Part shown: piece after piece, positions 1 through 58,520 of the stretch
Position numbering within the stretch: the first letter of the stretch is position 1
Layout: each line of letters starts with the position of its first letter
Source of the DNA: Deltaproteobacteria bacterium
GTDB lineage: Bacteria > Desulfobacterota > B13-G15 > RBG-16-54-18
Reading direction: 5' to 3'
DNA length: 58,520 nt
Assembly: GCA_019308925.1 (NCBI GenBank)
Contig: JAFDHG010000002.1
Span: 1 to 58,520, forward strand
Notes under the pieces: model-generated
What the model saw: the letters and a program-made list of their open reading frames with translations, nothing else
What the model was told of the DNA's origin: nothing
Databases searched by the model: none
Position numbers and translations under genes: made by a program

Positions 1-525
1 GAGTTCCTTCTCGTTGAGGAAGAGGAGGGAGTAGGCCCCTTTTACTTCTTTTAAGGCGGCGATGACGCGCTCCACAGTGGAACCGATATGGGCATGGGAG
101 AATAGGTGGACGATCACCTCTGTATCCATGGTAGATTGAAAGATGGCCCCTTCCCCTTCCAATTCCTCACGCAGGGCTGTGGCGTTGATCAGGTTGCCGT
201 TGTGGGCGATGGCTATTCCCCCTTTGGAATATTCGAAGACGAAGGGTTGGGCATTTTTCAGGTGGCTTCTCCCTGCCGTGGAGTAGCGGACATGCCCGAT
301 GGCGCTACGGCCAGGTAACCTTTTAAGTACCTCCTTGTCAAAGACCTCCGAGACCAGACCCATCTCCTTGTGGGCGTACAGGCCCCTTCCGTCGGAGGTG
401 ACGATCCCCGCGCTCTCCTGTCCCCGATGTTGGAGGGCATAGAGTCCTAAATAGGTCAGGTTCGCCGCCTCAGGGTTTCCAAACACCCCGAAGATCCCAC
501 ACTCCTCCTTCCATGAGATGGCCAT
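1..525 (-). CDS. purF: Amidophosphoribosyltransferase, N-terminal part (runs off the window)
   Basis: This is the first enzyme of de novo purine synthesis, transferring glutamine amide nitrogen to PRPP. Reading leftwards from ATG at 525, the protein begins with a short propeptide followed by CGIFGV. The Cys at residue 9 is the expected nucleophile of the Ntn glutaminase domain after processing. Further glutaminase motifs are visible: YLGLYALQHRGQESAG, GHVRYST and HNGNL. A GAGG Shine-Dalgarno lies a few bases before the ATG. Only 175 codons are present, so the phosphoribosyltransferase half is outside the window. Glutamine-fructose-6-phosphate aminotransferase shares the fold but starts directly at the Cys and has different surrounding motifs. 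Confidence 0.9.
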   Translation of the reverse strand, partial: MAISWKEECGIFGVFGNPEAANLTYLGLYALQHRGQESAGIVTSDGRGLYAHKEMGLVSEVFDKEVLKRLPGRSAIGHVRYSTAGRSHLKNAQPFVFEYSKGGIAIAHNGNLINATALREELEGEGAIFQSTMDTEVIVHLFSHAHIGSTVERVIAALKEVKGAYSLLFLNEKEL

Positions 526-1058
526 ATCAACCTCATTAATTATTTAGCAGAACAAGATATCTTTTATCAAAGTGGAGGGGAAAAGTCCAAGGGAAAATGT
601 TTTGCCATAATAATCCACGGTAACGGGGGAAATCAACAATTTCTGTTCAAAAGTGGTTGAAAACCCTTGGGGAAAACTACTTAACACCCATATATTAAAG
701 GATAAATGAAGAGATGCCTATTATATGAGCAGAACAAAAAATCAAATAAAAACAGTAGGTTACATAAAGTTGGTATTTTTAAATAAAGTACTTGAAAGGC
801 GAAATTACTCCTCTTGTTAGTTATGCACAAACTTTAAACATCCTTGTCTGACAAGCCTTTCTCCTGCCCTTAAACAAAAATGGGACAATCTCCCCCCATA
901 CTCTTTTAAAAAGGGTATTATCCAACCTCAAAACGGCGGCTTGGGTTCGGTGAGCCTGCTCGGCTGCCCTTTTTTCAATACTTGCCCGCTCATTATCCCT
1001 TTTTTTAGGGACAGTTCTAAGATGTTCGTGTTAAAATGAGCTTAAAAAAGAGGAGAGG
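526..1058. other. Long AT-rich intergenic region with one terminator-like hairpin
   Basis: No coding frame is convincing in these 530 bases. Most of the stretch is AT-rich and should hold the divergent promoters of purF (leftward) and the exonuclease III gene (rightward). Around 935-985 a GC-rich segment containing AGCC-loop-GGCT is followed by a run of six T, like an intrinsic terminator on the + strand. With no + strand gene before it, it could end an unannotated small RNA. I could not match it to SRP RNA, 6S RNA or tmRNA. Confidence 0.35.
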
Positions 1059-1847
1059 ATGATGGGAACTTTTAAGATCGCCACCTACAATGTGAACTCC
1101 GTACGTTCTCGTCTCCACATAATAATACCGTGGCTTCAAAGGAACCGTCCTACGGTCTTCTGCATGCAGGAGACCAAAGTGGAGGACGAAAAATTTCCCG
1201 CTAAGGAGTTTAATGATATAGGGTACTATGTGGCCTTCAGGGGGCAAAAGAGGTACAACGGGGTGGCATTGGCATCCCTGGAGAAGCCGCAGGAGATCTC
1301 TTTCGGCCTCGATGATGGAGGGCCAGCAGACGGAGATCGCCTGATACAGGGGATCTTCTCGGGGATCACCGTGGTCAATACCTATGTCCCACAGGGGTAT
1401 GATAGGAATAGCCCTCAATTTAAATACAAGCTCCAATGGTTCAAACGCCTGAGGGACTTCTTTGCGAGACACTGCTCCCACGAGGAGCCCCTTAGTTGGT
1501 GTGGTGACCTCAATGTGGCCCCGGAAGAGATAGATGTGCACAATCCAAAAAGGCTCCTTGGGCATGTCTGCTTTACCCCGGAGGTGTGGGATTCCTTTGC
1601 CTTGGTGAAGTCATGGGGATTTGTGGATGTGTTCAGAAGACACCACCCCGGTGAACCAGGACAATATACCTTTTTCGACTACAGGGTCCCCAAGGCTGTG
1701 GAGAGGGGTTTGGGTTGGAGGGTGGATCACATCCTGGCCTCCCCTTCACTGGCTGACAGGTCCATAGACTGCTACATAGATATGAGACCGAGACTTGCGG
1801 AAAAACCATCTGACCATACCATCTTGGTAGCCGAATTCGAGGTGTAA
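1059..1847 (+). CDS. xthA: Exodeoxyribonuclease III (AP endonuclease)
   Basis: This repair enzyme has AP endonuclease and 3'-5' exonuclease activity in base-excision repair. The 262-residue length is normal for the family. The motifs run in the right order: TYNVNS near the start (metal-binding Asn), MQETK (Glu), TYVPQG (Tyr), CGDLNVAP (Asp/Asn), WRVDHIL and [10 protein letters not shown] (terminal Asp-His pair). AGGAGAGG directly precedes two tandem ATGs at 1059 and 1062, so the exact start could be three bases later. The gene stands alone between purF and a small membrane-anchored protein. Confidence 0.93.
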
Positions 1848-1915
1848 GATGCCATGGTGGCCGGTCGCCCTCTTAGCTCCCTCATCCTCACGTGGATAGA
1901 GAAGGAGGGAGGTAA

Positions 1916-2458
1916 GTGTCCATAAGCAATACAAGAATGCTTCTCATCATAGTTGGGTTGCTGGGTATTATCACATATTTCCTGTACAGAACCTCCCTTG
2001 CGCCAACTGATATCGACCGAGAAAACCACCTGAAGTCAGAATCCACACCCATCAATCTGATCCAACCCCCCCTCTATTTCCGACAGGAGTCTAAGGTATA
2101 TCACTTAGAGGGGATAATCATCCATCAATTTGGCCCACCAAAACACCGAGACACCATTTGGCTGATCAACGGGGAGATCAGGGATCTGACCGGCCCCGAT
2201 TTCCGCCCGGCCGGGTTTCGAGATTTAGTCCTTATCCCCAAGGGGTTATTGAGGCCACAACCAAAGGAGAAGGAGTTTTTCAGCTGGGTCAAACATTACC
2301 AAAAGTGCAGCCTTGTCACCATGGATATAGTCTTTTGCGGCCATATCGCCGATTTCCATGGTCCTACAGGCCAAGCTCCCAACAAAGCAAAGATCCTCTA
2401 TAAGGCTACTATGGTCTACTACCTCGACGAATTAATGGCCCCTTATTATCTGCAGTGA
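1916..2458 (+). CDS. Hypothetical membrane-anchored protein
   Basis: This 180-residue protein was not recognised. Residues 8-24 (LLIIVGLLGIITYFLYR) form one hydrophobic segment, giving an N-terminal anchor or uncleaved signal. The rest is soluble, probably periplasmic, with two cysteines near residues 133 and 143. The GTG start at 1916 is chosen because GGAGGGAGG lies at the right distance upstream. An ATG seven codons later is the alternative. It lies 68 bases after exonuclease III and is followed by two hairpins. Confidence 0.55.
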   Translation: MSISNTRMLLIIVGLLGIITYFLYRTSLAPTDIDRENHLKSESTPINLIQPPLYFRQESKVYHLEGIIIHQFGPPKHRDTIWLINGEIRDLTGPDFRPAGFRDLVLIPKGLLRPQPKEKEFFSWVKHYQKCSLVTMDIVFCGHIADFHGPTGQAPNKAKILYKATMVYYLDELMAPYYLQ

Positions 2459-2512
2459 AGCCCCGCCCACAGGGCAGGGCTTCACTTTACTTTGAGGGAC
2501 AAAGTCCCTCAA
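2457..2512 (+). terminator. Two consecutive perfect hairpins after the hypothetical gene
   Basis: GAAGCCC (2457-2463) pairs with GGGCTTC (2477-2483), starting at the stop codon. Then TTGAGGGAC (2492-2500) pairs perfectly with GTCCCTCAA (2504-2512) across a three-base loop. No long T tract follows, so this is a structural end or Rho-linked terminator rather than a textbook intrinsic one. Confidence 0.5.
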
Positions 2513-2681
2513 GCTCCCTTAAAATAGGAATTTCTAAATTGGGGATCCACCGCCAGGATATCTACCTGTTTCATCTGGAGCAAGAGAGAAAGGGGGCAAC
2601 TGAACCAGTTCCCAATGTCCCACTCCCCTCTGGGTGGACCGTGGGACCCCCGATGGGGGATACCCTACCTTTCGAGGCCCT

Positions 2682-3023
2682 TCAGAAGGTCACCAAGCTG
2701 GACAATACCCAGCTCACGATGCTGATCAGGATCGAGCCAAACACCGCCCCCCAAAAACCATTTACGTGGAAACCAGGCACCAGGGCCGCCACCAACCAGA
2801 GCATCAACCCATTGATGACCAGCAGAAAGAGCCCAAGGGTCAAGACAGTGAGGGGGAGGGTGAGGAAGACCAAGATGGGGCGGATGACCGCATTGACGAT
2901 CCCCAGGATGAAGGCCGCAACTAAGGCCGCTATCCAGCTATCCACACGCACCACCCTCGGCAAGAGGTAGGCGATGATCAGGATGGCCACCATGTTGCTC
3001 AGCAAACGGATGATAAAGGCCAT
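2682..3023 (-). CDS. Phage holin family / YvlD-like small membrane protein
   Basis: This 113-residue integral membrane protein has four hydrophobic segments. It belongs to the broad 'phage holin superfamily IV' (YvlD-like) group, which is mostly chromosomal and of unclear role. Typical features are LPRVVRVDSW early on, GIVNAVIRPILVFLTLPLTVLT in the middle, and a NGLMLWLVA segment. The start is taken at ATG 3023, because GGGGGAATT precedes it. A TTG at 3065 would add 14 poorly conserved residues. Convergent with the preceding hypothetical gene and divergent from the ClC gene. There is no other phage gene nearby. Confidence 0.75.
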   Translation of the reverse strand: MAFIIRLLSNMVAILIIAYLLPRVVRVDSWIAALVAAFILGIVNAVIRPILVFLTLPLTVLTLGLFLLVINGLMLWLVAALVPGFHVNGFWGAVFGSILISIVSWVLSSLVTF

Positions 3024-3181
3024 AATTCCCCCATCTGAGAATTCATCAACCTTAATGTAAGGCAACCCTTCTGCTCAGGTCAAGATTTTTCTTTGGTGGC
3101 CCTATCCTTTAATAAAAGTTGACTTTCCCCCATTAAACAATTATTTAAAATAAAAGAAGTTATGATATACACAGGTCTAAA

Positions 3182-5254
3182 ATGAGAGAGGATCGACTTT
3201 CCAGAATCAGAGAGTGGTGGGGTCAAATAACGACTGCCCTTACCCGTCGAGAGCATCTTTTTATGATCGTGCTGGGGGGGATTGTGGGGGCAATAGGGGG
3301 ATATGGGGCTGTTGGGTTTCGAAAGTTAATTGCCACATTTGCTCAATTGGGATGGGGGAACTTCACCCAGATGGAGGGAAAGGATCTGCTGGTGATGGCC
3401 CTGGGCGCACCTTTCTGGGTAAAGATCCTGATCCCCGCAGTAGGTGGCCTGATAGTGGGAATCATCGTATATTTCTTTGCCCCCGAGGCCAAAGGGCATG
3501 GCGTTCCCGAGGTGATGGAGGCTGTGGCCTTAAAGAATGGGCGGATGCGAACCCGCGTATTCTTTGCCAAGGCCTTTGCCTCCGCTATATGTATTGGGTC
3601 TGGTGGTTCGGTAGGCCGTGAAGGTCCCATTGTGCAGATCGGCTCTGGCATGGGCTCGGTCATCGGCAGGTGGCTGAAGGTGTCAGGGGAACGCCTGCGG
3701 ACCTTGGTGGCCTGCGGTGCTGCAGCCGGTATCGCCGCCACCTTTAATGCCCCGATGGCCGGTACCCTATTCTCCCTAGAGATTATTCTCAGCGAATTTG
3801 CTGCATCCCAATTTATTCCTATAGTTTTCTCCTCTGTAATTGCTACTGCCATATCCAGGCACTATTTAGGCAACTTCCCCGCCTTTGAGGTCCCCCCTTA
3901 TGAGCTTTTGCACTATAGCGAGTTATTCCTATACCTGATATTGGGGATCTTAGCGGGAATGGTAGCCTATGCCTTTATTCGTCTTCTTTACGGCATGGAG
4001 GATTTTTTTGAGCGATGGAGATTGCCCGATTTTGTTAAACCCGCCATTGGAGGGGCGATTATTGGATGCATCGGCCTTTTTTTTCCCCAAATCTTCGGTG
4101 TCGGGTATGAGACGATTACTCCCGTCTTGCGAGGGGAGATGCTAGGAGCCATCTTGATAGGGCTCTTGGTGGCGAAGATTTTGGCTACCAGCATCACCAT
4201 CGGTTCAGGGGGCTCAGGGGGGATATTTGCACCTTCCCTCTTTATGGGGGCGGCCTTAGGTGGTGCCTTTGGTCAGTTCGCCCACACCCTCTTCCCCCAA
4301 ATCACTGCCTCCCCTGGTGCCTATGCCTTAGTGGGGATGGGGGCGGTGGTCGCCGGTACTACCCGGGCCCCTATTACCGCCATGCTCATCATCTTTGAGA
4401 TGACCGCCGACTACCACATCATCCTCCCTCTAATGTTCGCTTGTACCATAGGTCTAGTGATCTCAGCCCGTTTCTCCCGAGAGTCGATATATACCCTTAA
4501 ACTGGTCCGGCGGGGGATAAATATCTACGGTGGAAAGGAGCTCAACGTACTCAAGTCCCTGAAGGTCTCCCAGGTGATGCGCCCGGAGATTGAATTGGTC
4601 TCCCCCTCGACACCCCTGGCCGAGCTCATTACCCGCATGATGGCGAGTTCTCTTTCCCACCTATTTGTAGCTACAAAGGGCAACCGCATCCAGGGGCATA
4701 TCTCCCTGGAGACCTTGCGGCCTATCCTAAAGGACTATGAAACTGTTAGTGACGTGGTCATCGCCTCTGATCTCATGGACAAGGATGTAACAGTGGTGAA
4801 GCCTAGGGAGTCCCTTGATATGGTTATGCAGCTCTTTGGGAAACTCAGTCTGGAAGAGATCCCCGTGGTGGATAAGGAAGAGTTGATCGGGACGGTCCGC
4901 CGCAGCGATGTAATAGAGGCCTATAACAGGGAGATCTTTAAACTAGATATGGCCTCTGGTTTGGCCACTTCCTTTCGCCTACAACAGAAGATGCGCTCGG
5001 AACGATTGGCCTTGCTGGGAGAAGTTCTTATACTGGAGGTCTCCGCCCCCAGGAGGTTTGTGGGCAAGAGCCTGGCAGAGCTCAAGCTCCGTGAGCGCTT
5101 CGGCGCCACGGTCTTGACCATCAAAAGGGAAACCAAAGAGGGGGGTGACCGAGTCTCTTATCTCCTTCCTACCCCTTCTACCCTGATAACGGAGGGGGAT
5201 GTCCTTGTCGTCTTCGGCTTGCAAAAGGACCTCTCCCGCTTTCCGCGTAGTTAA
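3182..5254 (+). CDS. ClC-type chloride channel/antiporter with CBS and RCK_C domains
   Basis: This 690-residue membrane protein moves chloride, probably in exchange for protons. The ClC core (about 1-440) shows GSGGSVGREGP with the gating glutamate at E147, and GSGGSGGIFAPSLFMGAALGG in the second half. Two CBS domains follow at about 455-575. A TrkA C-terminal (RCK_C) domain sits at about 610-690, giving a cytoplasmic regulatory tail of adenine-nucleotide and small-ligand sensors. A ClC with both CBS and RCK_C modules is a known but less common architecture. It is monocistronic and divergent from the holin-family gene. Confidence 0.9.
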   Translation: MREDRLSRIREWWGQITTALTRREHLFMIVLGGIVGAIGGYGAVGFRKLIATFAQLGWGNFTQMEGKDLLVMALGAPFWVKILIPAVGGLIVGIIVYFFAPEAKGHGVPEVMEAVALKNGRMRTRVFFAKAFASAICIGSGGSVGREGPIVQIGSGMGSVIGRWLKVSGERLRTLVACGAAAGIAATFNAPMAGTLFSLEIILSEFAASQFIPIVFSSVIATAISRHYLGNFPAFEVPPYELLHYSELFLYLILGILAGMVAYAFIRLLYGMEDFFERWRLPDFVKPAIGGAIIGCIGLFFPQIFGVGYETITPVLRGEMLGAILIGLLVAKILATSITIGSGGSGGIFAPSLFMGAALGGAFGQFAHTLFPQITASPGAYALVGMGAVVAGTTRAPITAMLIIFEMTADYHIILPLMFACTIGLVISARFSRESIYTLKLVRRGINIYGGKELNVLKSLKVSQVMRPEIELVSPSTPLAELITRMMASSLSHLFVATKGNRIQGHISLETLRPILKDYETVSDVVIASDLMDKDVTVVKPRESLDMVMQLFGKLSLEEIPVVDKEELIGTVRRSDVIEAYNREIFKLDMASGLATSFRLQQKMRSERLALLGEVLILEVSAPRRFVGKSLAELKLRERFGATVLTIKRETKEGGDRVSYLLPTPSTLITEGDVLVVFGLQKDLSRFPRS

Positions 5255-5319
5255 AGGACCATCCTTAAACAAAGGTCCAAACTCTCAATGGCTCGCCTCA
5301 AGGATTTAGTTTGCTGCCA

Positions 5320-6726
5320 TCATTTTTTCTCTTGCTGCCACCACCCGATGATCGAACCATATCTTGTAAACTTCACCCCCTCCCTACCCTCTACCTCCCT
5401 AATCCAATCCCCCAACCCAGAGGCGTGATGGACAATCAAAGGGGTGCTATGCTCGGGGAGGATATCGGCGGGAAGAACATACTGGAGCAAGACCCTGTGA
5501 ATATTGGCGGAGGTCTCTTTGGTGTCCCAGGGGGTGGGATGGATAAACCCATGGATGGCCCCCTCTTGCCTGGAGTATCCCCATTCCTGGGGGAACTCTT
5601 TCTTGAGCTGCCTCATCAGGCGGACCGCCTGCAGGTTGGTCTCGACGTTCAGCCCCTTATTGAGGTTGCGCAATATCAGATCGTCGAAGGACTCAAGGCC
5701 CACCGAGGCCAAAAGGATGCACACCCCCATAGACCTGGCCAGCCGCAGGGTCTCCTTTAACGCCTCCTGCCCCCGCAGAAACCAGTCTGCCCTCAAGATA
5801 AGGTTGATCTGCGAGGGCTTGAGCCCTTTCTCCCTAATTCCTCTTAACAGGCGTGGAAGCCCGGGCAGGGGATTCTCGTTGATCAACTCGAAGGGGATCT
5901 TCCTCCCCTCACCCCATTCTGGAAGGCAGCGAATTTGATCCAGCACCGTCTCAATGTCCAATTCCCCGTAAAACCCCTTATCGACCGCTACATCGCAGAA
6001 GCTACACCCCTTGAGGAGGAGTTTGACCTTTTGTCCATCATTCACGGGCAGGGACACAGGGTAGTCTATTTCAACCCAACTCTCCCGGGCCGCATATGGA
6101 CATCCTATCTGTTGCAGTACCTGTCCGGTGCTGATCTTCAGGGGGATGAGCCCTGCTTTTCCTACCCTGTATATGTTATCCCACCTCACCTTACCCAAGA
6201 ATCTCTCCTCCCAAACCTTTTTCTGGTTTTGGATCACATCAGCATCCTCTCTGAGATAGAGCAATCCTGTGGTATCCTGCCACCCCTTTCCACCTGGGTC
6301 TTGTAAGAAATGGATGATCTGCTCGGCCGGCCCGTGCAAGGAGAAGGTGAAATTCGCTGAGAGGCCTCGGAACCGGTGGGGATGATCCCGCCACCCCTTT
6401 TCCCCCAGGTAATCCACATCGGCCTGGGGCCCCCCTAGGATGGTGACGGCCCCCTCATCTTTAAGATCCTTGGCAAAGGAGAAGAGATCATCCCGCCCGC
6501 TCAGGGTGGAGAAACCGATAATGGGCCTCTCCTGCCCGAAATAATCGGCCAGGGCCTTTTTAAGGAGGGCCTTGTCATCCTCTCGCGCCACGGCGATGAC
6601 TATACAATCATAGGGCGTGTTCTCTTGGATGACAGTGGCGGCCATCTGAGGCCCTAGCAGACCATAGGTCTCTCCGGCGAAGTAGCTAGCAATGATGGCC
6701 ATCCTCTTTTTGGCCCTGATCGTCAT
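5320..6726 (-). CDS. Radical SAM superfamily protein with an incomplete cluster motif
   Basis: This 468-residue protein resembles B12-binding-type radical SAM enzymes. The N-terminal third carries a Rossmann-like region (GFSTLSGRDDLF, ILGGPQADVDYLG). The middle holds LLKGCSFCDVAVDKGFYG, the place of the iron-sulfur motif, then LINENPLPGL and LASVGLESFDD, typical of a radical SAM barrel. Only the CxxC part of the canonical CxxxCxxC is present; the residue four before the first Cys is Leu. The reading frame is open there, so this is not an obvious frameshift. The start at 6726 is tentative; ATG 6702 after AAAGAGG is possible. It follows threonine synthase by 18 bases, suggesting one transcript. 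The substrate is unknown. Confidence 0.7.
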   Translation of the reverse strand: MTIRAKKRMAIIASYFAGETYGLLGPQMAATVIQENTPYDCIVIAVAREDDKALLKKALADYFGQERPIIGFSTLSGRDDLFSFAKDLKDEGAVTILGGPQADVDYLGEKGWRDHPHRFRGLSANFTFSLHGPAEQIIHFLQDPGGKGWQDTTGLLYLREDADVIQNQKKVWEERFLGKVRWDNIYRVGKAGLIPLKISTGQVLQQIGCPYAARESWVEIDYPVSLPVNDGQKVKLLLKGCSFCDVAVDKGFYGELDIETVLDQIRCLPEWGEGRKIPFELINENPLPGLPRLLRGIREKGLKPSQINLILRADWFLRGQEALKETLRLARSMGVCILLASVGLESFDDLILRNLNKGLNVETNLQAVRLMRQLKKEFPQEWGYSRQEGAIHGFIHPTPWDTKETSANIHRVLLQYVLPADILPEHSTPLIVHHASGLGDWIREVEGREGVKFTRYGSIIGWWQQEKK

Positions 6727-6744
6727 CCTGTTGTTAGCTAAACC

Positions 6745-7944
6745 TTACATATACGCGTGCAACTCATCTATCTTGCAGCTCGTGACCCGAAAACTGTGCC
6801 CCTCTAGGGCCTTGGTATCTTTCAACCCACTGCCTGTGACGATGCAAACAACCTTTTTGTCCCCCGTTATCACCTTTTTGTCCATCAATCTCTGCAGGGC
6901 AGCAAGGGGGACTGCCGCCGCTGGCTGGCCGAAGATTCCCTCCCCTGCCAAAGACCTCTGCGCCTGCAATATCTCCTCATCTGAAACAGCGACAAAGATT
7001 CCCTTATACTCCCTCATCTTTCTCAATATCTCGTTCCCGCTGGGTGGATTGGGGTTCTCGATGGCGTGGGCAATGGTATGAGGATCGATTACCCTCTCTA
7101 TCTTTTCCCTACCCTGCTGGCCCGCCTTTACAATGGGGCTGCACCCTTCTGCCTGGGCACACACAAACGTGGGCATCCTTGATATCAATCCCGCCCCTTT
7201 AAATTCTAAAAATCCCTTTATGATCCCCCGCAAATTCCCCCCCGAACTCGTCGGGACGATCACATAGTCCGGTACATCGAAGCCCAACTGTTCGCAGATC
7301 TCATAGGCGATGGATTTTGACCCTTCCACCCGGAAGGGGACGTCAGAGTTGACAAAATAGATCCCCTCTTCCTCACCTACCTCTATGCTGCGGTAATAGA
7401 GGACATCGTAGTCCCCCTCAACCCTGATCAAGACGGGGTTATATATGGTGATCGGGGCGACCTTCTCCTCTGGAAGCTGAGAGTTGACCAAGATATATGT
7501 CTTGAATCCCCCCTTGGCACCATATGCCGCCACAGAGACGGCCATATTCCCGGTAGATACGGTCCCAATCTTCTTATAGCCCAGGGCGATGGCGTGTTGC
7601 ACCCCGAGCAACGTACCCCTATCCTTGAAGGACCATGTGGGATTCTGCGTCTCATCTTTGATGAATAATGAATCAATCCCTAAACGCTTGGCCATCTCCC
7701 CCGCCCTCACCAAAGGGGTAAACCCCTCACCAAGGCTCACCTGCTCGTCGATCCTTTCGAAGGGTAAAAAATCCCTGTATCTGGCCAAAATGGTCTGTTT
7801 CAAGATATCCCCCCTATTTATCATCCCCTTGGTGATCAGCTCCACCTCTAGGGGCTCGTTACACCTTTTGCACCGGGGATAGGCCTGGATAATCGGATAT
7901 CTTGTATTACAATTTGTGCAAATTTGATAGAGATCCTTTAACAT
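6745..7944 (-). CDS. thrC: Threonine synthase
   Basis: This PLP enzyme converts O-phosphohomoserine to threonine. From ATG 7944 it is 399 residues. An N-terminal zinc-ribbon-like pair CxxC (9,12) and CxxC (25,28) precedes the fold-type II PLP domain. The PLP lysine is K107 in SFKDRG. Also visible are STGNMAVSVAAYG, the phosphate-binding PTSSGGNLRG, and VTGSGLKD near the end. A longer frame reaches 7995, but those residues overlap the preceding gene and are not conserved-looking. It lies 7 bases after a membrane hydrolase gene and 18 bases before a radical SAM gene, probably an operon. Confidence 0.9.
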   Translation of the reverse strand: MLKDLYQICTNCNTRYPIIQAYPRCKRCNEPLEVELITKGMINRGDILKQTILARYRDFLPFERIDEQVSLGEGFTPLVRAGEMAKRLGIDSLFIKDETQNPTWSFKDRGTLLGVQHAIALGYKKIGTVSTGNMAVSVAAYGAKGGFKTYILVNSQLPEEKVAPITIYNPVLIRVEGDYDVLYYRSIEVGEEEGIYFVNSDVPFRVEGSKSIAYEICEQLGFDVPDYVIVPTSSGGNLRGIIKGFLEFKGAGLISRMPTFVCAQAEGCSPIVKAGQQGREKIERVIDPHTIAHAIENPNPPSGNEILRKMREYKGIFVAVSDEEILQAQRSLAGEGIFGQPAAAVPLAALQRLMDKKVITGDKKVVCIVTGSGLKDTKALEGHSFRVTSCKIDELHAYM

Positions 7945-7951
7945 ATCATCA

Positions 7952-8476
7952 CTACTGAGGCCAAATAGTGCGGATAAAACCCACCAAACGGGCATCCATC
8001 GCCGGTGAAAGGAACTCTAGGGGGGTACGCCCATAGTGAAGGGCTATCCATAAAATGGGGATGATCATCAGGAAGGTGATAGTAGAATTCTGCCAGGAGA
8101 CCAGATTCCACTGGTACCTACAATACCACTCCCTCCTGTTCAAGGGCCAGAGATAGCTCACTGGCCAGCCAGGGCCTGAGCCAAGAAGATCACAGACTAT
8201 ATGCAGGTGAAAGGAGGTGAGACACAAGATGGAGACGAGGAACTTGTGCTCCAAAGGAAGAAGGAGGGGTAAAATACCCACCAGGGCAGCCACCAAAAAA
8301 TTATGCAGAAATATGTGGTGATACCTCTGGTAAAACCTCCATCCCCAGAATATCCCCAGCCCATCCAGGTCAGCGATGATGCCGGAGAGGACGATGAGGC
8401 CCCTGTCGAATCGCTCAACCCCCGGAGGTATATTGGCCACAAACCAGCTAATCTCTAGGTGGGTAAGGGGGGACAT
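7952..8476 (-). CDS. Membrane-bound metal-dependent hydrolase (YdjM-like)
   Basis: This 174-residue protein has several hydrophobic segments interleaved with metal-ligand motifs typical of the YdjM/DUF457-like family: ADLDGLG, then RYHHIFLHNFLVA, then FHLHIVCDLLGSG. These His and Asp residues would bind metal at the membrane face. The physiological substrate is not established for the family. It sits immediately upstream of thrC (7-base gap), so the two are probably co-transcribed. Confidence 0.72.
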   Translation of the reverse strand: MSPLTHLEISWFVANIPPGVERFDRGLIVLSGIIADLDGLGIFWGWRFYQRYHHIFLHNFLVAALVGILPLLLPLEHKFLVSILCLTSFHLHIVCDLLGSGPGWPVSYLWPLNRREWYCRYQWNLVSWQNSTITFLMIIPILWIALHYGRTPLEFLSPAMDARLVGFIRTIWPQ

Positions 8477-8580
8477 AGAGCTTTGGAATGCCCTCCGAAA
8501 TCGCTAAGGGGCAACTCTAATCACAAAATAAGGTTATCTTTTCCCCACGCCAAGCCCGCAGGGGAGGGGCTGCACGATAT

Positions 8581-8868
8581 CTAATATTCCCCCAGTGGTC
8601 GAACAAAGGTAAAGGTGAATGGCTCAACTACCAGCTTCTTGGCGCTGGTCTTTGTGCTACCGGTAATGAGGGCAAGGGGGGAGGAGATGATGAAAATGCC
8701 CGTCCCCGCTGCCAGGCTCAATACGCCAACAGGTCGGATGAGGACAAAATCGAGGGTTATCGCCTCTGCACTCGGTTCATCCTTGGCCCATACCATATGG
8801 GGCGTACCAAAAAGGCTGCCGAGGATTGTTACGGCAACTACTATGACCATCCCCTTTCTCAAAGACAT
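8581..8868 (-). CDS. Small exported/membrane protein
   Basis: This 95-residue protein has an N-terminal signal (basic MSLRKG, hydrophobic VIVVAVTILGSLFG, then an AxA-like VWAKD). A second hydrophobic segment (GVLSLAAGTGIFIISSPLAL) follows, and the tail contains VVEPFTFTFVRPLGEY. The paired motif 'RPVG...RPLGE' recalls a widespread but uncharacterised small family in Desulfobacterota. GGGAGG lies six bases before the ATG. It has its own strong promoter and possible operator at 8896-8924. Confidence 0.6.
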   Translation of the reverse strand: MSLRKGMVIVVAVTILGSLFGTPHMVWAKDEPSAEAITLDFVLIRPVGVLSLAAGTGIFIISSPLALITGSTKTSAKKLVVEPFTFTFVRPLGEY

Positions 8869-8895
8869 TTGGACCTCCCGTTTTGTTTTTTTTAC

Positions 8896-8924
8896 ACTAT
8901 AATACTAAAAATAGTATTTGTCAA
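8896..8924 (-). promoter_or_regulatory. Sigma-70 promoter with an inverted repeat in the spacer
   Basis: On the minus strand TTGACA (8919-8924) is separated by 17 bases from TATAGT (8896-8901), a near-consensus promoter for the small exported gene. The spacer contains AATACT-N6-AGTATT, an inverted repeat exactly between the two boxes. A repressor bound there would block RNA polymerase. Confidence 0.7.
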
Positions 8925-8992
8925 TATTTTTTGTTCCTTCCACCTAAGGATCAATGTGTATTGGGCTTTTGGTTTTACCGAGGAGGGGAAAT

Positions 8993-9040
8993 ATGGTAGA
9001 CTTTTTACTAAATCCTTACTTGCCCAGGGAAGACGTATGA
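8993..9040 (+). CDS. Short upstream ORF (15 codons) coupled to the nuclease gene
   Basis: ATG at 8993 follows an excellent Shine-Dalgarno (GAGGAGGGG, 4 bases away). It encodes MVDFLLNPYLPREDV and then TGA. The TGA (9038-9040) overlaps the ATG of the thermonuclease gene (9037-9039). The nuclease ATG itself has only a weak ribosome site. This layout suggests translational coupling through a leader peptide. It is too short to judge by composition, so it remains a candidate. Confidence 0.45.
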   Translation: MVDFLLNPYLPREDV

Positions 9041-9867
9041 TGTGCAGAAAGGCAGGTAATTTTTTATTATTTCTGTTTTTAATTTCTCTGGCTGGCATCA
9101 TCTGGGTATGCCCCCTGGTCTCCCAAGATCTAGAGGGTCCCTTTCTGGTCAAGAGGGTGATAGATGGGGATACAATAGTTTTAGAAGATGGGCGTCATCT
9201 CCGTTATCTGGGGATAAATACCCCTGAGCGCGGTGAGCCCTTTTGGAAGGAGGCTAGGGATTACAATGCCCGAATGGTGAAGGGGAGATTGGTGATGTTG
9301 GAGTTTGGGGAGATCAAAAAAGATAAATATGGGCGCACCCTGGCCTATGTCTACATTGGAGGAGAGATGACCAATGCCCAGCTCCTGAAGGTGGGTTTGG
9401 CCCACCTCTTTGTCCTCGAGCCGATACGGCACTACCGTTACTTCCGCAGGCTCCAAGAAGAGGCCAGGGCAAAGGGACTGAGGATCTGGGGCCGAGGTGG
9501 GCCCAAGGGGCCCCTCAAGATCACCCGCCTTAACGCCGATGCCAAAGGTGATGACAGGTACAATCTCAACGGGGAGTATGTAAGGATATGCAACATATCC
9601 CCGAGGTATCTAAACCTCATGGGTTTTTCCCTCTTTGACAGAGAGGGACACAAGTACACCTTCCCCCGAGCCATCCTCCGGCCAGGCTACACCTTACTTC
9701 TCTTTACCGGAGCGGGGAGGGATATGGTGGAAGGGGTGGATCAACTGCGCCTGTACTGGGGCTCAAGCTATCCCATCTGGAACAACAAAGGAGATATCGC
9801 TTCGCTCAGGGACCCCCAGGGGAGGTTGACAGATACCTTTGTATACAAAAAAAGGCGTTACCATTAG
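9037..9867 (+). CDS. Secreted thermonuclease (SNase) with lamin-tail domain
   Basis: This 276-residue protein begins with a signal/anchor (FLLFLFLISLAGIIWVCPL). A staphylococcal-nuclease domain follows at about 30-150: VKRVIDGDTIVLEDG, RYLGINTPERGE and DKYGRTLAYVY carry the catalytic Asp, Arg and Glu pattern. The C-terminal part (about 165-270; NGEYVRICNISPRYLNLMGF...) resembles a lamin-tail domain, often a surface or DNA-binding add-on. The frame is open to 8797, but the 80 residues before ATG 9037 precede the signal peptide and overlap the divergent promoter, so 9037 is preferred. It is likely periplasmic or extracellular. Confidence 0.85.
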   Translation: MMCRKAGNFLLFLFLISLAGIIWVCPLVSQDLEGPFLVKRVIDGDTIVLEDGRHLRYLGINTPERGEPFWKEARDYNARMVKGRLVMLEFGEIKKDKYGRTLAYVYIGGEMTNAQLLKVGLAHLFVLEPIRHYRYFRRLQEEARAKGLRIWGRGGPKGPLKITRLNADAKGDDRYNLNGEYVRICNISPRYLNLMGFSLFDREGHKYTFPRAILRPGYTLLLFTGAGRDMVEGVDQLRLYWGSSYPIWNNKGDIASLRDPQGRLTDTFVYKKRRYH

Positions 9868-10046
9868 AGAATACTATAAAAAAGTGGGACCCGGAGATGA
9901 GATCGTAAAGGTCAGTAAAGAGCTTCGGTATCTCTGGATCAAGGAAAAAGACAAAAAGCCATTGATATTGTATTGATATGGAGCGGTCTTTGTGATATTT
10001 TTTGTTTTTCTGTTTTCGACGCACAAAGTCCGACAGGAGAAGCCGT

Positions 10047-12815
10047 ATGGACTATAAGAAGACCTTGAACCTCCCCCAAACCCCCTTCCCGATGAAGGCA
10101 AACCTACCAAAGAGGGAGCCCGAGATCCTCAAGAGTTGGGAGGAGAAGAGGCTCTATGACGAGATTCTCAAGGCCGCCAGGGGGAGGGAAAAATATATCC
10201 TCCATGATGGGCCCCCTTATGCCAACGGGCACATCCACATGGGGACCGCCCTTAATAAAATCCTGAAGGACATCATCGTCAAGGCCAAATTCATGGCTGG
10301 TTTTGACAGCGTCTATGTCCCTGGTTGGGACTGCCATGGTCTGCCGGTGGAGCATGAGGTGGACAAGATGTTGGGGGGAGACAAAGAGGGGATGAGCAAA
10401 TCCGAGATCAGGAGGCTCTGCCGGGATTATGCCACCAAATTCATCGATATCCAAAGGGGAGAATTTAAGCGGCTGGGGGTCCTTGGAGAATGGGACAACC
10501 CCTACCTCACAATGAACTACGAATACCAGGCCACCATTGTGCGGGAATTCGGGAAGTTTGTGCAGGGAGGTTATCTCTATAAGGGAAAGAAGCCGGTCTA
10601 TTGGTGCGCCACCTGCAAGACCGCCCTAGCCGAGGCTGAGGTGGAATATGCCCCCCACCGTTCCCCCTCCATCTTCGTCAAGTTCCCCATGGTCTCCGAT
10701 CTAGGGGAGATGTACCCCTCCCTGCAAGGGAAAAAGGTCTCGGTGATCATCTGGACCACCACCCCCTGGACCATCCCGGCCAACCTCGCCATCGCCCTTC
10801 ACCCCACCTACAAATATGTGGCGGTCGAGGTGGACAAAGAGGTCTACATAGTGGCTGAGGGCCTGGCGGACATCGTGATGGACACCCTAAGGATCAAGGA
10901 CTACCAGGTGCTGGAGACCTTTCTGGGAGGGGAGCTGGAAGGGTTGAAGTGCCGCCATCCCTTTCTCGACAGGGAGTCGGTCATCATCCTGGCCGATTAC
11001 GTCACCCTCGATGCGGGCACGGGTTGTGTCCATACCGCCCCAGGACACGGCCAGGAGGACTATGAGAGCGGTTTGAAATACGGGTTAGAGATCTATGCCC
11101 CGGTGGACGACAACGGCAAGTTCACCCCAGAGGTGGAATTCTTCGCAGAGGAGTTCGTCTTCGATACCAATCCCCATGTAAACGCAAAGCTGGCCGAGGT
11201 AGGGGCCCTCCTGAAGGAGGAAGAGATGGAACACTCCTACCCCCACTGTTGGCGGTGCAAAAACCCCATCATCTTCCGCTCCACCGAGCAATGGTTCATC
11301 TCCATAGATCACAACGGCTTCAGGGAAAAGGCCCTCAAGGGGATCGAAGAGGTCAAGTGGATCCCCCAATGGGGCAAGGAGAGGATCTACGGTATGGTGG
11401 CCAACCGGCCTGATTGGTGTATCTCCCGCCAAAGGGTCTGGGGGATCCCCATTGTGGCCTTTTACTGCGAGGGGTGCGGTGAGACCCTGTTGAAGAAGGA
11501 CATCATAGATTTTGTGGCCAATAGGTTTGCCCAAGAGGGAGCGGACATCTGGTTTGACGAGTCTGCGCAAAAGCTCTTGCCCCCGGGGACCACGTGCCCT
11601 CACTGCGGGGGGGAGAAATTCCGGAAGGAATCGGACATCCTCGATGTCTGGTTCGACTCGGGGGTGAGCTGGGCCGCGGTCCTGGAGAGGAGGGACGATC
11701 TGAGGTTCCCAGCCGACCTCTATCTGGAGGGGAGCGACCAACACCGAGGGTGGTTCCACTCGTCGCTGCTGGCCGCAGTAGGGGCTAGGGGGGTTCCTCC
11801 CTACACCAGTGTTCTCACCCACGGTTTTGTGGTAGATGGGGAGGGGAAAAAGATGTCCAAGTCGGCGGGGAACGTGGTGGCCCCCGACGAGGTCATCCAA
11901 GGATTCGGGGCGGAGATCCTGAGGTTGTGGGTGGCAGCGGAGGACTACCGGGACGATATAAAGATCTCCCAGGAGATCCTTGACCGACTCACTGAGGCCT
12001 ACCGGAGGATCAGGAACACCTGGAGGTACATGCTGGGCAACCTCTACGACTTCGATCCCCACCTCCACGCCATGCCTTACGAAGAACTTCTGGAGATCGA
12101 CAGATGGATCCTGGACCGCTTTCAGAGGTTGGTGAAGAGGGTATCAAAGGCCTATGAGGAGTTTGAGTTTCACACCATCTATCACTCCGTACACAACTTC
12201 TGCGTGGTAGACCTGAGCTCCCTCTATCTGGACATCCTCAAAGACCGCCTCTACACCTCGTCGTCGTCCTCCCGCAAGAGGAGGTCGGCCCAGAACACCA
12301 TCTATCACATCCTCACAGGGATGGTGAGGATGATGGCCCCCATCCTCTCCTTTACCGCCGAGGAGGTATGGCAACACCTCCCCAAAGAGGGGGGAGAGGA
12401 AGTGAGTGTGCACTTGGCGAGCTTCCCCAAACCGGTGGAAGAGATCCTCGACAAGACCATCGAGGAGAGGTGGGAGAGGTTATGGGAAGTGCGGGAGGAG
12501 GTGACCAAGGCCTTGGAGAAGGCCCGCCAGCAGAAGGTGATCGGCCACCCGCTGGACGCCAAGGTAAGGTTGAAGGCACCAAAAAGGCTCTATGATTTCC
12601 TCCGGGAATTTGGCCCTGAATTGAGGGAGATATTTATCGTCTCACAGGTGGAGCTGGTTGGCGACAGGGGCTCCGCCGAGCTGACGGTGGAGGTAGGGCG
12701 GGCAGACGGAGAAAAGTGCCAGCGGTGCTGGGTCTATGATAAGAGCGTGGGGACGAACAAAGAACACCCTGAGATCTGCCAGCGCTGCCTCCGGACAATC
12801 AAGGGCGAGGAATGA
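10047..12815 (+). CDS. ileS: Isoleucyl-tRNA synthetase
   Basis: This charges tRNA-Ile and edits valine. It is 922 residues from ATG 10047, which follows CAGGAGAAGCCGT; the open frame upstream to 10002 lacks conservation. Motifs: class I HIGH box in [21 protein letters not shown] (about 55-75), editing-domain [10 protein letters not shown] and [28 protein letters not shown] near 600, and a C-terminal zinc site CQRCW...CQRC. It heads the run ileS-lspA-lgt-def-fmt and overlaps lspA by four bases (ATGA). The ileS-lspA pairing is common in bacteria. Confidence 0.97.
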
Positions 12816-13306
12816 TGAAGAGGAAGTATCGGATCCTATTGGTTGTCTTTGTCTTCCTCCTCGCCCTGGATCAGGGGAGCAAGCTCTATATCGAGCGCCA
12901 TTTCCCCCTCCATCAACCCAGGGAGGCCATCAAGGGGGTCCTGAACATCACCCATGTACTGAACAGGGGGGCCGCCTTTGGCCTGATGGCAGACCGCCAG
13001 GGTTTCTCCTACCTCTTTGTCATCATCTCTTTTGTGGCCATGGTCCTCATCCTCTATTATTTCCGCAGGATCGAAGAGGGGGACCTGTGGGCCCCCTTCT
13101 GCCTCTCCCTCATCTTTACAGGGGCAATGGGAAACCTGGTCGACCGCTTTCGTCTCGGGGGCGTGGTAGACTTCCTCGATTTCCATTACAAAGGGTGGCA
13201 CTGGCCCGCCTTTAACGTGGCGGATGTCTCCATCACCATCGGGGTACTCTTGCTGGCTCTAAAGATCCTGTGGGGAGGGAAAAAGGCCGCCAAAGGAGAG
13301 GGATGA
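12812..13306 (+). CDS. lspA: Lipoprotein signal peptidase (signal peptidase II)
   Basis: This inner-membrane aspartyl protease cleaves prolipoprotein signal peptides. It is 164 residues with four membrane segments. The family blocks are LDQGSK (20-24), [29 protein letters not shown] (catalytic D120) and [10 protein letters not shown] (catalytic D138). The start overlaps the ileS stop as ATGA. lgt begins right after it, so the two successive lipoprotein-maturation enzymes are adjacent. Confidence 0.96.
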
Positions 13307-13307
13307 A

Positions 13308-14069
13308 ATGCATCCCGTACTCCTAACTATCGGGAGATTCCATATCTACACCTATGGGGTCATGGTCGCCCTCGGTCTCTTGATAGGGGTATTTTTGGCG
13401 AGGCAGCAGGCAGCAAGGGAGGGGATCGACCCAGACAAGATCATCGATATCGCCTTTTACGTCCTGTTGGCCGCCCTGATCGGCTCTCGCCTCCTGTTTG
13501 TGCTCATGAACCTCCAGGAGTACTCATATGATCCAATAAAGGCGCTCAAGATATGGGAGGGGGGATTGGTCTTTTACGGTGGTCTCCTGCCTGCCGTGGC
13601 AATAGGTCTCTGGTATATCAAGAGGATCGGACTTCCCCTCTGGCAGGTAGCAGATATCTTCGCCCCCTCTGTTGCCATCGGGCACGCCATCGGCAGGATA
13701 GGGTGCTTCTGCGCAGGTTGCTGTTATGGTAATGCCTGCTTACTACCCTGGGCCGTTACCTTCAAAGACCCTCAAAGTCTGGCCCCTTTGGGAATTCCCC
13801 TCCACCCCACACAACTCTACAGCTCCGTAACCCTCTTTTTGATCTTCGCCTTTCTCATCTTCTTGCGCCGCAGGAAGAAGTTTCACGGGGAGATCTTATG
13901 GTCGTATACCCTTGTCTATTCTATCGTGCGCTTTCTGTTGGAGTTCCTGCGGGGCGACCCTCGTGGCAGCGTGCTTGGAGGGCTGCTTTCCACCACCCAG
14001 GCCATCGGGATTCCCTTAGCTGGAATCTCGGTATTTATGTTATTATATTTAAGAAAAAGAGGTCTATAG
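13308..14069 (+). CDS. lgt: Phosphatidylglycerol-prolipoprotein diacylglyceryl transferase
   Basis: This catalyses the first step of lipoprotein maturation, adding diacylglycerol to the lipobox Cys. It is a 253-residue polytopic membrane protein. Visible signatures are FHIYTYGVMVALG at the start, GGLVFYGGLLP, the Lgt signature region IGHAIGRIGCFCAGCCYG, PTQLYSS and a RFLLEFLRGD stretch. It starts one base after the lspA stop, with AAAGGAGAGG upstream. Confidence 0.95.
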   Translation: MHPVLLTIGRFHIYTYGVMVALGLLIGVFLARQQAAREGIDPDKIIDIAFYVLLAALIGSRLLFVLMNLQEYSYDPIKALKIWEGGLVFYGGLLPAVAIGLWYIKRIGLPLWQVADIFAPSVAIGHAIGRIGCFCAGCCYGNACLLPWAVTFKDPQSLAPLGIPLHPTQLYSSVTLFLIFAFLIFLRRRKKFHGEILWSYTLVYSIVRFLLEFLRGDPRGSVLGGLLSTTQAIGIPLAGISVFMLLYLRKRGL

Positions 14070-14073
14070 AGAG

Positions 14074-14613
14074 ATGCCCGTCGCCAAGATAGTCATATAC
14101 CCTGACCCGATCCTGCGGGCCAAGGCCAAAAAGATCGAGAACATCGATGGGCGGGTGGTCCACCTGGCCGAGGAGATGGCGGAGACCATGTACGCCGCCC
14201 CTGGCGTTGGTCTGGCTGCCCCGCAGGTGGGTGTGTCCGAAAGACTCATCATCGTGGACGTCAGGCACCCAGAGGGGGAAAAGGAGCTCATCACCTTGAT
14301 CAACCCGGAGATCCTGGAGGTGGAGGGAAAGGTCATTGGGGAGGAGGGCTGCCTGAGCGTGCCCGGGGTCAGTGAGAAGGTCACCAGGGCCGAGAGGGTG
14401 CTAGTGCGAGGTTATGACCCCAATGAGCAACAGAGGGAGATCGAGGCCGAGGGGCTCCTGGCCGTTGCCCTGCAGCATGAGATCGACCACCTGGAGGGAA
14501 TCCTCTTTATCGACAGGCTTAGCCGCCTGAAGAAGGAGATCATCCAGCGGAAGATGCGCAAGATGATGCGGAAGGGTCTGAAGACCGGGGAAGGGGATTA
14601 TAGATTATTCTAG
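14074..14613 (+). CDS. def: Peptide deformylase
   Basis: This removes the formyl group from nascent N-formylmethionine. It is 179 residues with all three motifs: GVGLAAPQVG (44-53), EGCLSVPGV (zinc ligand C93) and QHEIDHLEGILF (H135, E136, H139). It sits directly before fmt, which does the opposite reaction on tRNA; def-fmt is a standard pair. The gap to lgt is 4 bases and to fmt 5 bases. Confidence 0.96.
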   Translation: MPVAKIVIYPDPILRAKAKKIENIDGRVVHLAEEMAETMYAAPGVGLAAPQVGVSERLIIVDVRHPEGEKELITLINPEILEVEGKVIGEEGCLSVPGVSEKVTRAERVLVRGYDPNEQQREIEAEGLLAVALQHEIDHLEGILFIDRLSRLKKEIIQRKMRKMMRKGLKTGEGDYRLF

Positions 14614-14618
14614 GAAGA

Positions 14619-15557
14619 ATGGACTCAGGAGGAAAAAGGTTACGGGTGGTCTTTATGGGGACCGCCCCCTTTGCCCTCCCCACGTTGAGGGCCCTGGCCG
14701 CTTCTGAAAAGGTAGTTGCAGTGGTTACTCAGCCCGACCGCCCTCGGGGGAGGGGGAGGAAGGTTTTGCCCCCTCCAGTAAAGGAACACGCCGTTGATCT
14801 AGGTCTCCCAATCCTGCAGCCAGAGCGGGTGAAGGAGCAAGATTTTATCGCCCTTTTGGAGGAATTGCAGCCGGAGTTGATTATAGTGGCCGCCTTCGGC
14901 CAGATCTTGCCCCCTGCTGTATTGGAGGTACCTCACCTGGGGTGCGTAAACGTGCATCCATCTTTGCTGCCCAACTACAGAGGAGCTGCCCCAATCAATT
15001 GGGCCATCATCAACGGAGAGACCAGGACAGGAGTGACCACCTACCTCATGGATGAGGGGATGGATACGGGCGCAATCCTCATGGCCCAGGAGGTGGAAAT
15101 CAGAAGGGACGAAACGGCCCAGGAGCTCGGCGAGAGGCTGGCCGAATTGGGGGGGGGACTATTGTTGGAGACCATAAAAGGGCTGAAGGAAGGAGCCCTG
15201 CAGCCGACCTCCCAAGATGAAAAAGAGGCCTCTTATGCCCCTATATTAAAAAAAGAGGACGGCCTGATCCATTGGGAGGGGGAGGCACCCCAGATCAGGA
15301 ACCAGATACGGGGGATGATCCCCTGGCCCGTCGCCTTTACCTTTTTGGGGGGGAAGAGGATGAAGATCTACGGGGCAAGGATAGGGGACGGCAAGGGTGC
15401 CCCAGGGCAGATTATATCCCTGGATGTTGGGATAGAGGTGGCCTGCGGCAAGCGCTCTTTGCTCATAGAGGAGCTCCAAATAGAGGGGGGCAGGAGGATG
15501 GGGTGGAAGGAGTTTGCCCGGGGCCACCGATTGACCCTTGGGGAGAGATTGGGGTAA
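14619..15557 (+). CDS. fmt: Methionyl-tRNA formyltransferase
   Basis: This formylates initiator Met-tRNA using 10-formyl-tetrahydrofolate. It is 312 residues. The N-terminal domain starts LRVVFMGTAPFALPTL. The formyltransferase signature is intact: HPSLLPNYRGAAPINWAI...TGVTTYLMDEGMDTGAIL, with the catalytic Asn-His-Asp arrangement. The C-terminal OB-like domain begins near residue 205 (APILKKEDGLIHWEG). AGGAAGA precedes the ATG. It is followed by an unusual repeat-rich gap before htpX. Confidence 0.96.
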   Translation: MDSGGKRLRVVFMGTAPFALPTLRALAASEKVVAVVTQPDRPRGRGRKVLPPPVKEHAVDLGLPILQPERVKEQDFIALLEELQPELIIVAAFGQILPPAVLEVPHLGCVNVHPSLLPNYRGAAPINWAIINGETRTGVTTYLMDEGMDTGAILMAQEVEIRRDETAQELGERLAELGGGLLLETIKGLKEGALQPTSQDEKEASYAPILKKEDGLIHWEGEAPQIRNQIRGMIPWPVAFTFLGGKRMKIYGARIGDGKGAPGQIISLDVGIEVACGKRSLLIEELQIEGGRRMGWKEFARGHRLTLGERLG

Positions 15558-15569
15558 AATGAAAAAGAT

Positions 15570-15650
15570 CTGAAGATTCCAGGGGCCAAGGGGTTCAGTG
15601 GTCGAGTGAAATGCACTAGGATCCTAGAATCCTTCATTTCGAATCCTTGA
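15570..15650. repeat. Degenerate 'CCTTGAATCC'-type intergenic repeat tract
   Basis: Between fmt and htpX is an imperfect tract built from words such as CCAAGGGGTTC, GTCGAGTGAAATGC, GGATCCTAGAATCC and CGAATCCTTGAA, including the palindrome CTAGGATCCTAG. Comparable tracts are familiar from Desulfobacterota intergenic DNA, but no function is known to me. It is not a tRNA despite a T-arm-like TTCGAATCC. Confidence 0.4.
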
Positions 15651-15716
15651 AGCCTTTTTAGCAACTTTTTTGGAGAAAAGCCTAAAACCATATCTAAGGG
15701 AAAGGAGGTAAAAGGT

Positions 15717-16568
15717 ATGAACCAGGTGAAGACTTATGTCCTAATGGTGCTACTCACCATCCTCCTGGTCTGGATTGGGAGTCTGCTGGGGGGGCGCAAC
15801 GGGGCCATCTTCGCCTTGATCCTGGCCGCTGTGATGAACTTCAGTGTGTATTGGTTCAGCGACCGTATCGTACTCAAGATGTATCGTGCACAAGAAGCGA
15901 CAGAGGCCGAGGTCCCAGGGCTCCACAGGATAGTGAGGGAGCTGGCCCAGCGGGGCGGGCTTCCCATGCCCAAGGTCTACATCATCCCAAACGATGCCCC
16001 TAATGCCTTTGCTACGGGGAGAAACCCCCAACACGCAGCAGTAGCAGTGACCACGGGGATCATGCGGCTGTTAAACGAGGATGAGTTGAAGGGGGTCCTG
16101 GGGCATGAGCTCTCTCACATCCGCCACCGGGACATCCTCATCGGGACCATTGCCGCCACCATCGCTGGGGCCATCAGCTTTATCGCCAGCATGGCCCGCT
16201 GGAGCGCCATCTTCGGCGGCTTTGGCGATGACAGGGAGGGGGGAGGTGTGGCCAACCTCATCGCCGTCCTGCTCCTCACCACCCTCGCCTCCTTCGCCGC
16301 CATCCTCATCCAGATGGCCATCTCCAGATCCAGGGAGTACCACGCTGATGAAGGAGGGGCCCGGCTTGCCGGCAACCCCCTCTACCTGGCTAGGGCGTTG
16401 GCCAAGCTGGACGCTGGGGCCAAGAGAATCCCCATGAAGGTCAACCCCTCCACCGCCCACATGCTTATCGTCAACCCCTTAAAGGGTGGCGGGGTTCAGA
16501 GACTCTTCAGCACCCACCCCCCCATAGAGGAGCGCATCAGGAGATTGGAGGCGATGGCCGGCCGCTAA
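15717..16568 (+). CDS. htpX: Membrane zinc metalloprotease HtpX (M48)
   Basis: This inner-membrane protease takes part in quality control of membrane proteins. It is 283 residues. Two N-terminal membrane segments occupy about 7-47. The zinc motif is HELSH at 130-134, with the third ligand Glu in EYHADEGGA near 203. The C-terminal [16 protein letters not shown] is typical. AGGAGG precedes the ATG. The stop codon overlaps the rsmB start (TAATG). Confidence 0.95.
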
Positions 16569-17914
16569 TGGATCGAGCGCGCACAAAGGCCCTAGAGGTA
16601 TTGATCCGCTGGGAGAAGAGGGGGTCCCTGATGGACCCCCTCTTTGATGGGCTGGTGATGGAGGACCCCCTGCTTAGGGATCTGGACAAGGCCTTTGTGC
16701 GGGAGATTGTCTACGGGGTGCTGCGGTGGCAGGGGAGGCTTGATTGGATTATCTCGGCCTATTCCCGCATCAGGCCCCAAAGAATAGAGCGTGCCGTGAT
16801 CTGCATCCTGAGGATGGGGATCTATCAGTTGCTGTTCATGGATCGGGTCCCCTCTCACGCCGCCGTCGATGAGGCGGCGAAGCTGGCCAAGGAGATGGGG
16901 AGAGAAGACCTCGTTCCCTTTGTCAATGGGATATTGCGGGGGATCGCCGAGGGCAGAAAGGAAGTCTCCTTTCCAGATCTTAAGACCGACCCCCTACACC
17001 ATATCTCCCTCTACTACTCCCATCCCGGCTGGATGGTGCGCCGATGGATCAATCAGTGGGGTGTGGAGGAAACCATCGCCCTGTGCCAGGCCAATAATCA
17101 GATCCCCCCTTTTACAATAAGGGTCAATACCTTAAAAGGAAGCCGTAAAGAGGCCATCCAACGGCTGCAGGGCGAGGGGGTGGAGGCACGACCCACCCCC
17201 TTTTGCCCAATGGGTCTTATCCTCAGCAATCCTCCTCCCCTGGCCAAATGGGGGCCCTTTCAGGAGGGTTGGTTTCAGGTCCAGGATGAGGCCTCACAGC
17301 TCGTCTCCTGCATCCTGGGCCCTCAACCCGGGGAGAGGGCCCTGGACATCTGCGCCGCCCCCGGGGGCAAGACCACCCACCTGGCCCAAATGATGAAGGA
17401 TCAGGGGGAAATCGTGGCCGTGGATGTAAGTTCAGCCAAGCTCTCACTGCTGCAAGGGAACTGCCGACGATTGGGGATCTCCATGATAAAGGCCATGGCC
17501 CTGGACGCGGCATCTCCCCTCCCCTTCCCCCCTGAGTCCTTCGATAGGGTCTTGGTCGATGTCCCCTGCACGGGTCTGGGGACCCTGAGGAGGAACCCCG
17601 ATGGAAAGTGGAGGGTCAAGGAGGCAGACGTCCCCCGCCTGCAGAAGGTCCAGAGGAAGATCCTGACACAGGCAGCCCCCATGGTAAAGAAAGGAGGGGT
17701 CTTGGTCTATAGCACCTGTACACTCACCCCGGAGGAGAACAAAGGGGTGGTCGAACCCTTTCTGTCCGATCAAAAGGAGTTTCGCATCGAGGGTGTTTCC
17801 CCTTTTCTCCCCTCTGGCTGTGAGAGCTTGGTGGATGAAAGAGAATATTTCCTTACCCTCCCCCATTGCCACGGTACTGACGGCTTCTTTGCCGCCCGGA
17901 TGAGGAGGGAATAA
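16568..17914 (+). CDS. rsmB: 16S rRNA (cytosine967-C5)-methyltransferase
   Basis: This is an RNA m5C methyltransferase of the Sun/RsmB family. It is 448 residues. The N-terminal NusB-like RNA-binding domain (about 1-150, RARTKALEVL...VNGILRG) is followed by the SAM-dependent domain. DICAAPGGKTTHLAQ (from about 260) binds SAM, VLVDVPCTGLGTLRRNPD carries one of the two cysteines, and YSTCTLTPEEN (near 383) the other. It is translationally coupled to htpX. Confidence 0.94.
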   Translation: MDRARTKALEVLIRWEKRGSLMDPLFDGLVMEDPLLRDLDKAFVREIVYGVLRWQGRLDWIISAYSRIRPQRIERAVICILRMGIYQLLFMDRVPSHAAVDEAAKLAKEMGREDLVPFVNGILRGIAEGRKEVSFPDLKTDPLHHISLYYSHPGWMVRRWINQWGVEETIALCQANNQIPPFTIRVNTLKGSRKEAIQRLQGEGVEARPTPFCPMGLILSNPPPLAKWGPFQEGWFQVQDEASQLVSCILGPQPGERALDICAAPGGKTTHLAQMMKDQGEIVAVDVSSAKLSLLQGNCRRLGISMIKAMALDAASPLPFPPESFDRVLVDVPCTGLGTLRRNPDGKWRVKEADVPRLQKVQRKILTQAAPMVKKGGVLVYSTCTLTPEENKGVVEPFLSDQKEFRIEGVSPFLPSGCESLVDEREYFLTLPHCHGTDGFFAARMRRE

Positions 17915-17935
17915 AATCTCGCACTTATGATATTA

Positions 17936-17981
17936 AGGTGGTATATATAAACCAGTTCGGATATGAACGAGTTATCGGAAA
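17936..17981. repeat. 46-bp direct repeat, left copy (R1)
   Basis: This sequence matches 21071-21116 at 41 of 46 positions and lies in the leader of trmO, 24 bases before its ATG. The invariant core is CCAGTTCGGATATGAACGAG, which contains GTTC-N6-GAAC. The copy in front of the OLD gene has the same position relative to its gene. It could be a shared operator, a recombination scar or a mobile-element footprint. Confidence 0.75.
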
Positions 17982-18005
17982 TTGCATGTCTAGAGGGATA
18001 AAATT

Positions 18006-18491
18006 ATGAATGAGATAACGTACAAGCCAATTGGAGTCATTCATTCTCCTTTTAAAGAACCCAAAGGAACACCTATACAACCTGCAGGTGCCGAGGGTAT
18101 CGATGGAAGAGTTGAGGTGTTTCCAGAATATGCTGAAGGCTTAAAAGATGTTGAAGGATTTTCTCACCTTATTTTGATATACCACTTTCATTTATCTAAG
18201 GGGGTGTCCTTAACAGTGAAGCCATTTATGGACAGCGAAGTGCACGGAGTCTTTGCAATGCGAGGCCCAAGTAGACCGAATCCAATAGGCATCTCGGTGG
18301 TGCGTCTTGTCAGGATTGAAGGGAACATACTCCATATTCAAGATGTAGATATTGTAGATGGGACTCCCCTTTTGGATATCAAGCCTTATGTACCAGAATT
18401 CGACACAAGAGAGGCAAAGAAAACAGGGTGGCTTGAGAAAAATGTGCATAGACTTTCAGCATCAAAAGATGATGGGAGATTCATAGAATGA
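18006..18491 (+). CDS. trmO: tRNA (N6-threonylcarbamoyladenosine37-N6)-methyltransferase
   Basis: This TsaA/TrmO-family enzyme methylates t6A37 of certain tRNAs. It is 161 residues. The family motifs are PIGVIHSPF at the start, GLKDVEGFSHLILIYHFH, the highly conserved RGPSRPNPIGISVVRLV, and DGTPLLDIKPYVPEFD. Codon use is more AT-rich than in the upstream core genes. The leader holds repeat copy R1. Confidence 0.93.
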   Translation: MNEITYKPIGVIHSPFKEPKGTPIQPAGAEGIDGRVEVFPEYAEGLKDVEGFSHLILIYHFHLSKGVSLTVKPFMDSEVHGVFAMRGPSRPNPIGISVVRLVRIEGNILHIQDVDIVDGTPLLDIKPYVPEFDTREAKKTGWLEKNVHRLSASKDDGRFIE

Positions 18492-18516
18492 TTTGCTGTG
18501 CGAAATCGCCTTTTAA

Positions 18517-18663
18517 AAAATAATAGAAGGAGATTACTATGGAATCCTATCCTGCAATGACCATCACATGAAAGAAAATGAAATAGTGTCTAAGGTAACA
18601 AATAGAGGGTTGTTTAGGTTATCGAGAAAAGGCAAAAGAACATATACTTTCTTAAAAGAGTAA
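18517..18663 (+). other. Short ORF or gene remnant with two overlapping start options
   Basis: An open frame ending at TAA 18661-18663 encodes a Lys/Arg-rich tail (ENEIVSKVTNRGLFRLSRKG...). ATG 18568 would give 31 residues. A second ATG at 18539, with a very good AAGGAG site, reads a ten-codon peptide ending TGA at 18569-18571, overlapping that ATG. This is either a coupled pair of tiny ORFs or a frameshifted remnant of a winged-helix-like C-terminus. I do not recognise the family. Confidence 0.3.
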
Positions 18664-18740
18664 TAGTAATGGGCGACTTTGCACTTCACAAAGCCCGAAA
18701 CCCTTAGGCGAGATGGCGGTCTAAAAGGAATCCAAAAGTA

Positions 18741-18770
18741 TTACCAAATAGTTTAAAATTTTTGTATAAT
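18741..18770 (+). promoter_or_regulatory. Promoter of sixA
   Basis: TATAAT (18765-18770) is an exact -10 box. TTACCA (18741-18746) is a four-of-six match to the -35 box, with an 18-base spacer. The sixA start codon is about 20 bases downstream. Confidence 0.65.
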
Positions 18771-18790
18771 CTAGTTGCGATAAGGAGGTG

Positions 18791-19264
18791 ATGGAGGTGA
18801 ACTTGTATTTGGTGCAGCATGCTGAGCCAAAGCGGGAGGAAGAAGATCCCCAGAAGCCTCTCTCAGAAAAGGGATGGTCTGATATCGGGAAGGTGGCGGC
18901 CTTTATCGTTGAGCATACGAATATCCAAGTGATCAGCATTATGCACAGTGGAAAGACCAGGGCTAGACAGACAGCTGAGGCTCTGGCAGAGCATTTAAAT
19001 CCTCCTGAAGGGGTTAAAGAGGCCGAGGGCCTGGAATCCCTTGCCGATCCCTCGAGGTGGGCACAGCGTCTAGCTGAAACAAAGGAAGATATCATGTTGG
19101 TAGGTCATTTGCCTCACCTGAGTAAACTGTCAGCTCATCTGCTGTGTCAAGATGAAAATAAGAGGATAGTAAATTTTCAGATGGGTGGGATTGTCTGCCT
19201 TGGAAGAGATGAATCAGGCATTTGGTCAGTCCGTTGGATGGTGATTCCACAAATACTAGCTTAG
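18791..19264 (+). CDS. sixA: SixA-like phosphohistidine phosphatase
   Basis: This histidine-phosphatase-superfamily enzyme probably dephosphorylates phosphohistidine proteins. It is 157 residues from ATG 18791, preceded by AAGGAGGTG; a GTG at 18788 is the alternative. Motifs: the catalytic VQHAEP (replacing the usual RHG), HSGKTRARQTAE carrying the second active-site Arg, and LVGHLPHLSKL with the second catalytic His. SixA from E. coli is of similar length (161). Confidence 0.85.
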   Translation: MEVNLYLVQHAEPKREEEDPQKPLSEKGWSDIGKVAAFIVEHTNIQVISIMHSGKTRARQTAEALAEHLNPPEGVKEAEGLESLADPSRWAQRLAETKEDIMLVGHLPHLSKLSAHLLCQDENKRIVNFQMGGIVCLGRDESGIWSVRWMVIPQILA

Positions 19265-19284
19265 ATAAAGACCAGCAATAAAAA

Positions 19285-20016
19285 ATGCGCAAACTCTTCG
19301 CCATAGTGCTCCTGATAACCCTGGCCATTATCCAGACGCCTTCGGCCCATGCCGGTTTAGGGGATTTCCTCGAAGGCATCAAGAAGGCCTTAGAAGGAGA
19401 AGAGCTCTCTGAGAGCAAGATCATCCAGGGGCTCAAGGAGGCCCTCCAGATCGGCACAGGCAATGCCGTCAAGACGATCTCCAAGAAGAATGGGTACTAC
19501 AGAAACCCCAAGATCCGGATCCCGCTTCCTGAGGCGGTCCAGAAGGTGGAAAAGGTCCTCAGGGCTGTGGGATACGGCCCCAAGGTGGATGAATTCGAGC
19601 TGAGTATGAACCGGGCAGCAGAGCGGGCAGCCCCTGAGGCCAAGGCCCTCTTTTGGGACGCCATCAAACAGATGACCTTTTCAGATGCCCGCAAGATCCT
19701 GAACGGTCGTGACAATGAGGCCACCCTCTACTTCAAGGACAAGACTCACGATCGACTCCATGAGATCTTCAAACCGATCATCCATACGGCCATGTCCAAG
19801 GTGGGCGTTACCCGTACGTATCAGGACCTCGAGGCCAAGGTGCGCAGCATCCCCTTTGCCGACCGCTTGAACCTCGACCTAAATGGCTACGTGACCGATA
19901 AGGCCCTGGATGGCCTCTTTTCTATGGTGGCTGAGGAGGAACGAAAGATCCGCCGAGATCCCTCAGCACGGGTGACCGAACTGCTCAAGGAGGTCTTCGG
20001 GAGCAAAGAGCGCTGA
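19285..20016 (+). CDS. DUF4197 domain-containing exported protein
   Basis: This 243-residue protein has a Sec signal peptide (MRKLFAIVLLITLAIIQTPSAHA, with AHA cleavage). The DUF4197 body contains EGIKKAL, GLKEALQIGTGNAV, DAIKQMTFSDARKIL and LNGYVTDKALDGLFSMVAEEE. It is probably periplasmic and of unknown role. The last ten codons (LLKEVFGSKER) recur, slightly changed, at 20826-20860 beyond the toxin-antitoxin pair. Confidence 0.88.
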   Translation: MRKLFAIVLLITLAIIQTPSAHAGLGDFLEGIKKALEGEELSESKIIQGLKEALQIGTGNAVKTISKKNGYYRNPKIRIPLPEAVQKVEKVLRAVGYGPKVDEFELSMNRAAERAAPEAKALFWDAIKQMTFSDARKILNGRDNEATLYFKDKTHDRLHEIFKPIIHTAMSKVGVTRTYQDLEAKVRSIPFADRLNLDLNGYVTDKALDGLFSMVAEEERKIRRDPSARVTELLKEVFGSKER

Positions 20017-20021
20017 CGCGC

Positions 20022-20045
20022 GGAGGACGTTGCCCTCCCCTTTTT
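20022..20045 (+). terminator. Weak intrinsic terminator after the DUF4197 gene
   Basis: GGAGG (20022-20026) pairs with CCTCC (20034-20038), followed by CC and five T, six bases after the stop codon. The stem is short. Confidence 0.45.
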
Positions 20046-20090
20046 CCGCTTTTCTGTGGAGAGGCGGCGAAAAAATATGGGAAGTGTCCC

Positions 20091-20492
20091 TCAGTAACTA
20101 CCGAGGAATTCTTTGGGAGTAACAATCTTTATACCCATATAATCTTGTATTGCTGTGAGGCTCTTGTCTCCTGAAATGACAAAGTCAGCCTTCAAGGCTA
20201 CAGCACATTCGATGAACTTGTCATCATCTGGGTCTTCTTCGACTACATGCAATTCGGGTGTCTTTGCAGAGAAAAGGACATGAAAACCACGCGAGAAAAG
20301 ACCCAATAATTCACCTAGCTCTCGTTCGTTCTCTAGTCCAAGACGCCTAAGAATTCCAATATATTCGTCGATGATGGGTTTGGATAGGCATAGAGTGACT
20401 TGACCGAGTTTCCAGAGGTCTATGATCTTCCGAGGATTACCGCCAAAGAAAGAGGAGACGAAAACATTTGCGTCAACCACAACCTTGATCAC
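20091..20492 (-). CDS. PIN-domain toxin of a toxin-antitoxin pair
   Basis: This 133-residue PIN nuclease belongs to the COG1569-type 'putative toxin, PIN family'. Acidic metal-binding residues are visible: D7 in VVVDANVF, the acidic run EEDPDDDKFIECA, and D in VISGDKSL. It would be an RNase restrained by the upstream antitoxin. Its start overlaps the antitoxin stop by four bases (ATGA). A REP-like GGGAAGTGTCCC motif lies just beyond the stop codon. Confidence 0.85.
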   Translation of the reverse strand: MIKVVVDANVFVSSFFGGNPRKIIDLWKLGQVTLCLSKPIIDEYIGILRRLGLENERELGELLGLFSRGFHVLFSAKTPELHVVEEDPDDDKFIECAVALKADFVISGDKSLTAIQDYMGIKIVTPKEFLGSY

Positions 20493-20734
20493 TTCCTGGC
20501 TCTCACTTCTTGAATGATACCTTGAATATCTTCGGGACCAAACCCGCGAGATGTCAACTTAGTACCGATGCGCTTCCACAGATCATCAATATATGAGCCT
20601 ATGTCTCGATTCCTGACGTAATCTTCGAGCAATTCCCTGACAACTTCGCTAACGCTTTTACCCTCGGCCTTGGCGAGGCTATTGACCTTGGTTTTGAGTT
20701 CAGGATCGATTCGGACTATCATTTGAGTCGCCAT
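20489..20734 (-). CDS. Ribbon-helix-helix antitoxin
   Basis: This 81-residue protein has the N-terminal ribbon-helix-helix pattern (MATQMIVRIDPELKTKVNSLAKAEGKSVSEVVRELL). The C-terminal tail (SRGFGPEDIQGIIQEVRARK) probably wraps the PIN toxin. It is the first gene of the pair and should autoregulate through the inverted repeat at 20755-20778. Confidence 0.86.
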   Translation of the reverse strand: MATQMIVRIDPELKTKVNSLAKAEGKSVSEVVRELLEDYVRNRDIGSYIDDLWKRIGTKLTSRGFGPEDIQGIIQEVRARK

Positions 20735-20754
20735 TGTACACCTCCAATGATGTT

Positions 20755-20778
20755 GATATACTGTTTATACAATATATC
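20755..20778 (-). promoter_or_regulatory. Inverted-repeat operator of the toxin-antitoxin pair
   Basis: GATATACTG and CAATATATC form an inverted repeat (8 of 9 pairs) around TTTATA, about 20 bases upstream of the antitoxin ATG. Position and symmetry fit binding by the RHH antitoxin. Confidence 0.55.
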
Positions 20779-20825
20779 TCAGAAATGTGCAAGATCAGAA
20801 TAGGTTGGTATCGCCTATTACTTAT

Positions 20826-20860
20826 GCTCAAGGAGGTCTTCGGGAACAAATCGCGGTAAC
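20826..20860 (+). pseudogene. Duplicated 3' end of the DUF4197 gene
   Basis: TGCTCAAGGAGGTCTTCGGG and the following bases repeat the end of the DUF4197 gene (19982-20016) with a few changes, again ending in a stop codon. It reads LKEVFGNKSR. The toxin-antitoxin pair therefore lies between an intact gene end and a copy of that end. This could be a relic of a tandem paralogue or of an insertion that restored the gene's end. Confidence 0.6.
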
Positions 20861-20984
20861 TTGAGGATGCCCGCGGGTATACCTTTTCACCCTCCCCCAC
20901 AGCACCGATAACTTCTGCGGTACCCGACTGAGTAAGACATAAACCTCCATTTATGATATTCTAGTGCAAAATGGCATTTTTTTC

Positions 20985-21013
20985 TTGACATTTGAGAATT
21001 TTTATAATAAGAT
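20985..21013 (+). promoter_or_regulatory. Candidate promoter of the OLD nuclease gene
   Basis: TTGACA (20985-20990), a 17-base spacer and TAAGAT (21008-21013) form a plausible sigma-70 promoter. The 137-base leader contains a GGTTGAA/TTCAACC hairpin (21048-21068) and the repeat R2. Confidence 0.5.
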
Positions 21014-21070
21014 ATTGTGTGTTTTAAAAGCCACAAAGAATTTGGTAGGTTGAAGGATTTTTTCAACCAG

Positions 21071-21116
21071 AGGTGGTATATCCGAACCAGTTCGGATATG
21101 AACGAGTTGTCCGAAA
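21071..21116. repeat. 46-bp direct repeat, right copy (R2)
   Basis: This is the partner of the repeat at 17936-17981. In this copy the left half forms a perfect palindrome, TCCGAAC-CA-GTTCGGA (7-bp arms); it is decayed in R1. It ends 34 bases before the OLD gene's ATG. Confidence 0.75.
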
Positions 21117-21150
21117 CCAGCCAGTAAGATGACAAAGGAGGCTGAATCAC

Positions 21151-23166
21151 ATGCTTATAAAAAGTATTGAGGTGAAGAACTTTCGGTCAATTCGAGAAGC
21201 GTATTTAGATTGCGATAATCTTACAGCCATTGTAGGAAGGAATGGTGCTGGAAAATCCTCTTTCCTTTATGCTATAGATACTTTTTATGACATTGCAGCA
21301 CCGATAACTGAAGAAGATTTCTTTGATCGAGATATAGGCTCTCCTATAGAAATTCGTGTAACTTATGATGATCTTCGTGAGGATGAAAAAGAAGAGTTCA
21401 GTCCATACATAAGAGACGATAGACTGATTGTTACAAAGCGCATTTCGAGCGAAAATGGTCGTATAACACAGCGTTATTATGCTGCAGCTTTACAGATACC
21501 GCAGTTTGCTGAGATAAGGGCAAAGTCTGGTAAAAAACATCGAGTTAATGCTTGGAATGAGTTGGTTGATAGTGGTGAGTTATCCGATTTGGATGGAAAG
21601 GCTCGAAGTGCGGATGAAGTTGAGCGGCTTATGAGTGAATATGAAGTCAATCATCCAGAGCTTATGAAACCGATTGAGCGGGAAGAACAGTTCTTTGGTC
21701 CCAGAAATATTGGAGGTGGCAAGCTTGACAAATTCACAAAGTATGTTTTAGTTCCTGCAGTTCGTGAGGCTTCAGATGAAGTAACTGGTAAAAAAGGAGC
21801 AATCTATCAGATTTTAGATATGATCGTTTTGAGAAAGATTAATGCTAGAAAAGACATACAAGAATTCAAGTCCGAATTTGAAGAAAGGGTCAGAAAACTC
21901 TATAGCTCTGAAAATCTCACAGAGCTACCTGAACTTGGGGCTTCAATTTCCGAAACACTTAAAAAGTTCGCTCCTGGCTCTGAGTTGAACTTAGGATGGA
22001 ATGAGGTTAAACCACCTGAAGTTCCGCTTCCTGCAGCAAGAGCAACTTTAGTCGAAGATAGTTTTGAGGGTGAAATAAGCCGAAAAGGCCATGGTCTCCA
22101 AAGAGCGTTAATTGTCACTTTACTTCAACATTTAGCTATGATAGTTCCTGTGGAGTTAACCACCGAGGGGTCAGTCGAAGAAGCTATCGTTTCAGAACCT
22201 AAAAGCATTGAATCATCACGAGGGCCTGACCTCATTTTAGCTATTGAAGAACCAGAGCTATATCTCCATCCGTCGCGATGCCGTTACTTAGCTAATCTTT
22301 TGCTTCAACTTGCTGAGAGTCCAGGAGTCGGCCTTGGTGCCAGCAACCAAATTATCTATACAAGCCATTCACCATATTTCGTAGATCTCCATCGTTTTGA
22401 CCAAACTCGATTAGTAAGAAAAGTGCCCGCACCAGATTCACTTGTGCCACAGAGCGTTGTTACGCGTTTCTCTCTAAACCAGGCAGCAGAGGTGCTAGCA
22501 AGAGTGTGTAATGTCGATCCCACTGATTTCACAAGGGATAGCTTTAGAGCACGTGCAATGCCTGTTATGAATACTATTGTGAGCGAGGGCTTTTTTGCAG
22601 ATGCAGTTGTAGTGGTGGAAGGGCTATCTGAAGTGGGCACATTATGGAAGATCCAAGAGATCATGAAAAAGAATTGGTCTCAACTAGGAGTAGTCGTAGT
22701 CCCAGCGGGTGGAAAGAACAATATAGACCGTCCTACAGTGATTTTTCGGGGTCTTTCTATCCCTACATATTTCATCTTTGATGCAGATTCACATCTCATT
22801 GGTAAAGGAAGAGAGGAAAAAGATGCGAAAAATCGCAATCATAGATATCTTCGTTTAGCTGGTGTACCAATAGAAGATTTCCCGGACACTCAAGTTCGTA
22901 AAACTTGGGCAGTGTTTAAGGATACTCTTGAAGGAATATTAAAAAAAGAACTTGATGACGATACATTTCTATCCATCCAAAAAGAGGTAGCTTTTGAATT
23001 AGGATATGATGACCCAGAACGTGTAAGCAAAAATATTGAGGGTGCTGCACGCCTTATAGAACTCATCTACGAAAAGAAACATCGAGTACCAATTCTTGAA
23101 GAGATCATCGAAAAAGTTACTAAATTATGTAGCGATGAAAAAGAGGACAAGGCTGGCTTTGTATAA
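21151..23166 (+). CDS. OLD-family ATP-dependent endonuclease (AAA ATPase + TOPRIM)
   Basis: This 671-residue protein has the OLD/GajA architecture. The ABC-type ATPase half shows Walker A GRNGAGKSS (29-37), signature-like RKGHGLQRALI, Walker B LILAIEEPELYLHP (about 361-374) and the H-loop YTSHSPYF. The C-terminal TOPRIM nuclease shows VVVVEGLSEVGTL (about 486) and IFDADSH (about 542), the acidic metal-binding residues. OLD proteins act in phage exclusion and in Gabija, where the partner is a UvrD-like helicase. No helicase follows here; the next ORF is a cassette-borne WYL protein. AAGGAGG precedes the ATG. Confidence 0.9.
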   Translation: MLIKSIEVKNFRSIREAYLDCDNLTAIVGRNGAGKSSFLYAIDTFYDIAAPITEEDFFDRDIGSPIEIRVTYDDLREDEKEEFSPYIRDDRLIVTKRISSENGRITQRYYAAALQIPQFAEIRAKSGKKHRVNAWNELVDSGELSDLDGKARSADEVERLMSEYEVNHPELMKPIEREEQFFGPRNIGGGKLDKFTKYVLVPAVREASDEVTGKKGAIYQILDMIVLRKINARKDIQEFKSEFEERVRKLYSSENLTELPELGASISETLKKFAPGSELNLGWNEVKPPEVPLPAARATLVEDSFEGEISRKGHGLQRALIVTLLQHLAMIVPVELTTEGSVEEAIVSEPKSIESSRGPDLILAIEEPELYLHPSRCRYLANLLLQLAESPGVGLGASNQIIYTSHSPYFVDLHRFDQTRLVRKVPAPDSLVPQSVVTRFSLNQAAEVLARVCNVDPTDFTRDSFRARAMPVMNTIVSEGFFADAVVVVEGLSEVGTLWKIQEIMKKNWSQLGVVVVPAGGKNNIDRPTVIFRGLSIPTYFIFDADSHLIGKGREEKDAKNRNHRYLRLAGVPIEDFPDTQVRKTWAVFKDTLEGILKKELDDDTFLSIQKEVAFELGYDDPERVSKNIEGAARLIELIYEKKHRVPILEEIIEKVTKLCSDEKEDKAGFV

Positions 23167-23176
23167 CCGCAAAACG

Positions 23177-23607
23177 TTAGGCTCAATGCGCATCACTTCA
23201 GAGAGAAGGTAAGGCCATGAATGCCAGAATTTGCAACGCCATCCGTGATCGGAAAGTCATCCGATTCTATTACAACGGTGGCTTCCGTACGGTAGAGCCA
23301 TTCTGCCATGGAATAAGTACGGCCGGGCATGACATTTTGAGAGGCTGGCAAACCGGCGGCTATAGTGAGTCCGGCGAGTCACAGGGCTGGAAACTATTTC
23401 GGGTGGATGATATGTCCAGTCTGACAATTACTGACGAAGTGTTTGAGGGCAGAAGGCCCAGATACAATCCTTCTGATTCGGCAATGACGACCATCTATTG
23501 CAATGTGTAACCAGCCATATCGATCCGGCTGAAGACGCAATGTGCGCCTAACACGCGTTTGCGGTTTTGGCGTATTCGTGCATCCGAGCTTGCAAGCCGC
23601 TGAAACG
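23177..23607 (+). mobile_element. Integron-like gene cassette (WYL ORF + attC-like site)
   Basis: The left boundary is GTTAGGC (23176-23182), just after the OLD stop codon. The right boundary is GTTAGCC (23607-23613). Cutting after the G of each gives a 431-bp unit holding one ORF and a 3' attC-like inverted repeat, the layout of an integron cassette. Both boundaries share CCGC-NN-AAACGTTAG-N-C. The cassette is visibly richer in GC than its neighbours. No integrase is present in the window. Confidence 0.6.
23217..23510 (+). CDS. Standalone WYL-domain protein
   Basis: This 97-residue protein matches a minimal WYL ligand-sensing fold. It starts with IRDRKVIRFYYNGGFRTVEPF, continues with a RGWQTGGYSESG stretch, and ends with WKLFRVDDMSSLTITDEVFEGRRP. 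WYL domains often regulate defence genes through a fused DNA-binding domain; none is present here. AAGG precedes the ATG. It is the only gene inside the cassette-like unit. Confidence 0.78.
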   Translation: MNARICNAIRDRKVIRFYYNGGFRTVEPFCHGISTAGHDILRGWQTGGYSESGESQGWKLFRVDDMSSLTITDEVFEGRRPRYNPSDSAMTTIYCNV

Positions 23608-23613
23608 TTAGCC
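23546..23613 (+). other. attC-like recombination site
   Basis: GCCTAAC (23546-23552) and GTTAGCC (23607-23613) form the outer R''/R' pair. GTTTGCGG and CCGCTGAAAC form the inner L''/L' pair with unpaired extra bases, as in attC sites. The 68-bp span contains a central palindrome GCTTGCAAGC. The spacing and the consensus RYYYAAC...GTTRRRY match integron attC sites. Confidence 0.6.
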
Positions 23614-23658
23614 GAAACGGTAATATCACAATGCAAGCCACGAACAGGAGGTAGATTT

Positions 23659-23880
23659 ATGATTGAAAAAGAGCAAATCATAGAAGAATTGGAAAAGAAG
23701 ATTAAAGACAGAGACGTAGAAGAACAGAAACTTTTGCGCAGCATTTGCGATGAGATTTTTGAGGAATACAATAAAGGATCTGCAAAAGCGGCATCTTTAT
23801 TTCTGCAAGGGAAGATCAGTCCCTTAAAAACTAAGTTTGATGATGCACATAATATGCTTTTAAAGAAAATGGGCATATAG
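23659..23880 (+). CDS. Small helical protein preceding the Rad50-like gene
   Basis: This 73-residue protein is almost entirely helical and charged (EKEQIIEELEKKIKDRDVEEQ), probably a coiled coil. It starts at ATG 23659 with CAGGAGGTAGATTT in front; the upstream open frame reads through the attC-like site and is not coding. The gap to the Rad50-like ATPase is 14 bases, so it is likely a partner subunit. The family is not recognised. Its position resembles the small middle component of SMC-like three-component systems, which is inference only. Confidence 0.7.
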   Translation: MIEKEQIIEELEKKIKDRDVEEQKLLRSICDEIFEEYNKGSAKAASLFLQGKISPLKTKFDDAHNMLLKKMGI

Positions 23881-23894
23881 TAGAGGTACATAAA

Positions 23895-26039
23895 ATGGCA
23901 GGCTATTGGATCCTAAAAGAAATAACAATAAGTGGATTTAGAGGTTTTGTTGAACCAAAAACCTTCATAACTTCAGGACCTTTTACCCTTTTTGATGGTC
24001 CTCAGCGTTCGGGGAAAAGTAGTACATTAGTTGCTATAGAGTGGGGGCTATTTGGCGACGAGATCGCGAAGAAAGCCATTGGAATTGATGAACGAAGGGG
24101 CTGGAAAATACGGAACACCAACTCGGATGAAGCTAGGGTCGAAATGGTTTTGCAGAATGGACAAGGCATTCTTAAGATTGTTCGTTCAGACAAGAAAAGA
24201 AGAGGAAGTCCAGATTTCTATTTTGAATTGAACGGGATTCAGGACACGGACGAAGAGAAGCTACGAGCGGTACTTAGGATTCAACCTAAGGACTACTTCA
24301 GTTCAGTCCACTTACACCAAGAAATCATAAGAGCGCTTCTAACCGAAGAACCAAGGAGCCGACGGGATTCACTCGATCGACTATTGGGACTATCTGAATT
24401 GCGCAATATTCTTGAGGGGATAAAATTGGCGAAGATTTCGGAAACTCTCAAGGATGTTGATGATAGATTCGGACTAATTGAAACCAAACTAAATGCTGTT
24501 ATGACAAGCAAACAGGCTGATATTCAAAGAGAGAAAGAGATAGGCATTCAGAGAGGTCTTACATCTGATAATTTCTCAGAAACTGGTGCCAGACAGATGT
24601 GTGAGACGGTAAAAACTACGCTTGTTAATTTTGCGAACCAAGCTGGTTTAACTATTCCCGATCTACCTTTGGCAGGCACTGTAGATGAACAACATATCCT
24701 TACCAGTTCAGCTAAGCAGTCGCTTAGAAAACTTCGAGATGAACAGCCTGACCTAAAACGACAAAAGGAGTTGCTTGAAAAACAAAGTCAATTGCAAAAG
24801 TTACAACAATCTTATGGGGAACTTTTAGGTGAACATCAAAATCTTCAGCAAGAGAGAAAGCGTATCTACGAAACTGAGGGTGATCGGGGGGAAATACAAT
24901 CCCGAATAAAAGAATTGAATTCTAAATTAACTAACGCAAAAACCAGACGGAACGAGATTGATAGGCGAGCGGGTACGATTGAAGAAGCTATTAAATACTT
25001 TGAGGCTCTCAGTGCTCCCACAGAAAAGCAGCCTTGTCCTGTCTGCAATAAACCCATTGATGACGTAGCGCACTTACGAACACATCTAAAAGCATTGAGG
25101 GCGAATTTGGATAAGGATTTAGCGCCAATTAGAGAAGAGATTGAAAAATACGAAAAAGAAATTGGGCGTTTGGAGCATTTAATAAAAGGCCTAAATGATT
25201 TGGACAGAAAGATAAGCAGTAAAACTGAACTGCTTAAAGAATGTAAATCAGATATAGAAACCGCGCTTGGATATGAAATAAAAGAGACAGAGGATCCTGT
25301 TATTGTTCTGAGAAAGGAAATCGAAAAGATCCAAGAGGAACTCAAAAAACTTGAAAGTGCAGTAAAAGAAAGCAACCAGAAACTAAATGCTATTGAGGAC
25401 GATATTTCAAAATTAGAGCAGATATTAAGGGTGTTGGACTTGGAAGTAGAGATCGAAGATTTGTTGAAGATAAAAGAAACAGAAGAGTATAAAGAAGTAG
25501 AAAAAACGAAATTAGAACTTGAGAAGTTTGCAGCAGATATTGACTTAATCAGTCAAATTATAGAGAAAAGGATTAAAGAAAGTGCCAGGGCAAAATTGGG
25601 CGCTGCAAAAGATAGCATTGCCAATATGTTTAAGACCTTAGCAAACCGACCTGACTTTTCGGAAATAGAAATTGATCCGAATAGCTTTGAGATTCTTGCA
25701 GTCAAAGGAAGTGAAAAAATTCCAGCATTGTCAATTTTCAACCAGGGCGATTTAAATTGCGCTGGTCTAAGTGTTTTTCTCGGTCTGGGAGCAGCACAGG
25801 AATTATCACACAACCTTGGCTTCATTATTTTGGATGATCCATCGCAAACCTTGGATAGTACCCACAAGGAAAATCTTGTTAGCATCTTGAACTCTATACC
25901 AGATGATAAACAAATTTTGGTTTCTACTTCTGAGTCTGACCTTAGAGATTTGATTCTAACCAAAATAATAAGGAAAAAGAAACGTTACAATTTTGCTCCA
26001 TGGTCTGATATAGAGGGCGCGAAGCCTGGGGAGGTTTAA
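23895..26039 (+). CDS. Rad50/SbcC-like ATPase with zinc hook
   Basis: This 714-residue SMC-family protein has Walker A GPQRSGKSS (35-43) after an FRGF start typical of Rad50/RecF proteins. Two long coiled-coil arms flank a CPVC zinc hook (381-384). The C-terminal lobe carries the signature-like FNQGDLNCAGLSVFLGLG (about 615) and Walker B FIILDDPSQTLD (about 643). It is shorter than housekeeping SbcC (about 1000). No Mre11/SbcD neighbour is present; instead a PD-(D/E)XK nuclease follows 8 bases later. That replaces the usual nuclease partner and points to a specialised, probably defensive, complex. Confidence 0.85.
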   Translation: MAGYWILKEITISGFRGFVEPKTFITSGPFTLFDGPQRSGKSSTLVAIEWGLFGDEIAKKAIGIDERRGWKIRNTNSDEARVEMVLQNGQGILKIVRSDKKRRGSPDFYFELNGIQDTDEEKLRAVLRIQPKDYFSSVHLHQEIIRALLTEEPRSRRDSLDRLLGLSELRNILEGIKLAKISETLKDVDDRFGLIETKLNAVMTSKQADIQREKEIGIQRGLTSDNFSETGARQMCETVKTTLVNFANQAGLTIPDLPLAGTVDEQHILTSSAKQSLRKLRDEQPDLKRQKELLEKQSQLQKLQQSYGELLGEHQNLQQERKRIYETEGDRGEIQSRIKELNSKLTNAKTRRNEIDRRAGTIEEAIKYFEALSAPTEKQPCPVCNKPIDDVAHLRTHLKALRANLDKDLAPIREEIEKYEKEIGRLEHLIKGLNDLDRKISSKTELLKECKSDIETALGYEIKETEDPVIVLRKEIEKIQEELKKLESAVKESNQKLNAIEDDISKLEQILRVLDLEVEIEDLLKIKETEEYKEVEKTKLELEKFAADIDLISQIIEKRIKESARAKLGAAKDSIANMFKTLANRPDFSEIEIDPNSFEILAVKGSEKIPALSIFNQGDLNCAGLSVFLGLGAAQELSHNLGFIILDDPSQTLDSTHKENLVSILNSIPDDKQILVSTSESDLRDLILTKIIRKKKRYNFAPWSDIEGAKPGEV

Positions 26040-26047
26040 TAATAGGT

Positions 26048-26590
26048 ATGGAAGCAATTATCTTTCAAACTCTTAAACGGATAAGGGACAAACACGGGCC
26101 TAGTGAATTTGGCAAAATTGCACAAAAGCTTCTTGGGATTGTGCTTTGCCGATTATGTTTTGAAGTAAAGGAACGCAGTGTCCAAGATGTGGATATAGAA
26201 GCAGTTAAGAAGGGATTAAAATACTGGCTTGAGGTTAAAACGACTGATAAAGATGAAGTCATCATAGGAGAAAAAGATGTTAGTGGCTTGAAGCAATGCG
26301 AGCTACTACATGGAGGAGCAACTGGTTATGCAATTTTAAAGGTTAGTTTATTATCTGATTGGATCATAGCCTCAAGCGGAAATATCAAATCGGGTACTGT
26401 TCGCATCGGCAGGTTTAGTACTCAAAGAATTTTGCCGTTACAGAATGATGTAAACAAGAACTTTCCATCTATAGTAAAGGAATTAGGAAACCAAATTTTA
26501 TCAGCTACCAAAGGTCAAGCACAATTCGTTGCTGACAGATTGCTGAAGTTGGAAATAGAAAAGAAAAATTGCAATGATAGATCTGTCTGA
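26048..26590 (+). CDS. PD-(D/E)XK nuclease-like protein
   Basis: In this 180-residue protein the pattern D47/D49 (DVDIEAV) ... E62-V-K64 (YWLEVKTT) is the restriction-endonuclease-like active site, on a predicted strand-turn-strand. A preceding helix holds GKIAQKLLGIVLCRLCF. The later strands (GYAILKV, DWIIASSG) are typical of the fold. It directly follows the Rad50-like gene, so it is the likely nuclease subunit. Substrate specificity is unknown. Confidence 0.65.
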   Translation: MEAIIFQTLKRIRDKHGPSEFGKIAQKLLGIVLCRLCFEVKERSVQDVDIEAVKKGLKYWLEVKTTDKDEVIIGEKDVSGLKQCELLHGGATGYAILKVSLLSDWIIASSGNIKSGTVRIGRFSTQRILPLQNDVNKNFPSIVKELGNQILSATKGQAQFVADRLLKLEIEKKNCNDRSV

Positions 26591-26670
26591 TACCATGTAT
26601 TGCCTTGCAGCTTATTTTCGTTTCACCCGCCTTTAGTGGGCTTATGCAAATCCATATTCGGAGGTGTGTT

Positions 26671-27945
26671 ATGCCTAAAATAAGCGATATCGAAGACAAA
26701 GGCAAGGAGAGGTTAGCCATTCCTCATTTGCCTTGGCTCAAAAAATCCATTGGTTCAGATCTCATCAAGGGAGGAATATATCTTTTGGCAGGTGAACCTG
26801 GAATTGGTAAAACCACTTTAGCTCTCCAGATATTGGGAGATCTAAGCAGGCAAGGCGTGAAAGTCTTATATATACCAACTGAACAGAGCATGAGTGATAT
26901 AAAGCGAGTAGTAAATCGAATATATGATTTAGAATCGGACGAAGTTCGATCATCAATTAGTGAGAACTTGTATATTGATACTATTGATGATCTGGCAATG
27001 CTACCTTGGTTTTTAAACCATCGAATTCTACCCCCTGAAAGAGAATACTACGGGTGCGAGATTATCGTTATAGACTCTCTTCAAGGAGGCGGGTTGTCCA
27101 CAGGGGTTGGGGAGAAGTATAAGGCTCTTCTTGATTTTGTAGATACTGCAAAAGGAACCGGGATTAGTTGTTTATTTGTGAACCATGTGACAAAGAGCGG
27201 AGAAATTGCTGGGCCAAAAGCTCTTGAACATGCAGTTGACTGTATAATTTACATTCGAAGAGCGCTTCGTTTACGACCCCTTTTTGTTCCGAAGAACAGG
27301 TTTGGCCCAGCCATGCTTGATCCTCTTGTCTTGATTATGGATGAGCAAGGTCTTAAGGAATCGCCCCACATAACAGCAGAGGCTAGCGCAGTATTGGGCT
27401 ATAGTGGCATAGGTGAGGATTTCGCTGAAGCGCAAGCTTCTGTCACTATACCAAGATATGGTTCCCCTCCAGGGTTAAGTGCTCCATTCCTTCCCAGTAA
27501 AAAGATTAAACAGCTTCTGAAAGTTTTGGGTACTCTTAAAGATATTGATGTGGTTGACCTATCTTACGATGTGAGTTGTTTTATCCCTGGCCGACATGGG
27601 TATGCAATAGTGCTTGACCTACCTATTATAGTGGCCCTTTTAAGTTCGTACTTGCATCAACGAGTGGATAACCAAACTCTATTCATAGGAGAAGTCGATC
27701 TTACAAAGCAAATTCGGCCACCTGAGAGGACGTATTTAGCTGCCTTAGCAGAAGTTCTTGTTGAATCACAGCCAGGAAGAATAAAACTTATCTATTTGTC
27801 TGAAAAAGTGGCTGATGAGTTTAAGCAAATGCAACCGCAGGAGGGTATGCCAAAGGTTGGCGACCTTGTAGAAGTTTGTGGTGTGAGGGATTTAGATTCT
27901 TTTCTTCACCACCTTTGGCCTTTTTTAATTACGGCTGGAAAATAA
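26671..27945 (+). CDS. RadA/Sms-like ATPase lacking the zinc finger
   Basis: This 424-residue protein starts at ATG 26671, which follows GGAGGTGTGTT. The RecA-like core shows Walker A GEPGIGKTT, Walker B IIVIDSLQ, NHVTKSGEIAGPKALEHAVD, and the RadA-specific KNRFGP motif. The C-terminal half (about 270-420) matches the Lon-protease-like domain of RadA. The N-terminal C4 zinc finger of housekeeping RadA is absent. RadA is a branch-migration helicase in recombination; this paralogue, placed between two nuclease genes, probably serves the same cluster. Confidence 0.82.
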   Translation: MPKISDIEDKGKERLAIPHLPWLKKSIGSDLIKGGIYLLAGEPGIGKTTLALQILGDLSRQGVKVLYIPTEQSMSDIKRVVNRIYDLESDEVRSSISENLYIDTIDDLAMLPWFLNHRILPPEREYYGCEIIVIDSLQGGGLSTGVGEKYKALLDFVDTAKGTGISCLFVNHVTKSGEIAGPKALEHAVDCIIYIRRALRLRPLFVPKNRFGPAMLDPLVLIMDEQGLKESPHITAEASAVLGYSGIGEDFAEAQASVTIPRYGSPPGLSAPFLPSKKIKQLLKVLGTLKDIDVVDLSYDVSCFIPGRHGYAIVLDLPIIVALLSSYLHQRVDNQTLFIGEVDLTKQIRPPERTYLAALAEVLVESQPGRIKLIYLSEKVADEFKQMQPQEGMPKVGDLVEVCGVRDLDSFLHHLWPFLITAGK

Positions 27946-27965
27946 TCTAAATAGGAGGAATTACC

Positions 27966-28460
27966 ATGCCACCCCCCTCCGTACCTCGACGAGTAGAAGA
28001 CATCATTTTCTACTACTACGCTAAGTTAGTTATTGCACCTTCAGCAGGATTCGGTGGAAACTACGGGTTTATTATTGATGCCTACAAGCGTTTAAAATCT
28101 GGCGAGATTCGAATGTCGGACTACGAGCGGGAACTTTTACATATCGCTGAGGTGCCAAATATATGTGCTTTTTGTGAATCCAGGAGCGCTAATTGTAAAA
28201 TAACACATATAGTATCAAGGTCTTTTGGTATTAAACCAGGTATGCACAATATAGTTTATGCATGTGAAACATGTTGTGCTTCCAAAGGTGAAAAAGACCT
28301 TGGAGAATGGTGGTGTAAGGATTTAAAGAGACCTCGTGACGAAATTCCTCGTGTGCCCTTAGGACTGTATTTAAAAATCGCATATGAACTGCATAAGGTA
28401 AACTTTAGTTTAAGAAAATCGTGTCAAAGTCTTGAAAAGCTCTTCAGAGCATTGGAATAA
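27966..28460 (+). CDS. HNH-type endonuclease
   Basis: This 164-residue protein shows an HNH/zinc arrangement. CAFC (67-70) and CETC (100-103) supply zinc-binding cysteines. HIVSRSFG holds the first His at about 81, HNIVYACETCCASKGEKD the Asn and second block, and GEWW follows. This is the usual fold of HNH restriction-type nucleases. AGGAGG lies before the ATG and the gap to the RadA-like gene is 20 bases. It is the last gene of the five-gene block; a dispersed repeat follows. Confidence 0.75.
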   Translation: MPPPSVPRRVEDIIFYYYAKLVIAPSAGFGGNYGFIIDAYKRLKSGEIRMSDYERELLHIAEVPNICAFCESRSANCKITHIVSRSFGIKPGMHNIVYACETCCASKGEKDLGEWWCKDLKRPRDEIPRVPLGLYLKIAYELHKVNFSLRKSCQSLEKLFRALE

Positions 28461-28482
28461 AAGCCCAAAGAAACAAAAGCAT

Positions 28483-28616
28483 GGTCAGGTCTTGCATACA
28501 ACATTTTGATGGCAATTTCCTTTCAAAAGGCACTTAAACATGGCCCTCTCTCCTTCTCCAAAATCAATCACCAACCCATCTATCCATCCAAAATATTTTA
28601 TGCTAGGATGAAAATA
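28483..28616 (+). repeat. Dispersed repeat, copy A (with extended -10 core)
   Basis: The family consensus reads CAGGTCTTGCAATACAACA, TTTTGATGGCAA, a CCTCTCCTTCTCCAAA block, ATCCATCC, then TTTTATGCTA. Here the core TATGCTAGGAT (28599-28609) looks like an extended -10 promoter. It points at the restriction endonuclease gene 120 bases on. No gene lies in the 270-base gap. Confidence 0.75.
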
Positions 28617-28729
28617 ATCAAAGAGACCAGAATCATAGGTTATTAGTAATACAATGCTGAAATTTAGGCTATTTTATTCATTAAGCTTGATTACTTTCCG
28701 TTTTGTAAGAATATTATGAAGAGAAATAC

Positions 28730-29623
28730 ATGAAACAGGATCGTTTGTGGGACAAACAGGAAGAGGAGGAATTCTTCAGGAAGACCTTGGAAATAGCTAC
28801 TCCTGAGCAACTTTTCTATGTTACTGAAGATGGCAGGTATCTCGCATATTGGCCCAAGGGATATAAAGGGGTTAAAACGACCCTTCAAAGCAGAAATGCC
28901 TTCATAGGTTCTTATACGGAGAGATGGATAAGTCGATTGATAGAACCCATAGCAGACGAAGTTGGCGGTTTTCCGGTCCAAGGCGTAATCTGTGAAGAGA
29001 TAGGACTTACGAAAAGATCACCAGCGGATGTGGCTATCTGCAAAAACAGAGGTCTTATTCAGAAACCTGAAAACATATTACTTCTGATCGAAGTCAAGAT
29101 GTCGGTTGTGTGGAACTGGGAATATGATATAAACACTCAGAGAATTATATCTATAGGTGATTACACTTCCCATCAGGGCAATCCCGGTCTTTTACGCTCA
29201 GATACCATGCTTAAAGCCGGTGGAAAGAGTATAAATATCAAGGTTTCCGATGTTAAGGCTACAAAAATCCCCATTATTGTCTTTGGGAATACACCTATTA
29301 CTAAGAATTACTACGAAAAAGTCGACCATCTCAAAAGGGCTGGTATCATTCAGGGTTTCTTCTCCGTAAATCCTTATCCATTGGACGACCCAAAAAGAGC
29401 CACTAACATTAAAGGTACACCGCAGAGAGGATTCTTACGATTTGACACCTTCTCTGAGCTAAAAGAGATCTTACTTTCTCTTCTGAAGGAAGAAAGGGAG
29501 TTTTTCTCCGGAAAGAAGACAAAGTCTGACTTGGGAAGAATTATAGAAATGGCAAGTCAAGAACCGACATACGAGAAGAAGGCAGAAAGGTTCTTGCAGC
29601 TACTGAGAGAGGTAGAAGATTGA
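28730..29623 (+). CDS. Type II-like restriction endonuclease
   Basis: This 297-residue protein contains a PD-(D/E)XK site: SPADVAIC (D100) then LLLIEVKMSV (E121, K123). N-terminal GSYTERWISRLI and the central DYTSHQGNPGLLRSD stretch may contact DNA. It is paired with a DNA methyltransferase whose TTG start overlaps its TGA stop, the usual layout of a restriction-modification unit. Recognition sequence unknown. Confidence 0.8.
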   Translation: MKQDRLWDKQEEEEFFRKTLEIATPEQLFYVTEDGRYLAYWPKGYKGVKTTLQSRNAFIGSYTERWISRLIEPIADEVGGFPVQGVICEEIGLTKRSPADVAICKNRGLIQKPENILLLIEVKMSVVWNWEYDINTQRIISIGDYTSHQGNPGLLRSDTMLKAGGKSINIKVSDVKATKIPIIVFGNTPITKNYYEKVDHLKRAGIIQGFFSVNPYPLDDPKRATNIKGTPQRGFLRFDTFSELKEILLSLLKEEREFFSGKKTKSDLGRIIEMASQEPTYEKKAERFLQLLREVED

Positions 29624-30561
29624 AATATTCCAGAAAGAAAAGGGGGACACAGACAAGTTCCTTTGGCGTGCCGGGCAGGATCAACCACGATTCCACCCCC
29701 TTCTATACAAGCAGACTTTATGTAGGCCTACCTCAAGAGAAGAGGATAAAGTATCTTGAAAACCCCATTCCCGCGGAGTTTCTTGATAAGATCTTTTGCA
29801 AATCAAGCGAGAATATGGAGGAATTGCCTGACGATAGCATTCACCTGATGGTTACTTCACCCCCTTACAATGTAGGTAAGGAATACGATGAGGACCTTAC
29901 CCTAGAAGAATACAGGGCCTTTTTAAAAAGGGTATGGGCTGAAGTATATAGGGTTCTTGTGCCAGGTGGTAGAGTATGTATCAATATCGCCAACCTGGGG
30001 AGGAAACCCTATATCCCCCTTCATGCCTTTATAGTAGAGGATATGCTGGATTTGGGATTTCTGATGAGGGGGGAAATCATATGGAACAAGGCATCAAGTT
30101 CTAGTCCTTCTACTGCTTGGGGTAGTTGGCTTTCAGCTGCCAATCCAACTTTAAGGGATATTCACGAGTATATCTTGGTCTTCGCCAAGGATACCTTCTC
30201 TAGGAAAAATCCTTATAAAAGAAAAGGGTCGATTTCCAAAGAAGAATTCCTGGAATTTACTAAAAGTGTTTGGAGATTCCCTGCGGAGCCGGCAAAAAAG
30301 GTTGGCCATCCCGCACCTTTTCCTGTGGAACTACCTTATAGATTAACTCAGCTTTACACCTTTGAGAGTGAGGTGGTTTTGGACCCCTTCATGGGGAGCG
30401 GACAAGCGGCGATAGCTGCCATAAAGACAAAGCGGCATTATGTAGGTTATGAGATAGAGGAGGAATATGTAAAGTTGGCCCAAAGGCGGATCGAGGAATT
30501 TGAACTGAGTTTCAATGCCCCCAAGTTATTTGACTTCATGGAAGAGAAAAGAGGTAAATAA
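29620..30561 (+). CDS. Site-specific DNA methyltransferase (TSPPY type)
   Basis: This 313-residue amino-methyltransferase has the catalytic motif TSPPYN at about 79-84. The SAM-binding motif LDPFMGSGQ lies near 255, after the variable region. This motif order is the beta class. SPPY favours N4-cytosine but does not exclude N6-adenine. It starts at TTG 29620 with GAGG upstream, overlapping the endonuclease stop. It protects host DNA from the partner nuclease. Confidence 0.87.
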   Translation: MKYSRKKRGTQTSSFGVPGRINHDSTPFYTSRLYVGLPQEKRIKYLENPIPAEFLDKIFCKSSENMEELPDDSIHLMVTSPPYNVGKEYDEDLTLEEYRAFLKRVWAEVYRVLVPGGRVCINIANLGRKPYIPLHAFIVEDMLDLGFLMRGEIIWNKASSSSPSTAWGSWLSAANPTLRDIHEYILVFAKDTFSRKNPYKRKGSISKEEFLEFTKSVWRFPAEPAKKVGHPAPFPVELPYRLTQLYTFESEVVLDPFMGSGQAAIAAIKTKRHYVGYEIEEEYVKLAQRRIEEFELSFNAPKLFDFMEEKRGK

Positions 30562-30576
30562 CTAGCCATGGAAAAG

Positions 30577-30710
30577 CAGGGCAGGCCTTGCAATACAACA
30601 TTTTGATGGCAACTCTCTTTTAAAATAACCTTAGATACGCCCCTCTCCTTCTCCAAAACTAATCATCAAACCCCTCTATCCATCCAAGATATTTTATGCT
30701 AAGATAATTC
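30577..30710 (+). repeat. Dispersed repeat, copy B
   Basis: The same family blocks occur in the same order and orientation as copy A. TATGCTAAGAT (30695-30705) is its -10-like core, 73 bases before the DUF2281 gene. The repeat fills the gap after the methyltransferase. Confidence 0.75.
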
Positions 30711-30777
30711 AGATTTAAGCCTTTGTGATAAAAAATGACCTGAGGAATTTCGTATCTCAGAATATGGAGGGAAAACA

Positions 30778-30987
30778 ATGAAAGACCAGGTAATCAAAGC
30801 TAAATTAGAGGATCTGCCTGAGAGCCTGAAGAGAGAAGTTTTAGATTACATTGATTTTTTGCTACAAAAATATGGCAAAAGAGCAAAAAGAGGAAGATTT
30901 GAATTCGATTGGGAGGGTGGTCTATCAGAATTGAAGGAGAAATACACATCCGTTGAGCTCCAACATAAGGCAATGGAGTGGAGATAA
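30778..30987 (+). CDS. DUF2281-type antitoxin
   Basis: This 69-residue protein has LEDLPESLKREVLDYIDFLLQKY, the DUF2281 helical pattern often found as antitoxin next to PIN toxins. The C-terminal part (FEFDWEGGLSELKEKYTSVELQHKAMEWR) is the expected toxin-binding tail. The stop overlaps the start of a PIN gene (TAATG) that is now truncated. Confidence 0.8.
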   Translation: MKDQVIKAKLEDLPESLKREVLDYIDFLLQKYGKRAKRGRFEFDWEGGLSELKEKYTSVELQHKAMEWR

Positions 30988-31088
30988 TGTATCTCATAGA
31001 CACTAATGTCTTCTTAGAGGTACTACTAACTCAAGAAAAGCGAGAAATCTGCAAAAGCGGGGGCAGGTCTTGCAATACAATTTTTTGA
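30987..31088 (+). pseudogene. PIN toxin gene truncated at a repeat
   Basis: The frame begins MYLIDTNVFLEVLLTQEKRE, the canonical first strand and catalytic Asp of a PIN domain. After about 24 codons it runs into repeat copy C and stops at 31086-31088. A normal toxin has about 130 residues. The repeat insertion or a linked deletion has removed the rest, leaving an orphan antitoxin. Confidence 0.8.
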
Positions 31089-31268
31089 TGGCAACTCCCT
31101 TTTAAGATACCCTTAGATATACCCCTCTCCTTCTCCAAACCCAATCACCACCCCATCTGTTCATCCCAAAAGTTTTATGCTAAAACAAAGAAGGCGGGAG
31201 GGCCAAAAAAGAGAAGTAAAAAATACGGAAAGTGTTACTAATATGATCTGAAAAACAAATCCGTCCCG
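31058..31268 (+). repeat. Dispersed repeat, copy C
   Basis: Starts inside the truncated PIN gene. Contains TATGCTAAAAC at 31176-31186 and a 3' extension with the REP-like AAAAAATACGGAAAGTGT. Its last ~105 bases are nearly identical to copy D. Together C and D bracket the 55-residue ORF and the cold-shock gene. Confidence 0.8.
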
Positions 31269-31270
31269 AC

Positions 31271-31438
31271 TTAATTTTCCGGTTCTGCATCTGTGTCTTC
31301 TGCATCTATCTTTTCGGTGTCCTGCTGGGAACTGTCTCTTTTATTAAATCGCCGCTGTATTTTCTCTTCCTGCTTTTTCTTGCGGGACAGCTCTTTTCTC
31401 CGTTTTTCCCCTCTATACGTTCCAGTTCGCTTTGCCAA
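31271..31438 (-). CDS. Small Lys/Arg-rich protein (55 aa, TTG start)
   Basis: The frame begins at TTG 31438, five bases after a perfect AAGGAGG, and ends at TAA 31271-31273. It encodes a highly basic segment (TGTYRGEKRRKELSRKKKQ and EEKIQRRFNKR) followed by an acidic tail (DAEDTDAEPEN). Similar small basic proteins occur in Desulfobacterota, possibly nucleic-acid binding. It is divergent from the cold-shock gene. A perfect palindrome lies just upstream at 31456-31475. Confidence 0.65.
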   Translation of the reverse strand: MAKRTGTYRGEKRRKELSRKKKQEEKIQRRFNKRDSSQQDTEKIDAEDTDAEPEN

Positions 31439-31455
31439 TGCATCCTCCTTGGTTT

Positions 31456-31475
31456 GTGATAAGATATGTTATCAC
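31456..31475. promoter_or_regulatory. Perfect 20-bp palindromic operator
   Basis: GTGATAA-GATATG-TTATCAC has 7-bp arms and sits 18 bases before the TTG start of the small basic protein. This is a likely repressor site or a 5' UTR hairpin. Confidence 0.55.
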
Positions 31476-31558
31476 GAAGCAGAGGGGGAATGCTAGATAT
31501 TTTCGGTGATCGGCAGGCACCATTTTTCCTCAAAGATATAAGAGGTGTTTAATAGTTG

Positions 31559-31588
31559 TTGACTTTTTATTATCAACTATGTTAAATA
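31559..31588 (+). promoter_or_regulatory. Candidate promoter of the cold-shock gene
   Basis: TTGACT (31559-31564) and TTAAAT/TAAATA (31582-31588) are spaced 17-18 bases apart. The leader to the ATG would be about 120 bases, long as is usual for cold-shock genes. Confidence 0.5.
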
Positions 31589-31622
31589 TATATTGGAGTC
31601 GCAGGAGTTTTTGTAACCAAAA

Positions 31623-31655
31623 GGTCACAAAGACTTTGAGCTTTGTGGCCTTTTT
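31623..31655 (+). terminator. Terminator-like hairpin inside the cold-shock gene leader
   Basis: GGTCACAAAG (31623-31632) pairs with CTTTGTGGCC (31641-31650), ten pairs with one G-U, followed by five T. It lies between the promoter and the start codon. It could therefore be a transcription attenuator rather than the end of another gene. Confidence 0.65.
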
Positions 31656-31710
31656 CCTTAGGGGAAAGGTTATTCTGGGACTTTAGTTTATGAGAAAGGA
31701 GGTACCTGAG

Positions 31711-31917
31711 ATGTTAAATGGAACTGTGAAGTGGTTCAATGACTCCAAAGGTTACGGCTTTATCACAGGCGAAGATGGTAACGATGTGTTTGTCCACTAT
31801 TCTGCCATTCAGGGCCAGGGTGATGGATTTAAGTCCCTTGCCGAAGGTGATACAGTTAGCTTTGATGTTGAAACGGGTCCTAAAGGTCCCAGCGCCATCA
31901 ATGTAGAGAAGCTGTAA
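31711..31917 (+). CDS. csp: Cold-shock protein
   Basis: This 68-residue single cold-shock domain has [15 protein letters not shown] (RNP1) and VFVHYSAI (RNP2), and binds single-stranded RNA/DNA. The start at ATG 31711 follows AAAGGAGGTACCTGAG; the frame upstream to 31690 only overlaps the ribosome site. It is flanked by an attenuator-like hairpin and a very strong terminator. It may act as an RNA chaperone in the cold or in stationary phase. Confidence 0.95.
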
Positions 31918-31923
31918 TCGACT

Positions 31924-31972
31924 GTCAAAGTCCCCCTTGCTGAGCAAGGGGGACTTTGACTCTGCCTTTTTT
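31924..31972 (+). terminator. Intrinsic terminator with perfect 17-bp stem
   Basis: GTCAAAGTCCCCCTTGC (31924-31940), loop TGA, and its exact complement (31944-31960) are followed by a T-rich run. It ends the cold-shock transcript seven bases after the stop codon. Confidence 0.9.
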
Positions 31973-32000
31973 GTCAAACCATCCATGTATTGTCTGATAG

Positions 32001-32200
32001 TTGTATAATACGACATGTTGACGGCAAGTCCTTTTAAAATACCTTTAGATACGCCCCTCTCCTTCTCCAAACCTAATCACCAATCCATCTATCCATCCCA
32101 AAAGTTTTATGCTAAAACAAAGAAGGCGGGATGGCCAAACAAGAGAAGTAAAAAATACGGAAAGTGTTACTAATATGATCTGAAAAACAAATCCGTCCCG
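32001..32200 (+). repeat. Dispersed repeat, copy D
   Basis: Same family, with a 3' half almost identical to copy C, including TATGCTAAAAC and the REP-like AAAAAATACGGAAAGTGT. It lies upstream of the AsmA-like gene in the same orientation; about 200 bases of unassigned sequence separate them. Confidence 0.8.
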
Positions 32201-32397
32201 GGAGGAAATGGGGGGGCGTTGTTGACTATTTCCAATAAATAGAGGCTCAGGTCTTGATTTTTGAAATGCTATATTAAAAGCCCACGAAGGAACTTTTTTA
32301 TTGCACGAGCATGGTCACCCTGATAAAATTTTCGCAGGTGGGATTCTCATTTCAACTCCAAAATCACAGATGTTAACTTTGAAAGAAGGATAATATT

Positions 32398-33210
32398 ATG
32401 AAAAAATTGGGCATAGCAGTTGTGATAATTGTTGGTGTTTTTGTTTTGCTCTTGGTTTTTAAAAACATGCTCATCAAGATGGGTGTTGAGAAAGGGGCAA
32501 AAAAGGTAACAGGGTTAGAACTTGCCATAGGAGATATGGATGTGGGGTTGTTAGCGTCCAAGGTGGATATCACTGACATGAAATTGCTTAATCCCGCAGG
32601 ATTCCCCGATAAGGTCATGATTAACATAGCTAAGTTCCTTGTAGATTTCGAACTTGCCTCGTTTTTCAAAGGTAGAGCACATTTTGAAACCGTGGAATTA
32701 AATCTCAAAGAGCTTATAGTGGTACGGAACAGGGAACGAAAGCTCAACATCTCTGCCTTGAAATCGGTGAGTGAAAAGACGAAGAAAGAGAAAAAGCCTG
32801 TTAAAAAAAAGAAGGAAGAGAAAACACCACCAGAAGTCACCATTGATAAACTGATTCTGACAATTGGAAAAGTCACTTATAAAGATTACTCATGGGGGAA
32901 AACTCCATTCACAAAAACATTTAATATCGGAGTACATGAGGTCTTTAGAAATATTACCGACCCTAAAAAATTGGTCAATCTTATCATCGTGCGAGCACTT
33001 CAAGGAACCGGTATTGCCCAACTGGCCAACTTCGATTTAGGCACGCTCAGGGCAGATGTGAGCGATACTTTAAAAAAGGGTGTGAGTGGGGTGACAGAAG
33101 CAGGACAAAAGGAGTTAAAAGAACTAGAGAAGACCACCAAAGAGGAGGCGGCAGAAAAAGTTGAAGAGGAAGTCACCAAAGGATTAAAAGAAAAATTTAA
33201 GTTCAAATGA
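32398..33210 (+). CDS. AsmA-like (DUF748-type) membrane-anchored protein
   Basis: This 270-residue protein has an N-terminal membrane anchor (AVVIIVGVFVLLLVF). A beta-rich AsmA-like stretch follows (GLELAIGDMDVGLLASKVDITDMKLLNP). A Lys/Glu-rich linker precedes a second beta segment and a charged C-terminal helix. AsmA-family proteins are implicated in envelope lipid transport; this is a short member. It overlaps the next membrane ORF by four bases (ATGA). Confidence 0.65.
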   Translation: MKKLGIAVVIIVGVFVLLLVFKNMLIKMGVEKGAKKVTGLELAIGDMDVGLLASKVDITDMKLLNPAGFPDKVMINIAKFLVDFELASFFKGRAHFETVELNLKELIVVRNRERKLNISALKSVSEKTKKEKKPVKKKKEEKTPPEVTIDKLILTIGKVTYKDYSWGKTPFTKTFNIGVHEVFRNITDPKKLVNLIIVRALQGTGIAQLANFDLGTLRADVSDTLKKGVSGVTEAGQKELKELEKTTKEEAAEKVEEEVTKGLKEKFKFK

Positions 33211-33590
33211 TTCGGGGGCGTGGGAATACAAAGTTGGCTTCGATTAATCTCATCTGCTTTGCCATATGTTTGGTCTGTATTGTTGCCGGAACGACGATCT
33301 CTATATTGGCGATTTGGGGCGTTGTCGAAAAAAGCTACGTTGTCTTGAAATCCCTTCTCACGTTCGGCGTGATTTTCCTTGCCTCGCTTCTCATCATAAC
33401 CGTCAATAAGCTCATACCCGTTCATCGAGAAAAAAAGGAGAATGGGAGAAGGGGAACAGCGCAGCATAAAGAGGAACGCTGGAGGGAACACAAAGGGACC
33501 ACCTATTTCAGGGGAGATACAAGGCCATTGTCGTGGGCTGTGATACTTACGTATTGGAGCTCAGCCGTGATGTATATCTCAATCCACTGA
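33207..33590 (+). CDS. Small membrane protein whose 3' end reads into a transposase remnant
   Basis: This 127-residue ORF is coupled to the AsmA-like gene (ATGA). Residues 10-30 and 45-65 are membrane segments (LICFAICLVCIVAGTTISILA; LLTFGVIFLASLLIITV). From about residue 75 the sequence is low-quality and overlaps a decayed Y1 transposase in another frame. The native C-terminus has probably been replaced by inserted DNA. Confidence 0.5.
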   Translation: MIRGRGNTKLASINLICFAICLVCIVAGTTISILAIWGVVEKSYVVLKSLLTFGVIFLASLLIITVNKLIPVHREKKENGRRGTAQHKEERWREHKGTTYFRGDTRPLSWAVILTYWSSAVMYISIH

Positions 33591-33715
33591 GGGCAAGCAT
33601 TGCGGAACGGCCAGAGGAGTATCCCTACAACAGCTATCGATCATATAATCTCCCAAGACAAAGAGGACATTCACAGGGACCAAGATCTCTTTATCCTTAT
33701 CGCTAAATTGTTAGT
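33485..33715 (+). pseudogene. Decayed REP-associated tyrosine (Y1) transposase, C-terminal part
   Basis: In the frame ending TAG 33713-33715 one reads HLFQGRYKAIVV, then LELSRDVYLNPLRASIAERP and EEYPYNSYRSYN. These are hallmark blocks of RAYT (IS200-like Y1) transposases. The catalytic HUH and Tyr region upstream is missing, and an in-frame TAA lies just before. RAYTs mobilise REP sequences, which abound in the surrounding intergenic DNA. Confidence 0.8.
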
Positions 33716-33776
33716 CAAACCAGTACCAAATGTGTAGGAATTACCTAATCTTGTAACAAAATAGATGTGATAGACC

Positions 33777-33799
33777 AGCCCCGCACAAGGGGCTTTTTT
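33777..33799 (+). terminator. Intrinsic terminator
   Basis: AGCCCC (33777-33782) and GGGGCT (33789-33794) with loop GCACAA, then a T run. It ends whatever transcript crosses the AsmA-like gene and transposase remnant. Confidence 0.75.
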
Positions 33800-33863
33800 A
33801 CTGCCCATCCCCTTTTCCAAACCCAAATACCACTAAAAAATGGGGAAGGGGTAGGGTGAATGC

Positions 33864-34385
33864 TCATCGGTGCTTGATTATCTGTGTTGCCTTCAGATAA
33901 CCCCGGTCATAGACGTAATGTACGGTGACCTTCTCACCTTTATAGGGGTACCGAGGGGGCTGGTAGATGGTGCGCCATCCCACCCAAAAGGTATATCTCT
34001 TGCCGGTATTAAAGCTTTTGACCCATATCGTTCCCCGAGGGATCGCCTCAATGTTGACGCCGATAATCTTTCCATAGACAGCATTGGGGCCGATTTCCTT
34101 GGCGGCCGTCCTCTTTTTCACGACTTTTCCGACGGGGTAAGTGTGCAGTAGGAAAGCGGCGGTGAGGATTATGCCCAGCACGACCGCTGCCGCTGTGAGG
34201 AGTTGTCTTTTGGTCAGGCCGGAACGGCGGGTGCTTTTTTTCTTCGTTCGTGTGGTACGCTTTTTTGCGCTTTTGCTCCTCTTTATATCTACCTCCCCAA
34301 AAGCTGTTTGAGCCTTTATAGCAAACCGACTCGAGGATGTCAAAACACCCCATCGAGGAGCAAACGCGAGGTCAGGCCTTGACAT
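33864..34385 (-). CDS. Hypothetical membrane-anchored basic protein
   Basis: An extremely Lys/Arg-rich stretch (KRSKSAKKRTTRTKKKSTRR) precedes a single membrane helix (LLTAAAVVLGIILTAAFLLH). A beta-rich C-terminal domain follows (VYGKIIGVNIE...GKRYTFWVGWRTIYQPPRYPYKGE...), OB-like in appearance. The start is uncertain. The first 30 residues from ATG 34385 have no ribosome site. A good GGGGAGG lies near 34295, but no normal start codon follows at the right distance. Confidence 0.5.
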   Translation of the reverse strand: MSRPDLAFAPRWGVLTSSSRFAIKAQTAFGEVDIKRSKSAKKRTTRTKKKSTRRSGLTKRQLLTAAAVVLGIILTAAFLLHTYPVGKVVKKRTAAKEIGPNAVYGKIIGVNIEAIPRGTIWVKSFNTGKRYTFWVGWRTIYQPPRYPYKGEKVTVHYVYDRGYLKATQIIKHR

Positions 34386-34455
34386 GCGCGCACAAGGAGG
34401 TTGGCAGGATGTGTGTCTTTGGCTACAATGAGGTAATAACGGAGTTGTTCAGGGT

Positions 34456-34914
34456 ATGAATGTTCTGAAAATCCTGCTAATTATTATTGCCATCCTCTAT
34501 ATTATCAGCCCCGTTGATTTGCTTCCCGATGTCCTTATCCCTTGGGGCTGGCTTGACGACGGGACCCTTTTAGCGCTTTTGATCTATTACCTCAAGCGGG
34601 GGAGGCTGCCGGCCTTTTTCTCCTGGTGGAGACGGCCCTCAGGGGCTGATCAGGATCAACAGAGACGGTCTGAGGACGCGGGCAGGTTCGAACGAGAACG
34701 GGAGACGCAGGCCGGTTCCAAAGATCCGTATGAGATTCTCGGTGTTGCGCCCGGTGCCAGCCGCGAGGAAATACGATCTGCCTATCGCCGAGCCGCTCAG
34801 GCGTACCACCCTGATAAGGTCTCTCATCTCGGCCCGGAACTGCAGCAGCTGGCCAAGAAAAAGTTTATCGAGATTCAAGAAGCTTATGAAAAACTTATGG
34901 GCAGAGGTGGTTGA
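34456..34914 (+). CDS. DUF1232-DnaJ fusion protein
   Basis: In this 152-residue protein residues 5-45 are a membrane-associated DUF1232 segment ([21 protein letters not shown]). A charged linker follows, then a J domain at about 90-150 ([28 protein letters not shown] with HPD intact). The J domain would stimulate an Hsp70 at the membrane. DUF1232-J fusions are known but uncharacterised. Confidence 0.85.
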
Positions 34915-34989
34915 TGATGTGGCTTGCGATGCTTTTGCACTTTAACGGAGCCCCATGATACATCGATCGGGATTATTCGAACCATTTCG

Positions 34990-35035
34990 GAATTTCTGGG
35001 CAGAAATTCTGGGGACATAATAATACTTATTTTGA
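34990..35035 (+). repeat. REP-like hairpin with GGGGACATAATA tail
   Basis: GAATTTCTG-GG-CAGAAATTC is a perfect 9-bp inverted repeat (34990-35009), followed by TGGGGACATAATAATACTTA. A short hairpin plus a conserved GGGGAC-type tail is the usual structure of REP sequences mobilised by RAYT transposases. Confidence 0.6.
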
Positions 35036-35050
35036 TGTCTTAGAGAACAA

Positions 35051-35170
35051 AAGCGGGGACAGGTTGCAATATAGCATTTTTGATGTCAAGTTCATCTAAA
35101 AGCACTGAGAATAGTCTTCCCTTCTTCCAAAACCAACCGCAACTCCTCTCTGTCCCTCCAAATGTTAGCG
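35051..35170 (+). repeat. Dispersed repeat, copy E (diverged)
   Basis: GCGGGGACAGGTTGCAATA, TTTTTGATG, CTTCCAAAACCAA and TCCCTCCAAA align with the family, but the TTTTATGCTA core is lost. It lies between the J-domain gene and the MATE gene. Confidence 0.55.
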
Positions 35171-35287
35171 TAACAGGGTAACGTTGCACACCGGCAAAAG
35201 CAAAAGGTGCATATCATGGTTCCCCCTCGACATACCGGTGACTTTCCCTTATACTGCCTTCTCCAAAGAAAAACCAGAAGGAAGACC

Positions 35288-36691
35288 ATGCAGAATTTGA
35301 AACAACGCTGGAGGGCTGAGGGGGGCTACCGGGAGGTCCTTGTCATCGCGACCCCCCTGATCCTGAGCACAGGGGCCTGGTCTGTCCAGCACTTTGTCGA
35401 CAGGATGTTTCTCTCCTGGTACTCGCCTCAGGCCATCGCGGCTGCCATGCCTGCAGGTATGGTCAACTTCACCGTCATGAGCCTCTTTCTTGGCACGGCC
35501 AGCTACGTGAGCACCTTTGTCGCCCAGTACTACGGTGCCGGACGATTCGCCAGGATCGGCCCTGTCCTCTGGCAGGGGGTATATGTATCGCTGCTCGGAG
35601 GGCTTGTCCTGATCTGCCTCATCCCCTTTGCATGGCCCATCTTTCGCCTCGTGGGGCATGACCCGCTTGTGCAGCGCTGTGAGGTACAGTATTTTCAAAT
35701 CCTCTGTCTTGGTGGCGGCCCGTTTATCGCCTCTTCGGCCCTGGCGGGGTTCTTTTCCGGCAGGGGCAGACCCTGGCCGGTGATGTGGGTCAATACCTTC
35801 TCCACTGCCGTGAATCTTGTCATGGACTACGCCCTGATATTCGGCGAATGGGGGTTTCATGAGCTGGGGATCAAGGGCGCGGCCATCGCCACCGTGCTCT
35901 CAGGTATCTTCTCATTTCTCGTATACGTGGCCCTTATATCCAAAAGGACCCATGCCACAACCTACCATACCCTCAAGGGCTGGAGGCCGGAGAGAGAACT
36001 ATTTGTGCGGCTTCTGCGGTTTGGATTTCCTTCCGGTGTGCAGTTCTTTTTAGATATGACAGGCTTTACCCTATTTATCCTCCTGGTGGGCCGTCTCGGG
36101 ACCGTCAATCTTGCGGCCACGAATATTGCCTTCAATATCAATACACTGGCCTTTATGCCCATGATCGGGTGCGGAATAGCCGTATCAGTGCTGGTTGGTC
36201 AGTATCTGGGAAGCGATCGGCCGGACCTCGCTGAGCGAAGCGCCTATTCCGGATTCCACCTGACCTTTCTCTACATGACGAGCATTGCCGCAGCATATGT
36301 GCTCGTGCCGGATCTCTTTGTGGCCCCCTTTGCCGCCCGGGCAAACCCTGAAGGGATTGCTGACATTTACGGGCTTGCCGTGATCCTTTTGCGATTCGTG
36401 GCGATCTACTCTGTTTTTGATACCATGAACATCATCTTCGCCTCTGCAATTAAAGGGGCTGGGGACACCCGCTTTGTCATGGTCATGATGTTGTTCATCC
36501 CGGTGTTTGCGCTGGTAATCCCCGCCTACGTGACCATTGTCCTGCTCGGATACGGCCTGATGGTTGCCTGGGTCATTGCGTCTATCTACGCCATCATCCT
36601 CGGTTTTGCGTTCTACTTTCGCTTCCGTGGTGGCAAGTGGAAGACCATGCGGGTGATCGAGCAGCCGAGGGGAGACCTGCTTCCTGAATAA
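35288..36691 (+). CDS. MATE family efflux transporter
   Basis: This 467-residue polytopic protein has about 12 membrane segments. MATE features include YREVLVIATPLILSTGAWSVQHFVDRMFLS at the start, a second-repeat FGFPSGVQFFLDMTGFTLFILLVGRLG, and GAGDTRFVMVMMLF. It would export toxic cations or metabolites using Na+ or H+. The start at ATG 35288 follows AAGGAAGACC; the open frame to 35207 is not supported. Confidence 0.9.
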   Translation: MQNLKQRWRAEGGYREVLVIATPLILSTGAWSVQHFVDRMFLSWYSPQAIAAAMPAGMVNFTVMSLFLGTASYVSTFVAQYYGAGRFARIGPVLWQGVYVSLLGGLVLICLIPFAWPIFRLVGHDPLVQRCEVQYFQILCLGGGPFIASSALAGFFSGRGRPWPVMWVNTFSTAVNLVMDYALIFGEWGFHELGIKGAAIATVLSGIFSFLVYVALISKRTHATTYHTLKGWRPERELFVRLLRFGFPSGVQFFLDMTGFTLFILLVGRLGTVNLAATNIAFNINTLAFMPMIGCGIAVSVLVGQYLGSDRPDLAERSAYSGFHLTFLYMTSIAAAYVLVPDLFVAPFAARANPEGIADIYGLAVILLRFVAIYSVFDTMNIIFASAIKGAGDTRFVMVMMLFIPVFALVIPAYVTIVLLGYGLMVAWVIASIYAIILGFAFYFRFRGGKWKTMRVIEQPRGDLLPE

Positions 36692-36724
36692 TCCGCACCT
36701 CCAGATGCCAAAGTTACGCCTTAA

Positions 36725-36870
36725 TTGGAGGTTATCCCTTAACCCATAGAGATGCCCCTGTCCTTCTCCAAAACCGATCAAATTCATCTATCCATCCACA
36801 ATATTGTATGCTAGAATAAAAAACAGGAGGGCCCAAAAAAGTAAAAAATAGGGGAAGTGTCCTTTATCTG
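36725..36870 (+). repeat. Dispersed repeat, copy F
   Basis: Contains CCCTGTCCTTCTCCAAAA, TCTATCCATCC, the -10-like TATGCTAGAAT (36808-36818) and the REP-like AAAAAATAGGGGAAGTGTCC. It lies upstream of the DUF4388 gene, in the same orientation. Confidence 0.7.
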
Positions 36871-36927
36871 ACCGATGCAAGTTACGTGATATCGGGAATT
36901 ATAGGATCATAAAAGGGCTGCTATCCT

Positions 36928-38124
36928 ATGGCACTTAAAGGCAAACTTGAAACGTTTAATATTGGTAACCTCTTACAGTTGTTATCCCTTGACCAGAAGA
37001 CCGGTGTTCTAAAAGTAAGTGATGGCGAAAGTAGAATCGAGATATTTATGAAAGATGGTGTTATTGTCTATGCCACGAGTTCACAAAAGGAGTTTCGCTT
37101 GGGTAATTTTTTGAAAGCCGAGGGAGTACTCTCCGATGAAGAACTCCAGGGATGTCTGCAAATAGCTCAAGAGAAAGGCCAGCAGTTGGGTAGGGTTTTA
37201 GTGGAACAAGGATATATTTCGGCGGATAGCTTGAAAAATTTTCTGCACTATCAAGCCAAGGAGATTTTATACAATCTATTCCTGTGGAAAACCGGAGAGT
37301 TCGAGTACAAGGATATACCTCTAAATGTTGAAGGGAAATTGATTATCCCGTTGAATACCACAGAGATTGTTATGGAAGCATCGCGGCGGATAGATGAATT
37401 GTCAACCATAACAAACCAGATTACGAGTGATAAACTGGTCTTCAAGATCTCAGAGAGAATGAGAGATACAGATGAAGTCAAACTCAATAAAAAAGAATGG
37501 CGCATCCTCTCCTTGATTGATGGCACTCGGACGGTGAGGCACGTGGTCAACGAGAGCGATTACGATAAGTTTTCGGTTTACAAAATCATATACTCATTGA
37601 TGATGTCAGGGTTTTTAGAAAAAATTGGAGAAGTACACGAAAAAAAGAGAGATTTCGTTGATTATGTGGATGCTATGACTATCTTTAATGATGTTTTTCA
37701 GGTCATCCAGAATATCCTCAAAACTGAAATTGGAACTATGGCATTCACTATATTCGATGAATGCAAGGCTAAGTTGCCACCCAAACAAAAAAGACTTCTC
37801 AAGGGTTTCGACCTGAGGAAGGATGCCGACATTAACAGGCAGGCTATATTGGAAGCCATGAATGCCTTTAAAGACCTTCGTAAAGGAAGCATCTCTCTCC
37901 TCCATAGCTTCAATGCCCTTTTGCCAGCCATCTTAGAAAAAGAGGCTGAGATCCTTGGTTTACAAATCACCCGGGGAACAATGAAGGAAATCGAACTGAT
38001 CCTCTCTTATGTGAAAAAATATCAGAAGGACTCGGCTGAAAAGATAAAGATTGCCAATGAGATTGAGAAGATTATAGCAGAGTTAAATCACAGGATTGAG
38101 GACAAAAAGGAAGCAAAGGGGTAA
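36928..38124 (+). CDS. DUF4388 domain-containing regulatory protein
   Basis: This 398-residue protein begins MALKGKLETFNIGNLLQLLSLDQKTGVLKV, a textbook DUF4388 N-terminus with its GxL...A(T)S pattern. A winged-helix-like middle follows (about 165-235, WRILSLIDGTRTVRHVV), then a helical C-terminal half. DUF4388 proteins are common in Deltaproteobacteria as signalling or scaffold modules, often linked to motility. It is cytoplasmic. Confidence 0.8.
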   Translation: MALKGKLETFNIGNLLQLLSLDQKTGVLKVSDGESRIEIFMKDGVIVYATSSQKEFRLGNFLKAEGVLSDEELQGCLQIAQEKGQQLGRVLVEQGYISADSLKNFLHYQAKEILYNLFLWKTGEFEYKDIPLNVEGKLIIPLNTTEIVMEASRRIDELSTITNQITSDKLVFKISERMRDTDEVKLNKKEWRILSLIDGTRTVRHVVNESDYDKFSVYKIIYSLMMSGFLEKIGEVHEKKRDFVDYVDAMTIFNDVFQVIQNILKTEIGTMAFTIFDECKAKLPPKQKRLLKGFDLRKDADINRQAILEAMNAFKDLRKGSISLLHSFNALLPAILEKEAEILGLQITRGTMKEIELILSYVKKYQKDSAEKIKIANEIEKIIAELNHRIEDKKEAKG

Positions 38125-38130
38125 ATAAAG

Positions 38131-38190
38131 GTAGGGCAGGAATCAATCATCAACCCATATATCCACCCTCAATATTTTAGAGGAACATAA
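38131..38190 (+). repeat. Dispersed repeat, truncated copy G
   Basis: GGGCAGG, AATCATCAACCCATATATCCACCC and AATATTTTAG match the centre and right part of the family. Confidence 0.45.
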
Positions 38191-38212
38191 TACAGTCAAA
38201 CACAGGAAACGA

Positions 38213-38350
38213 CTAAAGTGGCTGCAGTAAGGAAAGCTTGCTGTAGTCCAGCACTCCTGCAAAGAGACCTATGTTCACCGGCTGCACCTCCGGGATCGCA
38301 TCAAGCACCGGGTCCAGACAGGAGCTCGCTATGCGGCGGGTCCCATCCTT
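38213..38350 (-). pseudogene. Remnant of a flavodoxin-domain protein (3' end only)
   Basis: The minus strand reads 45 codons to a TAG, including PEVQPVNIGLFAGVLDYSKLS. This resembles the C-terminal core of flavodoxin/protoporphyrinogen-oxidase-like proteins. There is no start and nothing of the FMN-binding N-terminus, so it is a dead fragment. Confidence 0.5.
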
Positions 38351-38390
38351 GGGGAAGAAGTAAAAAATACGGGAAGTGTCCCTAATCTAA

Positions 38391-38663
38391 ATGCAGTCCA
38401 GACAGGTTTTGGAATATCTTGAGGATCTTGCTGAGAGGCTCGGTGTTGAGATTGTCTATGAAAAACTGGGAGAGGAAGAGTTTTTCGTCAGGGGAGGTCT
38501 GTGTAAGGTCAAAGGAACTTTTAAGATCTTTATAGACCGATCTAAACCAATGGAGGACCAAATAGAAATCCTGGCCCGAGCACTCTCTTCTTTCGACACA
38601 GAGGAGGTTTATCTTTTCCCCTATATCAGAGAAATCCTGGAGAAGGCCCGGAGGTCCTCGTGA
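38391..38663 (+). CDS. Conserved hypothetical protein (90 aa)
   Basis: This small soluble protein has VLEYLEDLAERLGVEIVYE, GGLCKVKGTFKIFIDRSK and MEDQIEILARALSSFD. The pattern is familiar from Desulfobacterota genomes without a known function. The ATG lies right after a REP-like AAAAAATACGGGAAGTGTCCC (38361-38386), so the repeat forms its leader. Confidence 0.65.
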   Translation: MQSRQVLEYLEDLAERLGVEIVYEKLGEEEFFVRGGLCKVKGTFKIFIDRSKPMEDQIEILARALSSFDTEEVYLFPYIREILEKARRSS

Positions 38664-38707
38664 TATTCCCCTGATCTCTCTTTAACCCAATCAAGGTGAG
38701 GGATCGA

Positions 38708-38770
38708 GGTCTTGCAATGCAACAACCTCTTCACGAAAATTATAAAGAAGGAATGCTATAATGCAAGACC
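38708..38770. repeat. Inverted pair of repeat-family ends (H)
   Basis: GGTCTTGCA (38708-38716) and TGCAAGACC (38762-38770) are inverted copies of the start of the dispersed repeat family, enclosing 45 bases. It looks like a short BIME-type unit. Confidence 0.55.
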
Positions 38771-38817
38771 TGTTTCCATTTAGATCTTAAATGAAGTAAC
38801 AAGAACACAGAGATGAC

Positions 38818-39099
38818 GTGGAAACGATTCGTCAGCAGATGACCGACCTCTTGAGCAAAAAGGATATGAGCGCCAGGGAACTCTCCCAGGCGATGGGAAT
38901 CCGGGAAAAAGAGGTCTATGAGCATCTTCCCCATATTGCACGCTCCGCAGCGGCCCAAAGGAAAAGGCTCATTATCCGACCCTTCCGGTGTCTGGCGTGT
39001 GGATATGTTTTTCAAGACCGCAAGCGCTTCACCCGCCCTGGACGCTGCCCGCATTGCAAAAGGTCGCACATTCAAGAGCCAACGTACCGGATCTGTTAG
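38818..39099 (+). CDS. HTH/zinc-ribbon transcriptional regulator-like protein
   Basis: In this 93-residue protein an N-terminal helix-turn-helix (SARELSQAMGIREKEVYEHLPHI) is joined to a C-terminal zinc ribbon. CLAC and CPHC hold the four cysteines. This short architecture is known as a predicted transcriptional regulator family. The GTG start at 38818 is chosen because the frame opens there; an internal ATG follows seven codons later. Confidence 0.75.
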   Translation: METIRQQMTDLLSKKDMSARELSQAMGIREKEVYEHLPHIARSAAAQRKRLIIRPFRCLACGYVFQDRKRFTRPGRCPHCKRSHIQEPTYRIC

Positions 39100-39485
39100 C
39101 GAATAAGTTGCATTGTTTGTCCTCTCTTACACCTACAACTCATCTCCATGGGACAAAGCATGGGAGCAACCACCTCAAGCTCTATTGGCTTCATCTCTAA
39201 TCTCTCCCTGATAAGATTTGTGGGCACAACCCCTTTTAATATTAAAAACATAACCCTTGTTCCTTGCTTTGCAAGGTGTATACTCTGGGAAATTTTGCTT
39301 TGATCCTATGTAATCAAAGGGCTAAGAGACAGATTCTTACGGCTTGACCTGTTACCCCTGGTCCTATATCCATCCGTTAGGCCCATTGTTGATATGGGCT
39401 AAGTCGAGCGAAAGTGCCTGATGGCTGGAGGGACCTCTCTGCCTCTCGTTGGGGTCTCTTTTCTGCCAAACGTTAGAGTTACCTA
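39100..39485. other. Intergenic region with hairpins, no gene seen
   Basis: I see no coding frame. Hairpins include CCTTGC-TTT-GCAAGG near 39260, CTTTGAT...ATCAAAG near 39300-39320, and TTAGGCCCAT...ATGGGCTAA near 39377-39402. GAGGGACC and GGGGTCTC then lie near 39430-39460, followed by TTTTCT. It separates a + strand regulator from the minus-strand ArsA gene, so some of these may be terminators for both. Confidence 0.4.
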
Positions 39486-40469
39486 TCAGGGGGAGGGAAA
39501 TAAGGCCTGAGTCACCTTTTTTACCATATCTACGCCTCTAACCTCATTTTCAAAAAGAGGAATCTCACCACAGACATTTTCAAAGGATTGATACACTTCT
39601 TCCCTATACCTGTCCTGCATTTTGATCCGGTTCAGTATGAATGGAGCGGAATCCTTTCCTATTTCAGATTTATCGATGACCTCGTTGATAATGACACCGC
39701 CTATTGGGATTCCAAAGTCCTCGAACCAGCCAATGAAGCGGCGTATTACTGCAATGGGAAGAGACTCAAGAAGGGTTATAAAGAAAAAGGCGCTCTTTTG
39801 CTCATCGGTTAAGAGGACCCTCATATGTTCTATTCTATCCTTAAAGGTGGTGAGGTACTCCATTAATGGGTCCCTTTCCTCTGTTACCTTCTTTTTTCGG
39901 AAGGAAAGACTGAGCCTCATGGCTGTAGCCTCCTGCCGGCTTTTGTACATCTTGTCCACCCAGAGGGTATAGACCTTGGACATGCCTAAAAGTCTTCTGG
40001 CGTTTGCTGTGGGAGCGGTATCAAAGACATAAAACTCAAAGGCATCCTCAAACATAATATTTATCATGTTCTCGAACATCGCCGACTCTTCAAAGGCTGG
40101 GTTCATGGTGGCAGACTCCATAAAGTCATCAGCCTTTGTGGGAATGTCGGCAAACTTGAGAAACCAGCTTATCTTCTCCTTGATCTCATTCTTTGATCTT
40201 TTTATGGTATCTTTTGTATCTATTTCCTGGACAAAAAGGCCTTTTACCCCCGGTATCAACACGGGTTTTCCGAAGACGTCCTGTTTAAAAAGGTTTGAGA
40301 GGCTGTGCACAGGATTGGTAGAGGCCAGAAGCGTCTTTTTGCCCTGTTGCGCCATCCATAGTGCCACAGATGCTGCAACAACACTCTTGCCAACTCCCCC
40401 TTTTCCACCAAAATAGATATATCGCATCTGGGGATGCGTCTTAAAAAAATCTTCCATGGTAGTTTTCAT
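39486..40469 (-). CDS. ArsA/Get3-family ATPase (second of pair)
   Basis: This 327-residue SIMIBI ATPase has the deviant Walker A GGKGGVGKS near residues 21-29, STNPVHSLS (switch I-like) and DTAPTANARRLL (close to the canonical DTAPTGHTLRLL). It overlaps the upstream ArsA gene by four bases. Arsenite-binding cysteines of ArsA are absent and no arsB/arsD is nearby. A role in membrane-protein or lipid-linked cargo handling (Get3-like) is more likely than arsenic export. Operon context: cstA, two small proteins, two ATPases. Confidence 0.82.
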   Translation of the reverse strand: MKTTMEDFFKTHPQMRYIYFGGKGGVGKSVVAASVALWMAQQGKKTLLASTNPVHSLSNLFKQDVFGKPVLIPGVKGLFVQEIDTKDTIKRSKNEIKEKISWFLKFADIPTKADDFMESATMNPAFEESAMFENMINIMFEDAFEFYVFDTAPTANARRLLGMSKVYTLWVDKMYKSRQEATAMRLSLSFRKKKVTEERDPLMEYLTTFKDRIEHMRVLLTDEQKSAFFFITLLESLPIAVIRRFIGWFEDFGIPIGGVIINEVIDKSEIGKDSAPFILNRIKMQDRYREEVYQSFENVCGEIPLFENEVRGVDMVKKVTQALFPSP

Positions 40470-41449
40470 GATAACTTCTCCTCAAACATCACTTCTGCAA
40501 GATTTCTAATCACATCAAGCCCTTTTATCTCGGAATCGAATTCCGGAACAGCTGAAAGCACGGAAGAGCCAAATTTCTGGTCTATCATCTCGAGGGCACT
40601 GGCCTGCATCTCGATCCTGTTTTTCAGATATACTGGTATGTTATCTTTTAACAATTCTCTATCAATGACCCGATTTACTATATATCCCGAAAGGGGTACA
40701 TTATACTTAGCAAAGAGCTGTGCCGCCTTTTCAGTATCCACTATGGTCATTTCCTCTGGGGTGAGCACAAAGAAAAAGGCAGTCTTTTCAGTATCTGTCA
40801 TGATCTTCGAGGAACTTCCTATCCGATCCTTTATGTACATTAATTCATTATATATCTCATCTTGCTCAATATCCTCCTCCCGTTTCATGGTGGCAATAGC
40901 CTTGTCATATTCTCTCATCTGTTCCCTCAGGCTTGTTATCTTCTCCAGCCAGGCATCATAGACAGACGCCATGCTCAAATAATAAAGTGCATGGCCCAGG
41001 GGCACAAGGTCATAAATATAGTAGTCGAAATCCCCTTTAACGACGATGTCGACCACTGCATCGAAGATGGCGCTTTCCTCCATGGCTGGTTCAGCCGATG
41101 AGGCCTTTATATAACTCTCTATTTCCTCAGGAATCTTTTTCATACCATACATTGAGATAATCTTTTGCCGTATCTCTTCCTGATAGTCATGAATCCTTTT
41201 GTCAGCATCGACCTCACAGGCAAACAGATTTTCCATTATCTTAATGTTTCCCTTGCCAAAGATATCGCGTTCGAAGATATCACTGAGCGATGCCTGAGGA
41301 TCAACGGAGAAAACGAGCACCCTTTTCCCCTTCTTCGCAAGATAATAGGCCGTTGCCGCCGAAAAGGTTGTCTTTCCAAGTCCTCCCTTTCCTCCGTACA
41401 TGAGGTATCTTCTATTGGGATACCGTATAAAGAAATCAGCAAGAGACAT
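40466..41449 (-). CDS. ArsA/Get3-family ATPase (first of pair, altered switch II)
   Basis: This protein is 327 residues, the same length as its tandem partner, and clearly paralogous. Walker A GGKGGLGKTT is intact and SVDPQASLS is the switch I region. At the switch II position it reads YDLVPLGHALYYL instead of DTAPTGHTLRLL, so the hydrolysis site may be altered. This asymmetry suggests a heterodimer with one active and one regulatory half. AAAGGAGGGCTT precedes the ATG. A long hairpin separates it from the small protein gene upstream. Confidence 0.82.
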   Translation of the reverse strand: MSLADFFIRYPNRRYLMYGGKGGLGKTTFSAATAYYLAKKGKRVLVFSVDPQASLSDIFERDIFGKGNIKIMENLFACEVDADKRIHDYQEEIRQKIISMYGMKKIPEEIESYIKASSAEPAMEESAIFDAVVDIVVKGDFDYYIYDLVPLGHALYYLSMASVYDAWLEKITSLREQMREYDKAIATMKREEDIEQDEIYNELMYIKDRIGSSSKIMTDTEKTAFFFVLTPEEMTIVDTEKAAQLFAKYNVPLSGYIVNRVIDRELLKDNIPVYLKNRIEMQASALEMIDQKFGSSVLSAVPEFDSEIKGLDVIRNLAEVMFEEKLS

Positions 41450-41469
41450 AAGCCCTCCTTTATAGTCTA

Positions 41470-41521
41470 TTGAGTTTCTCGGGTTTTTTGGTTTTGTTGT
41501 GTTAAAACCCTACGAACTCAA
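41470..41521 (-). promoter_or_regulatory. Long two-part hairpin before the ArsA pair
   Basis: TTGAGTT (41470-41476) pairs with AACTCAA (41515-41521). GGGTTTT (41481-41487) pairs with AAAACCC (41504-41510). A symmetric four-base internal loop separates the two stems. It lies within the operon and could attenuate or process the transcript. Confidence 0.6.
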
Positions 41522-41536
41522 TGAACTCAACAAACA

Positions 41537-41824
41537 TTAATACATGCTCTCCATGAAATCCTTTTCCCTCAGCATCCTCCGCTTCCATGTGGTGATCTGA
41601 GGCACAACATGGGGGAGCAAACGTAGTGAATAATAAGGCGGGAGTATGGGAATGCCGAGCATGTCGCCCATGGTGATAAGGATAAAAAGGTGCTCCATGC
41701 TGGAGCGGGTTTTCAGTGCGTGCCGTGCCATTCCATGGGTTGCCATGCCATACGTGAAATCCCTTACAAAACCTATAATGCCTCCTGCCTTTTTCTTTTT
41801 TTTCTCTTTCTTTTTCTCTTCCAT
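41537..41824 (-). CDS. Small ArsA-linked protein, paralogue 1
   Basis: This 95-residue protein has a poly-Lys N-terminus (EEKKKEKKKKKAGG) and a hydrophobic stretch HLFILITMGDMLGIPILPPYYSLRL. It ends with a conserved WKRRMLREKDFMESMY tail. The same core (GxPxLxxYYxLRLxPxxVxxxxxWKRRxLREKD) occurs in the next gene, so the two arose by duplication. Probably membrane-peripheral; possibly the membrane partner of the ATPases. Family not recognised. Confidence 0.7.
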   Translation of the reverse strand: MEEKKKEKKKKKAGGIIGFVRDFTYGMATHGMARHALKTRSSMEHLFILITMGDMLGIPILPPYYSLRLLPHVVPQITTWKRRMLREKDFMESMY

Positions 41825-41852
41825 GGCTACGATCTCTTTTAAATTTTTTAAA

Positions 41853-42122
41853 TTAATCCCTTATGTGGTCAAAAAGATCCCTTTCCCTTAAAACCCTCCT
41901 CTTCCATGGCCCAAGTCGCCTTACATAGTAAGGGAAAAGCCTCAAATGATAATAGTTAAAAAGGCCGGGAAACCCAATTACCTTTCCAAGTAGAATTACC
42001 ATAAATAGATCGTCCAGGCAACGTTTTTCTGTGTATGCCCCCTCTATCAGGCTATAAAGAAAAAAACCTTTTAGATAATCCTTTACTGTTTGTATCCAAG
42101 AGCATTTCACTTTTTTACGCAA
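41853..42122 (-). CDS. Small ArsA-linked protein, paralogue 2
   Basis: This protein of about 89 residues shares the LFMVILLGKVIGFPGLFNYYHLRLFPYYV and WKRRVLRERDLFDHI blocks with paralogue 1. The frame opens at TTG 42122 (GTG 42110 is possible); neither has a good ribosome site. A tiny ORF with a good ribosome site (ATG 42156, 13 codons) ends at 42115-42117, overlapping that TTG. This suggests translational coupling. Confidence 0.6.
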   Translation of the reverse strand: MRKKVKCSWIQTVKDYLKGFFLYSLIEGAYTEKRCLDDLFMVILLGKVIGFPGLFNYYHLRLFPYYVRRLGPWKRRVLRERDLFDHIRD

Positions 42123-42127
42123 AGAAC

Positions 42128-42186
42128 AAAAGGGGGATACACTCCCAGCTCCGCATGATGTGCTCCTGGGTAGTATATCCCCTTTT
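42128..42186 (-). promoter_or_regulatory. Long hairpin between cstA and the small genes
   Basis: The arms AAAAGGGG...ATA...ACT...CCCAG and CTGGG...AGT...TAT...CCCCTTTT fold into a stem of about 20 pairs with single-base bulges. It begins 26 bases after the cstA stop. It may be a terminator/attenuator letting only part of the transcription pass on. Confidence 0.65.
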
Positions 42187-42211
42187 CTTAAAACACCACT
42201 AAAACCTGCCC

Positions 42212-43876
42212 TTATGCTGGTGCCTTTTTAGCCTCAGCCGGGGCCGCTGCCGCCTCACCTGCTCGATATCTCCTGAAGGCCTTCCAGCCATCATAGGCAA
42301 GGATAAGGGCCAGGATTATAAGCAGAATGGCTACTCCCGCAGCAAAGAAATTTCCGAACACCTTTTTCCCTGCCAATGCACCCGGGATCAGCTTGAAAAA
42401 GGCCGTGTAAAACAGGGCGCTCACCGTTGTGGCATACATGAAAAACATCGGGTAGATGACAATCTTATAGTTTTTGGCCTTCTGGACCAGAAACAGGGTT
42501 GCCAGGAGAAGGGCAAGGGATGCCATTAACTGATTGGCGCCGCCAAAAAGCACCCATACATAGAGCCAGGTGCCTGTTTTCACCAGTACATAGGTGATGA
42601 TAAGGGCCACAATGGTCGCTACATGTGGGTTCTTTGCAATGCCCACTGCATCGCCTAGGAGCTCAGCAGTTGCCACCTTCATAAAGCGGAACACCAAGTT
42701 TATAATGGTAAGGGCAAGAATGATGATCATCATACCTGCTAGGGCCTTGGCATACGATACTGGAAGCCCAATGGAGGTAATTGCCCCTCCAAGGCCAGCA
42801 ACAAAGATCCCTACAGGATTACTGACCTTGGCAACGTAAGCCGACGTACTAGAAAATGCCGTTGCGCATACGATAACGGCAATGATAGAGATGGTAAACT
42901 CGGCAAACATTGCCCCTGCTGTTACTGGTCTGACGTCCAGCTCGTTTTCAAGCTGCCGTGATGTGGCGGTACTGGATACCAGGCTGTGCCACCCGGAGAT
43001 CGCACCGCAGGCAATAGTAACAAAAAGGAGCGGCCACAAGGGTCCAATTCCGATACTCCAGCTAGTAATGGCAGGGAGCGTCATCGGCTTATGGCCTATG
43101 ATTATCCCTATAACCCCTGCTATGATCCCGAAGTATACAACGTATACTGAGGAGTAGTTGTAGGGCTGGATGAACCTCCATACTGGCAGAATCGAGCTGA
43201 AATAACCGAATATCAAGACGCATATAAGCACAGTCGTATAGGAAAGCTTAATGTTCCAGACGGTACCTAACCAGATAGAGAGAAAGATCACGACGATGGC
43301 AAGGATGGTAGTTGTGATGATGTTTACCCGTGCCTTATAGATCATATGACCGACCAGAAATGCCACTCCAATAACCACCAGCAAGGGAAAGGGGAGTGCT
43401 GGATTTCCGCTTATCCCCTTGGTAATTACATGACCAAAGGCCGTTGCTATCAGCAGCAGGTAAAAGTAGACGAAGGTAAGGAGTATCTTCCTTGCCCTAG
43501 GCGATATCAATTTATAGCTAATAGCCCCGAAGGTATCCCCGTCGCTCCTTATCGATACCATAGCACTTGAGAAGTCATGCAGCCATCCGATGAAGAAAAC
43601 CCCCAGCCCCAACCATAGCAATGCCGGCAACCAACCCCATTGAATGGCCACAATGGGGCCTATGATCGGGGCAGCCCCTGCTATTGAGTTAAGCTGGAAC
43701 CCATAGAGTACATTTTTGTTTGCCGGCATAAAGTCTACACCGTCCATGTACATCTTGGCAGGGGTCGCTCTGCCAGAATCAACCTCAAAAACGTTTTTAG
43801 CAGCCCACCTGGCATATACCCAGTAGCCAATGCCAACAATTATTACCCAAAACAACAGTACCCATAATGAATTCAT
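42212..43876 (-). CDS. cstA: Carbon starvation protein CstA family transporter
   Basis: This 554-residue membrane protein has about 15 hydrophobic segments. CstA features: ARWAAKNVFEVDSGRATPAKMYMDGVDFMPANKNVLYGFQ, NSIAGAAPIIGPIVA, GWLHDFSSAMVS, and SGWHSLVSSTATSRQ. The family takes up peptides or pyruvate. The Ala/Lys-rich tail is unstructured. AAAGGAGGG precedes the ATG. It heads the operon with two small proteins and two ArsA-like ATPases, an unusual partnership. Confidence 0.92.
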   Translation of the reverse strand: MNSLWVLLFWVIIVGIGYWVYARWAAKNVFEVDSGRATPAKMYMDGVDFMPANKNVLYGFQLNSIAGAAPIIGPIVAIQWGWLPALLWLGLGVFFIGWLHDFSSAMVSIRSDGDTFGAISYKLISPRARKILLTFVYFYLLLIATAFGHVITKGISGNPALPFPLLVVIGVAFLVGHMIYKARVNIITTTILAIVVIFLSIWLGTVWNIKLSYTTVLICVLIFGYFSSILPVWRFIQPYNYSSVYVVYFGIIAGVIGIIIGHKPMTLPAITSWSIGIGPLWPLLFVTIACGAISGWHSLVSSTATSRQLENELDVRPVTAGAMFAEFTISIIAVIVCATAFSSTSAYVAKVSNPVGIFVAGLGGAITSIGLPVSYAKALAGMMIIILALTIINLVFRFMKVATAELLGDAVGIAKNPHVATIVALIITYVLVKTGTWLYVWVLFGGANQLMASLALLLATLFLVQKAKNYKIVIYPMFFMYATTVSALFYTAFFKLIPGALAGKKVFGNFFAAGVAILLIILALILAYDGWKAFRRYRAGEAAAAPAEAKKAPA

Positions 43877-43996
43877 GGCCTTTTCCCTCCTTTGCCTAAA
43901 GGTTATAGTTTACCTTTAAAGGACAAATTATTCCCCACCTCCTTTCCCCATTAGAGTAACAAAAATCATTATTGCCGCATCCATCCTGGATCTTTT

Positions 43997-44023
43997 TTTA
44001 TACTCTAAAGTCTAAAAAGTCAA
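43997..44023 (-). promoter_or_regulatory. Candidate promoter of the cstA operon
   Basis: Minus strand TTGACT (44018-44023) and TATAAA (43997-44002), spacer 15 bases (short of the optimum). It lies about 120 bases upstream of the cstA ATG. Confidence 0.35.
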
Positions 44024-44044
44024 GGAATTTCCCCAAAAAAGGGT

Positions 44045-44270
44045 AATGCCTCAGTTATCAAGGAAAGAGGACCCCTTATCCCCTCGCTTCAGATCTTTCG
44101 CTGTGACCCTTTCGGGGTTCGCAGGCGGGGAATCTTTGCCCCTTCCCCGCTCTAAAGGCGGGGCTTTCCCCTTCCTGCTCACCCTCGGTGGGTGCCCCAT
44201 CGCTCCCAGCAACTTCGCTCGGGGGCAAGAGGCCCTTTGAAGCCCATCCCCTCAAGGCTGAGGGATTACA
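44045..44270. other. GC-rich, highly structured segment of unknown origin
   Basis: The stretch contains GCGGGGAA/TTCCCCGC (44125-44150), CCCTCA-AGGC-TGAGGG (44249-44264) and further GC-rich inverted repeats. Its composition differs sharply from both flanks. The minus strand has an open frame but no convincing protein. It could be the structured end of an IS200/IS605-type element or another mobile-element relic. The rest of the 43877-44449 gap shows no gene. Confidence 0.4.
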
Positions 44271-44449
44271 AATTAAATTCATCCATATAACCATCGCCCA
44301 CCTCCAATTCAGAGATTTGGTCAGGTAGAGCTTTTTCCCAACCAATGGCACATGAAGTGGTCTCTTTGATAATGAGAAAAATTAAAAAGACGGGAACTTC
44401 CCCAGCACTTTTTTGTCTAATAGAAAAAGAATAAGAAAATGGAGGTGGA

Positions 44450-46711
44450 ATGATGAAAAAGTTAATCTTCATTTTTGGTCTTCTCATCTTTATGCTTCCC
44501 CTTGCTTCTTCCTATGGAGAGAAGAAGGGGGAAATTCTTTCTCCTTACTTCTTTGTCCAGAGCGATGATGCTTCTCTTGCCCCTTTTCCTCTTTTAGAGA
44601 CGAAGGTAGAGGTAAATATTGCCGGAGTGATAGCTGAGATAGGACTTACTCAGGTTTATAAAAATGAAGGCAACAGAACCATAGAAGCGATATATGTATT
44701 CCCCCTGGGGATAAGATCAGCTATACACGCCATGAGGATGAAGATAGGCAGTAGAATAGTTGAGGCTCAAATAGAAGAAAGGGCAATGGCCAAAATGATC
44801 TATGAGAGGGCAAAAGAAGAAGGTAAAACGGCTTCTCTCTTGGAACAGGAAAGACCCAATGTCTTCCAAATGAAGGTAGCGAACATAATGCCAGGAGATG
44901 TAATAGAGGTGATGGTTAACTATACAGAACTTTTAGTCCCCGAAAAAGGGATATATGAGTTTGTCTTCCCTACGGTGGTAGGGTCACGGTATTGTGAGAA
45001 AAAAGAGAAAGAGACAAAAGACCACGATACATGGGTAAAGACCCCATATCTGCATGAAGGCCAAGCACCTACTTATACGTTTGACATAAAAGTGAACATA
45101 AGGACAGGAATTTCATTAGGAAAAGTATGGGTTCCTTCCCATAAAGTGAAGGTACGACAGCATATGGATAAAGCAGAGATAAATCTATCTCCTGAGGAAG
45201 AAAAAGGAGGAAATAGAGATTTTATCCTGAGATATACGTTACAAGGGGAGATGATACAGAGCGGCCTATTACTCTACCCTTGGAAAAAGGAGAAATTTTT
45301 TCTCCTTATGCTACAACCTCCAGAAAAGGTAACGTTGAACGCTGTCCCTCCTCGGGAATATGTATTCATTGTAGATGTTTCCGGCTCTATGCATGGATTC
45401 CCCTTAGCGGTCTCTAAGGCCCTTATAAGAAAGATAGTTCAAAAATTAAGGGGAAAAGATTACTTCAATATCCTATTCTTTGCTGGTGGGTCGAATGTTC
45501 TTTCTCCCCATCCTCTTCCTGCTACAGAGGAGAATAAGGGTAAGGCGCTAGCTATGCTGGAAGAACAGAGAGGAGGGGGAGGAACAAGGATTTTACCTGC
45601 CTTAAAAAGGGCGCTTTCCTTACAGAAAAAGGAAGGACTTTCCCGCATCATAGTTATAGCTACTGATGGATATGTAGCGGTGGAGAAAGAGGTATTTGAC
45701 CTGATGAGGGAAAGGCTGAATGAGGCAAACTTCTTTGCCTTTGGAATAGGGAGTAGTGTAAACCGGTATCTCATCGAGGGAATGGCCAGAGCAGGGAGAG
45801 GAAATCCTTTTGTCGTATGTAATAAAGCGGAAGCACCACAGGTAGCAGAAAGGTTCTCTGACTATATAAGATCTCCTCTCCTTACCGATATTGAGGTAGA
45901 ACTTCAGGGATTTGATGCTTATGAGGTAGAACCCCCTTCTCTACCTGACCTATTCGCTCGAAGACCACTCGTTATCTTTGGGAAATATAAAAATGCTGAA
46001 GGAAAAATGAGGGTGAGAGGGAAGACAGCCTGGGGTACGTATAACAAAAGGATTGAGGTAAGTTCTTTGTTGGAAGATGAGGATAACATAGCCCTTAAAT
46101 ACCTCTGGGCCAGGGAAAGAATAGCCCGCCTCTCTGATTACGCAAGGGTGGGAGCAAAAGTAGAGGAAGAGGTGAAAGGTCTCGGTCTTCGATACCACCT
46201 CATGACTCAATATACCTCCTTTGTAGCTGTGGATACCGTAGTGAGAGATACTGGAGAGGTAGTTACTGTAAAACAGCCTTTGCCTTTACCTGAAGGGGTA
46301 AGCGATTATGCAGTAGGTAATCATAGAGGCAAGGTTGCTGCTCCTCTATCTTCTGGTTTTGTAAAAACACTAGCGGCGAAAGAGGCAGGGTATTATCCTC
46401 CTCAGGAGGAGAAAAGAGAGCTTTCCCGAATCTGTATAATGGGAGGAAAGCTTCCTCCTGGAATTACTATGGAAGAGGTGGAGAATATATTGTCTCCGTT
46501 GAAGGACGATTTGAAGAGGGTGTTTAAAAAATGGGGCCTAAAAAAGGTAGTTGTGCTTTTGAAAATTGAAGGAGGGAAAACAAGGAGTATCCAAGTAAAA
46601 AATTACCATGGGAAAGCGTACAAAAAAGAAGTTCTGGAGAAGATTTTACAAAAGATTGTTTTTTCTCCCTCCATAAAAGGCACAATGGAGCTGGAACTGA
46701 TATACGTTTAA
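44450..46711 (+). CDS. VIT and vWA domain surface protein
   Basis: This 753-residue protein has a signal peptide (MMKKLIFIFGLLIFMLPLASSYG). The VIT domain spans about 35-165 (LLETKVEVNIAGVIAEIGLTQVYKN...VFPLG, ERAKEEGKTASLLEQERPNVFQMKVANI). The vWA domain, about 300-470, has an intact MIDAS (DVSGSM, GGTRILPAL, ATDGY). The region from 470 carries LKYLWARERIARLSDY, typical of VIT/vWA proteins. The last ~100 residues form a separate domain of paired strands. GGAGG precedes tandem ATGs. Likely periplasmic and involved in adhesion or metal-dependent binding. Confidence 0.85.
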   Translation: MMKKLIFIFGLLIFMLPLASSYGEKKGEILSPYFFVQSDDASLAPFPLLETKVEVNIAGVIAEIGLTQVYKNEGNRTIEAIYVFPLGIRSAIHAMRMKIGSRIVEAQIEERAMAKMIYERAKEEGKTASLLEQERPNVFQMKVANIMPGDVIEVMVNYTELLVPEKGIYEFVFPTVVGSRYCEKKEKETKDHDTWVKTPYLHEGQAPTYTFDIKVNIRTGISLGKVWVPSHKVKVRQHMDKAEINLSPEEEKGGNRDFILRYTLQGEMIQSGLLLYPWKKEKFFLLMLQPPEKVTLNAVPPREYVFIVDVSGSMHGFPLAVSKALIRKIVQKLRGKDYFNILFFAGGSNVLSPHPLPATEENKGKALAMLEEQRGGGGTRILPALKRALSLQKKEGLSRIIVIATDGYVAVEKEVFDLMRERLNEANFFAFGIGSSVNRYLIEGMARAGRGNPFVVCNKAEAPQVAERFSDYIRSPLLTDIEVELQGFDAYEVEPPSLPDLFARRPLVIFGKYKNAEGKMRVRGKTAWGTYNKRIEVSSLLEDEDNIALKYLWARERIARLSDYARVGAKVEEEVKGLGLRYHLMTQYTSFVAVDTVVRDTGEVVTVKQPLPLPEGVSDYAVGNHRGKVAAPLSSGFVKTLAAKEAGYYPPQEEKRELSRICIMGGKLPPGITMEEVENILSPLKDDLKRVFKKWGLKKVVVLLKIEGGKTRSIQVKNYHGKAYKKEVLEKILQKIVFSPSIKGTMELELIYV

Positions 46712-46766
46712 TGAACAAATAACATCCCCAAGGTTTAGGAAATCTTGACATTTTCAGAGGTGACCC

Positions 46767-47969
46767 TTAATACATAAATATCCCATCTTCATATATGGTC
46801 ACCCTCTTCCCCGAGGTCAGACATGCTATTACCCTCTTCTTCTCCGTGTTTACAAGGTCCCAGTGGAGGGCTGAGTCGTTAAACCCCAGCTTCCTTTTCT
46901 TTTCCTTTGTGAGTTCTGCTGGATTTCCGGCGTAAGTGTCTGAATAGGATGCCCCCAAAGCTATATGGCAGTTCCCGTAACGGCCGCCGTAGTTCTCATC
47001 GAATAGGGTGTTGGCCATAAATTTATCAATCCTGGAGAATCTCTTGTCAGTCAAAGAGAATTCCCCGATCCTATTGGCGCCCCTGTCCAGGGATAGCTAT
47101 TTGATGAGGAAATCTTCTCCCTCCTCAGCTTCTATCTTCGTAGCAGAGCCCTTTGTGAACTCCAACCAAATATCTTTCACATAGTTACCACTTCTGAAGG
47201 AGGGCTGGTCCGCATAATAGATCCCTTCAGTACCCCTCCAATCTGGAGATAGAAAGAGTTCAAAACTGGGGACGTTATGCCCGGAGATCCCGATCCACTT
47301 TCGTTGTCTCCCTGGGGTTACTAGCAGATCGATATTCTTTGATTGGATGTGATATTCTTTGACCTCCATGCTGTTTAACCATCTCTTAATGGCCATGGCA
47401 TCTTTGAATATGGTCTCCCACTGTTCAACAGGATCACCTTTGTCTAGGTAACAGGCCTTTGTAACCTGAGCGCTATATTGCCTGAGGGTAAGCCCAGACT
47501 GTCTTGCCAGTTCAGGGGTTGGCAGGGTACAAAGGGTCCAACCGTATTTCCCCATTTCTTCTCGTTTCGTCAAGATATCTCGCAGCACTTTTCTCGCCAC
47601 CAACGTCTTGCCTATTTTTTTCGGATCTATCTCGCTCAGGTGGATGAGAGACTCCGGAGCATATAGATAGATGCTTCCATTTAACTGTTCGCACAATTCC
47701 TTTTCACCTGGAGCGAGAAAGACAAGTTGTTTGTTATTGCCCTTCTCGAAAAAATCCCGCTCCATTTTAGCCGTTAGACCTATACGCAAGACCGGATTCT
47801 TCCCCATATCAAGAATCTGCCTGTTCAGGATCTCGGCTAGCTTTATCGCTGGTGGATCGAATCTGATCAAAATGATGTCGTTCTTTTTGTATTTTTCTCT
47901 CCTTGAAGTCCTTAATCCCCACAACAGGACGTCTGCGTATCTCTCTAGTTGTATTTCTGTAAGCGCCAT
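46767..47969 (-). pseudogene. M29 aminopeptidase interrupted by one in-frame TAG
   Basis: From ATG 47969 (AGGAGATCC in front) 290 codons lead to TAG at 47097-47099. The same frame then continues 109 more codons with perfect family blocks: RIGEFSLTDKRFSRIDKFMANTLFDENYGG, HIALGASYSDTYAG and NDSALHWDLVNTEKK. These hold the C-terminal metal ligands of M29 (aminopeptidase T) metallopeptidases. Total length, 400 codons, is normal. There is no frameshift or other damage. It is either a fresh nonsense mutation, a sequencing error, or amber readthrough. Confidence 0.85.
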
Positions 47970-47973
47970 CTAG

Positions 47974-48135
47974 GATCTCCTAGTTCCACCCAGCCAAAAG
48001 CGTGCTGGCATGTCACGATGTCAACGCCCTTGAATTTCAATTCCTGCCGGGCCTCCTCGCTCAATTTCTGAAAATTGGGTTTTACAAAACACGTTCAGTG
48101 TGTCACCGCAATTATGTGGATACTTGAGTCTAGCA
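47974..48135 (-). pseudogene. Remnant of a pyruvate-kinase alpha/beta-domain protein
   Basis: The minus strand frame reads AKEMLDSSIHIIAVTH, a TGA (48095-48097), then TCFVKPNFQKLSEEARQELK and GVDIVTCQHAFGWVEL. This matches standalone pyruvate-kinase C-terminal-domain proteins (VVTH..GF..PN...L..E.R..L...GV.I.T..HAF.G). It lacks the N-terminal part and has no proper end, running into the M29 start region. It is a fragment. Confidence 0.55.
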
Positions 48136-48196
48136 TCTCCTTTGCGTCAAAAAAGGTGACCCCGAAAAGACGAGTAAAAAGATACAGCCAGTATTG

Positions 48197-49570
48197 TCAA
48201 GGGAAGATCTTTCCCGGATTCAAAATCCCTTTAGGGTCCAACGCCTTTTTAATCCTCTTCATGGCCTCCAGGGCCGCGGGAGATATCTCCATACCGATGT
48301 ATGGGGCCTTGGTAATTCCCACCCCGTGCTCTCCTGACAGGGTCCCTTTTAGGTCCAAGGTCAACTTGAAGATCTCCTCCACTGCCCCTTCAGCCCTCCT
48401 CATCTCCTCCTCCCCCCGACCAATCATGATGGACACATGGATGTTGCCATCCCCCGCGTGGCCGAAACACATGATCTGCAGACCCTCCCTTCGGGCGATC
48501 TCCTCCACACCCTTTACCAAGGCAGGTATCTTGCTCCGGGGGACGGTAACATCCTCGTTTACCTTGACAGGGTTCAGGGCATAAGAGGCCTGGGAGAGAC
48601 AGCGCCGAAGCTCCCACAGCCTCTCCACCTCTTGAAGATTCTCTGCCGCCCTCACCTCTCGTGCTCCTTGGGCCCAACAAATCTCCTCTATCATCTTTAC
48701 CTGATCATCGACGGCCTTCTGCGGACCATCCACCTCAATCAAGAGGAAGCCACCAGCATCTGTGGGCAAGCCAGCCCCTAGATAGGCCTCTGCACAGCGC
48801 AGGGAAGAATTATCCATGAACTCCAGGGCGCTGGGGATGATCCGGGAGCGGATGATCTGCGCCACAGAACTGGCAGCCGCCTCTATCTTTTCAAAGATAG
48901 CCAGCAATGTCCCCCTCGCCTCAGGAAAGGGAAGGAGTTTCAGGATAACCTTGGTCACAATCCCCAAGGTCCCCTCTGAGCCCACAAAGAGCTTGGTCAA
49001 GTCATAACCCACCACCCCCTTCATGGTCCGGGTACCTGTTTCGATGATCTCTCCTGTGGGCAGTACCACCTCCAGACCCAGGACATAGTCCTTCATCACC
49101 CCATATTTCACGGCCCGAGGTCCACCAGCACACTCAGCCACATTCCCTCCTATGGTAGAGTACTTATAACTGGCTGGATCAGGAGGGAAAAAGAGGCCAA
49201 GACCCTCCACCTCCTGTTGAAGATCGTAGTTGATCACTCCGGGTTCCACCACAGCGATCAACTCATCCAGGTCAACCTCCAGGATCTTATCAAACTTGGT
49301 CATAACTACCACCACACCCCCTGCCACCGGAGTGGCCCCCCCAGTCATCCCAGAACCCGCCCCCCTGGGAATCACCGGGAAGCCGTGCTCATTGGCCAGG
49401 ACCATGATCCGGGAGACCTGCTCGGGGGTGCGGGGAAAGACCGCCAGATCGGGCAGGGGGCCAGTAGTCTTGGCATCATAGGAGTAACAGACCCTGTCCT
49501 CCTCGGCCCACATGACACCTTCTGAACCGATCACCTTTTCTATCTCCCTAATAACCCCCTCTGACAACAT
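48197..49570 (-). CDS. glcD: GlcD-type FAD-linked oxidase (glycolate/D-lactate dehydrogenase subunit)
   Basis: This 457-residue 2-hydroxyacid dehydrogenase belongs to the VAO family. The FAD-binding domain (about 40-180) shows PRGAGSGMTGGATPVAGGVVV, PDPASYKYSTIGGNVAECAGG and GYDLTKLFVGSEGTLGIV. The C-terminal cap (about 215-455) has CFGHAGDGNIHVSI with the active-site His and SGEHGVGITK. It oxidises a small 2-hydroxyacid such as lactate or glycolate, with electrons passing to an Fe-S partner not encoded here. It lies just downstream of tctA, so the transporter may supply its substrate. Confidence 0.88.
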   Translation of the reverse strand: MLSEGVIREIEKVIGSEGVMWAEEDRVCYSYDAKTTGPLPDLAVFPRTPEQVSRIMVLANEHGFPVIPRGAGSGMTGGATPVAGGVVVVMTKFDKILEVDLDELIAVVEPGVINYDLQQEVEGLGLFFPPDPASYKYSTIGGNVAECAGGPRAVKYGVMKDYVLGLEVVLPTGEIIETGTRTMKGVVGYDLTKLFVGSEGTLGIVTKVILKLLPFPEARGTLLAIFEKIEAAASSVAQIIRSRIIPSALEFMDNSSLRCAEAYLGAGLPTDAGGFLLIEVDGPQKAVDDQVKMIEEICWAQGAREVRAAENLQEVERLWELRRCLSQASYALNPVKVNEDVTVPRSKIPALVKGVEEIARREGLQIMCFGHAGDGNIHVSIMIGRGEEEMRRAEGAVEEIFKLTLDLKGTLSGEHGVGITKAPYIGMEISPAALEAMKRIKKALDPKGILNPGKIFP

Positions 49571-49644
49571 AAAAGATCCTCAATGAAAATTCTATAGTAA
49601 AAGGACATAACCTGCGGTGTATTCTATGCGGGATCGCAGCATAT

Positions 49645-51147
49645 TTATATACCCTTGGGCGGTCTTTTAAGAACTTTGGGCACTATAAATATAATGGTTA
49701 TGACCGTAACGATCAAAAACCCAAGTGAAATAGGGTGGGTCAAAAAAATGCTCACATTTCCATCAGACATAATCAGTGCCTGTCGCAGCGCGTTTTCCAG
49801 CATAGGCCCCAGTACAAAGGCAATAAGTAGAGGGGCTAGAGGGTAGTCGAATTTCCTCATCACATAGCCCAGGATTCCGAAAAAGAACATAGCTTGCACG
49901 TCGAAAAGGCTGTTATCGACGGCATACGTTCCGACAAAGCACAGCAGAAGGATAATAGGGTAGATAATGGCCTCAGGGACTTTGAAGATGTTTCTGGCTG
50001 CCCTTATTGAAAGGCTGCCGATGACCAGGTTGCCCAGATTACACACCATCAATCCAATGAAAAGGGCATATATGATATTCCCGTGTTCTTGAAACAGCAT
50101 GGGGCCAGGCGCTATACCTTGGATCATAAAGGCACCCAAAAGGACCGCTGTTACTATGTCTCCCGGTATGCCCAAGCTAAGAAGGGGAATGAGGGTGGCA
50201 CCGCAAACGGCACTATTTCCCGACTCAGCGGCTGCAACTCCTTCTAGTTCTCCCTCACCAAATCTTTCGGGATGTTTTGATCCCCTCTGGGCCATTCCAT
50301 AGTTCAAAAAGGCGGTTATGGTGGACCCAAGCCCTGGTATGGCACCAATAAAAGTACCTAATGCTGTTCCACGAAATATAGTGTGTAAGCACCCACGCAT
50401 TTCTGACCAGGATATCTTGTTGTCCTCTGGGCGATCTGAGTATTTGAGTGCCATCTGCTGGAGCTTGTCTTTTACTTTGATCTCTACCCTCACGAGTATC
50501 TCAGAGATGGCGAAAAGCCCTATCAACATGGGTATTAGACCAATCCCCTTCAGGATTTCTATGTAACCAAAACTGAACCGCGAAGTGCCAGCTACTGGGT
50601 CCATACCAACAGTGGCGAAAAGTATCCCCAGTGTAGCAGCAACAAACCCCTTGAGTAGAGATTTGCCCGAAACAGCAGCGATGATGGTGAGAGAAAATAA
50701 GACTAAGGAGAAGATCTCAGGGGGGCCGAATTTCAATGCGAGCATGGCTAAGGGAGGAGCTACAAGGATAAGAACAATATCACTGGAGGTGTCCGCCATT
50801 ACCGAGGAGTACAAGGCCATTTTCAAGGCCTTGAGGGCCTGGCCCTTCTGAGACATGGGAAAACCATCAAGAACTGTGGCCGAGGCGGCTGGAGTTCCCG
50901 GAGTGTTTATCAGTATGGCCGAGACTGATCCACCAAACATCCCTCCCTTATAAACCCCCAAAAGCATAGCGATGGCGGGGATTGGATCCATTTTAAAGGT
51001 TAAGGGTACCATGAGGGCTGTCGCCATCGTGACGGTAAGACCTGGTATGGAGCCTATAACAATACCCACAGCCACCCCTAACAGGGCAAACATTACATTC
51101 TGCCATGTGAGCATCAGTTGTAACCCTATGAGGAATTGCTCCAACAT
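49645..51147 (-). CDS. tctA: Tripartite tricarboxylate transporter, large membrane subunit
   Basis: This 500-residue protein has about 10-12 membrane segments. The two TctA signature repeats are visible: GIVIGSIPGLTVTMATALMVPLT near the start, and GTFIGAIPGLGSTITAFLNYGMAQR in the second half. INTPGTPAASATVLDG and LSLGIPGDIVTAVLLGAF are further family blocks. It forms the translocation channel with TctB and receives substrate from TctC. Downstream of tctB by 23 bases. Confidence 0.94.
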   Translation of the reverse strand: MLEQFLIGLQLMLTWQNVMFALLGVAVGIVIGSIPGLTVTMATALMVPLTFKMDPIPAIAMLLGVYKGGMFGGSVSAILINTPGTPAASATVLDGFPMSQKGQALKALKMALYSSVMADTSSDIVLILVAPPLAMLALKFGPPEIFSLVLFSLTIIAAVSGKSLLKGFVAATLGILFATVGMDPVAGTSRFSFGYIEILKGIGLIPMLIGLFAISEILVRVEIKVKDKLQQMALKYSDRPEDNKISWSEMRGCLHTIFRGTALGTFIGAIPGLGSTITAFLNYGMAQRGSKHPERFGEGELEGVAAAESGNSAVCGATLIPLLSLGIPGDIVTAVLLGAFMIQGIAPGPMLFQEHGNIIYALFIGLMVCNLGNLVIGSLSIRAARNIFKVPEAIIYPIILLLCFVGTYAVDNSLFDVQAMFFFGILGYVMRKFDYPLAPLLIAFVLGPMLENALRQALIMSDGNVSIFLTHPISLGFLIVTVITIIFIVPKVLKRPPKGI

Positions 51148-51170
51148 CCCTTACCTCTTTTTACTAAAAT

Positions 51171-51632
51171 TTAGTTAAAGAGGACCCCTCTGGGTAACAT
51201 GACAAGCATGACCTTCGCAAAAAACAAATACAGAATAAAAGGGAAAATGATTGACAACACGACAACGGTCTTCCACCTTCTCATGCCAAAAGACAACAGG
51301 TATATTGGCAAAATTAGGAATGTTGCAGGTAGATATCCTATCAACGGAGTGAGAACCATATAGGCGATAAACAACAATATGGTGATAATAACACGAAGTG
51401 GAAAAAGCCTCACTCGCTCCTGTAATGCCTCTCTTTTCTTCACGATGAGGAGCAAACTGAGAAATGCTAGAACAAAGGCAGTAAGCTCGGGCATAAAGGC
51501 CGGATTCAGGCCAGTACTGGTACGTTCACTGATCTGTTCCACCTCATAGGGAATGATTATAAAATACAGGGCAAGACTGAAGACGAATAAAATAACACCA
51601 ATCAGTTGATCATAGGTGAACCGTGTCCTCAT
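51171..51632 (-). CDS. tctB: Tripartite tricarboxylate transporter, small membrane subunit
   Basis: This 153-residue protein has four membrane segments; the pattern of DQLIGVILFVFSLALYF and LTPLIGYLPATFLILPIYLLSFGMRRWK is typical of TctB. Its position between tctC and tctA supports the call. A strong hairpin separates it from tctC. Confidence 0.87.
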   Translation of the reverse strand: MRTRFTYDQLIGVILFVFSLALYFIIIPYEVEQISERTSTGLNPAFMPELTAFVLAFLSLLLIVKKREALQERVRLFPLRVIITILLFIAYMVLTPLIGYLPATFLILPIYLLSFGMRRWKTVVVLSIIFPFILYLFFAKVMLVMLPRGVLFN

Positions 51633-51676
51633 TATTTTCCTAACACTTCACGATGCTGTTAATGCAAAACACGAAA

Positions 51677-51703
51677 TCGGGGAGGAGGAATCCTCCTCCC
51701 CGA
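51677..51703 (-). promoter_or_regulatory. Near-perfect palindromic hairpin between tctC and tctB
   Basis: TCGGGGAGGAGGA and its exact complement flank a single A, giving a stem of about 11 pairs. It lies eight bases after the tctC stop. Such a hairpin can stabilise or terminate part of the message so that the binding protein exceeds the membrane subunits. Confidence 0.7.
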
Positions 51704-51711
51704 ACAATTAC

Positions 51712-52692
51712 TTACTTTTTTCTCAACCCTACTTTCTCCAAGACTTCCCCATAGAAGACCTTTTGTTCTTCCATAATTTTCCGAAAATCCTCGCCACTCA
51801 TATACGAAATCGGCTCTCCAAGTTTCTTGAACAGAGCTATAAAGGATTTGTCTCCCATAGCCTTCTTAAAACCGTCATGAAGGATCGCCTTTATCTCCGG
51901 AGGAGTTCCCTTTGGGACAAAGAACGCACGAGTAGAACTATCAGAGAAATTGATGCCCTTCTCGATTAACGTGGGCACATCAGGTAGTTCAGGGAGCCTT
52001 TTCTTTGCAAATACTGCTAGAGGCCTCATCTTTCCTGGTTTTATGTATTGATAACATTCTGAGGGGATGGCCCCGAACAAGGCCACGTGACCGCCGAGAA
52101 CAGCGGCTGTTGCCTTGGCGCAACCTTTAAAAGGAACGTGAGTCAACTTTACACCAGATGCATAGGCGAAACCCTCCATAGCGATATGGGTGCTCGTTCC
52201 AGGACCTGCACTTCCGTACTTGATGGCACCAGGGTTCTTCTTAGCGTAATCAAGGAGTTCATCCAGGCTCTTCCAAGGCTGCTGGGAGCCTTCAACAAGG
52301 ATCCTCGGGGAATCACTTACCCTGATCAAAGGTTCAAGGTCTTCGAACTTGTAGGGAGTCTTTACCATATAGGGCTTAATAACCGTAACCGCAGGAACGG
52401 CGTACAGAAGGGTATACCCATCAGGTTTCGACTGGGCTACATAAGCCGTTCCTACTGCCCCTCCGCCACCCGATTTGGTAACGACGACAACTGGCTGACT
52501 GAAATACTGATCGGCCACAGAGGCAATAGCTCTGGCCTGAAGGTCTGTCCCCCCTCCAGCCGAATAAGGAACTATTATAGTGATGGGTTTTTTGGGAAAC
52601 TTTGCAGGTTCGGCCAGGCATGGAAAGGTAAAAAGCACTGTTATGGCAAAGACAATTAGTAAAGCGGTGAGCAGAATTTTATTGCTTTTCAT
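51712..52692 (-). CDS. tctC: Tripartite tricarboxylate transporter substrate-binding protein (Bug family)
   Basis: This is a periplasmic receptor of the TTT system, 326 residues from ATG 52692. GAGGAGGGACAAA lies in front; ATG 52707 would place that site inside the gene. A signal peptide (ILLTALLIVFAITVLFTFPCLA) is followed by YPxKPI-like FPKKPITIIVPYSAGGGTDLQAR. YGSAGPGTSTHIAMEGF and HVPFKGCAKATAAVLGGHV complete the Bug signature. Its ligand is a carboxylate; the exact acid cannot be told. Confidence 0.93.
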   Translation of the reverse strand: MKSNKILLTALLIVFAITVLFTFPCLAEPAKFPKKPITIIVPYSAGGGTDLQARAIASVADQYFSQPVVVVTKSGGGGAVGTAYVAQSKPDGYTLLYAVPAVTVIKPYMVKTPYKFEDLEPLIRVSDSPRILVEGSQQPWKSLDELLDYAKKNPGAIKYGSAGPGTSTHIAMEGFAYASGVKLTHVPFKGCAKATAAVLGGHVALFGAIPSECYQYIKPGKMRPLAVFAKKRLPELPDVPTLIEKGINFSDSSTRAFFVPKGTPPEIKAILHDGFKKAMGDKSFIALFKKLGEPISYMSGEDFRKIMEEQKVFYGEVLEKVGLRKK

Positions 52693-52737
52693 TTTGTCCC
52701 TCCTCATAAATTTGATAGTGACATCGTTGGACTAATT

Positions 52738-52756
52738 GAACTTTCCCCCAAAGTTC
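52738..52756 (-). promoter_or_regulatory. Inverted repeat in the tctC leader
   Basis: GAACTTT-CCCCC-AAAGTTC (7-bp arms) lies 45 bases before the tctC ATG. It could be an operator or an RNA hairpin. A short ORF with a good ribosome site (ATG 52768, six codons) precedes it. Confidence 0.45.
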
Positions 52757-52803
52757 TATTTATGATAGTATCTCATGGGTATCACCCCCTTTCATTATAT
52801 ATA

Positions 52804-53115
52804 TCAGGTGCCTTCTTCCAAAACCATTGTGATTGCACCTTTTGGACACACAGCAGCACATATACCACACCCTTTGCAGTAGTCCAGGTCAATAATAATC
52901 TCCCCTGTTACTTTATCACGGGTAATCGCCAGATCCGGGCACAGCAGCCTGCACACATCACATGCCTCACAGCTTACATTCCCCAAACAGCGGGACGCTT
53001 CGTATTTAGCCTCCTCGGGCGTCAGCAAGGGATCATGACGTTCAAAATCAATCCTGATCTCCTCATCCCGCGTTCCCCTAGGTTCCGTCTCTCTCACACA
53101 GTTTAGATTCAACAT
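52804..53115 (-). CDS. korD: 2-oxoacid:ferredoxin oxidoreductase delta (ferredoxin) subunit
   Basis: This 103-residue protein carries two [4Fe-4S] motifs: CEACDVCRLLCP and CKGCGICAAVCP. The tail matches the 2-oxoacid oxidoreductase delta/ferredoxin subunits. The N-terminal ~45 residues form a non-cluster extension (EEAKYEASRCLG) like those found in GltD-associated proteins. It lies five bases after the FAD oxidoreductase gene. Confidence 0.85.
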   Translation of the reverse strand: MLNLNCVRETEPRGTRDEEIRIDFERHDPLLTPEEAKYEASRCLGNVSCEACDVCRLLCPDLAITRDKVTGEIIIDLDYCKGCGICAAVCPKGAITMVLEEGT

Positions 53116-53120
53116 CTCTG

Positions 53121-54515
53121 CTACGCACCCCCCTCAAGATAGCTCATTACCTGCTGTGCCACAATTTTTCCAGATGCCATGGCCTCAACCACTGTAGAGG
53201 GACCGCTCACCGCATCTCCTGCAGCAAAAACCCCCTCATATCCTTTTACCTGCCCATCTTTGCCAAGAGCAATTGTCCCCCTCTCTGATACGCTTTTTGC
53301 ATTCAGAAATGAAAGTTCCGAACGCTGTCCTATGGCAGAAATGATAAAATCACCTTCTACCTCAAAAGGCTCTCCTTCCACAAGCATTGGCGTCCTTCTC
53401 CCTAACTCATCCCACCCCAAGTGAGCAGGGACACATCTAAGCCCTTTTACTCTTCCGTTTGTCTTTAACACAGCAATCGGGACCAACTGAAACCTGATTT
53501 TAATCCCTTCCCTCTTCGCTTTTTTTACCTCCAGGGGATCAGCCGGCATCTCTTCTTCTTTTTCCAGAGATAGCACCTCCACCACTTTTGCACCGACCCT
53601 CAATGCAGAGCGAGCCACATCGATTGCTACGTTTCCTCCTCCAATCACTAGGGTTTTACCCCGTAGTTCAACGTTTTGCCCCGTGTTTGTCCTTTGCAAA
53701 AAACTCAGCCAGTCCACATACCCCTCACCCCCTTCCCCATGTATGCCGAGTGTGACCGCTTTGTGAGCTCCCACGGCCAATATTACAGCATCTGCACCTT
53801 CACTCTTCAAGGTCTCTAAGGGTATACCCTTGCCAATACGAACCGAGTTGATAAATTGAACCCCTAGCGATCTTATAACACCAACGTCGTGATCGATTAC
53901 ATCCCTCGGTAGACGAAAAGGCGGAATACCCACTCTCAACATGCCCCCAGGTTGCTCAAGGTCGTCCATAATAGTTACTATATACCCATGCATAACTAGC
54001 TCAAACCCACACGCAAGCCCCGCAGGACCAGCCCCCACAACAACCACCTTCTTCCCCCGAGCAGGTTGCTTGCGCTCGTTAAGCATCTCCAAAATCTCGT
54101 CACGATGATCCATCTCATAATGCACCGCATACCGCTTTAATTCCCTTATAGATACCGGATCGTCCCAACTGCCACCAATACAGGCCTGCTCACAGGGGTG
54201 ATGACACACATAACCACAAACTGCCGGAAGCGGGTTGTCCTGACGTATCACTAACAGGGCCTCCTTCACCTTCCCTGCCTCGAGCAACTGTACATAATCT
54301 CGCACCTGCTGACCAATAGGACATGCACCAACACATGGAGGAAGGACCTCCCTGCTCACTAAATCAGTATTCGTGTAGACATAACCCCGTATGGTATCCT
54401 CATCGGTCCTGAGATCAGGCAAAAACTCAGCAGGACATGCCCTCTCACACACACTGCACCGCTGACACCGCTGTCTGTCTACGACTGGCCTGTGCGTCCT
54501 TCCAACAACCGCCAT
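53121..54515 (-). CDS. GltD-like FAD/NAD(P) oxidoreductase with Fe-S motifs
   Basis: In this 464-residue protein an N-terminal ferredoxin-like CQRCSVCERACP (about 17-28) is followed by the GltD-type cysteine region (CVGACPIGQQ, CGYVCHHPCEQACIGG). A Rossmann FAD domain (VVVVGAGPAGLACGFEL) and a NAD(P) domain (LVIGGGNVAIDVARSA) follow, with AAGDAVSGPSTVVEAMASGK near the end. It would move electrons between NAD(P)H and the ferredoxin made or used by the Kor complex. It overlaps korC by 37 bases. Confidence 0.87.
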   Translation of the reverse strand: MAVVGRTHRPVVDRQRCQRCSVCERACPAEFLPDLRTDEDTIRGYVYTNTDLVSREVLPPCVGACPIGQQVRDYVQLLEAGKVKEALLVIRQDNPLPAVCGYVCHHPCEQACIGGSWDDPVSIRELKRYAVHYEMDHRDEILEMLNERKQPARGKKVVVVGAGPAGLACGFELVMHGYIVTIMDDLEQPGGMLRVGIPPFRLPRDVIDHDVGVIRSLGVQFINSVRIGKGIPLETLKSEGADAVILAVGAHKAVTLGIHGEGGEGYVDWLSFLQRTNTGQNVELRGKTLVIGGGNVAIDVARSALRVGAKVVEVLSLEKEEEMPADPLEVKKAKREGIKIRFQLVPIAVLKTNGRVKGLRCVPAHLGWDELGRRTPMLVEGEPFEVEGDFIISAIGQRSELSFLNAKSVSERGTIALGKDGQVKGYEGVFAAGDAVSGPSTVVEAMASGKIVAQQVMSYLEGGA

Positions 54516-55051
54516 CGCTCCCCCCCTAAAGCGAAACCCGCCTCAACAGTTTTGAGGTTTAGATCGCGAAATCTCTCATCCACATTCTCTTTGATGGCCG
54601 AAACCAAGGCCTCCTTGCTAACCACACCAGTTATTGCTACCGCAGCACCCAATATTACTATGTTGGCTACCTGTTTCTGATCCAGTTCCTCAATAGCACA
54701 GGAGGTCGCAGAAATCCCTACCTGCTTCACACCGTCCAATGTTCGGGGTGAAACCATCCCTTCGTCAAAGAGGACCACCGCATCTGTAGTCGAATCCTCT
54801 ATATATCTCTCATAGGCTGTCTGAGCCATGGCAATCAGGATATCGGCCTCTATGACATGGGGAAACACAATTGGCTCCTCTGATATAACCACATCAGACC
54901 GGGCATATCCCCCTCTGGCCTGAGCTCCATAGGAGCTCGACCCTGCAACCCACTTGCCGTCACTGATAGCGGCATAGCCCAAAATTACTCCGGCCAAGAT
55001 GATCCCCTGGCCCCCAAACCCACACAAACGCACCTGCTTAAGCTCCACCAT
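54479..55051 (-). CDS. korC: 2-oxoacid:ferredoxin oxidoreductase gamma subunit
   Basis: This 190-residue protein starts ELKQVRLCGFGGQGIILAGVILG, the POR_N-gamma signature. SSYGAQARGGYARSDVVIS is the second typical block. It interfaces the alpha and beta subunits. Overlaps korB by 14 bases and the FAD gene by 37, indicating tight translational coupling. Confidence 0.92.
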   Translation of the reverse strand: MVELKQVRLCGFGGQGIILAGVILGYAAISDGKWVAGSSSYGAQARGGYARSDVVISEEPIVFPHVIEADILIAMAQTAYERYIEDSTTDAVVLFDEGMVSPRTLDGVKQVGISATSCAIEELDQKQVANIVILGAAVAITGVVSKEALVSAIKENVDERFRDLNLKTVEAGFALGGERWRLLEGRTGQS

Positions 55052-55805
55052 GGACGAACTCCCCTGTTATAATCCGATCTTCCAACTCTTCCGGACTGAG
55101 TACACCGGCCTCCTCCAAACTGATGCACTGCTCGTGCAACCTCTCCACAATCGCTGCCGGAGTATCCAAACGGTTTCTCCTGCCGAACTGGATCGGGCAG
55201 GGTGATAAGACCTCTATGAAGGAAAACCCCTCAGTGTTGATGCCCTTTTTGATAGCGGAAATTACAGAAAGGGGCTGAGTTACGGAAAACCTGGCCACAT
55301 AGGCCGCCCCAGCTGCCTTCACCAGCTTACAGAGATCAAAGGGACGATATATATTGCCCTCCATGGTCGTGGAGGTTAAAGCGCCCAAGGGGGAGGTGGA
55401 GGCTACCTGGCCACCGGTCATGCCGTAGATCATATTGTTGGCACAGATCACAGTTAGATCTATATTCCGACGTGCGGCATGGATGAGATGGTTGCCCCCA
55501 ATGGAGGTCAAATCCCCATCACCACTGACCACGATGGTGGTCAACTCAGGGTTAAAGAGCTTTGCACCAGTAGCAAAGGGTATGGCCCTGCCGTGAAGCG
55601 TATGGAGGGTATCGGCATTGAAATGAGGGCTGGGTATCCAGGCAGCGCAACCAATACCCGAAACAAAAAGCACTCTATCCATATCCAAAGCCAGCTCATC
55701 CACAGCCCTCAAGAGTAACCCCATAAGGATTCCATGACCGCAGCCGGGACAGAAAGGGGTTGTCTGCACCTCAGGACGCAGGTACTCCTCAAGATCTCTC
55801 GCCAT
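55038..55805 (-). CDS. korB: 2-oxoacid:ferredoxin oxidoreductase beta (TPP) subunit
   Basis: This 255-residue protein has FCPGCGHG at the start, VSGIGCAAWIPS, and the thiamine-diphosphate motif GDGDLTSIGGNHLIHAARRNID with Mg2+ ligands. The segment LSPCPIQFGRRN near residue 205 is normal for 2-oxoglutarate-type enzymes. It decarboxylates the 2-oxoacid. Start overlaps the korA stop (TGATG). Confidence 0.93.
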   Translation of the reverse strand: MARDLEEYLRPEVQTTPFCPGCGHGILMGLLLRAVDELALDMDRVLFVSGIGCAAWIPSPHFNADTLHTLHGRAIPFATGAKLFNPELTTIVVSGDGDLTSIGGNHLIHAARRNIDLTVICANNMIYGMTGGQVASTSPLGALTSTTMEGNIYRPFDLCKLVKAAGAAYVARFSVTQPLSVISAIKKGINTEGFSFIEVLSPCPIQFGRRNRLDTPAAIVERLHEQCISLEEAGVLSPEELEDRIITGEFVHGGA

Positions 55806-56950
55806 CAGAGAATCCTCCTCATCTCCTCTAGGATGGTATGGGGGTGGATGACCTCTCCATTGGTCTGATTGTAGGTGATCACCTCACAGCAGGCATATTT
55901 CATCACCTCACCAGCTACCTGCCCCATGTTCATCTCGGGAACAAAGATCTTTTTTGTCCGCTTACTCACCTCCGCTACCACCCTGTCAGCAAAAGGCCAC
56001 AGGGTCTTAAGCCGCATCATCCCAACCCGCACACCATCCGACCGCAACCGCTGCACTGCAAAAAGGGCACTGCGCGCAGTAAACCCGTAACTGACAACCA
56101 ATCCCTCAAGATCATCATCAAGATAGTACCCCTCTACATCCACAATCTCATCCCGGTGGTCCATAACCTTTTTGTGAAGTCTGCTCACCAGCCGCGCATG
56201 CACATTAGGATCATCTGTCTTTCGGAAACCATATGCATCATGCGTGGAACCTGTCACCAAAAGCCTCTCCCCCTCACCAAACGACGGCATGGGTGGAATC
56301 CCACCCTCTTCCTCCGTATCAAAAGGAGCAGCTCCGGGCCGCTTCACACGATCACATACCTCAACTGTCTCCTTAATAACAATCTTCTCCCTCAAGTGTC
56401 CCACAGCCTCATCAGCAAGCACAAAACTGGGGACCCGATATTGCTCTGCCATGTTAAACGCCTTGATTATGAAATCGTACATCTCCTGCACTGACCATGG
56501 TGAGTGAGCAATAACCTGATAATCCCCATGAGAACCCCACTTGGTCTGCATGACGTCTCCACTTCCCACCCGAGTGGCCTGACCTGTCCCCGGCCCTGCC
56601 CTCTGGATATCTACCACAACGATTGGAGTCTCCGTAAAGGCCGCATATCCAATGGCTTCCATCATGAGGCTAAATCCAGGACCTGAGGTAGCAGTCATGG
56701 CCTTCGCCCCTGCCCAAGAGGCCCCGATCACAGAACAAATAGACCCTATCTCATCCTCCATCTGTATGAACACCCCACCACCCTTCTGAAACCGCACCGA
56801 AATCCGCTCCATAATCTCACTAGAAGGTGTTATCGGATACCCCGCATAGTACCTGCAACCTGCAGCAATCGCCCCTTCTGCTACCGCCTCATTCCCAGAA
56901 AAATAGTAATTGCCAGGAGGAAAAATACTCTGTACAACCCTATACCTCAT
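55805..56950 (-). CDS. korA: 2-oxoacid:ferredoxin oxidoreductase alpha subunit
   Basis: In this 381-residue protein FSGNEAVAEGAIAAGCRYYAGYPITPSSEIMERI and DEIGSICSVIGASWAGAKAMTATSGPGFSLMMEAIG are KorA signatures. The C-terminal part (VVSYGFTARSALFAVQRLR, FVPEMNMGQVAGEV) completes domain II. AAGGAGC precedes the ATG. First gene of the operon korA-korB-korC-FAD-korD; 2-oxoglutarate is the most likely substrate but branched or aromatic 2-oxoacids are possible. Confidence 0.92.
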   Translation of the reverse strand: MRYRVVQSIFPPGNYYFSGNEAVAEGAIAAGCRYYAGYPITPSSEIMERISVRFQKGGGVFIQMEDEIGSICSVIGASWAGAKAMTATSGPGFSLMMEAIGYAAFTETPIVVVDIQRAGPGTGQATRVGSGDVMQTKWGSHGDYQVIAHSPWSVQEMYDFIIKAFNMAEQYRVPSFVLADEAVGHLREKIVIKETVEVCDRVKRPGAAPFDTEEEGGIPPMPSFGEGERLLVTGSTHDAYGFRKTDDPNVHARLVSRLHKKVMDHRDEIVDVEGYYLDDDLEGLVVSYGFTARSALFAVQRLRSDGVRVGMMRLKTLWPFADRVVAEVSKRTKKIFVPEMNMGQVAGEVMKYACCEVITYNQTNGEVIHPHTILEEMRRIL

Positions 56951-57255
56951 CGCGCAGCTCCTTAAGAAATTTCACTTAGTTCATCAAACGTCACAGTTAA
57001 AGAACTTCTAGCAGCAATTCACTGATATCCCTCAGGATAAGCCCCTTATTGTTGAGAATTATCGCTTTGGAGGCATCTTCAAACATTCCCAAATACTAAG
57101 GGCAAGCAACAACTGGAAGTTAACCTTTTAAATACAATAATTCTTTTCCCGAGATCTGTCAAACTACCCCATCTGTAACAAATACATTGTTAAAGATAGG
57201 AAAATATAAAAATTTTATGCTAAAATTGTTTAAAAATGGGAGAAGGGGTTCGTAG
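56951..57255. other. Divergent intergenic region between korA and the radical SAM gene
   Basis: No gene is visible. The left part must hold the korA promoter; I see no convincing -35/-10 pair. The right part is very AT-rich and contains the promoter at 57216-57226 for the radical SAM gene. Confidence 0.5.
57216..57226 (+). promoter_or_regulatory. Extended -10 promoter of the radical SAM gene
   Basis: TATGCTAAAAT contains TG-N-TAAAAT, a good extended -10, 29 bases before the start codon. The same TTTTATGCTA word is the conserved core of the dispersed repeats at 28-37 kb, which supports reading those as promoters too. Confidence 0.6.
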
Positions 57256-58356
57256 ATGATATGTCACCTCTGCCAGAAGGATTCCCACCTGATCTCTCAA
57301 ACCATCGGGTACTGCGTTGATTGCATCAGGTCCCATTTTGCCGAGCTTGAGCAGGATATCAGAGAGATCCACATCCGCAACCGATTAAAAGACCACCTGC
57401 CTACGGAGCCGCCTCGATCCTCTGAAGGACGCTCCTGCCGGATCTGTGCCCATGAGTGCTGCATACCCCCCGGGGAAAAGGGTTATTGTGGACTATACCA
57501 GAATCTGGAGGGGAGGCTTGTCCCCATCACCTCCAGCCGTTTAAAGGGGATAGTCCATTGGTATTACGACGGACTCCCCACCAATTGTTGTGCGGCATGG
57601 GTCTGCCCTGGTTGCAGCAGCGCAGGGTACCCCCATTTTTCTTATGCCCCTGGACCGGAATACGGATATAAGAATTTGGCGGTATTCTACGGGGCCTGCA
57701 ATTTCGACTGCCTCTTCTGCCAGAACTGGACCTACAGGAGGGATCTGGAACAGGCCGTCCCCTCTGGCGTGGAAGACCTGGCCCGGGCCGTCGATAAAAA
57801 GACCAGTTGTATCTGCTTCTTTGGAGGGGACCCCACCCCCCAAGTGATCCATGCCTTGCGGACCTCCCGCATGGCCCTGGAAGAGAATAAGGAAAGGGTG
57901 CTGCGGATATGCTGGGAGACCAATGGGGGGGTATCCTCCTCTCTGTTAATCCAGATGGCCAGGGTATCTTTGGCCAGCGGGGGTTGCATCAAGGTGGACC
58001 TGAAGGCATGGAGCGAGGCGGTGAACCTGGCCCTCTGCGGGGTGAGCAATCGCCCGACCTTAGAGAACTTTCGCCGCCTCGTGGAGTTTCATAAAGAGAG
58101 AAGAGAGCCCCCCTTCCTTATCGCCAGCACCCTCCTGGTATCCGGCTATGTCGACGTCTACGAAGTAAGAGGGCTGGCCCGCTTTATCGCCTCCCTCGAC
58201 CCTGCGATCCCTTACACCTTATTGGCCTTTCACCCCGACTTCCGGATGCGGGACCTTCCCCACACCTCAAGGGAGCACGCCATGGAGTGCCTGGAGGCGG
58301 CCCAAGAAGAGGGCCTAATGAATGTCAATGTGGGCAATGTCCATCTGTTGTTGTGA
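57256..58356 (+). CDS. PflA-like radical SAM protein with N-terminal zinc-ribbon motifs
   Basis: This 366-residue protein has N-terminal CHLC (3-6) and CVDC (20-23), which look like a zinc ribbon. A second Cys cluster (CRICAHECCIPPGEKGYCG) is typical of COG1180 proteins. The radical SAM motif is YGACNFDCLFCQNW (CxxxCxxC intact), and ICWETNGG and KVDLKAWSE follow in the barrel. It activates or modifies an unknown partner; no pyruvate-formate lyase is adjacent. AGAAGGGG precedes the ATG. Confidence 0.85.
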   Translation: MICHLCQKDSHLISQTIGYCVDCIRSHFAELEQDIREIHIRNRLKDHLPTEPPRSSEGRSCRICAHECCIPPGEKGYCGLYQNLEGRLVPITSSRLKGIVHWYYDGLPTNCCAAWVCPGCSSAGYPHFSYAPGPEYGYKNLAVFYGACNFDCLFCQNWTYRRDLEQAVPSGVEDLARAVDKKTSCICFFGGDPTPQVIHALRTSRMALEENKERVLRICWETNGGVSSSLLIQMARVSLASGGCIKVDLKAWSEAVNLALCGVSNRPTLENFRRLVEFHKERREPPFLIASTLLVSGYVDVYEVRGLARFIASLDPAIPYTLLAFHPDFRMRDLPHTSREHAMECLEAAQEEGLMNVNVGNVHLLL

Positions 58357-58520
58357 GGTGCCTTTTATTCGTTTTACGGTCTTATTAGCTGAGGTTGTGG
58401 CCAGTTGCGTTGAGACTGTCGAAAAAGTCCGAATATGGCATTTTGGTCATTTGTACCCGCTGTAAAATCAAATACTTACAAGCTATTTAGGGCTACGAAA
58501 TCGCGGATTTTAGGGTTTTT

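Follow-up and report, generated by a model that had tools for sequence, protein, structure and literature searches.

We find that three adjacent genes in the window (the whole stretch of 58,520 nucleotides that was analysed), which encode a small helical protein (HEL), a Rad50/SMC-like ATPase (ABC) and a PD-(D/E)XK nuclease (PDX), represent a real, conserved and apparently undescribed SMC/Rad50-type ATPase-nuclease module. The three genes occur in the same order and on the same strand in approximately 16 independent loci from many phyla of both bacteria and archaea, a count in which the Moorena genomes are treated as one; contig ends truncate two loci (L019 and L016). We consider that HEL-ABC-PDX (23659-26590) probably constitutes a three-subunit, ATP-gated sensor-nuclease complex, most likely directed against mobile DNA. 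The RadA-like and HNH-like genes that follow form an independent cassette within the same acquired island, and what had been proposed as a five-gene system is now split into two testable modules.

The gene block and its surroundings

The five plus-strand open reading frames described in the earlier note are all present, with gaps of 14, 8, 80 and 20 bases between them, and each of the five is preceded by a purine-rich ribosome-binding site. Their placement in an AT-rich island also holds, given a G+C content of 34-42% for the block compared with 56-59% in two genes that lie beyond it. The genes and the ABC motifs are as follows.

21151-23166, plus strand: OLD-family ATPase-TOPRIM nuclease (Old, 8e-53), a neighbouring defence gene outside the core
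23217-23510, plus strand: WYL-like open reading frame of 97 amino acids, possibly associated with the core
23659-23880, plus strand: HEL, helical protein of 73 amino acids, core gene 1 (phmmer matches and gene order across loci)
23895-26039, plus strand: ABC, Rad50/SMC-like zinc-hook ATPase of 714 amino acids (Pfam AAA_23, 2.2e-8; family profile against solved Rad50, 1e-30)
23997-24020, plus strand: ABC Walker A, GPQRSGKS (sequence motif)
25035-25046, plus strand: ABC zinc hook, CPVC, residues 381-384 (sequence motif)
25740-25751, plus strand: ABC signature region, NQGD replacing the usual SGG[EQ] (sequence motif)
25833-25856, plus strand: ABC Walker B and D-loop, DDPSQTLD, with Asp replacing the catalytic Glu of Rad50 (sequence motif)
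26048-26590, plus strand: PDX, Hjc-fold PD-(D/E)XK nuclease of 180 amino acids, core gene 3 (profile and predicted fold)
26671-27945, plus strand: RadA-like ATPase without N-terminal zinc finger, cassette gene 1 (alignment to canonical RadA)
27966-28460, plus strand: HNH-like four-cysteine protein, cassette gene 2 (sequence homology; metal site probably incomplete)
28730-30561, plus strand: unclassified open reading frame and type II DNA methyltransferase, overlapping by 4 bases, outside the core (reading of open reading frames and family profiles)

The flanks had been described as an OLD nuclease on one side and a restriction-modification pair on the other. Both the OLD gene and the methyltransferase (29620-30561; PDLC03350, 5.7e-138) are borne out; for the partner open reading frame at 28730-29623, PADLOC and NCBIfam give no match and Pfam nothing better than chance. 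A PD-(D/E)XK-like motif is visible in it by eye, and the two genes are a probable restriction-modification pair. Imperfect, non-coding direct repeats of 55-171 bases (28496-28605, 30579-30701, 31061-31268 and 32030-32200) surround this pair and a cold-shock-like gene, and a PIN-domain toxin with a ribbon-helix-helix antitoxin lies on the minus strand at the island edge (20091-20734). A WYL-like small open reading frame directly upstream of HEL-ABC-PDX is found in two loci in total, the second being L016 (3-338), and its product could regulate either the three-gene module or the OLD gene.

The HEL-ABC-PDX core

The description of gene 2 as a Rad50-like ATPase with a CPVC zinc hook is upheld by the location of its Walker A, hook and Walker B motifs, the last of which reads ILDD in the window. 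All 16 aligned members of the ABC family possess a CPxC hook, and in all 16 the catalytic Glu that Walker B normally has is replaced by Asp, while the altered signature reads NxGD in the group of the window and STGQ or similar in others. Solved Rad50 structures are the best matches of the family profile (1e-30). Relatives detected by scanning bacterial and archaeal genomes with the ATPase alignment come from Peptococcaceae, Moorena cyanobacteria, Actinomycetota, Thermodesulfobacteriota and Elusimicrobia, as well as Methanosuratincola, Micrarchaeota, Euryarchaeota and Methanomassiliicoccales. The ABC tree mixes phyla and both domains, which indicates horizontal transfer.

The PD-(D/E)XK assignment of gene 3 is confirmed by profile and predicted fold, and can be made more specific: the fold is that of a Holliday-junction resolvase. 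The PDX profile matches Hjc (1gef) at 5.8e-6, and every match retrieved at E<=0.001 in a structure search with the PDX model (pLDDT 92.7) is an Hjc or RecU/PrfA-type resolvase. Residues of catalytic type are E20, Q26, D49 and E62-x-K64; of these, E20, D49 and E62-x-K64 are conserved or nearly so within the family, and together with the predicted fold they reproduce the Hjc-type arrangement of an E...D...ExK active site.

The earlier pairing of an SMC/Rad50-type ATPase with a PD-(D/E)XK protein is supported: together with a small helical protein, the two recur as a unit in bacteria and archaea, outside the coverage of PADLOC. In most core loci the small open reading frame preceding ABC is placed between a 26-base overlap and 30 bases upstream (approximately 190 bases in two Moorena genomes), and HEL matches were obtained with phmmer in L008, L009 and Moorena; PDX is divergent in L020 and L021. 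Pairwise distances are strongly correlated both between ABC and PDX (r=0.93, Mantel p 5e-5) and between HEL and ABC (r=0.89, Mantel p 5e-5), which shows co-inheritance of the core proteins, not physical contact. Moreover, when 395 genomes of the phylum were searched with the PDX profile, it matched in two, both times adjoining ABC. The core as a whole is rare and patchy (3 of the 395 sampled phylum genomes, <1%). No match was found to ABC in the plasmid search, or to PDX in the phage and plasmid searches; viral contigs yielded distant ATPases only, and profile searches detected neither HEL nor PDX in those ATPase loci.

The RadA-like/HNH cassette

Gene 4 had been described as a RadA paralogue that lost its zinc finger, and this is supported: its P-loop, KNRFG motif and C-terminal Lon-like region all align to canonical RadA, and the N-terminal zinc-finger region is missing.

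26791-26817, plus strand: P-loop of the RadA-like protein (alignment)
27292-27306, plus strand: KNRFG motif of the RadA-like protein (alignment)

The zinc finger that marks RadA/Sms is absent from the RadA-like copies of both the window and L034. Plasmid matches to the RadA-like protein are all below 60% identity and are mostly annotated as canonical RadA.

The claim that gene 5 encodes an HNH nuclease stands only in part. The protein is an HNH homologue, but it scores 12.8 bits against a Pfam cut-off of 21.4, and the Asp of DH and the Asn of CN are missing from the proteins of the window, L034 and L039 (both are kept in L008 and L040). These residues normally bind metal, and nuclease activity is consequently unproven. 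The structure model of this protein is poor (pLDDT 70.9).

A reading in which all five genes form one system, as the earlier note proposed, draws on their common strand, short gaps and individual ribosome-binding sites, on the lack of a plus-strand terminator-like site in the interval from PDX to the RadA-like gene, on an HNH gene of another subfamily that follows the core in L008, and on the proximity of the HNH gene of genome G278 to Mre11-like and Rad50-like genes. We regard it as improbable. The core loci repeat genes 1-3, and in none of the others does the RadA-like gene stand beside the core. The cassette, moreover, is found without the core: genome G065 encodes a 75% identical RadA-like copy with an HNH gene directly behind it, and in G278 a RadA-like C-terminus at the contig end precedes an HNH gene, in neither case with the core. 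The circumstance that the note named as counting against its own proposal, namely that RadA-like and HNH homologues are never found beside the Rad50-like gene elsewhere, thus applies fully to the RadA-like gene and nearly so to the HNH gene, for which L008 is the sole exception. Further RadA-like genes were not found at 1e-45 in the classes to which G065 and G278 belong. In L039 (4391-10014), from G278, the RadA-like end and HNH gene lie near genes that are RecB-like (by reading), Mre11-like and Rad50-like. It is quite improbable, though it may be imagined, that two mobile cassettes were joined in this lineage into a Ruv-like junction-processing immunity apparatus, in which a Rad50-type sensor and a resolvase-type nuclease would act with a zinc protein and a branch-migration ATPase derived from RadA.

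Function and relation to known systems

In the mechanism we propose for the core, ABC would dimerise via its zinc hook and its heads, the latter with ATP bound, and would sense DNA that is branched or has free ends, for instance intermediates formed when phages or plasmids replicate or recombine. The Hjc-type PDX, positioned as Mre11 is beside Rad50, would be brought to the sensed DNA and would cut it under the control of ABC, with HEL probably acting as an adaptor or regulator. If the core does serve in defence, the branched DNA of replicating invaders is suggested as a target that is recognised.

A role of the core in defence is favoured by its patchy spread, horizontal transfer and neighbours, the evidence from neighbours being descriptive in kind. 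Cas3 and AbiEi are among the defence-type neighbours of core loci; others are a NERD helicase, an OLD-like ATPase and a DpnI-like enzyme accompanied by a methylase and an OLD gene, and the window adds its own OLD gene and methyltransferase. Toxin-antitoxin-type genes are situated near two more core loci. No recognised defence gene lies nearby in 4 of the 11 core loci with long flanks (L011, L012, L013 and L020). The main rival to this interpretation is a module for DNA repair or recombination, in which the core would be an alternative Mre11-Rad50-like processor of ends or junctions; its nearest solved relatives, Rad50 and the Hjc/RecU resolvases, are consistent with such a role, as is the situation of several core loci among ordinary genes. 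However, the rarity and patchiness of the core, its horizontal movement and its frequent position beside defence genes all argue against repair, as does an Mre11/SbcD-like match elsewhere in 10 of the 15 genomes searched, including that of the window (2 of these matches exceed the family cut-off and the rest fall below it), which suggests that the usual Mre11-Rad50 pair may already be present. Consequently, a role in repair appears unlikely, and defence remains our preferred reading.

Membership of Lamassu (ABC-3C), in which HEL would correspond to LmuC and PDX to LmuA, was also considered and is rejected as most improbable. Lamassu does combine an SMC-like ATPase, often with a CPxCG hook, with an effector (PMC10586767), and all 16 core ATPases match the PADLOC LmuB model PDLC03859. 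Yet this match (1e-40) is non-specific, given that the same model also matches an SbcC beside Mre11 (4e-27) and gives a hit in M. jannaschii, and neither LmuA nor LmuC is found alongside ABC, PADLOC returning no match for HEL or for any nuclease of the PDX family. The strong LmuB matches (L054 and L055) have different neighbours and fall far from ABC in a head-domain tree, where they occupy a branch of their own with a length of 3.75 changes; as its branches are long and forks in it are open, the tree separates these LmuB proteins from ABC without fixing family position. Furthermore, replacement of the Walker B Glu by Gln is reported as general for LmuB (PMC10586767), whereas all 16 core ATPases have Asp. 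A LmuB profile match alone is thus misleading for the core ATPase. The resemblance to Lamassu/ABC-3C (LmuABC, DdmABC) is one of three genes, a hooked SMC-like ATPase, a putative nuclease and patchy spread; the differences are in the companion genes, the place in the head-domain tree and the Walker B residue.

A second likeness is to arcadin-4, a Rad50 relative of the crenactin cluster, which is similar in length to ABC and the best curated match of several ABC members (up to 1.6e-44), although these matches are far below the 860-bit cut-off and neither crenactin nor any further arcadin was recognised in the vicinity of the core genes. ATPases with arcadin-4 as best match are those of L017 (3989-6160), L018 (9992-12175), L023 (9941-12145) and L025 (9959-12151). 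Arcadin-3 of the crenactin cluster is also small (PMC5173319). HEL and ABC might be related to arcadin-3 and arcadin-4.

For the cassette, the closest known system is the branch-migration ATPase RadA/Sms, which has the P-loop, KNRFG motif and Lon-like region in common with gene 4; gene 4 differs in its missing zinc finger, its HNH-like partner gene and its identity of only about 31% to the canonical RadA that the genome of the window also encodes. PDX shares its fold and catalytic residues with the Hjc/RecU Holliday-junction resolvases, and cleavage of four-way junctions by PDX is putative; unlike them, it has extra N- and C-terminal helices and is coupled to a Rad50-like ATPase, and its copy in the window scores below family cut-offs. 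What the core has in common with Mre11-Rad50/SbcCD is the pairing of a nuclease with an ABC ATPase that has a coiled coil and a zinc hook. In agreement with the earlier statement that no Mre11 accompanies the ATPase, however, the nuclease is an Hjc-fold PD-(D/E)XK enzyme, not the Mre11 phosphoesterase, and no metallophosphoesterase open reading frame was recognised by reading in the core loci; the core also has an additional small helical gene, a shorter coiled coil and the Walker B Asp. With a resolvase-type enzyme in the place of Mre11, an apparently undescribed ATPase-nuclease pairing that spans bacteria and archaea thereby joins the SMC/Rad50-based systems of DNA surveillance.
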